From positions 1 to 33,511 of the IMG/VR virus record IMGVR_UViG_3300031565_000200: a DNA stretch of 33,511 nt. The stretch is one strand, 5' to 3'. Source of the stretch: a virus. The notes under the pieces are model-generated. The model had not been told where the DNA came from. It saw nothing but the letters and a program-made list of their open reading frames with translations, and did no database searches. The position numbers were made by a program, and so were the translations under genes. Numbering within the stretch: position 1 is the stretch's first letter; each line of letters begins with the position of its first letter. Below, in pieces: positions 1 to 33,511 of this stretch.

Positions 1-618
1 TTCTGTGTCTTTGAGCAGGGCGGTCAGTTCGTTACCGCCGGTCCTCTCGACTGCGTCTCTGAGCATACCTCTCTTTGAGAGGTCGAACCCGAACAACCTC
101 GTAAGCATGGCCGGAACGTCAGTCTCCTTGATTGTGGTGAACTGGCCTAGCCATTCGTATCCCGGCGTCGGCGGCACGACCGTGATTCCGCCTTCGCCTC
201 TGACCTCTAGCTTCGGATAGTCTTTGAACGTGTTCTGCGGAAGTAGCGGCACCGTCTCGGTAGACCTGAGGAGCATGCCGTATCCGCCTCCCTTGCGCTG
301 CGACTTGAACGTGGGCGCAATGGGCATCTTTGACTTGAGTTCCACATAGTCAGCCGGCTCGTCGAAGTCTATCCTGACGAGATTGCCCGACACCTTGCCG
401 CACACGATGGCCATTCCCCAGCCGGTGTCGCCGGCGAACCATTTCATCAACTGGCCGCGGTCGGCCTTGTGCTCCTGGAACTCCTTCCACTGGACCGCCG
501 GCAGCTTGCCTTCCCTCAGCGGGATGACGGAGCAGCCGAGTCCGAGGTAGAAGTCTGCCCACCTGAACAGGTCGGCGTCCTTTCCCGGCATCTTCGGGTC
601 TGCAGTCCTATTCGCCAT
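1..618 (-). CDS. Bifunctional prim-pol domain replication protein (N-terminal part, cut by window edge)
   Basis: The first 206 codons are visible and the frame is open to base 1, so the C-terminus lies outside the window. The start MANRTADPK is preceded by GGAG nine bases upstream. The N-terminal part has the prim-pol layout (PF09250-like): a helix then GLGCSVIPLREGKLPAVQW, an 'MAIVCGKVSGNLVRIDFDEP' strand with the D-x-D metal-binding pair (DFD), a glycine-rich GGGYGMLLR strand, and LEVRGEGGITVVPPT, which matches the conserved R-G-x-G-x-x-x-x-PP segment. Proteins of this family make primers and copy DNA during phage or plasmid replication, often fused to a helicase; whether a helicase follows cannot be seen. 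It is the last visible gene of the leftmost unit. The prim-pol assignment rests on motif recognition only. Confidence 0.82.
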   Translation of the reverse strand, partial: MANRTADPKMPGKDADLFRWADFYLGLGCSVIPLREGKLPAVQWKEFQEHKADRGQLMKWFAGDTGWGMAIVCGKVSGNLVRIDFDEPADYVELKSKMPIAPTFKSQRKGGGYGMLLRSTETVPLLPQNTFKDYPKLEVRGEGGITVVPPTPGYEWLGQFTTIKETDVPAMLTRLFGFDLSKRGMLRDAVERTGGNELTALLKDTE

Positions 619-731
619 GCGTGCCATCTCCAATACACGTCAAAATACAGGGTGCCTCCTGTCGTCTTCTCTACGACCATGCCATAGGCCGTCAGGTTCC
701 GCCTCTCCGCCCTGCACTTGAATGCCTTCAT
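516..731 (-). CDS. Small overlapping protein, 71 aa, unknown
   Basis: Starts MKAFKCRAERRNLTAYGMVVEK, with a purine-rich GGAAAG stretch just upstream of the ATG. The first ~42 residues look protein-like (a possible beta hairpin GGTLYFDVYWRWHAW). The last ~30 residues are Ser/Thr/Arg-rich and lie entirely within the prim-pol reading frame, as expected for an out-of-frame tail. It overlaps the DUF2061-like gene at its 5' end and prim-pol by 103 bases at its 3' end. I do not recognise the family. It may be a real short gene that happens to terminate late, or only a spurious frame. Confidence 0.4.
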   Translation of the reverse strand: MKAFKCRAERRNLTAYGMVVEKTTGGTLYFDVYWRWHAWRIGLQTRRCRERTPTCSGGQTSTSDSAAPSSR

Positions 732-972
732 CGGCTTTCCTTTCCCAGCCGTACTTGGTCCAGTCTGTCGGGTACTTGCCCCAGATGATGGCTTTCCATG
801 CTCGCTCATGCGCATAATACAGGCCAGTCATGAACACTATATCGAACGTCATGACAATCATCGCCGTATTGCGGCTGCCGGTGACGAGCCACACGAATGC
901 CGTGGTGACTGCTACGGACAGCGCCCGCCACGTCATGGCCTTGACCATGCTCCGGGCCTTGGTGCTTGCCAT
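640..972 (-). CDS. DUF2061-like small membrane protein
   Basis: 110 residues from the ATG that overlaps the upstream stop as TGATG; the sequence one codon further upstream is a TTG inside the previous gene and is less likely. The core KAMTWRALSVAVTTAFVWLVTGS...AMIVMTFDIVFMTGLYYAHERAW has two hydrophobic segments and the closing YYxHERxW signature of DUF2061 membrane proteins, whose function is unknown. The last ~35 residues, after IIWGKYPTDW, are hydrophilic and overlap the next small gene, so they may be little more than read-through to the first stop. Located in the inner membrane by inference. Confidence 0.72.
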   Translation of the reverse strand: MASTKARSMVKAMTWRALSVAVTTAFVWLVTGSRNTAMIVMTFDIVFMTGLYYAHERAWKAIIWGKYPTDWTKYGWERKADEGIQVQGGEAEPDGLWHGRREDDRRHPVF

Positions 973-1373
973 CAATTTCCGCTCCGCATGAATGCCAGGA
1001 ACGAGTCGACGCCGTCGAACCTCTCGATGAATGCGTCAGGCTCCTCCAGCCGCGTGAACAGGCAGTTCTTGTCGGCCTGGCCGACGATGAACACCTTCTT
1101 GCTCAGGGCCAGCGCCATGCCCAATTCGACATAGGCATTCAGGAACGAAAAGTCCGCATCGAACAGGGCTACGAATGTCGTGCAGTCTCGCACTCCGTGC
1201 AGGTCTAGCCTGGCGTGCATCGGGGCATCTTGCATATAGGCCGCCTCGACCGCGAACCACTTGTGGCTGATGCTGTGGCCCATTTTCTCTAGTTCGGCCG
1301 CCAGTCTGGCCACGTTGTCTTTGTTCTCCCACTTGCTGGCGATGTAAAATGCTTCTCTACATTTCGGTGCCAT
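972..1373 (-). CDS. Nucleoside 2-deoxyribosyltransferase-like protein
   Basis: 133 residues. I start at MAPKCREAFYIAS because GGAG lies seven bases upstream; an ATG 21 bases earlier lacks a clear site. The sequence has a Rossmann-like start (FYIASKWENKDNVARLAAELEKMGH), the 'LFDADFS' strand and 'NAYVELGMALALSKKVFIVG', where the Glu of the VELG motif corresponds to the catalytic Glu of nucleoside 2-deoxyribosyltransferases. Such enzymes move deoxyribose between bases or hydrolyse deoxynucleosides; phage members act in nucleotide salvage or may belong to TIR/SLOG-like NAD or nucleotide-processing folds. Overlaps DUF6899-like gene by 17 bases. Function in this phage is inferred from motif only. 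Confidence 0.68.
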   Translation of the reverse strand: MAPKCREAFYIASKWENKDNVARLAAELEKMGHSISHKWFAVEAAYMQDAPMHARLDLHGVRDCTTFVALFDADFSFLNAYVELGMALALSKKVFIVGQADKNCLFTRLEEPDAFIERFDGVDSFLAFMRSGN

Positions 1374-1638
1374 ATACGTCTCCGTTCTGGTCATTCTTCA
1401 TGTCCTCGTATGGGGCGACTATGCGCCTGCGGTATTCCGCCTTGACCTCGTCAAGGCCGCCGGCCACCCGCACGAAATTGCTGTATCCCACCCTGCCGAA
1501 TACCTTGACGACAAGGCGGGTCACGGCATAGTTGAAGGCCCCGTCCCTCTCCCTCTCCGGCATGGCCAGAATCTCGGCGGCCATCTTCGTCGCCGCGTCG
1601 TCTATCGGACGCCTTTTGTCGTGGTCTATGTACGGCAC
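1357..1638 (-). CDS. DUF6899-like small phage protein
   Basis: 93 residues, GTG start (MPYIDHDKRRPID) with a GGAGAC site. The pattern 'MPYI...R..ID' followed by 'GAFNYAVTRLV', 'GYSNFVRVAGGLDEVKAEYRRRIVAPYEDMKNDQNGDVY' matches the small phage proteins grouped as DUF6899, in which N-Y-A-x-T-R-L and the PYEDxKxxxNGDVY ending are conserved. No function is established. It sits in the tight accessory block between the zinc-binding small proteins and prim-pol, consistent with a replication-associated or nucleotide-metabolism context. Confidence 0.72.
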   Translation of the reverse strand: MPYIDHDKRRPIDDAATKMAAEILAMPERERDGAFNYAVTRLVVKVFGRVGYSNFVRVAGGLDEVKAEYRRRIVAPYEDMKNDQNGDVYGTEM

Positions 1639-1660
1639 TGTCGTCTCCTTGTCGCGGCTG

Positions 1661-1906
1661 TCATAGCACTTGCTCTCTTACCGGCACGATATAATGCTCG
1701 GCCGTCTTGTGCGTCACCATGAGCACGTCCGGCGCGTCGCCCGGGCACTTAGTGATGCCGGTTATGGCATGGGCCACATTGTCGACCATCAGCAGCGAGC
1801 CGGCGCTGGCCGGTTCGGTCAGGTAGACCTGCGCTTCCCTGGCCGAGTCAAATTTGTTGCCGATGTCATGGTGCCTTGTCACGTAGATGTATAGCACTCT
1901 GCTCAC
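1661..1906 (-). CDS. Hypothetical protein, 81 aa
   Basis: GTG start (MSRVLYIYVTRHHDIGNKF) seven bases after GGAGG; it overlaps the end of the preceding gene by 41 bases. No family recognised. The sequence looks like a compact alpha/beta domain (VLYIYV, AQVYL, GSLLMVDNVAHAI, DVLMVTHKTAEHYIVPV) with no membrane segment and one cysteine. Confidence 0.62.
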   Translation of the reverse strand: MSRVLYIYVTRHHDIGNKFDSAREAQVYLTEPASAGSLLMVDNVAHAITGITKCPGDAPDVLMVTHKTAEHYIVPVREQVL

Positions 1907-2153
1907 GATTATCCTCCGCGTCGTTCTTCATTGCCTTGTCGAGCAGCTTGGCCAGCATGCCGATGTCGGCCCTGTTCATGTGCCACCTGTTGAGGCAAGC
2001 TCTCTGCTTGAAGCAGAAGCACAGGTCGTTCACGCCGGGAATCACGTGGCCGGTCGGAGTCGAGAGCCTTCCGACGCACATGAACCCGATGACCAGCGGC
2101 TTCCGCGCCAGCTTCCTGCATGTCTTGTCGGGGCAGCCTAATGGCCACCTCAC
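1866..2153 (-). CDS. Small cysteine-rich (putative zinc-binding) protein, 95 aa
   Basis: GTG start overlapping the upstream stop by one base (TAGTG). Contains CPDKTC near the N-terminus, a lone Cys in GFMCVG and a cluster DLCFCFKQRACLNRWH, so six cysteines plus His could bind one or two zinc ions; the C-terminal half is a charged helix. Family not recognised. Its tail overlaps the next gene. It belongs to the unit that starts at the regulatory element at 2628-2692. Confidence 0.58.
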   Translation of the reverse strand: MRWPLGCPDKTCRKLARKPLVIGFMCVGRLSTPTGHVIPGVNDLCFCFKQRACLNRWHMNRADIGMLAKLLDKAMKNDAEDNREQSAIHLRDKAP

Positions 2154-2590
2154 TATTTTAGGTCCTTCAGCTCGTCGCTCCCGGCGAAGTCCCAGTACGG
2201 CTTGCTCCCGGCCTTCTTGCCCTCGCGCATGACGAAGGCGTTCGGCACCGGCAGCCTATTCTTGTCCGTCGCCGCCAGGCCCTTCAGTATGACCTGAGCG
2301 TTGGTGTTGACGACCTGAAGTGCGCCGCCAATCTTTATCTGGATGCAGGCATAGGTGCCTCCCTCATTGAATGTGCTTGGCATCATCCTGAAGTCGAGCA
2401 CAATATGCTTCCGGCCCTTGATTGCCTCCATTTTGACCAGTGGCCCCTCGAACATGCCGCCGCCGGTGCCCGCTAGGTCGGCCAGTGATTGCGCCTCTTC
2501 CGTGTCGCGGTCGAACAGTTCGGCCTCGTTCTCTTCCGGCTCTTGCTCTGCCGCCGGCTCTTCCTTGCTCTTGCTGCCTTTTGTCGCCAT
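2153..2590 (-). CDS. Hypothetical protein, 145 aa (possible ssDNA-binding type)
   Basis: First gene after the intergenic regulatory element at 2628-2692; AGGAGG precedes its ATG. The first ~40 residues are low complexity, Lys/Glu-rich (KSKEEPAAEQEPEENEAELF). The rest is beta-rich: MFEGPLVKMEAIKGRKHIVLDFRMMPSTF, GGTYACIQIKIGGALQVVNTNAQVILKGL. A central all-beta part with an acidic tail at the other end would suit an OB-fold nucleic acid-binding protein, and the position next to methyltransferase, nuclease and prim-pol genes agrees, but no diagnostic motif is visible. Function unassigned. Confidence 0.68.
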   Translation of the reverse strand: MATKGSKSKEEPAAEQEPEENEAELFDRDTEEAQSLADLAGTGGGMFEGPLVKMEAIKGRKHIVLDFRMMPSTFNEGGTYACIQIKIGGALQVVNTNAQVILKGLAATDKNRLPVPNAFVMREGKKAGSKPYWDFAGSDELKDLK

Positions 2591-2627
2591 TTCATTCCTC
2601 CTTCGTTCAATATCGGCGGACTCGCTT

Positions 2628-2692
2628 GACGCGAATCCTGCCGTCTCGAGTATAATCCTATTGCCTTTCGGCCGGACGTACCCAGATTCTTG
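2628..2692 (-). promoter_or_regulatory. Repeated promoter/operator element, copy B
   Basis: Core CAATAGGATTATACTC (minus strand, 2663-2648), followed downstream by CAGGATTCGCGTC and preceded by AATCTGGGTACGTCCGGCC. The core is identical to copy A (32480-32495) and closely related to copies C (7817-7832) and D (18107-18122). TATACT could be a -10 box. Lies 58 bases before the start of the 145-aa gene and behind the methyltransferase stop. Confidence 0.6.
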
Positions 2693-2707
2693 TCGTGGGG
2701 CCGCACG

Positions 2708-3664
2708 TCACGTCGTGGCCCTCCTTCCGCCGTTGGCGTGGCATTCCGCCAGCGCCCTTATCACCTCAGCGGCGACTTTCGTCACGACGGCATTCCCCGT
2801 CTGCTTGAACCTCTGGTCGTCGCTGACGCCATCCGTCCATCCGTCGGGGAAGCCCATCAGCCTCTCCCTCTCGACCGGCGTCAGCACCCGCAGCCTGCCG
2901 CCGTCGTCGAGCATCGGCTCGCGGCCTGTCGACAGCGTCGGGCACGTGCTGCCTGGCCCGTACACCCTGCCCGTCTGGCCTTGGTGCCATGGGTTCGGGT
3001 TCGTGCGTAGCGACGGCGGCTGCGACCATGAGGCCACGTTGCCTAGCGGCATTGACCTCCATGGAGTATTGTCTGCCATCTCTCTTGTATCATCGAAGAG
3101 CGGAAATACTTCTGGGAAGGGCACGGCTCGAGAATTTCCGATAATGTATGTTCTCTCTCGGTGCTGGGCAACCCAATGTCGGCTGTCAAGCACCTGCCAC
3201 TGGACAGTATACCCCAAGTCCCCCAGCGTCTCCAGGATTCGATAGAACACCCATCCGGCAGTCTCGGGCATGATTTTTCCGGAGGCGTCTCGGAAAGGCG
3301 CGAGCAGAAGGCCCTTAACGTTCTCAAGCAGGAAGTAATTTGGCCGCCTAGCGTCAAGTATTCGACATATCTCAAAGAAGAGGGTGCCGCGGGCGTCTTG
3401 GAAGCCGAGCTTCTTTCCCGCTGTGCTGAAGGACTGGCAGGGGAAGCCTGCACAGAAGAGGTCATGGTCTGGAATAGAGGCCGGGTCGACGTCCCTGGCG
3501 TCCCCGAACTCAGGCTCGTGTCCGAAATTCTTTGCGTATGTTTGCCTTGCCCGTTTGTCATTCTCGCATGCTCCTTTGCATTTTAATTCGTTAGTCTCGC
3601 CCGCCAGGCGGAAGCCGCCGATGCCGGCGAACCAGTCGACGAACGTCTCGAGGCCCTTCGTCAT
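2708..3664 (-). CDS. dcm: C5-cytosine DNA methyltransferase
   Basis: 318 residues, a complete enzyme. Motif I is FVDWFAGIGGFRLA (residues 8-21), motif IV is FCAGFPCQSFSTAG with catalytic Cys76, motif VI is LLENVKG (~113-119), motif VIII is QHRERTYIIG, and the C-terminal motifs IX/X include RVLTPVERERLMGFPDGWT and QTGNAVV. It transfers a methyl group from S-adenosylmethionine to cytosine C5. The target recognition region between VIII and IX is short, and the recognised site cannot be read from it. ATG overlaps the nuclease stop (4 bases), GGAGG upstream. No partner restriction enzyme is visible; protection from host restriction is the likely role. A Vsr gene lies 7.3 kb upstream, which fits repair of m5C deamination. 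Confidence 0.95.
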   Translation of the reverse strand: MTKGLETFVDWFAGIGGFRLAGETNELKCKGACENDKRARQTYAKNFGHEPEFGDARDVDPASIPDHDLFCAGFPCQSFSTAGKKLGFQDARGTLFFEICRILDARRPNYFLLENVKGLLLAPFRDASGKIMPETAGWVFYRILETLGDLGYTVQWQVLDSRHWVAQHRERTYIIGNSRAVPFPEVFPLFDDTREMADNTPWRSMPLGNVASWSQPPSLRTNPNPWHQGQTGRVYGPGSTCPTLSTGREPMLDDGGRLRVLTPVERERLMGFPDGWTDGVSDDQRFKQTGNAVVTKVAAEVIRALAECHANGGRRATT

Positions 3665-4374
3665 ACGGCACCTCCGAACTTGCTGACCTTCCGGTAGCTG
3701 TTAGTCTGCGGCTTGTTCCGGTTCGGGTCGGCCTTCTTCTGCAGCACGTATATGGCCCGCAGGTGCTTGAATATCTCGAACTCGGTCGCCAGGTCGCAGA
3801 ACGGGTGGACGGTCAAGAGGCCTGTCTCCTTGTCCATGTGGATGGCCTCTTTGGCCTGTATCGGCATGTCGGGATGGACCTCGTTCCAGGCCTGCTCGTA
3901 TGCCGCTATCTGTATCAGGTATTCGGCATATATTCCCTTGCTGGTCTTGATGTCCCTGATGGTCACGAGGCCGGTGGCCTCCGGCACGCATACCCAGTCG
4001 ATGCACCCGCCGTATTGCCACTTCTCGCTGACGACGTTCTCCTCGCTGGCCAGCGTCTTCGACGGGTTGGCCTTGATGTACCTCTCGAGGTCCGGCATCA
4101 TCTTCATGGCTGCCGCCACGACGTAAGGCGTCGTGTGCTGGAAGTCGGGCTTATTGCCCTTGAACATGCACTCGGCCATGTAGTGCGCCGCCGTGCCGAT
4201 GTCCGCCGCCATGTCGCGGACCTTGTTCATGTCCTCGCCCTGCATGCCAAGCTTCCACGCCCATGGTACGAGCGCAGGCTTCGCGAGCAGGCCGATGACT
4301 GTAGTCACGCCGGGTACTATTGCCCCGTTCTTGTTTCGGTACCGCTGGTGTGCGGCCGTCGGTGACTGTGCCAT
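3661..4374 (-). CDS. PD-(D/E)XK family nuclease (Cas4/RecB-like)
   Basis: 237 residues. The nuclease signature is spread over GTAAHYMAECM (N-terminal His), QYGGCIDWVCV (Asp) and LVTIRDIKTSKG (the D-x-K pair), followed by QIAAYEQAW, the 'motif QxxxY' of RecB/Cas4/lambda-exonuclease-like enzymes. No four-cysteine iron-sulphur cluster is present, unlike true Cas4. Likely an exonuclease in phage recombination or DNA processing. Preceded by AAGGAGGGA; overlaps the methyltransferase by four bases, so the two are probably translated together. Confidence 0.82.
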   Translation of the reverse strand: MAQSPTAAHQRYRNKNGAIVPGVTTVIGLLAKPALVPWAWKLGMQGEDMNKVRDMAADIGTAAHYMAECMFKGNKPDFQHTTPYVVAAAMKMMPDLERYIKANPSKTLASEENVVSEKWQYGGCIDWVCVPEATGLVTIRDIKTSKGIYAEYLIQIAAYEQAWNEVHPDMPIQAKEAIHMDKETGLLTVHPFCDLATEFEIFKHLRAIYVLQKKADPNRNKPQTNSYRKVSKFGGAV

Positions 4375-4387
4375 GATGTCCCTCCTT

Positions 4388-4597
4388 CTATTTACTCGAT
4401 AGCGGCGCCCGAACTATGACTATTCCCTTGTGCAGGAATCTCTGACGCCTGAATGGATTATACAGAATTGTCGTGCCGGTTGCATGAGGCGCGCCGATAT
4501 TCGCCGCCGGCTTCTGGATGCCGTGCCTGCTGTCATCGACAGCGCGCTGCTTCAGCAGCTCTTCACGGGTGTGGTTGCGGTGCTTTTTGCTGCTCAT
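4388..4597 (-). CDS. Hypothetical basic protein, 69 aa
   Basis: Strong AAGGAGG site seven bases before the ATG. Very basic (MSSKKHRNHTREELLKQR..., NPFRRQRFLHKG), with a predicted N-terminal helix. No family recognised; a small nucleic acid-binding role is conceivable from charge alone. Lies between the zinc ribbon protein and the PD-(D/E)XK nuclease. Confidence 0.6.
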   Translation of the reverse strand: MSSKKHRNHTREELLKQRAVDDSRHGIQKPAANIGAPHATGTTILYNPFRRQRFLHKGIVIVRAPLSSK

Positions 4598-4607
4598 CTG
4601 TGCCTCC

Positions 4608-4787
4608 TTAATCCCTTGGGTCAGGGCGATATCTCCGGTCGTGCTCCAGCAGCTTCTTTGTGTCGAGCCCTAGCGCCCGGCAATTTAGGCAATGGTACGC
4701 CACCCCGGGTTGCAGGACGTGCGGCTGAACGCTGTCGCACTCGTTGCAGTGCAGGTGCTCGATTGTCACTGCTTCTATTGTTGTCAT
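4608..4787 (-). CDS. Small zinc ribbon protein, 59 aa
   Basis: Reads MTTIEAVTIEHLHCNECD...YHCLNCRALGLDTKKLLEHDRR. Two CxxC knuckles (CNEC and CLNC) about 17 residues apart form a classical zinc ribbon, then a charged tail. Its ATG follows the HNH gene's stop directly (TAAAATG) and has AGGAGG nine bases upstream inside that gene. Zinc ribbons of this size bind DNA, RNA or protein; nothing more specific is visible. Confidence 0.7.
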   Translation of the reverse strand: MTTIEAVTIEHLHCNECDSVQPHVLQPGVAYHCLNCRALGLDTKKLLEHDRRYRPDPRD

Positions 4788-4788
4788 T

Positions 4789-5505
4789 TTACTCTACCTC
4801 CTCATGCAATTGAATTATGGTGCCCGACTTTGGACGCCGACCGGCGTCTGCCGCCCTGGCCTTGTGGCCATTGGCGCTTGGGCTGTCTCCAGCCGTCTCG
4901 CGCGCTTGGGCGGATTCGCGCCGGCGGAGGCCAGGCGATGAGACCTGGGCGCCATTGTCGGGCATGTTATTTGCCTCCTGCGTTTCCTCATACCTGACGA
5001 CTGTCTTTGCGTCAGGCAACTGCTTGGCGAATCTCGCCAAGGTCAGCAGGTCAGCCACCTTGCCGGGGTCATCCAGGAATATGCGCCTGCCAAGATGGGT
5101 CACAAGGTGATGGCATCCCCTGCAAAGCACGACAAGCAGTGGCTCGGTCATATCGTCGGCATGACCTACAACGTGATGGACTTGAATCTTGGCGCCTATT
5201 TTACCGCATACCCAGCACGCGTTCTCGTCAAAGCCAATGGCTGTCCTGCGCATGCCATCAAAATACTCTGTGTCGCTGTGCATGCTCATCTGGCACTTAT
5301 AACTACAGTAGGCCAGGTCATGCGTGCTCCGTGACTCAAATGTCTTGCCGCAATAGGCACAAACACGGCTAGTTGTCTTAAGCAGTCTGTGCCCTCTGCC
5401 GCCACAGTCTCTGGAGCAAAACTTCTGATTAGCAGTTGTTGGATTGAACTCTTTGCCGCAACGACTACAACTAATGACTTTATTCAGTCGCTTTCGTGGT
5501 ACCAA
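4789..5505 (-). CDS. HNH endonuclease with N-terminal zinc fingers
   Basis: 238 residues, TTG start nine bases after GGAGG, overlapping the integrase 3' end by 26 bases. Two treble-clef style fingers come first (CSRCGKEFN...CSRDCGG and CAYCGKTFE...CSYKC), typical DNA-binding parts of homing-type endonucleases. The HNH core is CWVCGKIGAKIQVHHVVGH...LVVLCRGCHHLVTH. The last ~70 residues are low-complexity and basic. It probably nicks or cuts DNA; free-standing HNH genes in phages are often mobile. It could be a homing insertion between integrase and the recombination genes, or a resident phage gene. Confidence 0.85.
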   Translation of the reverse strand: MVPRKRLNKVISCSRCGKEFNPTTANQKFCSRDCGGRGHRLLKTTSRVCAYCGKTFESRSTHDLAYCSYKCQMSMHSDTEYFDGMRRTAIGFDENACWVCGKIGAKIQVHHVVGHADDMTEPLLVVLCRGCHHLVTHLGRRIFLDDPGKVADLLTLARFAKQLPDAKTVVRYEETQEANNMPDNGAQVSSPGLRRRESAQARETAGDSPSANGHKARAADAGRRPKSGTIIQLHEEVE

Positions 5506-6655
5506 TCTCTTTTACCTCCACGTCTATGACTCGCGGGTCCGCCAGCCGCAACTGGCCCGGCACGCCCATTACTTGCGGGGCGAATTGCCTCGACGCCTCG
5601 TGCATTTCGCCCGTCAAAACATGCCGGTAGACATCCGCTGTTGTGCCCACGCTGGCGTGCCTCAATATCTTGGATACAACTTCTAATTTCGCCCCGTGAG
5701 ACAGGGTGTATGTGGCGAAGAAGTGCCTCAGCGTGTGCGGGTGGAAGTTGCGCATCCCGAACTTCACGCAGGCCCTCTTCAGCGTCTTTTCGTATGATGA
5801 GATGGACCAGTACCCCGATTTTGAATCGCCGGGGAAGACGTAGGGCGAGTCCTTGTCCGGGTGCTCTTCCATCCAGCCCTGGAGCAGGACCTCGGCCGCC
5901 GCTATCATCGGCACCGTGCCTTCCTTGTTGCCCTTGCCTATGACCTTCAGCTCGTGCCTCGTGAACAGCACGCAGTCCTTCCTGAGCCCGCACGCCTCCG
6001 ACAGCCTGAGCCCCGACGTGGCGAGCAGCTGTGTCATCACCCGGTACTTCTGAGTCTGGGCCACCCCGTGGCACTCGTACTCGAGGAGCTTGCACACCTC
6101 TTCCAGCGTCGGCGGCTCCTTCGACCGCCTTGGCACCTTGATGCTCTTGATGCGGTCCGTCGGGTCCACCGGCCACAAGCCCTCTTCCTTCAGGAACGAG
6201 AACAGCGAGCGCAGCGCCTTCCGGTCTGTCGCGACACGGCCTGCCGAGCGCGCCTCCATCCTGGTGGCGAGCCACTGCTGCAGGTCCAGTCGCGACGGCG
6301 TCGGGTGGTCCGCAAGGCACATCTTGATGGTGCTCATGTACACGCGGATTGTGCCCGGAGAGTAGCTCTCCTGCTTGAGCTTGGCCTGCCACATGGGCAC
6401 GCCGTCCATCGGACACGAGATTCTCGCCTTCCGGTCCAGGCCCATGTCTATCCCCTCGCGCACTGCCAGCTGCTTGACCAACGAGGTCACCAGCTCTGTG
6501 CTCGACGGGCTCAACATCGTGAGCGCCTCTACCACGGGCTCGAGCTCCTTGCCGACATTCATCTTGACATAATCTTCGTCTTTTGAACACACTGTCATTA
6601 TAACACCGTCTGCCGTTCCTGCCACCGTTTCGTCCCCTCGGACCTGGGTGTTCAT
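5480..6655 (-). CDS. int: Tyrosine recombinase / phage integrase
   Basis: 391 residues with the full catalytic set: Arg217 (SGLRLSEACGL), Lys241 (GKGNKEG), His307 and Arg310 (HPHTLRHFFAT), His333 (LRHASVG) and nucleophile Tyr343 (DVYRHV). An N-terminal SAM-like core-binding domain covers about residues 85-165 (WQAKLKQESYSPGTIRVYMSTI...LRSLFSFL). The first 80 residues and the ~45-residue C-terminal tail after the Tyr are extra and may contact arm sites or partners. ATG overlaps the preceding stop by four bases. Integrates and excises phage DNA; no attachment site could be located. XerC/D-like dimer resolution is the alternative role. Confidence 0.93.
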   Translation of the reverse strand: MNTQVRGDETVAGTADGVIMTVCSKDEDYVKMNVGKELEPVVEALTMLSPSSTELVTSLVKQLAVREGIDMGLDRKARISCPMDGVPMWQAKLKQESYSPGTIRVYMSTIKMCLADHPTPSRLDLQQWLATRMEARSAGRVATDRKALRSLFSFLKEEGLWPVDPTDRIKSIKVPRRSKEPPTLEEVCKLLEYECHGVAQTQKYRVMTQLLATSGLRLSEACGLRKDCVLFTRHELKVIGKGNKEGTVPMIAAAEVLLQGWMEEHPDKDSPYVFPGDSKSGYWSISSYEKTLKRACVKFGMRNFHPHTLRHFFATYTLSHGAKLEVVSKILRHASVGTTADVYRHVLTGEMHEASRQFAPQVMGVPGQLRLADPRVIDVEVKEIGTTKATE

Positions 6656-6942
6656 CGGCCGTCCTGAGGGTGAGAATGCCGGTAGTCAACCATCCATCCG
6701 TCGGCCCACGCCGTTATGCGCTCGACCTCGGCGACAGGTCCCTCGATGTAGAACGTCGGAGACTTGCCCTGCCGGGTCACCTTGAGCACTGAGCAGTCTA
6801 TCTCCTTGACCAGCGCCTTCAGCCCCTTGATGGACGGCCTCTTCGGGTAGCCGCAGGTCACTCCTCCACTGGACACCGGGTAGACGTACATCGGGCCTGT
6901 CTGTCCCCTGCTTTCCTGGTACTGCTGTGCTTGTTCGCTCAT
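6652..6942 (-). CDS. Hypothetical protein, 96 aa, coupled to integrase
   Basis: Starts MSEQAQQYQESRGQ after GAGGAGG; an in-frame ATG 30 bases earlier lacks a site. It ends in a four-base overlap with the integrase start, so translation is coupled. The body (SIKGLKALVKEIDCSVLKVTRQGKSPTFYIEGPVAEVERITAWADGWMV) looks like a small alpha/beta fold. An excisionase would fit the position, but no helix-turn-helix is evident; unassigned. Confidence 0.62.
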   Translation of the reverse strand: MSEQAQQYQESRGQTGPMYVYPVSSGGVTCGYPKRPSIKGLKALVKEIDCSVLKVTRQGKSPTFYIEGPVAEVERITAWADGWMVDYRHSHPQDGR

Positions 6943-6973
6943 CGTTTCCTCCTCGTATTTTGTATTCGACATT

Positions 6974-7005
6974 GGGGCCTGTAACCTGCCGGTTACGCGC
7001 TCCCC
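6974..7005 (-). repeat. Intergenic two-tier hairpin
   Basis: Inverted repeat GGGG...GTAACC-TGCC-GGTTAC...CCCC between the lipoprotein stop and the 96-aa gene. Inner stem is 6 bp perfect with a 4-base loop; outer stem 4 G-C pairs. No run of T follows, so an intrinsic terminator is not clear; RNA processing or attenuation is possible. Confidence 0.55.
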
Positions 7006-7011
7006 GGATTG

Positions 7012-7524
7012 CTATCTAATGCTGTGAATCAGGACAGCCGTCGGCGCTGTCGGGTCTCCTGCCGGCGGGATGCTGTAGGTCACCTTGGCCGGGCCGCTCG
7101 TCACGTCGAGCCATGCGAACGACAGCAGCACCAGCCCCGTGCCGTCATCGAACAAGACTGCGGTGGAGACGGCGTTCCTGTGCATCGCACTGTCCTTGCC
7201 TACGCCCACCACTTCAGACACGGTTGCCGACAGCTCGTAATGCCGCCTGTGGGCGCTGTCGTCCACGTAGGCGAACGTGCCGTCGGGCATTGGCGGGTAT
7301 GTCTCCGGCTGGTCGATGTTGATGTCCGACAGCCTGTAGACTGGGTCCGAGCCTTGGCAGATAGGCGCCGCCGTTGCCGGAGACACCACCATCCTGACAG
7401 GCATGTCTACCCGTGGCACGTCGGTCGGCGCACAGGACGCAAGCAGGCTGATGAGGACGGCGGCCACAATCGTGGCGACGCCCGTCAGCCACCCTGCGAA
7501 GAAGTCTCTGTTGAACTGCTTCAT
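7012..7524 (-). CDS. Predicted lipoprotein, 170 aa
   Basis: I start at MKQFNRDFFAG, the second of two adjacent ATGs, because the AGGAGG site is then correctly spaced. A signal peptide with hydrophobic core GWLTGVATIVAAVLISLLASC ends in a lipobox (LASC), so the Cys would be lipid-modified and the protein anchored outside the cytoplasmic membrane. The rest (CAPTDVPRVDMPVRMVVSP...) is a secreted domain of unknown family. Phage lipoproteins often block superinfection or alter the lysogen surface; that role here is inference from location and topology. Confidence 0.75.
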   Translation of the reverse strand: MKQFNRDFFAGWLTGVATIVAAVLISLLASCAPTDVPRVDMPVRMVVSPATAAPICQGSDPVYRLSDINIDQPETYPPMPDGTFAYVDDSAHRRHYELSATVSEVVGVGKDSAMHRNAVSTAVLFDDGTGLVLLSFAWLDVTSGPAKVTYSIPPAGDPTAPTAVLIHSIR

Positions 7525-7545
7525 CATTCCTCCTCGGGCGGGTAG

Positions 7546-7571
7546 CCCAGGCGAGCGGGGCAAGGCTTGGG
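7546..7571 (-). repeat. Intergenic hairpin
   Basis: CCCAGGC and GCTTGGG arms (6 of 7 pair) around a 12-base loop in the short gap between the 61-aa gene stop and the lipoprotein start. Confidence 0.35.
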
Positions 7572-7576
7572 ATATT

Positions 7577-7762
7577 CTATTGTGTTGGCACGAACTGCCG
7601 GCACGGCCTCGCGGGCGCCAAGAGCTCAATCAGGCGGCCTCCGTCCACCCGGAACTCGTAGCCGTTCTTCTGATGCGCCTCCAGGAATCTCTCCGTGTCG
7701 GGTGTGTTGGCCCAGTCTCCCGTGTCTTGGCAGACCAGGCACGTCTCCGGATTATGCTCCAT
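7577..7762 (-). CDS. Hypothetical protein, 61 aa
   Basis: MEHNPETCLVCQDTGDWANTPDTERFLEAHQKNGYEFRVDGGRL... with AGGAGG six bases before the ATG. One CxxC (CLVC) and one further Cys near the C-terminus. It is the first gene after regulatory element copy C, which suggests it opens a transcription unit with the lipoprotein. No family recognised. Confidence 0.65.
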   Translation of the reverse strand: MEHNPETCLVCQDTGDWANTPDTERFLEAHQKNGYEFRVDGGRLIELLAPARPCRQFVPTQ

Positions 7763-7790
7763 TGGCACCTCCTCTGTTCTCACCGGTCGC

Positions 7791-7858
7791 GATTCTGGGC
7801 ACTCCAAACTGGCCGCGAGTGTAATCCTATTGGCCTCACGTCCGGGGTGCCCAGATTC
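7791..7858 (-). promoter_or_regulatory. Repeated promoter/operator element, copy C
   Basis: Core CCAATAGGATTACACTC (minus, to 7817) flanked by an inverted repeat: GATTCTGGGCACTCC at 7791-7805 and GGGGTGCCCAGATTC at 7844-7858 (13 of 15 complementary). The stretch from 7788 to 7830 is nearly the same as copy D at 18.1 kb, ten kilobases away. 55 bases upstream of the 61-aa gene. Confidence 0.65.
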
Positions 7859-7872
7859 TGACCTGGTGGCTT

Positions 7873-8388
7873 CTAGCCGGCCTTCGTGGTCTTCCAACCC
7901 TGCAGCACGAGCACGTCGCCTACAACCGTGAATCCGAGCAAGTCGGTGGCTTTGCGGTTGACAGGCAATGCCTGCATCCGTCCCTCTTCGTTGGCGTAGA
8001 CTGTGAGCCTTGGTGTCCTGCACAGGTTGGTGGGCATCTTCTCGATGTAGCCGCCTACCGCCTTCTGAGCCTCGGCTAGCGTTGGCTGTTCGGGCAGGTC
8101 GACGGTGGTGCCGTCTGACTTGAGTACGTACGCCTTGTTCTTTGCCTCTTCGGTGGTGTAGACGTACTGTCCTGGTGGCGTTCGGTACTGCAAGGCGAAC
8201 TTCCTGAAGCGGATGACCTTCAGTTGCTTGTCATCGCACTCCATGCCGAAGTTGCCGCATTCTCGTGCCATGCGCTTTTTGTCGGAATGTGGCACCTGAA
8301 TGGCCACGCAGGTTCCTTCGTAGCATTGGTTGCACTGCTTGCATACCTCGTCGGGCGTCCTTGGTACAATCTTGTGCTCTATTGTCAT
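7873..8388 (-). CDS. DUF3846-like protein with cysteine-rich N-terminus
   Basis: 171 residues, GAGGAGG site. The N-terminal 55 residues carry CKQCNQCYEGTCVAIQ, MARECGNFGMECDD: six to seven cysteines, probably a metal site. The C-terminal 75 residues (AQKAVGGYIEKMP..., RLTVYANEEGRMQALPVNRKATDLLG, VVGDVLVLQ) match the DUF3846 pattern, where 'VGGYIE', 'NEEG' and 'NxxA' are conserved. DUF3846 is common in phages and plasmids; its function is not established. The fusion to a Cys-rich head is worth noting. Confidence 0.72.
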   Translation of the reverse strand: MTIEHKIVPRTPDEVCKQCNQCYEGTCVAIQVPHSDKKRMARECGNFGMECDDKQLKVIRFRKFALQYRTPPGQYVYTTEEAKNKAYVLKSDGTTVDLPEQPTLAEAQKAVGGYIEKMPTNLCRTPRLTVYANEEGRMQALPVNRKATDLLGFTVVGDVLVLQGWKTTKAG

Positions 8389-8402
8389 CGTTCCCTCCTC
8401 TG

Positions 8403-8510
8403 AGCTTGTCCGCTCACTGCCGCCCAGGAACTCACGCTCTGCGACTGATTGGCTTCACGCCTCACGCTTTGCGGCTGATTGCTCCTGGACGGAGGGTCAG
8501 CTGGCTAGCT
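8403..8510 (-). repeat. Intergenic two-tier inverted repeat with internal direct repeat
   Basis: Inner arms GCCCAGGAAC (8422-8431) and GCTCCTGGAC (8481-8490), 8 of 10 paired; outer arms begin and end in AGCT (8404-8407, 8507-8510) and include the stop codon of the upstream gene. The loop holds a direct repeat, 8431-8450 and 8461-8480, 18 of 20 identical with two transitions. Confidence 0.5.
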
Positions 8511-8732
8511 TTCCGGTTCTTCGGTCTTCGCCGGAGGTGTCGCCTTGACTGTGGCGACGAGCAGGCGGCACAATCTCTTGTACCCTGCGGCTACGAAGTT
8601 GGCCGCCATCCATTCGGCGACCACCTTGACTGCCTTGGCGTCGAGCTTCTTCATGGCCTTCCCCGCCACGACCGCTGCCGCGTCCATCTTGTCCACGATG
8701 GCCTGTTGTTCAGGTGTCCGTTCTTTTGCCAC
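8505..8732 (-). CDS. Hypothetical small helical protein, 75 aa
   Basis: GTG start (MAKERTPEQQAIVDKMD) six bases after GGAGG; a longer frame reaching further upstream starts inside the hairpin region and lacks a site. Nearly all-helical (AAAVVAGKAMKKLDAKAVKVVAEWMAANFVAAGYKRLCRLLVATVKA), Lys/Ala-rich, no membrane segment. Family not recognised. Confidence 0.58.
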   Translation of the reverse strand: MAKERTPEQQAIVDKMDAAAVVAGKAMKKLDAKAVKVVAEWMAANFVAAGYKRLCRLLVATVKATPPAKTEEPES

Positions 8733-8750
8733 TATTGGCCTCCATTCGTC

Positions 8751-8787
8751 GTGCCTTCCGAGTCTCACGGTAAGGGCTTGCCGACTC
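8751..8787 (-). repeat. Intergenic hairpin, copy 1 of a repeated motif
   Basis: GTGCCTTCCGAGT then ACGGTAAGGGCTTGCC. CGGTAA and TTGCCG pair across GGGC, extended by GAGT/ACTC, reaching the stop codon of the DUF5658-like gene. The same ~32-base sequence recurs at 9607-9639. The reverse complement supplies a GGAAGG stretch. Confidence 0.55.
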
Positions 8788-9071
8788 TACATCTCGAGCA
8801 AGTTGCTCGTGAGTATACCCATCATGAAGACGACCGCCACGCCCATCCCCACACTCGCCACGTTGCGAATCCTGGGCCATCTTCGCGTCAGCCTAGCTAT
8901 CACTACGCCAACGATAATCGCGGGCACTATCTTGACGACAGGTGACCACCACGTGCCTGCGATGGGGGCCATTATCGGGTTGACTTCCGTGAAGCCGTGG
9001 TTGACTGCCCACATTGTGAGGAAGGCGTCTGTCGCCTGAAGCCCCACGAATGCTGTGCTCAGTGTGTTCAT
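8787..9071 (-). CDS. DUF5658-like membrane protein, 94 aa
   Basis: AAGGAGG site. Starts MNTLSTAFVGLQATDAFLTMWAVNHGFTEVNPIMAPIAG; 'D-x-x-x-T...G..E.NP' is the signature of DUF5658 small membrane proteins. Three hydrophobic segments: FVGLQATDAFLTMWAV, VVKIVPAIIVGVVIA and VASVGMGVAVVFMMGILTS. Inserts in the cytoplasmic membrane. Function unknown; as a small phage membrane protein it could influence lysis or exclusion, but there is no direct evidence. Confidence 0.7.
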   Translation of the reverse strand: MNTLSTAFVGLQATDAFLTMWAVNHGFTEVNPIMAPIAGTWWSPVVKIVPAIIVGVVIARLTRRWPRIRNVASVGMGVAVVFMMGILTSNLLEM

Positions 9072-9087
9072 GCCTTCCTCCTTTCGA

Positions 9088-9149
9088 TAAGCGGTACGTT
9101 TAGGCCCATCAGTTGCTTGGGCGCTGATGGGCCTCGGACCTGCCGCTTA
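9088..9149 (-). repeat. Long two-tier hairpin around a stop codon
   Basis: Inner stem AGGCCCATCAG (9102-9112) with CTGATGGGCCT (9124-9134), 11 bp perfect. Outer arms TAAGCGG (9088-9094) with CCGCTTA (9143-9149), 7 bp perfect, the latter containing the upstream gene's stop. GGTACG/CGGACC almost bridge the two stems. No T-run on the minus strand. Confidence 0.7.
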
Positions 9150-9590
9150 GGCTTCGGGTGTTTCCTCTACCTGTTCGGGCTCGGGTGTGGTCTCAGGCTC
9201 GGGGGTTGGTTCGGGTTCAGGGGTGACCGGTTTGGCTGCCTTGGCTTTCTCAGCCTTGGCTTTCTCGGCTGCCTTGGCCTTGTCGGCTTTCGCCTTCTCG
9301 GCAACTTTCGCCTTATCGGCTTTGACTTTCGCCTCAGCCTTGGCTTTCTTCTCGGTGGCGGCGAGCACTGCCTTGGCTGCCTTCTCGGCTACCTTGGCTG
9401 CCTTCTTGGCTTTCTGCTCTTCGAGGAACTTGCTTGGCGGTAGGCCTATGATGCCGAGGTCAAGCTTGTAGTGGTCGGCCACTGCCTCGTTGATGAAGGC
9501 GTCCCAGCTGCGGGTGCCTTTGGTCTTGTTGAGAAGGGCGAGTCCCTTCTCCGTGGTTCGGGCGCTGTACACGTAGCTTTTGGTTCCCAT
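9147..9590 (-). CDS. Lys/Ala-rich histone-like protein, 147 aa
   Basis: Starts MGTKSYVYSARTTEKGL after GGAGT; the longer frame would start inside a hairpin. Residues 1-55 form a small folded domain (TEKGLALLNKTKGTRSWDAFINEAVADHY). Residues ~60-120 are a Lys-Ala-Glu repeat (AEKAKADKAKAAEKAK...), resembling histone H1-like and TolA-type repeats and forming either a long helix or a DNA-binding tail. The end is Pro/Glu-rich (PEPEPTPEPETTPEPE). Nucleoid-type binding and a stalk or spacer are both possible. Not found in a structural gene block. Confidence 0.72.
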   Translation of the reverse strand: MGTKSYVYSARTTEKGLALLNKTKGTRSWDAFINEAVADHYKLDLGIIGLPPSKFLEEQKAKKAAKVAEKAAKAVLAATEKKAKAEAKVKADKAKVAEKAKADKAKAAEKAKAEKAKAAKPVTPEPEPTPEPETTPEPEQVEETPEA

Positions 9591-9606
9591 CGTTTGACTC
9601 CTTGCT

Positions 9607-9639
9607 GTGCCTTCCGAGTGGTTACGGTAAGGGCTTGCC
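9607..9639 (-). repeat. Copy 2 of the GTGCCTTCCGAGT...ACGGTAAGGGCTTGCC motif
   Basis: Matches 8751-8782 apart from the 3-4 base middle. Lies just before the 147-aa gene start, as copy 1 lies before the 75-aa gene, so the pair may supply a shared 5' leader structure. Confidence 0.55.
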
Positions 9640-9645
9640 AGCTGG

Positions 9646-9743
9646 GCTAGAATGCCCATCGCAGCCCAGGTCCGTCATAGACTCGCTACGCTCCCGAAGG
9701 TGCGTTTGCCGTCTCTTGACCTGGGCTGAGTCGATATTCTAGC
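9646..9743 (-). repeat. Long two-tier hairpin around a stop codon
   Basis: Outer arms GCTAGAAT (9646-9653) and ATTCTAGC (9736-9743), 8 bp perfect, and inner arms AGCCCAGGTC (9663-9672) and GACCTGGGCT (9718-9727), 10 bp perfect. The upstream gene's TAG stop (9741-9739) is in the outer arm. The 45-base loop has no open frame. Confidence 0.7.
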
Positions 9744-10041
9744 TGTTCATCTTCTGGTGAATCTCGAATATCACCTCGAGGGCCGTTATCTTCTCGGCCA
9801 GGGTCCGCTGCTTCCATTGGTTTGTGCTTGCGGTCTCGCCTCCGAAGATGGCGTACAGTGTCTGAGCCTCGTCCATGGTGATGACGCCTGTCGCCTGTGC
9901 CAGCGACTTCTGCTCCTGGAACTGGGCCAGCTCTTCTTGGTCGGTATTGTCGCAGTTGGCCGTCACCTTGTCGATTGCCTCTTGGGTGGCCTGCTTCAAC
10001 TGTGCTTCCCTCGTGTCTATCCTCGCCTGTATTCTGTTCAT
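9739..10041 (-). CDS. Hypothetical helical protein, 100 aa
   Basis: MNRIQARIDTREAQLKQATQEAIDKVTANCDNTDQEELAQFQEQKSLA... after AAGGAGG. Predicted mostly alpha-helical with Gln-rich coiled-coil character, then DEAQTLYAIFGGETASTNQWKQRTLAEKITALEVIFEIHQKM. No family recognised. Part of the hairpin-separated small-gene series. Confidence 0.62.
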   Translation of the reverse strand: MNRIQARIDTREAQLKQATQEAIDKVTANCDNTDQEELAQFQEQKSLAQATGVITMDEAQTLYAIFGGETASTNQWKQRTLAEKITALEVIFEIHQKMNS

Positions 10042-10056
10042 CGTTTCCTCCTTGGA

Positions 10057-10115
10057 CTAGAACGTCCACGTCTGCCCATGAACTCTCGCTCGTGGGCAGG
10101 TTGTCGGTGTTCTAG
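10057..10115 (-). repeat. Long two-tier hairpin between small genes
   Basis: Outer arms CTAGAAC (10057-10063) and GTTCTAG (10109-10115), 7 bp perfect; inner arms CTGCCCATGA (10072-10081) and TCGTGGGCAG (10090-10099), 9 of 10 Watson-Crick plus a wobble pair. Sits just 3' of the 83-aa gene and ahead of the next RBS. Confidence 0.68.
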
Positions 10116-10119
10116 TGGG

Positions 10120-10371
10120 CTACTGTCGGGCGAATATCTCCTTGAGCTCCAATGTGCTCATGGTGATGCTGTAGCCCGGGAAGTCCTTTTGCATTGTCTT
10201 GGCATATTGCTCGAGTGCGTAGTGGATGAGGTCTCGCTCGTCTGCCGTGAAGTGCTCCTTCATAACGAGCGCCCTATTCGTCTTGATGGGCGTCTCGGCA
10301 TCCCTCCAGGCGTTTTCTTCCTGGGCTCTCTGCCTTTTGGCATTCTGTTCGGCTATTTGCTGGTTTGTCAT
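10120..10371 (-). CDS. Hypothetical protein, 83 aa
   Basis: Starts MTNQQIAEQNAKRQRAQEEN after AAGGAGG; the longer frame upstream runs through the structured non-coding region and is rejected. Charged helical N-terminus, then EHFTADERDLIHYALEQYAKTMQKDFPGYSITMSTLELKEIFARQ. First gene after the 562-base gap. No family recognised. Confidence 0.62.
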   Translation of the reverse strand: MTNQQIAEQNAKRQRAQEENAWRDAETPIKTNRALVMKEHFTADERDLIHYALEQYAKTMQKDFPGYSITMSTLELKEIFARQ

Positions 10372-10403
10372 CGTGTGCCTCCTTACATTATATTCGCGTG
10401 TAA

Positions 10404-10560
10404 CCAAGGGCTTCAGACTGACGCTCCAATGCCACTGTGCGAGAGACAGCGCCGGTCGGTGCTCCAAGGCCATCCGGTCTTATCGGATGGGAGGTGGCAC
10501 TCAGTCAGCCGACGTCCCAATGTCGCTGTGTGGGAGGGCACGTCAGTCTGATGCCTTTGG
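10404..10560 (-). repeat. 157-base nested hairpin
   Basis: Outer arms 10404-10423 and 10541-10560 pair at 18 of 20 positions. Inside, in order, ACAGCG/CGCTGT, GTCGG/CCGAC, GTGC/GCAC and CCATCCG/CGGATGG nest towards a central loop GTCTTAT, giving one almost continuous stem. An imperfect direct repeat (10420-10445 and 10511-10536, 20 of 26 identical, all differences transitions) lies in the two sides. Ends 33 bases before the 83-aa gene start. Confidence 0.72.
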
Positions 10561-10875
10561 CTATACTGCTGAAGACCAGCCGCGGAATGTTACGAGTCTC
10601 GTTCGGTTTGTCGAGTGCGACCTTAATCTGATTGCTCAGGCGGTCCGTAACGCGTACCTAGTTGGCTCACGTATGTGACCTTGGCTGGTCACCCTGTTCG
10701 GGTTGAGCGTTCCTCTTATTCGAGGACCTTGCCCCGCTCGCCTCGGCGACTCTCCCGAGACCCGGTCGACCAGGAATCTCACCTGCCCTGCCGGCTTTAG
10801 CGTTGGTTGGCCTTCTCATTCGTGGCCTGCGTCCTGTTTTCTTCGTTCTCTTATTCGCTCCTTATTCAACCTTAC
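10404..10875 (-). ncRNA. Candidate long structured non-coding RNA
   Basis: The only gene-free stretch above 300 bases is 10372-10933. No minus-strand frame with a ribosome binding site is present. It holds the 157-base nested hairpin plus further stems: CGC-GTTACG/CGTAAC-GCG (10581-10654), GTGACC/GGTCAC (10675-10692), CACGTATGTG (10668-10677), CCTC/GAGG (10712-10725) and CTCGG/CCGAG (10742-10759). A TATAAT box at 10887-10882 precedes it. No tRNA, tmRNA or RNase P signature was seen. Alternatives are a long regulatory leader of the 83-aa gene, a replication origin or a decayed gene. Confidence 0.38.
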
Positions 10876-10881
10876 ATATAC

Positions 10882-10887
10882 ATTATA
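10882..10887 (-). promoter_or_regulatory. Candidate -10 box (TATAAT) before the structured gap
   Basis: Minus-strand TATAAT in CCTATAATGTATATG, 47 bases past the vsr stop. No good -35 hexamer at 16-18 bases (CTCCCG), so strength is uncertain. It would start a transcript through the structured region. Confidence 0.4.
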
Positions 10888-10933
10888 GGCTTCGACGCAG
10901 TGTTCGGGAGCGGGTCGTTAGTACTATGTTGAC

Positions 10934-11332
10934 CTAGGACTTTAGTCCTACCTCTCTGCTGATGAACTCAGCCACCAGGTCGCCCAGGTCGTGCTCCCAT
11001 ATTCGGATGACCCTCCAGCCAGAGCCCTCCAGCAGGTTGGTGGCTGCCAGGTCGCGCTTCTTGTTGGCGGCTATCTTATCGGCCCAGAACTTGGAGTTGG
11101 TCCCTGGCTCGTTGTAGTGCTCCAGGCAGCCGTGCCAGAAGCAGCCGTCCAGGAAGACGGCAATCATCTGCTCCTTGTGGGCGAAGTCAGGCTTGCCGAA
11201 GACATCCTTCGGCTGGTACTCAAAGCCCAGGGCCTCGAGGACCGGCTTGACCGCGAGCTCCATCTTGGTGCCCTGCGACTTGATGGAAGCCATTATCTTC
11301 GACCGGGTGTTCTTGTCTACTGTATCAGTCAT
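10934..11332 (-). CDS. vsr: Very short patch repair (Vsr) endonuclease
   Basis: 132 residues, near the usual Vsr length. Conserved blocks: DKNTRSKIMASIKSQGTKMELAV (the RS-x-M-x-x-I...T-x-x-E start), FGKPDFAHKEQMIAVFLDGCFWHGC (catalytic Asp of G-x-PDF and the GCFWHGC zinc/active-site block), NSKFWADKIAANKKRD and GWRVIRIWEHDL. The E. coli enzyme has His before GCFWH; here it is Asp, as in many homologues. Vsr nicks 5' of the T in T:G mismatches made by deamination of 5-methylcytosine. The phage also encodes a C5-methyltransferase, though 7 kb away. Has its own promoter. Confidence 0.92.
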   Translation of the reverse strand: MTDTVDKNTRSKIMASIKSQGTKMELAVKPVLEALGFEYQPKDVFGKPDFAHKEQMIAVFLDGCFWHGCLEHYNEPGTNSKFWADKIAANKKRDLAATNLLEGSGWRVIRIWEHDLGDLVAEFISREVGLKS

Positions 11333-11381
11333 GGCATCTCCTCAACAAAACGGCTCGACAACAGTTGCGCCGGTCGTATTC

Positions 11382-11416
11382 ATTATACCGCCTATATTAA
11401 AGTGTACATATGTACA
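11382..11416 (-). promoter_or_regulatory. vsr promoter with palindromic operator
   Basis: Minus-strand TATAAT at 11387-11382, 50 bases before the vsr ATG. A perfect 14-bp palindrome TGTACATATGTACA at 11403-11416 covers the expected -35 position, where no TTGACA-like hexamer is present. This is the layout of a repressor or activator site controlling vsr. Confidence 0.6.
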
Positions 11417-11444
11417 AGGCCGCCTTCCGCCGTGCACCAGGCGC

Positions 11445-12341
11445 TCAGTCAACGCTGTAGTCCTTCCAGTCAGTCATCGAGTCTTCGAGCGGGAGGACCT
11501 TGCCGTTCCTGTACACCCAGAAGCCCGGTTGCCACTGCGGCATGGTGGTGATGCCGGTCTTGAACAGGTACTCCTGCTTGCTGACGTCGAACATGCCACC
11601 AAGGTCAATGCCGAGGTACCTGCCGCTGACGTCGTACTTGAAGCCGAAGTGGTGGCCGTGGGCGCAGGCTATGTTCTTGAGGTAGATGCTGGCCGCCGAT
11701 GCCGCGACCTTGGCGCCGTCCCTCGAGAATGTCTTCGGGTGCTCGAGCCTCCACTTGTCGCCGAGCAGCAGAGTCGGTATGTCGCTCACGTGCAGTCTTC
11801 CCGGCGTCCTGCGGCCTACGGCCTCGGCTGACGCCTGCAGCATGTCATGTCCGCCCAGTCGCTGGGGCAGCCTGTCCTCGTGATTGCCGAAGCACCACCA
11901 CACGTCATCGAATATGTTGAGCAGCATGTCCAGGGTCTTGTAGATTATGCGCGCGTCCTGGTCAAGCCCGCCGCCTCTCTGCTCCTTGCGGACGAACCTG
12001 CTAATCCAGGACATGTCGGCAAAGTCGCCCACTATCGCCAGGTCCCTCACGCCGAGCTTTGTGCACACGGCAATCAGCCGCCTCAGCCACAGCTTGCTGA
12101 AGTACGGCGCATGCCAGTCGGCGGTCAGGGCGCACGGCCGGTCCGGAATCTGCAGAATCTCCTTGTCGTAGTCGGGCAGTATGTCAAGCATCTTAGACAG
12201 CGGCTCAATGTCCTTCAGATGGTAGCTGGCCACCTGCTCGGAGCAGCCCACCATCTCCGCGATTGCCTTCGTCGTTGTGCCTGCCTCCCTGAGCGCCGTT
12301 AGTTCGTCGTGCCTCTCCTTTGGCCATACTCCTGTGCTCAT
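11445..12341 (-). CDS. HTH-metallophosphoesterase
   Basis: 298 residues from MSTGVWPKERHDEL, whose ATG overlaps the preceding stop (TAATG). Residues ~8-45 form a homeodomain-like helix-turn-helix (RHDELTALREAGTTTKAIAEMVGCSEQVASYHL). From ~70 on, calcineurin-like phosphoesterase motifs follow in order: ADWHAPY (D-x-H), VGDFADM (GD), CFGNHEDR (GNHE/D) and ACAHGHHFG (GH). Such enzymes cleave phosphodiesters or phosphomonoesters with two metal ions. The HTH suggests a DNA-directed activity. Located between lysis genes and vsr; substrate unknown. Confidence 0.85.
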   Translation of the reverse strand: MSTGVWPKERHDELTALREAGTTTKAIAEMVGCSEQVASYHLKDIEPLSKMLDILPDYDKEILQIPDRPCALTADWHAPYFSKLWLRRLIAVCTKLGVRDLAIVGDFADMSWISRFVRKEQRGGGLDQDARIIYKTLDMLLNIFDDVWWCFGNHEDRLPQRLGGHDMLQASAEAVGRRTPGRLHVSDIPTLLLGDKWRLEHPKTFSRDGAKVAASAASIYLKNIACAHGHHFGFKYDVSGRYLGIDLGGMFDVSKQEYLFKTGITTMPQWQPGFWVYRNGKVLPLEDSMTDWKDYSVD

Positions 12342-12646
12342 TATGTCCCTCCTCGTTTCATATATTCCAGTGCCAATGCGACAAGCAGAGCTCCTCCGGC
12401 GCCTAGCACCAGAATGTTCAGGCCGAACAGCACCCAGAATCCCCAGTTGAACATGCGGCACATGCCCTTCATGCTCTTCTCGACATCTGCCAGCCTGCCA
12501 GCCTGCAGTTCCTGCTCCCGCTTGTAGTCGTTCATGTGGTTGTTGAGGGTGGTGTCGAAGTTCTGGAAGTAGCCCTCGATGTTGTCCAGTCGTGTCGATA
12601 GCTGCGCCACCTCTTCCTTGATGCCCTGCACGTCCTGCTTGTTCAT
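12341..12646 (-). CDS. Holin-like protein, one membrane segment (XhlA-like layout)
   Basis: 101 residues from MNKQDVQGIKEEV, in ATGA overlap with the amidase-like gene and with GGAGG upstream. A coiled-coil N-terminal part (EEVAQLSTRLDNIEGYFQNFDTTLNNHMNDYKREQ) is followed by one hydrophobic segment, WGFWVLFGLNILVLGAGGALLVALALEY, and a basic tail KRGGT. This is the layout of haemolysin XhlA-type proteins that work with holins. Adjacent to a cell-wall hydrolase candidate, so a lysis role is likely; not proven. Confidence 0.65.
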   Translation of the reverse strand: MNKQDVQGIKEEVAQLSTRLDNIEGYFQNFDTTLNNHMNDYKREQELQAGRLADVEKSMKGMCRMFNWGFWVLFGLNILVLGAGGALLVALALEYMKRGGT

Positions 12647-13218
12647 GCCGTGACCTCCCTGATGAGTCCGTCTAGGCTCGCCTGCTCTATCGCGCTCGGC
12701 AGCGCCATAACGCCGTCGGGCACCAGAGACCAGTTCACAAGCCTGAATGCCAGGGCGACAGCCTCGGTGCACACTAGCCATCCGTCCTCCCCGTACGGCA
12801 GCTCGTAGGCGTGCAGCTTGCGGAACCAGTGCCCCGACCTGAGCACGCCCAGTTCAGCCTTGATGATGTTCCGGACCAGCCTGATGTACAGGGCGTAGTC
12901 ATACGGCGCCCGTCCGTACCTGGTCAGCTCTTCGCACGCACGCTCACGTGTGGCAAAGTCCAGGCTGACTGCCCTGTAGAATGTGACGTCGCTTCCGGCG
13001 TACATTGACAGCCTTCCGACAGCCAACCCTTTGTTGACGGACTCGAGTATGATGTAGTCGTCCCCACTCTTCCTCCAGACAAGGGCGTGGTGATGCCGGT
13101 CAGTCCAAGGCACGAACACCGAGCGCGCCAATAGCCCGAACGTGCCGGTGCCCTTAACGCGGATGATGTCAGCCGGCTCCAGGCCCATGTCTTTGATGGT
13201 TGCCTTGTCGATTATCAT
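12643..13218 (-). CDS. Permuted NlpC/P60-type (YiiX/C92-like) amidase
   Basis: 191 residues. The order of motifs is that of permuted papain-like enzymes: ADIIRVKGTG, then DRHHHALVWR (His), YIILESVNKG (Glu), ...YGRAPYDYALYIRL, and late LVCTEAVALAFRLVNW with the catalytic Cys after His. In the YiiX/YaeF (PF05708) group the Cys near the C-terminus and the His near the N-terminus form the active site. Such enzymes hydrolyse peptide or amide bonds in peptidoglycan or lipid-linked substrates. Next to the holin-like gene and downstream of tail genes: an endolysin or a virion-associated hydrolase. Confidence 0.72.
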   Translation of the reverse strand: MIIDKATIKDMGLEPADIIRVKGTGTFGLLARSVFVPWTDRHHHALVWRKSGDDYIILESVNKGLAVGRLSMYAGSDVTFYRAVSLDFATRERACEELTRYGRAPYDYALYIRLVRNIIKAELGVLRSGHWFRKLHAYELPYGEDGWLVCTEAVALAFRLVNWSLVPDGVMALPSAIEQASLDGLIREVTA

Positions 13219-13418
13219 TCTGTGTCCCTTTCATGATTGCGTATTTCGTCATCCATCCGGATGTCGTCAACCTCGACTACATTGTCATCCAGATGCGCCA
13301 GTCTTTGGCGCCAATATTTCACCTGGTCCATCATGGCATCGATAGCTATTGCGTTAGCTGCTATCGCCACGTCCGTTGGGTCAGGGGTGGCAGTCCCACT
13401 CCTTCCGTATGTCGCCAT
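13215..13418 (-). CDS. Hypothetical protein, 67 aa
   Basis: MATYGRSGTATPDPTDVAIAANAIAIDAMMDQVKYWRQRLAHLDDNVVEVDD... after GAGGAGG. A helical segment (ANAIAIDAMMDQVKYWRQRLAHL) with amphipathic character and an acidic tail. Four-base ATGA overlap with the amidase-like gene. Between the tail-tip and lysis genes; could be a small tail or chaperone protein. Not recognised. Confidence 0.6.
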   Translation of the reverse strand: MATYGRSGTATPDPTDVAIAANAIAIDAMMDQVKYWRQRLAHLDDNVVEVDDIRMDDEIRNHERDTE

Positions 13419-13429
13419 GTTCCCCTCCT

Positions 13430-16318
13430 CTACTCCGCCAGCTGTATCACCAGCCTGGGCGGGTAGTTCGTGTTGATGTTATCGAATCGAGCATATTCGT
13501 TCGTATACCCGTCTTCCTCGTCATTGTCGCTCTCGACTATGTCCCAATGGCTCCTGAGCCCGAATCTCGTGATGCCTTCAGGCGCAAGCAGATTTAGGCC
13601 GCTAGAGTTCAGCTCCAAGACCAGCCACAGCCCGCCATGAATCATCGTCTCGGCGCCTTGCTGCACGGTCTCCGGCTCAAGGACGCCATAGTCTGTGGCG
13701 GCCAGAGGATTGGCCAGCGTGCTCGGGTCGACAACCACGAGATTCCATGGCCTGTCGTCGATGAAGCTCTCCTTGACGTGCATGAGGACGAAGGCTGCTA
13801 TAGGTGAGTCTGTCGGCAGCAAAAGAGACGTATCGAACTCAAGGAAGCCACGCCACAGGCTGCCGTTGAATCCGAGGAAGCTGTAGTACAACTGCTGCCC
13901 GACGACTATCTCGTCGGGGTCGGTGTACGGATTGTGACTGGAGCCGTCATTCTCGACGTAGTTTGCCTCCGCCTCATCGTGCATTTCCTGATAGGTACCT
14001 TCATCGGAATAGTTGCGGAAATATCCGTCGTGGAGTACCGAAAAGGCCTTGTACCGGTTGACGGTCCACAATTGCCACCATGTCTGCCAGAGCCCGTCGC
14101 TGGCGTCCCACTCGTGCTCTACGCCCTCGATATGGTATTCCTTCGATAATGCCGCCGGGTTGTCGGCCGTGTTCAGGTTGAACGTTATCCTTGTCGATAT
14201 GTCATAACCCAGCACTACCGGAAACAGGTTGTCCGGGTCGGCCTGCGGCTTCACGAGCAGCAGGTCGCACCTTAGCTTTGACGTCGTGAACCTCTTGGCC
14301 AGGACGAACGCCTGGACGAAGGCGTCGGTGCTGAAGTACAGCTGAGACTCCTTGCGGACAAGCTCCCTCGGACCTTGCTCGGTGGCCGCGTCGCCAACGA
14401 CGACCTGCTGCGGGTCTATCCCCGGCCCGAGAATCTTGACCTGGTTGTAGATGAACATGTCGTCGTCGACCAGACTCGGGTGGACGTACTTCTGGGCCGT
14501 GTCGTCGTCATTGAAGGTGGCCTGGGAGGTGTTGTACGGTGACGCCATCCTCGCGGACGAGTCCTGGAAGGTGGTCTTGCCATCCCTCGCCACGAAGAGC
14601 AACCCATCCTCCGCCTCGGCCACCGCTTGCATGTGCCCTAAGACATTGGTGCCCTCGTCTTTAGGCTCGTGCTCAATGACGTAATGCTGTCCAGCGTCTA
14701 TGTCCATAAGTCCCGCGGGCACTCCCATCTCGAGCAGGCAGTCCTTTATGCGCTGTCCGCTGAGGACGGCAGGGAACTTCTTGACGTGGGCATTGGCGGA
14801 GTAACTGTTGATGACTGACTCCGTGAAGATGATGAGCTTCAGCGCCTCAGACACCTGCTGGATTATCTTTGTCTCTGTTACCTCATCCTGATACAGCCTG
14901 ACGGACTGGCCCTCATGCAGGAAGTCGACGCTCTCCAGGTGCACGTGGCTGTCCCCTGAGTTGGCGGCCTCAGTCAATTTGATATTGGCGCCTGTCAGCG
15001 AGTACCTTGCGAATGACTTGAAAAAGTCAACGCACTCCAGCGTCATTATCGGTGACGCTCCTCCCTCGTTGTCAGCTCTCCAGCCTGGATGATATGCCTC
15101 GCTGACGCCGTACCATATCGGATAATATACGCCGTCCCAATAGTACCGCAGCCTGGTCAGCGTCAGCGGCTTGACATTCGGGTAGTAGATGCCAGCCGGG
15201 TTGTAGCGCCACCAGTCTCCGTCGTCGTTGTTCAAGGCGACTACCGCCGTGCCCGCCTCCACCTTGTCCAGCTCATGCATTCGGCCGCGCTTTGTGCGGA
15301 ACGCCATCAGGTCCTGCGTGACGTCAGTCCAGGCAGGCGACGCGGTAAATATCGGCTGGTCAAATGCCTGTTCCAAGATGAGCCCGAATGTCGGGTACTC
15401 GAACCGCAACATCGGCTCCTTGTCCTCTATGCTCGGCTCATAAAAGTTGACGTACCGTTCGCCGAGACCCGGCTCACTGTCATTGAAGTCGAGCCCGTTG
15501 ACCAGCCCAAGGCGCAGCATGCCGCCGAGCGCGGCAATTACGGCCGCCTTGCCGACATCATTCAGTATGACCTCGAGGTAGCCGTCAACGTCAGGTATGC
15601 CGCCGCCTTCCCAGTAGCCATAGCTGACGAACTGGACATCGCCCCAGTCGCTTGTCTGCAGCGGATTCTCATGGCTGGCCGGCGTCACGAACCCGCCCTC
15701 GCCGCCGCCAGTACTTTTCGCCTTGACGCACAGCCGCAGCTTGACGACATCGACGACAGCCCCCTCATACGCGCTGAGGTCGAACTCCAGATAGCCGCGC
15801 TGTATGAACCATGAGGCCGTGAGCGATACGCCGCACCCGGGGTCGTCTTGCAATGATAAGCTCATGCCGGCTCGGGCCTGTTCGAACGTGCCCCAGGTGG
15901 AATTGATGCGGTACTTGCCGCCGGCGTCAAGCTCCGCTATGACATCGAATGGCGTCCTGGGTATCAGCGTGACGAACCATGACTCATCTCCGTAGTCATA
16001 CCCTGCCGGACTGCAAGCGTAAGCCCTGACGTAGTATGTGGTCCCCCAAGACAGGCCGGTCATTTCGCCGGTGAACGCACCTGTCCCGAACACGCCGGCC
16101 TCGTCTGCATAGTCGTCATACCCGCTTGATTCCGGCGGGACATTGCCGGGATTGCCATGGTACGCCTTCCCGTACACAAATCCTCGGTGGGTCACCATGC
16201 CGCCGTCATCCGTTATCGTTCCGTTGCCCGTCGACTTCACGTAGCCAGGGTCGGCGTCCTCGGTCGTCACGTTCGGTATCGTGTACGCCATTGCTGGAGA
16301 GCCGACATCAATAGCCAT
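13430..16318 (-). CDS. Large tail-tip / receptor-binding protein, 962 aa
   Basis: Start at MAIDVGSPAMAY, nine bases after GGAGG. Residues 1-130 resemble a fibronectin-type or carbohydrate-binding beta-sandwich (GTITDDGGMVTHRGFVYG...GLSWGTTYYVRAYACSPAG). Residues ~130-300 form a jelly-roll-like module (YLEFDLSAYEGAVVDVVKLRLCVKAKS). From ~310, 'FRTKRGRMHELDKVEAGTAVVALNNDDG' and 'VKPLTLTRLRYYW...YPIWYGV' match tail-tip hub proteins of siphoviruses. A further beta module lies near residues 795-950, similar to the second one (FLGFNGSLWRGFLEFDTSLL). It probably forms the tail tip and contacts the receptor. No separate Dit or Tal gene is seen. Confidence 0.78.
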   Translation of the reverse strand: MAIDVGSPAMAYTIPNVTTEDADPGYVKSTGNGTITDDGGMVTHRGFVYGKAYHGNPGNVPPESSGYDDYADEAGVFGTGAFTGEMTGLSWGTTYYVRAYACSPAGYDYGDESWFVTLIPRTPFDVIAELDAGGKYRINSTWGTFEQARAGMSLSLQDDPGCGVSLTASWFIQRGYLEFDLSAYEGAVVDVVKLRLCVKAKSTGGGEGGFVTPASHENPLQTSDWGDVQFVSYGYWEGGGIPDVDGYLEVILNDVGKAAVIAALGGMLRLGLVNGLDFNDSEPGLGERYVNFYEPSIEDKEPMLRFEYPTFGLILEQAFDQPIFTASPAWTDVTQDLMAFRTKRGRMHELDKVEAGTAVVALNNDDGDWWRYNPAGIYYPNVKPLTLTRLRYYWDGVYYPIWYGVSEAYHPGWRADNEGGASPIMTLECVDFFKSFARYSLTGANIKLTEAANSGDSHVHLESVDFLHEGQSVRLYQDEVTETKIIQQVSEALKLIIFTESVINSYSANAHVKKFPAVLSGQRIKDCLLEMGVPAGLMDIDAGQHYVIEHEPKDEGTNVLGHMQAVAEAEDGLLFVARDGKTTFQDSSARMASPYNTSQATFNDDDTAQKYVHPSLVDDDMFIYNQVKILGPGIDPQQVVVGDAATEQGPRELVRKESQLYFSTDAFVQAFVLAKRFTTSKLRCDLLLVKPQADPDNLFPVVLGYDISTRITFNLNTADNPAALSKEYHIEGVEHEWDASDGLWQTWWQLWTVNRYKAFSVLHDGYFRNYSDEGTYQEMHDEAEANYVENDGSSHNPYTDPDEIVVGQQLYYSFLGFNGSLWRGFLEFDTSLLLPTDSPIAAFVLMHVKESFIDDRPWNLVVVDPSTLANPLAATDYGVLEPETVQQGAETMIHGGLWLVLELNSSGLNLLAPEGITRFGLRSHWDIVESDNDEEDGYTNEYARFDNINTNYPPRLVIQLAE

Positions 16319-16799
16319 CTGTGCCCGCCTCCTTCAGCCTCGCCTTCATCGTTTCGGCCAGGTCTTCCAAGGCTGCCTTCGGCAATAGCATTGTCCTGCC
16401 TGGCCCCTTGATTGCCTTGAGCATTCGCTGTACTCCAGGAATGTCATGTGCCGCGAGCCTGTCATGTATGCTGGTCAATGTGGACTCGTCGAATAGTCTT
16501 TTGATAATGACTTCAACGTCATCTCTGGTGGCTTCGGGGTCTACGGCAATGAAGTGACTAATGTGGAAGCCTAGGGCTAGCTCTTCCGGCAAGCTGGCTT
16601 CCCATTTTTTATAAGCGTCCATGTCCAGCGGCACGCCGTCTTTGTCCGTCTTGCCTGGGTAGCCTCCCGGCGGTATGACCGGGACGTGTATCAGGTAGTC
16701 ATTATACGCCGAGTCGTATGCGTCAAGCTCGACGTCAACCCGAACCATCACCTTGCCGTCAGCCGGCATCACCCCATTTGTGTTTATGGCCGTCTTCAT
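16308..16799 (-). CDS. Hypothetical tail-region protein, 163 aa
   Basis: MKTAINTNGVMPADGKVMVRVDVELDAYDS..., GGAGG site five bases upstream. N-terminal beta segment, then alpha-rich C-terminus (ATRDDVEVIIKRLFDESTLTSIHDRLAAHDIPGVQRMLKAIKGPG). Its place between the tape measure and tail-tip genes is where Dit or tail-tip adaptors usually sit, but no Dit signature is visible. Confidence 0.68.
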   Translation of the reverse strand: MKTAINTNGVMPADGKVMVRVDVELDAYDSAYNDYLIHVPVIPPGGYPGKTDKDGVPLDMDAYKKWEASLPEELALGFHISHFIAVDPEATRDDVEVIIKRLFDESTLTSIHDRLAAHDIPGVQRMLKAIKGPGRTMLLPKAALEDLAETMKARLKEAGTDGY

Positions 16800-16810
16800 C
16801 CGCGCCTCCT

Positions 16811-17449
16811 TTATTTTATTCCTGTGCTTCCGCTCCGGCTACCCTTGAGCAGCAGACCCTTCTGAACGTTGTCGGTCAACCGCCTCTCGGACACAACAGA
16901 CCCGGCTATGTGCTGGTTGATTGTGATATTCTGCTGGGCGTTGGGGTTGGCCGTCGGACCGGAGCTCATCCTGGAGGCTCCGTAGACCGCTGCCCCGGCC
17001 ACTCCCGCGCCTATCGCCAGGGTCGCCCACCCGGCCGGCCCCGAGAACGCCTGCGTCAGTATCTGGGCCACTCGGAGCGCCTTGAGTGCGTTCACCATCT
17101 GCCCAATGGCCCCGATGAACCCGGCGGCCGAGCCGACCACGGTCATTATCGCGCCCGTCATCATGACAATGTTGCCGATGCTCTTCAGCGTCTCGTTGTT
17201 CGTAGACTGCATTGCCAGGCCGAGGGCAAGGAACGTGGTGCCCATGTACCTCACGCCTGACGACATCTCCATGAATGCCTGCTTGTTGCTGACCAGCGTA
17301 TTGCTGACGCCGCCTATCGAATCGCCCATTGTCGTGCTGGACGTCCGAACAATGTTGGCCGTCTGCTTCACTGTCTCGCCGAAGGCCACCATCTGGGGCG
17401 ACGCGTTGTCCCGCATCTCCAGCATGACCTGCATGTTCGTCTCGTTCAT
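16811..17449 (-). CDS. Very short tail tape measure protein, 212 aa
   Basis: Directly follows the G/GT chaperone pair (ATGA overlap), the standard position for the tape measure. The N-terminal MQVMLEMRDNASPQMVAFGETVKQTANIV matches tape-measure starts. A hydrophobic helix-rich centre (SIGNIVMMTGAIMTVVGSAAGFIGAIGQMV; PAGWATLAIGAGVAGAAVYG) follows. The C-terminus ITINQHIAGSVVSERRLTDNVQKGLL resembles the usual tape-measure end. Most siphovirus tape measures exceed 600 residues; at ~1.5 angstrom per residue this one predicts a tail near 30 nm. Confidence 0.75.
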   Translation of the reverse strand: MNETNMQVMLEMRDNASPQMVAFGETVKQTANIVRTSSTTMGDSIGGVSNTLVSNKQAFMEMSSGVRYMGTTFLALGLAMQSTNNETLKSIGNIVMMTGAIMTVVGSAAGFIGAIGQMVNALKALRVAQILTQAFSGPAGWATLAIGAGVAGAAVYGASRMSSGPTANPNAQQNITINQHIAGSVVSERRLTDNVQKGLLLKGSRSGSTGIK

Positions 17450-18050
17450 AGTATCATCTCCTGTCCCTGCTCGATTGTCCTCTTGACGGAGCCGTACAGC
17501 AGGATGGCGTCGACCAAGCTCTGCGGCATGCCGTCCAGCTCGGTGAGCGTGGGCCTACAGCCCGTCTCAACGATGATGAACGCGTCCTTCGCCGCCGGAG
17601 GTATGTTCTTCTTCATTTGCAGCGCCACGAATATCCCCTCCGCAAGGGACTTCTTTACGAGGCGCCGGACACTAAAGGGACCGGCCTGTACAGCCTGTCC
17701 ATCTCCTTCACCAGGGCCTTGTACTGCTCCCTGGTCAGCTTGGTGTCGATGGTGTCGTGGTCCACCGGTCCGTCGATGGTCCACTCGACCACTTGGTTGA
17801 CGATGAACAGCTCGTTGATGGCGTCGTTGTCCACGTTGGTCATGTCCACCATGTAGTCAACCGCCGGCAGCGTCTCCATCTTCTCCAGCTCGGACATCTT
17901 GACCTTGCCGTCCTTGCCAATCATCTCCAGCGGAGTCATGTACTTCCGCAGCTCTGCCTCGTGCAACCGGGCGGTCCTGCGCAGCACTTCCTTGTACACA
18001 GTAGCGCTGTCGCCACCGCCCAGGTCTATCTTGACCGTCTCCAGCTTCAT
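17446..18050 (-). CDS. Tail assembly chaperone GT fusion (-1 frameshift product)
   Basis: Predicted 201-residue product joining 18050-17673 to 17673-17446 in the -1 frame. It shares residues 1-126 with the shorter chaperone, then continues SVRRLVKKSLAEGIFVALQMKKNIPPAAKDAFIIVETG...QEMIL. No independent start with a ribosome binding site exists for the second frame, whose 5' part overlaps the first gene. As in lambda G/GT, the long form is made in small amounts and recruits the tape measure to the tail tube protein. Its stop overlaps the tape measure start. Confidence 0.78.
17655..18050 (-). CDS. Tail assembly chaperone (G-type), 131 aa
   Basis: MKLETVKIDLGGGDSATVYKEVLRRTARLHEAELRKYMTP..., typical of G-type chaperones: beta-rich start, then an acidic helical body (KMSELEKMETLPAVDYMVDMTNVDNDAINELFIVNQVVEWTIDG). 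AAGGAGG upstream. First gene behind regulatory element copy D, so the tail genes may form a late unit starting here. Position between tail tube and tape measure supports the assignment. Confidence 0.75.
   Translation of the reverse strand: MKLETVKIDLGGGDSATVYKEVLRRTARLHEAELRKYMTPLEMIGKDGKVKMSELEKMETLPAVDYMVDMTNVDNDAINELFIVNQVVEWTIDGPVDHDTIDTKLTREQYKALVKEMDRLYRPVPLVSGAS
17673..17679 (-). other. -1 ribosomal frameshift slippery site CCCTTTA
   Basis: Minus-strand C CCT TTA is an exact X XXY YYZ heptamer: the zero-frame codons CCT TTA re-pair as CCC TTT after a -1 slip, entering the downstream open frame. It lies 16 bases before the zero-frame stop. A short TCCC/GGGGA stem is possible about 25 bases downstream. 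Confidence 0.85.
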
Positions 18051-18077
18051 AGCGTGCCTCCTTCATCATTCGTGTGT

Positions 18078-18151
18078 CGCGATTCTGGGCACCCCAAACT
18101 GTCCATGAGTGTAAACCTATAGGCCCTTCGGCCGACAAGCCCCATTTCGCG
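18078..18151 (-). promoter_or_regulatory. Repeated promoter/operator element, copy D
   Basis: Core CTATAGGTTTACACTC (minus, 18122-18107). Flanked by CGCGATTCTGGGCACCCC (18078-18095) and the imperfect complement GACAAGCCCCATTTCGCG (18134-18151). Nearly identical to copy C downstream of the core. 57 bases before the tail chaperone ATG, in a 127-base gap behind the tail tube stop. Confidence 0.65.
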
Positions 18152-18177
18152 TCTGGTGAGCCCTGGTGGTACTCCGG

Positions 18178-18666
18178 CTATGCGGTGCTCGAAGTAACGC
18201 CGTTATCAGCATGGAACTCAGCGTGGACGGCAATGTAGTCGCCGACCCGGCTCGTTATCTCGTAGACCGGAAGGTAGACGTTGCCGCTTATCTTCGAGTT
18301 GCCCGTGGTCGTGCCAGCCGGGTAGTACTCGAAGGCCCTCAGCGCCTTGGCCACCCACATCGCGTTCAGCACCGTGTGCACGCCGACTGACGTGACCATG
18401 TTGAACAGGAACTCGACCGAGAAGTGGACCACAAGAATGGACGGCCCAGGGCGTTCGCCTACCGAACCCCACGTGGTTATGTCATTCATCTTGTACTGCC
18501 CCGGCAGTCCCCTGAGCTCCTTGACGTACGGCGACAGTATCTGGAGTGACGAGCCGTCGTTCACCTTGAGGACGCTGACCTCAGCGTCGAAGTACGTGTC
18601 CTGGTCCGCGACCAGCGGTATGCCCAGCATACCCAGTAGCCATTGTAGAATCCTTGCCTTGTGCAT
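18178..18666 (-). CDS. Major tail tube protein (probable)
   Basis: 162 residues. Position (after the tail terminator, before the chaperones) is that of the tail tube. The beta-rich sequence ends 'LPVYEITSRVGDYIAVHAEFHADNGVTSSTA', closely resembling tube proteins whose last strand is 'G-D-x-x-x-x-x-x-E-F-x-x-x-G-x-x-T'. Also DAEVSVLKVNDGSSLQILSPYVKELRGLPGQY, a common tube start motif. Subunits stack into the rings that the tape measure measures. The N-terminus has a short hydrophobic helix (ILQWLLGMLGIPLV), unusual for a tube protein, perhaps an unused upstream start. Confidence 0.68.
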   Translation of the reverse strand: MHKARILQWLLGMLGIPLVADQDTYFDAEVSVLKVNDGSSLQILSPYVKELRGLPGQYKMNDITTWGSVGERPGPSILVVHFSVEFLFNMVTSVGVHTVLNAMWVAKALRAFEYYPAGTTTGNSKISGNVYLPVYEITSRVGDYIAVHAEFHADNGVTSSTA

Positions 18667-18679
18667 TGTGCTCCTCCTT

Positions 18680-19147
18680 CTAGTAGTCTTCTGCCTGCTC
18701 CAGCGTCACTGGTATCATGATGCCCTGCAGGAAGGGCTGTGTGTTCATCGGCTCCGTGACAGCCGCCTGCCCGGTCAGCTTCACCACATAGTTGATGTTG
18801 TCTTTTGCCGTGCGCAGCAATTCCACAATCCCGACGGCGTACCGGCAAAGCCTGCGGAACCTGGCCTCAACGTTGTCGTCGCCAACGAACACGAGAATGG
18901 TGATGCTGTTCGTCAGCATGAGGCTGGCAAGCCGCTGCTCCTTTGGCGTAAACCCACTGCCGGCAATCACTATCGACGGTGCCTCCGGCGTGGACTGCGG
19001 CATATTGCCGGTGTAGTATGTCTTGATGCTGTCGAGAACATAGACATCGGCGTACCTGGAATTGAGCGCCGTTATCTTGGCCGGCATCTGCGCCTCTAGG
19101 TAAGCCTGCAGGTCATCGACAGCCGCTTCCAACAGTTCAATAGTCAT
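18680..19147 (-). CDS. Tail terminator / tail completion protein (probable)
   Basis: 155 residues from MTIELLEAAVDDLQ, whose ATG shares bases with the preceding stop (ATGA) and has GGAGG in front. Layout: N-terminal helix (LEAAVDDLQAYLEAQMPAKITALN), beta strands with ITILVFVGDD, second helix VEARFRRLCRYAVGIVELL and final beta strand. This matches the gpU/gp17-like tail completion fold; order between the Mu-G-like protein and tail tube agrees. No diagnostic motif. Confidence 0.6.
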   Translation of the reverse strand: MTIELLEAAVDDLQAYLEAQMPAKITALNSRYADVYVLDSIKTYYTGNMPQSTPEAPSIVIAGSGFTPKEQRLASLMLTNSITILVFVGDDNVEARFRRLCRYAVGIVELLRTAKDNINYVVKLTGQAAVTEPMNTQPFLQGIMIPVTLEQAEDY

Positions 19148-19626
19148 GCTAGATGTGCCTCCTTCGCCTTGTCGTATATGTAGTTGTGTATCATCTTCAC
19201 CCATCCGGTCTTGTCCGGCTCTGTCAGCGCCACCACCTTCCTCATCGGCAGGTTGGTCTTGAACGAGCCTTGCTGGTGGTATACCGGGTACCGCATAGAC
19301 GGCGGCCCTATCCGCAGCCTCAGCGGCTCAGACATGACATTCATGCCGATGCCCATGGCGAACTGGCCCCACATCTGCCCGGTCAGGCGCATCAGCGGCT
19401 GGCCGGGATAGTTGCGCATCTTCCACGCCTCGTAGTCCGGGCTCAGTTGCTGCCACGGAACGCCGGACCTGCCGCCCAAAGAGTCGAACTGCTCGGTCTC
19501 TATGCGGTGGAAGTCAGCCTTAATCTGGTCCCACACCTTGCGGTAGTCCTTGACCGCATCGCCGTACCGGCTGAACGCCCTCATCATGGCCACGTCACCG
19601 AGTATAGTGAAGCTTACAGTCAGCAA
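19144..19626 (-). CDS. Mu gpG-like virion morphogenesis protein
   Basis: 160 residues from a TTG start seven bases after AAGGAG; a longer frame overlaps the previous gene and has no site. The signature 'GGRSGVPWQQLSPDYEAWKMRNYPGQPLMRLTGQMWG' matches phage virion morphogenesis proteins (gpG of Mu, PF05069: W-x-x-L-x-x-x-[TY]...K...P-L-M-x-L-T-G-x-L). The later beta strands RLRIGPPSMRYPVYHQQGS are also conserved. These proteins build the head-tail neck. Confidence 0.8.
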   Translation of the reverse strand: MLTVSFTILGDVAMMRAFSRYGDAVKDYRKVWDQIKADFHRIETEQFDSLGGRSGVPWQQLSPDYEAWKMRNYPGQPLMRLTGQMWGQFAMGIGMNVMSEPLRLRIGPPSMRYPVYHQQGSFKTNLPMRKVVALTEPDKTGWVKMIHNYIYDKAKEAHLA

Positions 19627-19627
19627 T

Positions 19628-20089
19628 CTAGAACTCCTTATTTTTGCCAAATTTCGGGCGCGCCCAGCCTGGGTCGTCTGTCGGCTCTGTGTCGTTCGCC
19701 TTGTTCTCGCCGAAGAAGCTGAACGGCAGGGCCTCGGCGGTGGTGCCTGTCGGAAGGTTGCCCTCCCTCAGCCACTTGAGCCCGTCGGTGTACTGCTTCC
19801 AGTGCATGGCGGAGGCGGCCGTGCCTCCCATCATGCCCTGCGCCTCCGGGAACATCGCCCGCTCGGCCATGGCCGCGGCGCCCACCGCGTTAAGCTGCTT
19901 GAGGAACGTGACGAACACGGCCGGAGTGGTTATCGGCACAGCAAGACCCCTGCCCTGCAGGACCGTGTCAATCTCGCCTGCTATCTGGTCGACGTATGCC
20001 TGCACTTGCGTGATGGTGGGCGTGGTCGCGGCACCGTATGTCCTGGTCGGATTCAGCGTCTGTACGTCTGTCGTCGTGCAATAGCTCAT
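19628..20089 (-). CDS. Head-tail connector protein (gp6/DUF1320-like)
   Basis: 153 residues. 'YCTTTDVQTLNPTRTYGAATTPTITQVQAYVDQIAGEIDTVLQGRGLAVPIT' is the standard N-terminus of head-completion adaptors: a short strand, then a long helix carrying 'V-x-x-Y-I-x-x-x-x-x-E-I-x-x-x-L-x-x-x-G-x-x-V-P'. A helical middle (LKQLNAVGAAAMAERAMF) follows. GAGGAGG upstream. The protein joins the portal ring to the tail. The gene lies after the adhesin gene, so the head module is split by that insertion. Confidence 0.75.
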   Translation of the reverse strand: MSYCTTTDVQTLNPTRTYGAATTPTITQVQAYVDQIAGEIDTVLQGRGLAVPITTPAVFVTFLKQLNAVGAAAMAERAMFPEAQGMMGGTAASAMHWKQYTDGLKWLREGNLPTGTTAEALPFSFFGENKANDTEPTDDPGWARPKFGKNKEF

Positions 20090-20109
20090 GATGATTCCTC
20101 CTCGACCGC

Positions 20110-22143
20110 CTACAATATCCCGTGCGACATCAATACCGGAATGATGCTGCCGGAGACCAGTGGCTCATCTATGTCTTCCTCCGCGCCGAAGGTCAGCAGG
20201 TCGTCCATCTCGCTCTCGTAGCTGGCCTCAATCCAGGCGGCGCTCCTGGCGACGTCTGAGACTCGAACTTCGTCTATAACGCCGTCAAAATATCTTGGGT
20301 AGGTCACATCTGGGTTCTTGCCGACTTGGAGATTCCTAGCCACATCGACATCACCTGTGGCTTCCTCGCTGACGTCCTCGACGCCATAGATGACGAGATG
20401 GGCTGTGCCGGATGCTCTATAGCCTACAACGTAATACCAGACCCCAGCCGACAAGTCCTGTGTGCCTCGTGCCATTACCCCGTCCACAGTGAGGTCAAGA
20501 GTGGAAGTATAGCCTGTTCTTTGGCCCAGCAGAATACCGTCCCAACTGGCATTATAATTTGAGTTGGACAGCAGAGTTGCCGGTTGGACACCACCCCATG
20601 ATTCTGCCTTCATCCAGCACTCGAAAGTAAAGTCGCCTGTGCCAATGGAAAGGATGGAATTGAAAAACTCTATGCTATCAACGGTGGACAACTCAAAGTC
20701 TTCGCCGCGGCTGACTTTGCCCGCAGCCTGGGCCGGTCTGGCGGCCGCCACCTTATAACCGTGAGACTCATGCGATGTGCTCTCCTGGGTGGCGTAACTG
20801 GCTGAGCCGTCCTGCATGTGGTCTACTATCAGGAAGTTGTTGTCCCAGACGCCATGCCCTGCCGGACTCCAGTCTGCCAAGGCGATTTTGTATAGTTTGG
20901 TGTCGTCGCAGGCATAGACATGTCCGCCGTCTATCTCTATCAGTTCCGGGCCGCCAAGAGCGGCGGAACCGGACAGAAAGACGGAGTCGACCCTGGCGAA
21001 CGGTTCAATAGACACCCTTGTTATTGACTTGGGGCCGGCGTTGTCGGAGAACACGTAGAACACGCCGTCAAGCCTCTTGAGGGCGCAACCCCTGTCCTGG
21101 TTGGACGGGAACACTATGCTCTCGACGGCACTCTGCTGAAAGTCATCGGTGGGCACGCGCACTATCCCGACGTTGAGAGAGCCCGCCCTCGTCGCGCAAT
21201 AGCAATAGCCATCGTGCACCTTCAACTCCTGCGGCTCCTCGATGTTCGCCGGCAGGGTGAAGATAGCATCGAGGATGAACGTGCCTATGGAGAAGCGGGC
21301 CAGCTGGTCGCTGTCCTGCACCGGCACATAGACATAAGTGCCGTCGTCATCCATCTCCTCCGGGGTAGACGAGCTTGCGCCCAGAGACAACACTCCAGTA
21401 CGCGTGAACGTGCCAAGGTCAATCTTCACCACCAGGCCTGGACTGGTATTGGTTCCCACGTATAGGTCCGTGCCGACGATGTGCATGCCTACGGCAAAGT
21501 TCTCGCCTGCCTCGAGCGTCAGGCTGTCGACTTCAGTGAAAGTGGCGATAGACACCTTGAGCACTTTCGCGGGACTGGTGGTACTCCCGACATAGATGTA
21601 AGTCCCGTCGGTAGAGATGGTCTCAGGCTCCGAGGTCAGGCTCAGCGTGGCAGTTTTGGTGAAGGTGCTGAGGTCAATCTTGTCCAGGTTGTCTGAGCCC
21701 ATGTTGGAAATGTAAAGGAAGCCGTCAACGACGACGCTGCCTTCAGGGTGTATGCCGCCAAGGCCCAGGACAGAATACGGCTTGGCGTCGCTCACGTAGG
21801 CGACATTGTCGTCGCGGCTCTTGTCATAGTACAGGTAAAGGACGGTGTCGGCCTCGTCGCTTATGTTCGGCACGCGAACCCACAGCCAGGCCTCTTCGTT
21901 GGCATCGTCCCACTTCTCTATCTCGACCGGACACTGCGTCAGGCCGTCGCTCGTGGTGACGGCTATCTTTCTCCTGTTCGCGTCGCTCAGGAGCTCGTCA
22001 AAGACGCAGCTCACGTCGGCGTCGCCTATTCCAGACGCCGCACTCAAGTAAATCAATACCGGAAAGCCCTCCAGCGCAGAGGAGACGTCGTCGTGGTCTA
22101 CGGTAATCTCTATTCGTTTGGCCCACAGGCTTAGCCATGCCAT
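20110..22143 (-). CDS. Adhesin-like protein: DUF2341, beta-propeller, LamG
   Basis: 677 residues. Residues 1-118 are a DUF2341 domain (KRIEITVDHDDVSSALEGFPVLIYL...WLWVRVPNISDEADTVLYLYYDKS). Residues ~120-420 form a beta-propeller of ~six to seven repeats, each ending like 'GTYIYVG' / 'TDLYVG' / 'GTYVYVP' / 'DGYCYCA' with 'KIDLSTFTKTATLSL' connectors. From ~430, 'VWDNNFLIVDHMQDGS' resumes the DUF2341-to-LamG linker and a LamG/concanavalin-like lectin domain ('FTFECWMKAESWG', 'YFDGVIDEVRVSDVARS') closes. It sits between head and connector genes, so it may decorate the capsid and bind host or environmental polysaccharide. Confidence 0.78.
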   Translation of the reverse strand: MAWLSLWAKRIEITVDHDDVSSALEGFPVLIYLSAASGIGDADVSCVFDELLSDANRRKIAVTTSDGLTQCPVEIEKWDDANEEAWLWVRVPNISDEADTVLYLYYDKSRDDNVAYVSDAKPYSVLGLGGIHPEGSVVVDGFLYISNMGSDNLDKIDLSTFTKTATLSLTSEPETISTDGTYIYVGSTTSPAKVLKVSIATFTEVDSLTLEAGENFAVGMHIVGTDLYVGTNTSPGLVVKIDLGTFTRTGVLSLGASSSTPEEMDDDGTYVYVPVQDSDQLARFSIGTFILDAIFTLPANIEEPQELKVHDGYCYCATRAGSLNVGIVRVPTDDFQQSAVESIVFPSNQDRGCALKRLDGVFYVFSDNAGPKSITRVSIEPFARVDSVFLSGSAALGGPELIEIDGGHVYACDDTKLYKIALADWSPAGHGVWDNNFLIVDHMQDGSASYATQESTSHESHGYKVAAARPAQAAGKVSRGEDFELSTVDSIEFFNSILSIGTGDFTFECWMKAESWGGVQPATLLSNSNYNASWDGILLGQRTGYTSTLDLTVDGVMARGTQDLSAGVWYYVVGYRASGTAHLVIYGVEDVSEEATGDVDVARNLQVGKNPDVTYPRYFDGVIDEVRVSDVARSAAWIEASYESEMDDLLTFGAEEDIDEPLVSGSIIPVLMSHGIL

Positions 22144-22158
22144 CGCTCGTTCCCTCCC

Positions 22159-22965
22159 TTACTGAAAGTAAAACCTCAATATCGTAGACACGTCCAGAAG
22201 CTCCAAGTTCGAGCCGGTCGCCGCTATGGCGTCTCCCCTGACCGTCTCCACGGAGCGGAAGTTGTAGGTGCCGTCGCCGTCGACCTTGGCCTTAACGTCT
22301 GTGGCGCCGAACAGCACGGCGCCGCCCCTGTAGGCGCTGGCGTTTACCTGTAGCCCGTTAAGGGCGAAGTCAATGGCGACCAGGTCGTCCGTGCCCCAGC
22401 TTCCCGTCGACTTCTTGACCCGCAGGTACTTGGAAGCGGCGGCTATCTGGTTTTCGGCGGCAGAGGTGTCGAACAGGCTGCCTATAATCAGTGCCGCTAC
22501 CACCCGCGTTATCACGCGGTCAGCTGGAAGACCTGCCACGACGACGCTCGGGAAGTCTAGGTCTGCCGCCGTGTCCGTCACTGTCACTATAGACGCGACG
22601 TCAGACTCGAACTGCATCATGGACCTGTCGTTGTCCATGTATCCGGCCCTGGTCGCGCTGAGGCGCGTCAAGAGCGTGTCAATGTCAGTCGGCAGGTTGG
22701 CCTCTGCCAGCTCGTTCAGATATGCGACTCGTTCCGCAGAGAGCCTCGTCAGCAGAGTGCTCATGTCAGAATCTTGGGCGACAATCCCTTTTGAGAGGTT
22801 ATCCAGATGTGCGGCGCGAGCCGCGGAGAGTCGAGAGAGCAATATCGCCTGATTATTAGTCAGCGCCTCCAGAGCGACGACCACCTCTGCCAAGCCGGTG
22901 GCTGACGCTATCTTGCTGTAGTCGATTGCAGCTACCCTTCTTTCGGCATCTTCAGCTTCGGTCAT
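22159..22965 (-). CDS. Virion protein with RLSAxRA repeats, 268 aa
   Basis: Three repeats of LL(S/T)RLSA-x-R-x-x-(H/Y)-(L/M)-(D/N)-x-L at residues ~42-57, 71-86 and 98-112. The motif is common in phage fibre and decoration proteins and probably forms a trimeric helical bundle. The C-terminal ~150 residues are a folded beta-rich domain (FPSVVVAGLPADRVITRVVAALIIGSLFD..., NASAYRGGAVLFGATDVKAKVDGDG). Between the capsid and adhesin genes; may link the adhesin to the capsid. Function inferred. Confidence 0.68.
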   Translation of the reverse strand: MTEAEDAERRVAAIDYSKIASATGLAEVVVALEALTNNQAILLSRLSAARAAHLDNLSKGIVAQDSDMSTLLTRLSAERVAYLNELAEANLPTDIDTLLTRLSATRAGYMDNDRSMMQFESDVASIVTVTDTAADLDFPSVVVAGLPADRVITRVVAALIIGSLFDTSAAENQIAAASKYLRVKKSTGSWGTDDLVAIDFALNGLQVNASAYRGGAVLFGATDVKAKVDGDGTYNFRSVETVRGDAIAATGSNLELLDVSTILRFYFQ

Positions 22966-23161
22966 TGTCCTTCTCCTCTTCCGGCGCTGACTCCTCTTGC
23001 TTCGGCTCGGCGGGCTTGCGCGTCCTTTCGACGCTGGCGCTTATCCTGGCCCCTTGCATCTGGGCCGTCTGCACCAGCTCCAGCGGGCTTGCCGCCTCGA
23101 GCGCCCTGTAGTCATTCTTGCTGACGTCCACCGTCGCCTCGATTTTGATTCTTGCCTTCAT
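22952..23161 (-). CDS. Hypothetical charged protein, 69 aa
   Basis: MKARIKIEATVDVSKNDYRALEAASPLELVQTAQMQGARISASVE..., AAGGAGG upstream. A short beta-alpha start and a Lys/Glu-rich tail (KPAEPKQEESAPEEEKDNDRS). Overlaps the next gene by 14 bases. Located right behind the major capsid gene; perhaps a small head protein. Not recognised. Confidence 0.62.
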   Translation of the reverse strand: MKARIKIEATVDVSKNDYRALEAASPLELVQTAQMQGARISASVERTRKPAEPKQEESAPEEEKDNDRS

Positions 23162-23183
23162 TTTGTCGTCCTCCTTGTCTTTA

Positions 23184-23207
23184 GGGTTCCGTGGGCGGAA
23201 GGAACCC
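23184..23207 (-). terminator. Hairpin behind the major capsid gene
   Basis: GGGTTCC (23184-23190) pairs with GGAACCC (23201-23207), 7 bp perfect, 10-base loop. No T-run on the minus strand, so more likely a transcript-processing or attenuation hairpin than a strong terminator. Confidence 0.4.
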
Positions 23208-23245
23208 GTGCGCTCCTCCCGCCAGTCGCAAGCCTGAAGGTCGTT

Positions 23246-24172
23246 CTAGGCGTCGACTACCTTGATGGCTGTCCGCGGGTCGCCGAAGCCGGTGGCGAAG
23301 CGGTCGTCTACTCCGTAGTAGAACTCATTCTGCATGAACACGTTGGTGTCATCGGGCTTGTCCATGCTCACGAACTCCACGTTCTTGCGGAGCTGGAAGA
23401 TGAGCGGCTTCACCTCGACTCCTTTGGTGCACAGGACGTACCAGTCAAGGGCGTCCAGGTCTACCCAGGGTGTCGAGAAGATGCGCTCGGCGGAGAACAG
23501 GTCGGCCTCTGTCCGCTTGACCCCGGCCACACCGGGCAAGAGGGCGTTGCGGAGGGGGATAATCATCGACGGTGAGCAGATGATGGTGTCGGGTATCAGC
23601 CCCATGGGCTCTCCCTGGTCGTCCTTGAAGAGCTGCATTGCCACGTAGGCGGCTGCCAGTGCGGCGCGAATCTCGTCCGCGCTTCCGGAGTAGCTGCCGC
23701 TGAGCAGGTTGGCGAAGACGCCACTGGCGCCTATGGCCTGGTGCGTGGCGCTGAACATGGCCACGCCGTCGTAGGCCTTCAGCGTCTCGCCGTCATCCAG
23801 TTGGCTGATGACCGCCTTGTTGAAGTGGCGCACGGCCCTGTTCGCCAGAGACTTGATTCTCGGCGCAATCATGCCGTACTTGTCATCCTCGTAGGTGTCC
23901 CGGTTGACGGAGATGGTGCCCTCATAGTGCTTGTTCTTGAGGGTGTAGTCGTAGGCGTTCGGGGACTTGAGCTGCCTCTTGTCCAGCCACTCGGACATGG
24001 TTGGGTTGGCGCCCATCCATCCGTACGACTCCTGGTCGGTGGTGCTGGGGAACTCAGTTGCTATGTCCTGGTACAGGGGCTTTTCGGCAAACGCGTCGCC
24101 AAGCGCCTGCTTGAAGATGGCCCGGTAGTTGGTCATCAACCCCGCCAGGAAGTCACTTGTTACTACTGTCAT
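23246..24172 (-). CDS. Major capsid protein, Mu gpT-like
   Basis: 308 residues, typical for the family. 'TSDFLAGLMTNYRAIFKQALGDAFAEKPLYQDIATEFPSTTDQESYGWMGANPTMSEWLDKRQLKSPNAYDYTLKNKHYEGTISVNRDTYEDDKYGMIAPRIKSLANRAVRHFNKAVISQL' is the diagnostic Mu-like major head subunit N-terminus, and the C-terminus has LVCSP-like 'TIICSPSMIIPLRNALL', 'LDWYVLCTKGVEVKPLIFQLRKNVEFVSMDKPDDTNVFMQNEFYYGVDDRFATGFGDPRTAIKV'. HK97 fold by family. No extended N-terminal scaffold; the protease gene supplies scaffolding. Confidence 0.92.
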   Translation of the reverse strand: MTVVTSDFLAGLMTNYRAIFKQALGDAFAEKPLYQDIATEFPSTTDQESYGWMGANPTMSEWLDKRQLKSPNAYDYTLKNKHYEGTISVNRDTYEDDKYGMIAPRIKSLANRAVRHFNKAVISQLDDGETLKAYDGVAMFSATHQAIGASGVFANLLSGSYSGSADEIRAALAAAYVAMQLFKDDQGEPMGLIPDTIICSPSMIIPLRNALLPGVAGVKRTEADLFSAERIFSTPWVDLDALDWYVLCTKGVEVKPLIFQLRKNVEFVSMDKPDDTNVFMQNEFYYGVDDRFATGFGDPRTAIKVVDA

Positions 24173-24214
24173 GGTCTTTAGTGCTCCTTATCTTTTCGTT
24201 GTGTTTCGCTTGTG

Positions 24215-24559
24215 CTAGGACGCCTTGGGCTTTGTGATGAACATCTCGTACAGCCCTATCTGGAACGGCTTGAGTGCCTTGGCCTCGTCGAGCGTCAGGA
24301 ATGTATTGACAATGAGCTTCTCAGCTCGCTCCCCTATCTCAACAGCTACCTCAGCCGGAAGAAGGGTGCCGTCCTCAGCGGTTGTGTTCCAGACGACTCC
24401 TTCAGGCGTGGTCTTTACCCGGTACGCCTTCATCTGCTCAGGTCCGAAGACCTGCTCTGCCGTATTCCGCGCTAGTATCATGTCGGCGTAAGAGCCGCCC
24501 ATGTTCAGCAGCATTGACTTTAGAACCAGTGCGTCCTGCAATCCGATTTTGTATTCCAT
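24215..24559 (-). CDS. Hypothetical head-region protein, 114 aa
   Basis: MEYKIGLQDALVLKSMLLNMGGSYADMILARNTAEQVFGPEQMKAYRV... with AGGAGG. Mixed alpha/beta, ending VNTFLTLDEAKALKPFQIGLYEMFITKPKAS. Between decoration and capsid genes. No family recognised, but the 'LLPAEVAVEIGERAEKLI' helix and two strands suggest a small soluble domain. Possibly a head assembly factor. Confidence 0.68.
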   Translation of the reverse strand: MEYKIGLQDALVLKSMLLNMGGSYADMILARNTAEQVFGPEQMKAYRVKTTPEGVVWNTTAEDGTLLPAEVAVEIGERAEKLIVNTFLTLDEAKALKPFQIGLYEMFITKPKAS

Positions 24560-24590
24560 TCTCTTTTGCCTCCTGTTATAGTTTCCTGGC

Positions 24591-25769
24591 TTAGCTTATG
24601 TCCGTCCATGTACCGGACTGATTCTGGAACAGTTTGCCTGCGGCCACGGAGATGTAGAGGGAGCCGTAGTCACTGGCGCCTACCTCACCGGCTATCCCGG
24701 CGTTGTCGGTCTGACGCCCGATGGCAATCTTGAAGTGAGCCGTGGCGCCGTCGTGCGACGGGCCGCCTTCCATGAACATCATCTTCGTCGGCGCTGCCCA
24801 CTCAGTGAAGTCGAGTATCTTGCCGATGGTTCCTGAGCCACCGTGGTGAATCATGCTGTCGATGGTGGAACCGGCACCGGCTATGATGGCAAGGCCGTGG
24901 TCGATTGCCCCTGAGCTTGCCCATGTCTGTCCGTAGAACAGCGCGGACTCGCCGCCGCCGCCTATGTCACTCAGGTCGTTGTTGTTCAGGTCGAAGATGA
25001 CGCGGCAGCCTGCTATCAAGGCGCCGTTGCCGATAGTTGCGTCGTCTGGTATGTTGACCCAGCCGCTCAGCGGGTACACTGCTGCGTTGGCCGCGAGCTC
25101 GGGGCTGGTGCCCAGAGTCAGGTAGCCGTGGAAGCACTGCAAGTCACCGGATGCGATGCCGTCGGCTGAGGTCGCGTTGATGCGCAAGCCCCTGGTGCCT
25201 TCGCCCACAGTACCGGTGCTGGTGATGTTGATGACGTTCAGGCTATAGCCCTCGCCAGTCACGCTCATTTTGATGGCTTCACCGGAACCGTCGAGGTTGA
25301 TGCCGCGCTGGCCGATGTCAACCCATCCTGAGGTCGTGCTGACGTACTGTACCAGTCTGCCTACGCAGATGAAGTTGGACGAGGTGTCGTCGATTGACGC
25401 ATCGTCGGCTACATACATCAGCTTCCCGACCATTGCCTGGGTGATGCTGGTTGCTGTCAACAGGAACACGCCCTGTGTGTGCACTCTGCAATTCAGGTCA
25501 CCGGCGTCTCCGCCTGAGTTGTCGACTTGCTCGTAGGCAATACCCACGAATCTGTAGCCGGCGGTGTCTGCCGCTGCGACCAGGTAGCCGTCAGTGTTGA
25601 GACAGACCTCGGCTCCCTTGTAGATGATGTCAACCCCTACCGGGTATGACTGGAGTCCCGCCTCCTTGCGGGGGATAGACGCGTCCGCCGTCAATACCAG
25701 CGGAATGTTGAAGGCCAGTATCATTGCCATGACCATCAACAGCATGAACGATTGAAGATGCTTCTTCAT
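24591..25769 (-). CDS. Capsid decoration-like (DUF2190) protein with signal peptide
   Basis: 392 residues. Residues 1-30 look like an N-terminal signal peptide (MKKHLQSF, hydrophobic LLMVMAMILAFNIPLVLT, AxA site at TADA). Then 'PRKEAGLQSYPVGVDIIYKGAEVCLNTDGYLVAAADTAGYRFVGIAYEQVDNSGGDAG' is a DUF2190-type trimeric decoration domain (~30-155). The C-terminal ~200 residues have beta-rich, Gly/Ser repeats (NGALIAGCRVIFDLNNNDLSD...). Lies directly before the capsid gene. An exported or membrane-anchored decoration protein would be unusual; alternatives are a real start further downstream or a moonlighting hydrophobic tail. Confidence 0.78.
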   Translation of the reverse strand: MKKHLQSFMLLMVMAMILAFNIPLVLTADASIPRKEAGLQSYPVGVDIIYKGAEVCLNTDGYLVAAADTAGYRFVGIAYEQVDNSGGDAGDLNCRVHTQGVFLLTATSITQAMVGKLMYVADDASIDDTSSNFICVGRLVQYVSTTSGWVDIGQRGINLDGSGEAIKMSVTGEGYSLNVINITSTGTVGEGTRGLRINATSADGIASGDLQCFHGYLTLGTSPELAANAAVYPLSGWVNIPDDATIGNGALIAGCRVIFDLNNNDLSDIGGGGESALFYGQTWASSGAIDHGLAIIAGAGSTIDSMIHHGGSGTIGKILDFTEWAAPTKMMFMEGGPSHDGATAHFKIAIGRQTDNAGIAGEVGASDYGSLYISVAAGKLFQNQSGTWTDIS

Positions 25770-25809
25770 GTTCTTAGATTCTCCTTATATTTCGTTAGTA
25801 CCGACGTGC

Positions 25810-26298
25810 TTAGCTCTTGCGAGCTGCCGCGTCTTCCTTCTTCTGGGCAAGGGTGGCTTCCTTCGACACGCCCAGTCTCGCGCCGGTCTTCTCTTCAGCC
25901 TCGGTCAGCTGGATGGCTTCAGCGTCTGCCTCAACGCCGAGGATGGTGCCGGCCGGTCCTATCTTGGGGGCGGATGCGATGAATGACTTGAAGGCCTCGG
26001 GGTCTTTGGCCCTCAGGCTCTTGGCCCAGTCCACCTGCTTGGGAAGAATGTGCCCTGCCTTCAGTGCGCTGTCTACGTCGGCAGCGACTTCGCTTGCGGC
26101 TACCTTGCCTTCCACAGCCTGGAGACGTGTCTCAGTTGCCGTCAACTTCGTCTCGGCCGCTTCCTTGGCGGTCTCCGCTTCTGTCTTTGCTGTCTCGGCT
26201 TCCGTCGCGCCATCGGCTTTCGCCTTCAGCGCAGTGACGGCGGCTATGATGTCGTCGTCCGGTCCGAGCCCCAGCAGCTGTCTGATTTGCTCCTCCAT
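25810..26298 (-). CDS. Nested in-frame scaffold (internal start)
   Basis: Met 301 of the protease gene (MEEQIRQLLGLGPDDDIIAAV) is preceded by AGGAGG at 26312-26307 with an 8-base spacer, an ideal internal ribosome binding site. The 162-residue product is helix and Ala/Glu/Lys-rich (ALKAKADGATEAETAKTEAETAKEAAETKL...), i.e. scaffold-like, with the C-terminus 'LKAGHILPKQVDWAKSLRAKDPEAFKSFI' found in such proteins. Parallel to lambda C/Nu3 and Mu I/Z. Confidence 0.68.
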   Translation of the reverse strand: MEEQIRQLLGLGPDDDIIAAVTALKAKADGATEAETAKTEAETAKEAAETKLTATETRLQAVEGKVAASEVAADVDSALKAGHILPKQVDWAKSLRAKDPEAFKSFIASAPKIGPAGTILGVEADAEAIQLTEAEEKTGARLGVSKEATLAQKKEDAAARKS

Positions 26299-27198
26299 TG
26301 GGGCTACCTCCTGTGTTGTATTTTGGTCCACTGCTTTCTCACCAGTCTCTCCGACACCCGCCTCTAGGGCAGCTGCATCGAGCGTGCGCTTTGCCTCCGT
26401 CTTTCCTTCCTGGGAGAGGGACGTCTGGTCAAGCCTGGCCAGCGCGTTCCTTAGATGGTCGAGGTTGATGGAGCCGCTGACATTGCGGTACGGTAGGTGC
26501 CGCAGCGTCCTCGGTACCGTCTTCCCCAACTCATCCTTCTCACCGCCGGGTTCAATGAAGGCGAACGCCTCATCTGGTAAGTCGTTGATATACTGCTGGT
26601 CCCAGTCCGCGGCCTGCAGACTGTCCTGAGGCATGTACAGCCCCAGCATTCTGTCGCTGAGCATCATCACGCCGGCATTGCTGTCTTCCAGCGCCTCGCT
26701 CAGCATGACCGGTTGCATGCCCTCGATGAACGGCCTGTTGGTCAGCGCCATGGACAGAAGGCAGGCTCCGATGTCCTCGCCGCTCTCCTTGTCCTTGTAC
26801 TGCATGTGCCACTCAGGGCTGATGAACCGGTACTCCTTGGCTCGTATGTGCCCAGCCGCTTTGTCTGTCCAGGCCACCGTCGCCCACAGCTCTCCTGGAG
26901 TGTGCTCGACGCCCTTGACCCACCCTGCGGCCGGTGCCACCTGGTTGCCTATCGCGCTCATGTGCTCGTAGTCGACAGCCAGTTCTGTGGGCGCTTTTGG
27001 ACGATGCGCCTTGAAGTTGGCAACCATCGTCTCCAGGTCCTGGTCCGTTATCGTGAACTTGCCGTATATCGGATGCCTGAAGGTGCCCGTCCTGAACACC
27101 TGGACCTGTGACTCGTTGGTACCCTCGACTGGCCCTTCGCCAACCATCGAGACGTACCGGAGTGTGGTCAATCCTTGCTCCTTGGTCTTCGTTACCAT
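25810..27198 (-). CDS. Prohead protease-scaffold (Mu gpI-like)
   Basis: 462 residues from MVTKTKEQGL, six bases after AGGAGG; the longer frame into the portal gene is rejected. N-terminal ~180 residues match Mu-like gpI ('KAPTELAVDYEHMSAIGNQVAPAAGWVKGVEHTPGELWATVAWTDKAAGHIRAKEYRFISPEWHM...GACLLSMALTNRPFI'). Next, 'YINDLPDEAFAFIEPGGEKDELGKTVPRTLRHLPYRNVSGSINLDHLRNALARLDQTSLS' is a known insert in phage protease proteins. The C-terminal ~160 residues are the coiled-coil scaffold. The protein cuts the scaffold during head maturation. Confidence 0.88.
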   Translation of the reverse strand: MVTKTKEQGLTTLRYVSMVGEGPVEGTNESQVQVFRTGTFRHPIYGKFTITDQDLETMVANFKAHRPKAPTELAVDYEHMSAIGNQVAPAAGWVKGVEHTPGELWATVAWTDKAAGHIRAKEYRFISPEWHMQYKDKESGEDIGACLLSMALTNRPFIEGMQPVMLSEALEDSNAGVMMLSDRMLGLYMPQDSLQAADWDQQYINDLPDEAFAFIEPGGEKDELGKTVPRTLRHLPYRNVSGSINLDHLRNALARLDQTSLSQEGKTEAKRTLDAAALEAGVGETGEKAVDQNTTQEVAPMEEQIRQLLGLGPDDDIIAAVTALKAKADGATEAETAKTEAETAKEAAETKLTATETRLQAVEGKVAASEVAADVDSALKAGHILPKQVDWAKSLRAKDPEAFKSFIASAPKIGPAGTILGVEADAEAIQLTEAEEKTGARLGVSKEATLAQKKEDAAARKS

Positions 27199-27200
27199 TG

Positions 27201-29210
27201 TCAAACCTCCTGACTGAATGTGTAGACCCATATGCACCTGCAGTGGTCCCTGCCTTCGCAGTCCCGGTACGGCGGCTCGTGCACCCCGGTCGGCTGTCCG
27301 CCGGGCGCCCAAGACTTGCCGTCCATCTCCCTGCAGTAGTCGCACGTGTTATCGTCGAGCAGCGCGCTCGACGTGATGCGCTTGATGCCCATCGTCTTTG
27401 CCTGCTCTTGCCTGCCCATGTTGACGGCCTCTCCGGCCGACTCCTTCGACACCTTGAGCAGCTCGCTGTCCGACAGCTCGTCGACTGACGCCGTCAGCTG
27501 ACCGGTGTCCAGCGCCCCGGCCCTTGTCTGCCGCAGCGCCTCCCAAGACATGGCCGACCGCATCCTGTTCGCCAAGATGTTGGCTATCGACAGGGCCCTG
27601 ACCCTGGTGAACGAAGCCGGGTCTGGCGGCTCGACGTCAACCGCCTTCATTGTCGCTCCCTGCCGCTTGGCCTCAGCCTTGACCTGCTCGGCGCCGTAGT
27701 CCACGAGCCCCGAAAGCAGGACCTCGATGGCGTCAGCCACCTTGTCCTTGAGCGGCACGTCTATCTCCGCCAGCTTGTCGATGTTGCCTTTCGCTATGTA
27801 GTCCGCGACCTTGCTTACCATGGCCGCCGTCTGCTTGCGCTGTATCGGCTGTACCGCCTTGATGAACTGCTCCTCGAATGTGTCCAGAGCCCCCTTGATG
27901 TCGGCGAACGCCACCGACTGCTCGACGCTGGTCGGCTCCCGCCAGAAGTCTGTCGCCCGCATCGCCACCGGCTGCTCAGGCTTCGGCACCGCGGCCACCT
28001 TCTTGTGGGGCAGCTTTACCATCCGCCTCAGCTCGTTCTCAGTGTCTATGTCCGGTGTGATGGCGCCCGATGTCATCAATGCGCCTATGGCCCCGGCATA
28101 CGCCAGGACGTCCGGGCTGTCGAGACCGCTGATGGTCAGCTTCGGGTACCTCTTGACGTACCAGTTGAGGTCGACCATCTCGCGGATGCAATGCCGGTTG
28201 ATTGTGTTGCAGATGTTCCTGCCGACAGACTGCAAGGCCATCAAGAAGAACTGCGACTGGTCTTGACTCAGGGCATACGAGCCTTGCTTTGTGCCGAGGT
28301 TCATGAACTGAGCCAGGATGCTGCGGACAATCTGCAGGTCGTGGTGGTCCACGCTCTTCATGATGTCGTGCAGCTGACCGGCGACGCCCTTCAGGTCGAA
28401 CTTCACAGACTCAGGGTGAGCCGTATACGCACGCTCGTGGGCGTGCAGCCGTTCGCCTATGGCCTTGACCGCGTCCTTCTGCGCCTGTGTCGCCTGGTCT
28501 GGGTACGTGAAGTCGGCCAGTCCGACGCCGTGACGCTCTGACGCAATGCCGTCTATGGCATACAGGTTGTTCTTGTACCACCAGTGCTTGTACGCAGCCC
28601 TCAACAGGCTGATGCCGGTGAAGTTGCTGCCCTCCCGTTCGTGGGTGAAGACGAGCAGCTTAGAGGCAGGCAAAGGCACCTGCCTGAATCCGTCCTTGAA
28701 CTGAGCCTGCTGGATGATGTAGTCCAGGTCTCCGTTGTCCTTGATGTGCCACTCCGTTATCGACTTCGGCAATCGTGGCGCGAGCTTGTCCCACGTATAG
28801 CGCCCGTCCCTGAGCTCCCACACCTTCTCGAATACCATGTAACCAAAGTCGAGCATAATGAGCGCATGCCTGAGGAAGTCGTCCCAGGTGATGGACATGT
28901 TGTCGAACAAGTCGTCCCTGACCGCGCTGGCAATGTTCACGTCGGCCTGGTCCTCGCTTGCCGGTGTTATGTCCCAGCGAGCCACCATCAGCGGCAGCTT
29001 GCTCGCAAGAAGACCGGCCTTGACCTGGCCGTCTGACCGCCGCATCTTGTCATAAGTCTTAATGGCCTTCTCACCCCTGAGGTCGGCGTTGTACTCCTCT
29101 TCGTACAAGAGACCAGCGAACACCGACGTCCCCGTGGCGCCAAGTTCAACCTTGGTCTCGGGCTTTGGGTCCTTGCCCATGAATGCTTGAATCCTTGACT
29201 GTAGGCTCAT
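27201..29210 (-). CDS. Portal protein fused to MuF-type domain
   Basis: 669 residues from the ATG eight bases after AAGGAG; TTG two codons earlier is less likely. Residues ~1-400 are a DUF935/Mu gp29-like portal ('YEEEYNADLRGEKAIKTYDKMRRSDGQVKAGLLASKLPLMVARWDI..., HALIMLDFGYMVFEKVWE..., SKLLVFTHEREGSNFTGISLLRAAYKHW'). Residues ~530-669 are a MuF-like head morphogenesis domain ('RVRALSIANILANRMRSAMSWEAL...', 'DDNTCDYCREMDGKSW...PPYRDCEGRDHCRCIW' with the closing Cys/His cluster). In Mu the two are separate genes. Confidence 0.88.
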   Translation of the reverse strand: MSLQSRIQAFMGKDPKPETKVELGATGTSVFAGLLYEEEYNADLRGEKAIKTYDKMRRSDGQVKAGLLASKLPLMVARWDITPASEDQADVNIASAVRDDLFDNMSITWDDFLRHALIMLDFGYMVFEKVWELRDGRYTWDKLAPRLPKSITEWHIKDNGDLDYIIQQAQFKDGFRQVPLPASKLLVFTHEREGSNFTGISLLRAAYKHWWYKNNLYAIDGIASERHGVGLADFTYPDQATQAQKDAVKAIGERLHAHERAYTAHPESVKFDLKGVAGQLHDIMKSVDHHDLQIVRSILAQFMNLGTKQGSYALSQDQSQFFLMALQSVGRNICNTINRHCIREMVDLNWYVKRYPKLTISGLDSPDVLAYAGAIGALMTSGAITPDIDTENELRRMVKLPHKKVAAVPKPEQPVAMRATDFWREPTSVEQSVAFADIKGALDTFEEQFIKAVQPIQRKQTAAMVSKVADYIAKGNIDKLAEIDVPLKDKVADAIEVLLSGLVDYGAEQVKAEAKRQGATMKAVDVEPPDPASFTRVRALSIANILANRMRSAMSWEALRQTRAGALDTGQLTASVDELSDSELLKVSKESAGEAVNMGRQEQAKTMGIKRITSSALLDDNTCDYCREMDGKSWAPGGQPTGVHEPPYRDCEGRDHCRCIWVYTFSQEV

Positions 29211-29212
29211 CT

Positions 29213-30655
29213 TCAAAACTCCTTCCCCCTTATGCCCCTGAAGCCAACAGGGGGTAGTGGGTTCTTATCCTCCAGAAAGTCGAAGTCTGACACGCCAGCA
29301 TTGCGGATAGCCGCCACAGCCATCATGCCGACGGCGATGACGAGGTCGTTCTTCTTGCCCCTGACGTGCTCTATCCTCCAGCCCTGCCCTGTCTGCTTCG
29401 CTATAATCTCCTTGAGCTCCTTGTCGAGCTCAGGCTCCGTGTAGCACACGAGCGTGCCGTTCCTGAGCATGGTTATCAGCGTCTGGGACATGAACATCAT
29501 GTCAGCGTTGAAGTTGAACGGCTCGATGACGAAGTACGGCTTCAGCCGCTGCATGACGTACTCCATCTGCCACGGGTCGATGACCAGCTTGTTGGCCCTG
29601 AACGTGGTGCCGGTGTCCTTCAGGTCAGCCTCCACGCTGGACATGTCCACGTGCTGCGTCTTCGTCCCCTGCCAGTACCGCAGGCTGTCAACGTACACTC
29701 GCCCGTCCATCGGGTCGTAGTGCCCGACGCACCTGGCGGTCCGGTCATGACTCAGGCCGGCGTCGCACGACTCAATGTACTCGAGCAGCGGACGACTCTG
29801 GTCCGGGGCGTACTGTATTGACCAGGGCACGGAATGCAGGCGGGCGATGTCGTCCTCGGTCACGAACGTGCCCTCTGCCGCCGACCACCGGTTCTCGTGG
29901 AACCTGGCGTACGAGTTCGGGGGCAACCGCATCCTCTGGGTGTCCAGGTACTCCTGGCTAATCCATGACGCCTTGGTGTCGTGGAACCACAGGTAGAACA
30001 TTCGCGGGTCGGTGTGGGCCTTGCCCGTCTTGTATATCTCGTACAGCAGCGACTCCTTGTCGTAGCCGGCGTATGTCACTATGAGGCCCAGCGGATTCTG
30101 CCTAGCCGGCGACGTCGTGAGCTCGTCATAGAACTCACGCCCGGGGAACCCCCACAGCTCGTCGAACAGCACCAGGGTCGGGTTGACACCAGCCGCCGTC
30201 TGGTACTTGTGGGCTATGGGCCGGCATACCGTGCCAGTCCCCTTCATCTCGATGCCGGTCTTGAGCAGCCGCGCAGAGGCCAGCAGGTTCGGGTTCAGCT
30301 TGAACGCCTGCCGTATCTTCTCGTATATAATCAAAGAAGCTTGGTCAAGATTATTCGCGGCAATGATGACCTCGCCATGAGGTTCGCCTGCAAAGCAAAA
30401 CCAGACACCTATGCCAGAGGCCAGCGTGCTCTTGCCGTGCTTCTTTGGCATGCCCAGCAGAGCCAGCGTGTACTTGCGCCGCCCGTCAGGCTGCAGGTCG
30501 TAGAACAGGGGCCAGAGTATGAGCTCCTTCTGCCAGTCTTCAAGGACTATTAGCTTGCCGGTCTCGGGGCAGATGTACTGCTCCTCAAGGAACGCGATTA
30601 TGTCCGTCTTGTACTGCTTGGCCTTTTCGGGCGTTATCTCCGTCGGCTTAGTCAT
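29213..30655 (-). CDS. terL: Terminase large subunit
   Basis: 480 residues from the ATG five bases after GGAG (a GTG two codons earlier abuts the site and is less likely). ATPase: Walker A 'LGMPKKHGKSTLAS' (~67-80), Walker B 'LVLFDELWG' with Asp165-Glu166. Nuclease: 'CDAGLSHDRTARCVGHYDP' (first Asp), 'LVIDPWQMEYVMQRL' and 'KNDLVIAVGMMAVAAI' (last Asp). It translocates DNA into the prohead and cuts it. Preceded by an HNH gene, a common arrangement in cos-type phages; packaging type cannot be proved here. Confidence 0.92.
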   Translation of the reverse strand: MTKPTEITPEKAKQYKTDIIAFLEEQYICPETGKLIVLEDWQKELILWPLFYDLQPDGRRKYTLALLGMPKKHGKSTLASGIGVWFCFAGEPHGEVIIAANNLDQASLIIYEKIRQAFKLNPNLLASARLLKTGIEMKGTGTVCRPIAHKYQTAAGVNPTLVLFDELWGFPGREFYDELTTSPARQNPLGLIVTYAGYDKESLLYEIYKTGKAHTDPRMFYLWFHDTKASWISQEYLDTQRMRLPPNSYARFHENRWSAAEGTFVTEDDIARLHSVPWSIQYAPDQSRPLLEYIESCDAGLSHDRTARCVGHYDPMDGRVYVDSLRYWQGTKTQHVDMSSVEADLKDTGTTFRANKLVIDPWQMEYVMQRLKPYFVIEPFNFNADMMFMSQTLITMLRNGTLVCYTEPELDKELKEIIAKQTGQGWRIEHVRGKKNDLVIAVGMMAVAAIRNAGVSDFDFLEDKNPLPPVGFRGIRGKEF

Positions 30656-30950
30656 TGGCACTCCTCAAATTATGGTCTCGAGTATGACCTGCATGTGTCT
30701 TCGGTTCTATATTCTCAGGCCTGTCGTCGTCCTTAACTTCATTCTTGTGGTGAGGCTCCATGCCTTCTGGGAATGACACGCCATCGTGCGCCTTTTCCCA
30801 CACCAATATGGACCGCTTAACATACCCTCTGATGTCTGCCCTTGGATGCTCGCGTCTTTTGACTAACACATAACCGTCACTGTCAAGACAGACGCCGCCT
30901 CTCCAATGTGAGTTATGAACGCCGGCATGGTTGCCTGGGTATTTCGCCAT
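30648..30950 (-). CDS. HNH endonuclease next to terminase
   Basis: 100 residues. The N-terminal 'GYVLVKRREHPRADIRGYVKRSILVWEKAHDG' (DNA-contact strand and first helix) is followed by 'GMEPHHKNEVKDDDRPENIEPKTHAGHTRDH', the HH-x-N...D-x-R-P-x-N-I-E HNH core. TAATG overlap with the 68-aa gene and 8-base overlap with terminase. HNH proteins beside terminases (for example HK97 gp74) are needed for DNA packaging cleavage; that role is inferred from position. Could also be a homing endonuclease. Confidence 0.88.
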   Translation of the reverse strand: MAKYPGNHAGVHNSHWRGGVCLDSDGYVLVKRREHPRADIRGYVKRSILVWEKAHDGVSFPEGMEPHHKNEVKDDDRPENIEPKTHAGHTRDHNLRSAND

Positions 30951-31156
30951 TAGAACCTCTCCGGGAACACGCGAACAAACGCCTCAGGAGCCTGCTCTCG
31001 ACTGAGCGTCTCGACGCCATCGGCTATGTCATCGAGCATCCTGAGCAGCTTGTCGGTATCGTTGAACATGATTATGATGTTGCTCCCGGTCCTCATGTCA
31101 AATATGCGCAACGCGCCGCCTCCGCAGGCGGTCGGTTGTAGTCTCCAGTTTATCAT
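30950..31156 (-). CDS. Hypothetical protein, 68 aa
   Basis: MINWRLQPTACGGGALRIFDMRTGSNIIIMFNDTDKLLRMLDDIADGVETLSREQAPEAFVRVFPERF, GAGGAGG upstream, ATGA overlap with the small-terminase candidate. Two strands and a helix; no family recognised. Confidence 0.62.
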   Translation of the reverse strand: MINWRLQPTACGGGALRIFDMRTGSNIIIMFNDTDKLLRMLDDIADGVETLSREQAPEAFVRVFPERF

Positions 31157-31599
31157 GACGGGTCCTCCTCGTCTTCGCTCATCATCGAGGCCAGGTCCTT
31201 GTTCGACTGCAGCATCCCGATGCCAAGCTTGATGCGGGAATCCGGCGTCATGCCAAGTTGCGTCAGCAGCCTGACAGCCGCGTTCATCGCCGCAAGGTAC
31301 ACCTTGAACGGCCCCTGCCGTATCTCATTGTCGCTGTCGAATATGCCCTGCGAGGCGAAGAACCTGTCCAGCAGTTCCATCTTCGAAAGGCACCCGGCAA
31401 GCATGCTGACAGCCACCATGTCCGCCGGTCCGACCATGACCTTGGAGCCTGTGAGCACCTCGATTATGTCGTTCCGCTTGATGGGCACCAGCAGCGCAAG
31501 CTCGGAGCCAGTGAAAGCACCATGCTTTGGCGGCCGTCCCACCGGCCTCTTGGGCTTGGGCAGCGCGACCCGTGTCTCGTATTCCTGTCCTTCAGTCAT
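31153..31599 (-). CDS. Terminase small subunit (candidate)
   Basis: 148 residues. Basic Pro-rich start (LPKPKRPVGRPPKHGAFTGSELA) with an AT-hook-like RPVGRPPK, then helices 'DMVAVSMLAGCLSKMELLDRFFASQGIF', 'VYLAAMNAAVRLLTQLGMTPDSRIKLGI' and an acidic end (MSEDEEDPS). 'LLTQLGMTPDSR' resembles the P27-like small-terminase C-terminus. Position: three genes upstream of the large terminase. It would bind the packaging site. Reasonable but not certain. Confidence 0.62.
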   Translation of the reverse strand: MTEGQEYETRVALPKPKRPVGRPPKHGAFTGSELALLVPIKRNDIIEVLTGSKVMVGPADMVAVSMLAGCLSKMELLDRFFASQGIFDSDNEIRQGPFKVYLAAMNAAVRLLTQLGMTPDSRIKLGIGMLQSNKDLASMMSEDEEDPS

Positions 31600-32158
31600 T
31601 GGCCGCCTTCCTCCCGAGCGCAGTCATCATCTTGGCAATGCCCTCGTGCAGTCCCTCGTAGGTTGTGCCGTCAAGCGTGAAGTCGAAGCGCTCGCCGTCC
31701 AGGTCCGTCTCGCTCTTGTCCTTGAGCAGCGCCAGGTCGACCGGCGACCCGTACTTCTGGACCCTCCGCTCTCGCTCCCATTCGTCGATGTTGACGCGCA
31801 CCATTATGAAGTCGAACGCCTTGAGGGCGAGGTACTCGTACTTGAAGCGCATGTCCGTGATGACCACGTCCTGCCTGAGCGGTATCTTGCCCAGCACGTA
31901 GTTGACCCACACTAGCTTGTCTACCTCGCACATCTTGCGCCCGAGCTCAACAAGCAGGTGGCGGTTCTTGGTGCCCTCAGGCATGCCGAACAGCTCCCGA
32001 GCCACCTCCTTGAGGCGGTCCGCGAACGCATAGCGTATGAAGCCGTACCGCTCGACCAGTCTGACGGCAGTTGAGTCCTTGCTGGACCGCATCTTACCTG
32101 AGACGGCTAACCTGAGAACGGGAGCCTTATCCTCTATCACGTTTTCATTATACACCAT
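31592..32158 (-). CDS. Deoxynucleoside monophosphate kinase-like protein
   Basis: 188 residues. 'VLRLAVSGKMRSSKDSTAVRLVERYGFIRYAFADRLKEVARELFGM' aligns with phage dNMP kinases: P-loop near residue 20, then ALR-like 'FADRLK' and the 'LLVELGRKM...VNYVLGKIPLRQDVVITDMRFKYEYLAL' substrate segment. The P-loop has Ser in place of the usual second Gly (SSKDS instead of GSGKD), a variant to note. Phosphorylates dNMPs for phage DNA synthesis. Overlaps the 94-aa gene by 11 bases. Confidence 0.8.
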   Translation of the reverse strand: MVYNENVIEDKAPVLRLAVSGKMRSSKDSTAVRLVERYGFIRYAFADRLKEVARELFGMPEGTKNRHLLVELGRKMCEVDKLVWVNYVLGKIPLRQDVVITDMRFKYEYLALKAFDFIMVRVNIDEWERERRVQKYGSPVDLALLKDKSETDLDGERFDFTLDGTTYEGLHEGIAKMMTALGRKAAND

Positions 32159-32432
32159 TATCGTCTGGCCTCCCTCGTTTCGTCCCCTCGGGTTTGACGA
32201 AGGCGAACCCAGCGAACCTGGTCCCCTCGTGCCTCAGCTCGGTGAGCTCGCCGTCGCTGTCGTAGTACAGTATGCGCCGAGCACCGGCCCACTGCGCCAC
32301 GTCCTCGACCACCTGCTCCGCGTCGTTGGTCACGGTCGGGTGCTGACTCCACGGACCGACGTCACGCAGGACCACCTTATCGGCGTCCCTCGACACCACG
32401 TCATACTTGGCGCCGTTCATTCCTGGCCTCAT
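32148..32432 (-). CDS. Hypothetical protein, 94 aa
   Basis: MRPGMNGAKYDVVSRDADKVVLRDVGPWSQHPTVTNDAEQVVEDVAQW..., AGGAGG four bases upstream. First gene behind regulatory element copy A. Strands 'DKVVLRDVG', 'RRILYYDSDGELTELRH', 'TRFAGFAFV' and a helix 'DAEQVVEDVAQWA' suggest a small alpha/beta domain; I do not recognise the family. Overlaps the kinase gene, so probably one transcript. Confidence 0.68.
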   Translation of the reverse strand: MRPGMNGAKYDVVSRDADKVVLRDVGPWSQHPTVTNDAEQVVEDVAQWAGARRILYYDSDGELTELRHEGTRFAGFAFVKPEGTKRGRPDDNGV

Positions 32433-32459
32433 GCTTCCTCCTATTCGCCCAAGCCACAG

Positions 32460-32499
32460 GACGCGAATCCTGGACTTGAGAGTATAATCCTATTGACTA
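32460..32499 (-). promoter_or_regulatory. Repeated promoter/operator element, copy A
   Basis: Core CAATAGGATTATACTC (minus, 32495-32480), followed by CAGGATTCGCGTC ending at 32460. Core identical to copy B. The ligase stop codon is two bases before the core, and the 94-aa gene starts 48 bases after it. TATACT can act as a -10 box; no clear TTGACA is present. Confidence 0.6.
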
Positions 32500-33429
32500 G
32501 TGCCTTGAGGCGCCCCTGCTCGTGTCTGGGAGCCTCTCACCGTCGCTCTTGCCAAGGTAGACCGGGAACCTGAGCGAACCGGCGTTCGTGACCTCGCAAT
32601 ACTTGACCCTGACCTTGAACGGCTCGACGTTCACGCCGACGGGCGCAGGCATCGCGCCGCCTACCAGCATCAGGCTCGTGCGCCTGCCGCTCATGAACCC
32701 GAGCAGCGACTCCAGGGTGGCGTCGTCGAACCCGGTGCCAACCTCAGACTTGAGCCTGCCGTCCTCGCTCTGGAAGACCAGGGCGCCGAACAGCTTCTCC
32801 CTCTTGCCGGCGCCGAACGTGTAGCCAACGCAGTCGAACACGCCCTCGTGCCACAGCTTGACCTTGACCCACGCCCGCCTGTTCGGGAGGTACGGCTCCA
32901 GCAACCGCTTGCCGACCACGCCCTCCCAGCCCTCAGACACGGCGCGCTTGAACAGCTCGACGCCGCTGTCCGAACACTCCGGCGCCTTGCACCATGACGG
33001 CCTGACCTGGCCGAGGACGACCAGCCTGTCGGCCAGAGACCTCGGCTCCATGTCCCTGCCCCAGGCGCTCAGGACGTCGAAGGCCACGTAGGCGGCCGGC
33101 AACTCCACGGCCGTCAGCGCCACGTCCTCGGTCCTGTTCATCCGCCTCTGGTTGAACTCCTGGAAGCTGAGGCCATCGGCGCTCACGACCTCGCCGTCGA
33201 GTATCATAGGCGCCGCTCCCCAGTCGACGGTCAGGGCCAACGCCTGAACCACGTCCGGGAACTGGGCCGTCTTGTCGGCGCCGCTCCTGGCCGTCAGGCC
33301 TATGCCGCTGCGGCCGTCTATGTCGACCCTCAGCCGGCAGCCGTCAAGCTTGCGCTCCCACCGCCAGAGCGGGTCGTCGAACGGCGCTACCCTCAGCTTG
33401 CACAGCATCGCCCACTTGTTGTCATTCAT
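32497..33429 (-). CDS. ATP-dependent DNA ligase
   Basis: 310 residues. Motif I 'WRWERKLDGCRLRV' has the AMP-acceptor Lys27; motif III-type 'PAAYVAFDVLS'; motif IV 'SEGWEGVVGKR'; motif V 'WVKVKLWHEGVFDCVGY'. An OB-fold domain (residues ~200-310) follows. A short LigD-like or phage ligase without extra domains. Seals nicks in DNA during replication and repair. GGAGG five bases before the ATG. Located right before the regulatory element, so it may end an upstream transcript. Confidence 0.9.
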   Translation of the reverse strand: MNDNKWAMLCKLRVAPFDDPLWRWERKLDGCRLRVDIDGRSGIGLTARSGADKTAQFPDVVQALALTVDWGAAPMILDGEVVSADGLSFQEFNQRRMNRTEDVALTAVELPAAYVAFDVLSAWGRDMEPRSLADRLVVLGQVRPSWCKAPECSDSGVELFKRAVSEGWEGVVGKRLLEPYLPNRRAWVKVKLWHEGVFDCVGYTFGAGKREKLFGALVFQSEDGRLKSEVGTGFDDATLESLLGFMSGRRTSLMLVGGAMPAPVGVNVEPFKVRVKYCEVTNAGSLRFPVYLGKSDGERLPDTSRGASRH

Positions 33430-33511
33430 ACACGCCTCCGAGCGCTAGAACGTGCGCTCTAATTGTTTGCATCAATTGCATATCGAGCCTCCGAAAACCC
33501 CATATTCGGTG
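33422..33511 (-). CDS. 3' end of an upstream gene or short leader ORF
   Basis: The frame ending at the TGA at 33424-33422 is open from the window edge (29 codons, ...RRLDMQLMQTIRAHVLALGGVYE). It overlaps the ligase start by eight bases, the same coupling style used elsewhere. A 19-codon ORF inside it has GGAGG six bases before its ATG at 33481. A truncated longer gene is the more likely reading. Confidence 0.4.
   Translation of the reverse strand, partial: HRIWGFRRLDMQLMQTIRAHVLALGGVYE

Follow-up and report, generated by a model that had tools for sequence, protein, structure and literature searches.

A probable, conserved structured RNA from an uncultured temperate phage is a candidate base-pairing regulator of a phage lipoprotein gene

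The only long gene-free region of an uncultured temperate bacterial virus encodes, in the reading that we favor with moderate confidence, a trans-acting regulatory RNA that works by base-pairing. A segment of its conserved core is antisense to the leader of a phage lipoprotein gene, and the RNA therefore probably controls that gene through base-pairing. The source is a 33.5-kb IMG/VR phage record, here called the window. The window encodes a Mu-like portal and protease and, on the minus strand, an integrase (5480-6655) and a C5 cytosine methylase. As the preliminary description had stated, 10372-10933 is the sole long gap among the minus-strand genes; in our gene model it spans 562 nt, the next longest 191. 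A vsr endonuclease gene (10934-11332) flanks it on one side, a gene with an 83-aa product (10120-10371) on the other. The features listed next all lie on the minus strand, and P1 through P5 follow one another in the 5' to 3' direction:

10912-10948, minus: conserved DNA upstream of the likely RNA promoter; includes an inverted repeat whose consensus is GTACTAGGNCAAANTAGTAC (10921-10940; 2 mismatches in the window)
10881-10887, minus: TATAATG box; the relatives carry TATAAT/TATTAT at the equivalent position
10694-10835, minus: conserved structured RNA core with five hairpin/stem elements, P1-P5
P1, minus: GGCC/GGCC
P2, minus: CCGG..CAGG/CCUG..CCGG
P3, minus: GUCUCGG/CCGAGGC
P4, minus: GAGCG/CGCUC, enclosing the GGGGCAAG loop
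P5, minus: two compensated pairs, UCCUC/GAGGA vs GCAUC/GAUGC
10727-10759, minus: antisense segment of the core, 29/33 complementary to the lipoprotein 5' UTR, 17 contiguous
10402-10698, minus: variable 3' part with a long hairpin, absent from G002 and replaced by other sequence in G001
7533-7565, minus: target in the lipoprotein 5' UTR, ending in a GAGGAGG ribosome-binding site
7012-7521, minus: target gene, located two genes upstream of that for the integrase and encoding a ~169-aa lipoprotein with a signal helix and an LLASC lipobox

Conservation and helices were compared across three distinct sequences, namely the window and two diverged IMG/VR relatives, G002 (3300031949_000917) and G001 (3300031586_000017). 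Their vsr genes are 73% and 72% identical to that of the window, respectively, and the G001 phosphoesterase is 80% identical; two further IMG/VR records (L003, L004) are near-identical to the window. G002 keeps 10698-10950 at 79% and 10368-10401 at 85%, with the ~297 bases between them absent, and G001 keeps the core at 81% over 10697-10833. The conserved unit is 10694-10940 on the minus strand, made up of the inverted repeat, the TATAAT and a core of ~135-140 nt. The vsr gene precedes the RNA region in all three phages, and in G002 a small helix-turn-helix gene separates the two. The genes after the core look unrelated across the three phages when their sequences are compared by reading, which argues that the core is an autonomous noncoding RNA and not the leader of a conserved gene; a riboswitch or other cis leader of a conserved gene was rejected on this ground. 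A query with 10120-10371, the next gene in the window, returned near-identical copies only. No DNA similarity to the region was found in phages or plasmids, and no cultured phage, plasmid or reference genome matched it. RNA-motif and protein scans of viral and genome collections yielded no further distinct relative, and the other sequences that were hit by the 16-mer, by the hairpin pattern or by the gapped pattern had no similarity beyond the pattern itself.

The same five helices are present in the three phages, with 97.8% of helix cells paired as compared with 27-46% when the partners were slid, a control that favors a structure drawn from the same three sequences. Misses in P1 stem from an offset of G001 in the alignment; the GGCC/GGCC helix itself exists in that phage. 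P2 and P3 show G-U/A-U exchanges (U-G to U-A in P3), and because the G-U pairs in the two relatives correspond to C-A mismatches on the other strand, the minus strand is favored as the RNA. Covariation amounts to the two compensated pairs in P5 and, with three sequences, is not significant (58/500 column shuffles). Indels in the P2 loop, of 1 nt in G002 and 2 nt in G001, break the reading frames; with frames shifted between relatives, the core is not a protein gene, and a protein-coding relic is ruled out. The preliminary interpretation is partly supported. A minus-strand structured RNA with a TATAAT start is backed by a core, promoter and helices kept in two relatives, by the broken frames and by the paired helix cells. 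The 157-base stem on which the preliminary call had leaned fared differently: it sits in the 297-nt variable part, which is missing from G002 and not shared by G001.

Within the window this stem is as had been described, its arms 10404-10423 and 10541-10560 pairing at 18/20 positions; our tool extends them to 10398-10423 and 10541-10566, at 85% complementarity. Segments 10420-10445 and 10511-10536 indeed differ by transitions only, at six positions. The minus strand of the full 562 nt folds to -202 kcal/mol (z -3.9; equally stable shuffles 0/100), the plus strand has a z of -2.0, and the 299 nt of 10402-10700 folded alone again give -3.9. The most conserved part, 10698-10880, has an ordinary z of -1.5 to -2.0 and the core one of -0.9 to -2.3. 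Because the conserved part is unremarkable in this respect and the phage also has coding stretches with a z of -2.9 to -3.2, stability by itself counts as weak evidence. The long hairpin belongs to the variable part because G002 lacks the 3' part and the G001 sequence differs. The 297 nt form a clean gap in the alignment to G002. Between the core and the next gene, G001 instead has 597 bases of other sequence; this extension has no significant similarity to the 297-nt part, and the whole G001 region folds with a z of -3.8. A mobile element as the origin of the 297 nt was rejected: inspection by eye showed no terminal repeats, and the window contains no second long copy. The 3' extension probably serves as a variable accessory domain or as cargo.

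What is conserved is the promoter-proximal half of the region, and this points to a base-pairing regulator with a core of ~140 nt and not to a giant ornate RNA. In agreement with the earlier remark that no specific RNA family could be recognized, an Rfam search of the window, the region and both relatives identified no family even with relaxed thresholds. The GOLLD and ROOL covariance models had no match in the window or relatives at E <= 1 or in the region at E <= 5, and by that test the RNA is neither. The one Rfam hit, to the bip IRES (E 0.52), falls inside vsr and was discarded as chance.

The TATAAT reported before was found again on the minus strand at 10887-10882. The TATAATG box is likely the -10 element of the RNA promoter; a purine-rich start follows it in the minus-strand alignment. 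No good -35 hexamer is present, and a promoter scan shows no two-hexamer promoter at the box. A second TATAAT in the window, at 10392, lies ahead of the next gene. The GTACTAGGNCAAANTAGTAC inverted repeat occurs at the same place in the three phages, in one copy per sequence, with 0 expected by chance in the window, and is likely an operator or activator site. In G002 a small LuxR-type helix-turn-helix gene, recognized by eye (12180-12380, L029), adjoins the conserved inverted repeat, and its product is a candidate regulator of the RNA promoter. A terminator scan of the minus strand detected no terminator after the core.

When the region was searched against its own phage, a single other match emerged, at 7533-7565 in the opposite orientation (E 2.5e-6); a further similarity search gave the antisense match with E 3e-4. 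The 7533-7565 site lies within the 55-nt gap ahead of the lipoprotein gene, ~3 kb from the core, and the sense mRNA there reads CCUUGCCCCGCUCGCCUGGGCUACCCGCCCGAGGAGGAAUGAUG. Because the core contains AGGCGAGCGGGGCAAGG, 17 nt pair unbroken and 29 of 33 overall. The antisense segment takes in most of P3 (its hairpin, starting from the 5' strand) together with the GGGGCAAG loop and the 5' strand of P4. For the window and for G001, the antisense matches of the core throughout its own phage were set against those of 1000 dinucleotide-preserving shuffles of the core; the G002 record ends before the lipoprotein gene. In the window the lipoprotein UTR is the best antisense site of the core, a match reached by 0/1000 shuffles; in G001 the orthologous UTR is likewise the best site (26/31), reached by 1/1000 shuffles. 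Complementarity to a translation-initiation region encoded elsewhere is therefore kept in both phages that include the target gene. A duplex ranking that allows large loops places the target first in the window and second in G001. The leaders of these two phages share the 18-mer CTTGCCCCGCTCGCCTGG exactly (18/18), and their proteins are 40% identical. One base is mismatched in the 16-nt seed of G001, and the predicted seed duplexes have energies of -66 and -53 kcal/mol. By prediction the antisense segment is mostly paired within the core, with part of the loop open. Predicted accessibility of the Shine-Dalgarno sequence falls when 18 nt are bound but rises when 32 nt are bound.

The G001 ortholog (16600-17100), whose lipobox is the same, has the same leader motif ahead of its gene. 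The lipoprotein matched nothing in Pfam or PHROG; its structure prediction is poor (pLDDT 56), and a fold search returned nothing significant, only weak OB-fold resemblances. Its position near the integrase would, by analogy, fit a gene of the lysogeny module.

Three further observations are of note. A 29-nt repeat, AAGCCCCTACCGTGAGACCCGGAGGGCGC, is found on the minus strand of G001:C1 as exact copies at 18896-18924 and 19514-19542, both directly before ribosome-binding sites, and a third match at ~18514-18552 on the same strand is 87% over 39 nt. This repeat, possibly a shared leader element, could fold into a small hairpin, and the GAGACCCGG within it is complementary to the core's CCGGGUCUC. 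Upstream of vsr, at 11333-11410, a conserved ACATATGTA and a GCAAC-GTTGC-like repeat are present in all three phages and possibly constitute another operator. The phage carries both the C5 cytosine methylase (2708-3664) and the Vsr-type mismatch endonuclease (10934-11332), a pairing expected for the repair of deaminated methylcytosine.

From these data we infer that the RNA acts as a free molecule rather than as the leader of a long transcript, and propose the following course of events. Transcription would start at ~10876 under the control of a regulator bound to the inverted repeat. The partly open GGGGCAAG loop would make the first contact, with CUUGCCCC in the mRNA, and the duplex would then extend through P4 and P3 as far as the ribosome-binding site. 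The resulting duplex of 31-33 bp would end inside GAGGAGG in the case of the window, and in G001 a few bases short of the Shine-Dalgarno sequence. It would most likely block ribosome entry, expose the mRNA to RNase III and lower lipoprotein synthesis. The accessibility calculation is ambiguous, and folding thus does not fix the sign of regulation; the model most likely implies repression of the lipoprotein gene and, less likely, activation by freeing of the Shine-Dalgarno sequence.

Other readings account for parts of these data. The core could be a cis-acting promoter-proximal RNA like put of HK022, altering RNA polymerase such that it passes terminators within the genes that follow, with the antisense match being incidental or secondary. 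The location of the core right behind the promoter, its consecutive hairpins and the lack of a terminator after it agree with this idea, as do the varying same-strand genes that follow, which would be expected of an element that acts whatever comes next. However, this scheme, which we consider unlikely, does not explain why orthologous UTRs are matched in antisense in two phages, and the core is about twice the size of put. Less probable again is pairing within one transcript, in which the core, as the 5' leader of a long RNA that includes the lipoprotein gene 3 kb downstream, masks the ribosome-binding site of that gene in cis, while shorter transcripts from internal promoters stay unmasked. 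The antisense evidence serves this arrangement as well as the trans-acting RNA, all genes between core and target are on the same strand, and no minus-strand terminator-like site lies near the core; yet a 3-kb read-through transcript is an assumption, and the other TATAAT, at 10392, precedes the next gene.

The 17-nt match might also be a DNA site shared by the RNA gene and, inverted, by the lipoprotein leader, recognized by one regulatory protein without any RNA-RNA pairing. Sites in double-stranded DNA may occur in either orientation, and this is the single such pair of copies in the window. The segment is, however, part of a conserved base-paired RNA in which changes keep the pairs (U-G to U-A in P3), it lies downstream of the promoter and not at it, and it is not itself palindromic; we regard such a site as improbable, more so than the two cis-acting schemes. 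Least probable of all, to a degree that makes us doubt it strongly, is a large ornate RNA assembling like GOLLD or ROOL, with the core joined to the extension as a variable domain. The high stability of the extension in the window and of the whole G001 region would suit it, but G002 has no extension, those of the window and G001 are dissimilar in sequence, Rfam gives no match, and a tRNA/tmRNA search of the window found none.

The favored trans-acting regulator has partial counterparts among characterized phage RNAs. Sar RNA of P22 is antisense to ant mRNA and interferes with translation initiation (PMC12197685). As here, a phage-encoded RNA pairs with a phage mRNA, although in our case the pairing is predicted; by this analogy, blocked initiation would be the simplest outcome. 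Sar is encoded opposite its target, whereas the RNA described here lies 3 kb away, is partially complementary and also has its own conserved fold. OOP RNA of lambda acts on a phage mRNA in an RNase III-dependent manner (PMC12197685), but is a cis-encoded antisense of cII, and the present region matches no phage record. P22 sas is also an antisense RNA that tunes a phage gene, sieB, which acts on superinfection (PMC12197685); here the predicted target is a lipoprotein gene. The put RNAs of HK022, ~70 nt with two stem-loops, are located downstream of early promoters (PMC9378689) and resemble the core as structured RNAs immediately behind a phage promoter, but they bind the zinc-binding domain of RNA polymerase and bring about antitermination in cis, have no antisense target and differ from the core in size and number of helices. 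GOLLD and ROOL are large structured phage RNAs, and GOLLD combines a conserved part with a less conserved one (PMC12286853). Unlike GOLLD and ROOL, the RNA described here has no Rfam match and no tRNA nearby, and its conserved core is only ~140 nt long.

To our knowledge, trans-acting phage RNAs that target a phage mRNA are few, and those studied in depth come mostly from enterobacterial phages. The RNA most likely represents a new phage noncoding RNA family, without an Rfam counterpart, of the base-pairing regulator kind; the kind is known and the member is new. More tentatively, it may stand for a new modular family of temperate-phage RNAs, each switched through its own operator, with a conserved core that regulates a surface lipoprotein through pairing with the leader and with exchangeable structured 3' domains of 0-600 nt that have their own functions, a possibility that we view with considerable doubt. 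Here, sequence data alone, from an uncultured phage group, led to a candidate RNA with a predicted target. Some lipoproteins of temperate phages act on the host surface, and if this one does, the RNA would set the timing of a function in lysogeny or exclusion.
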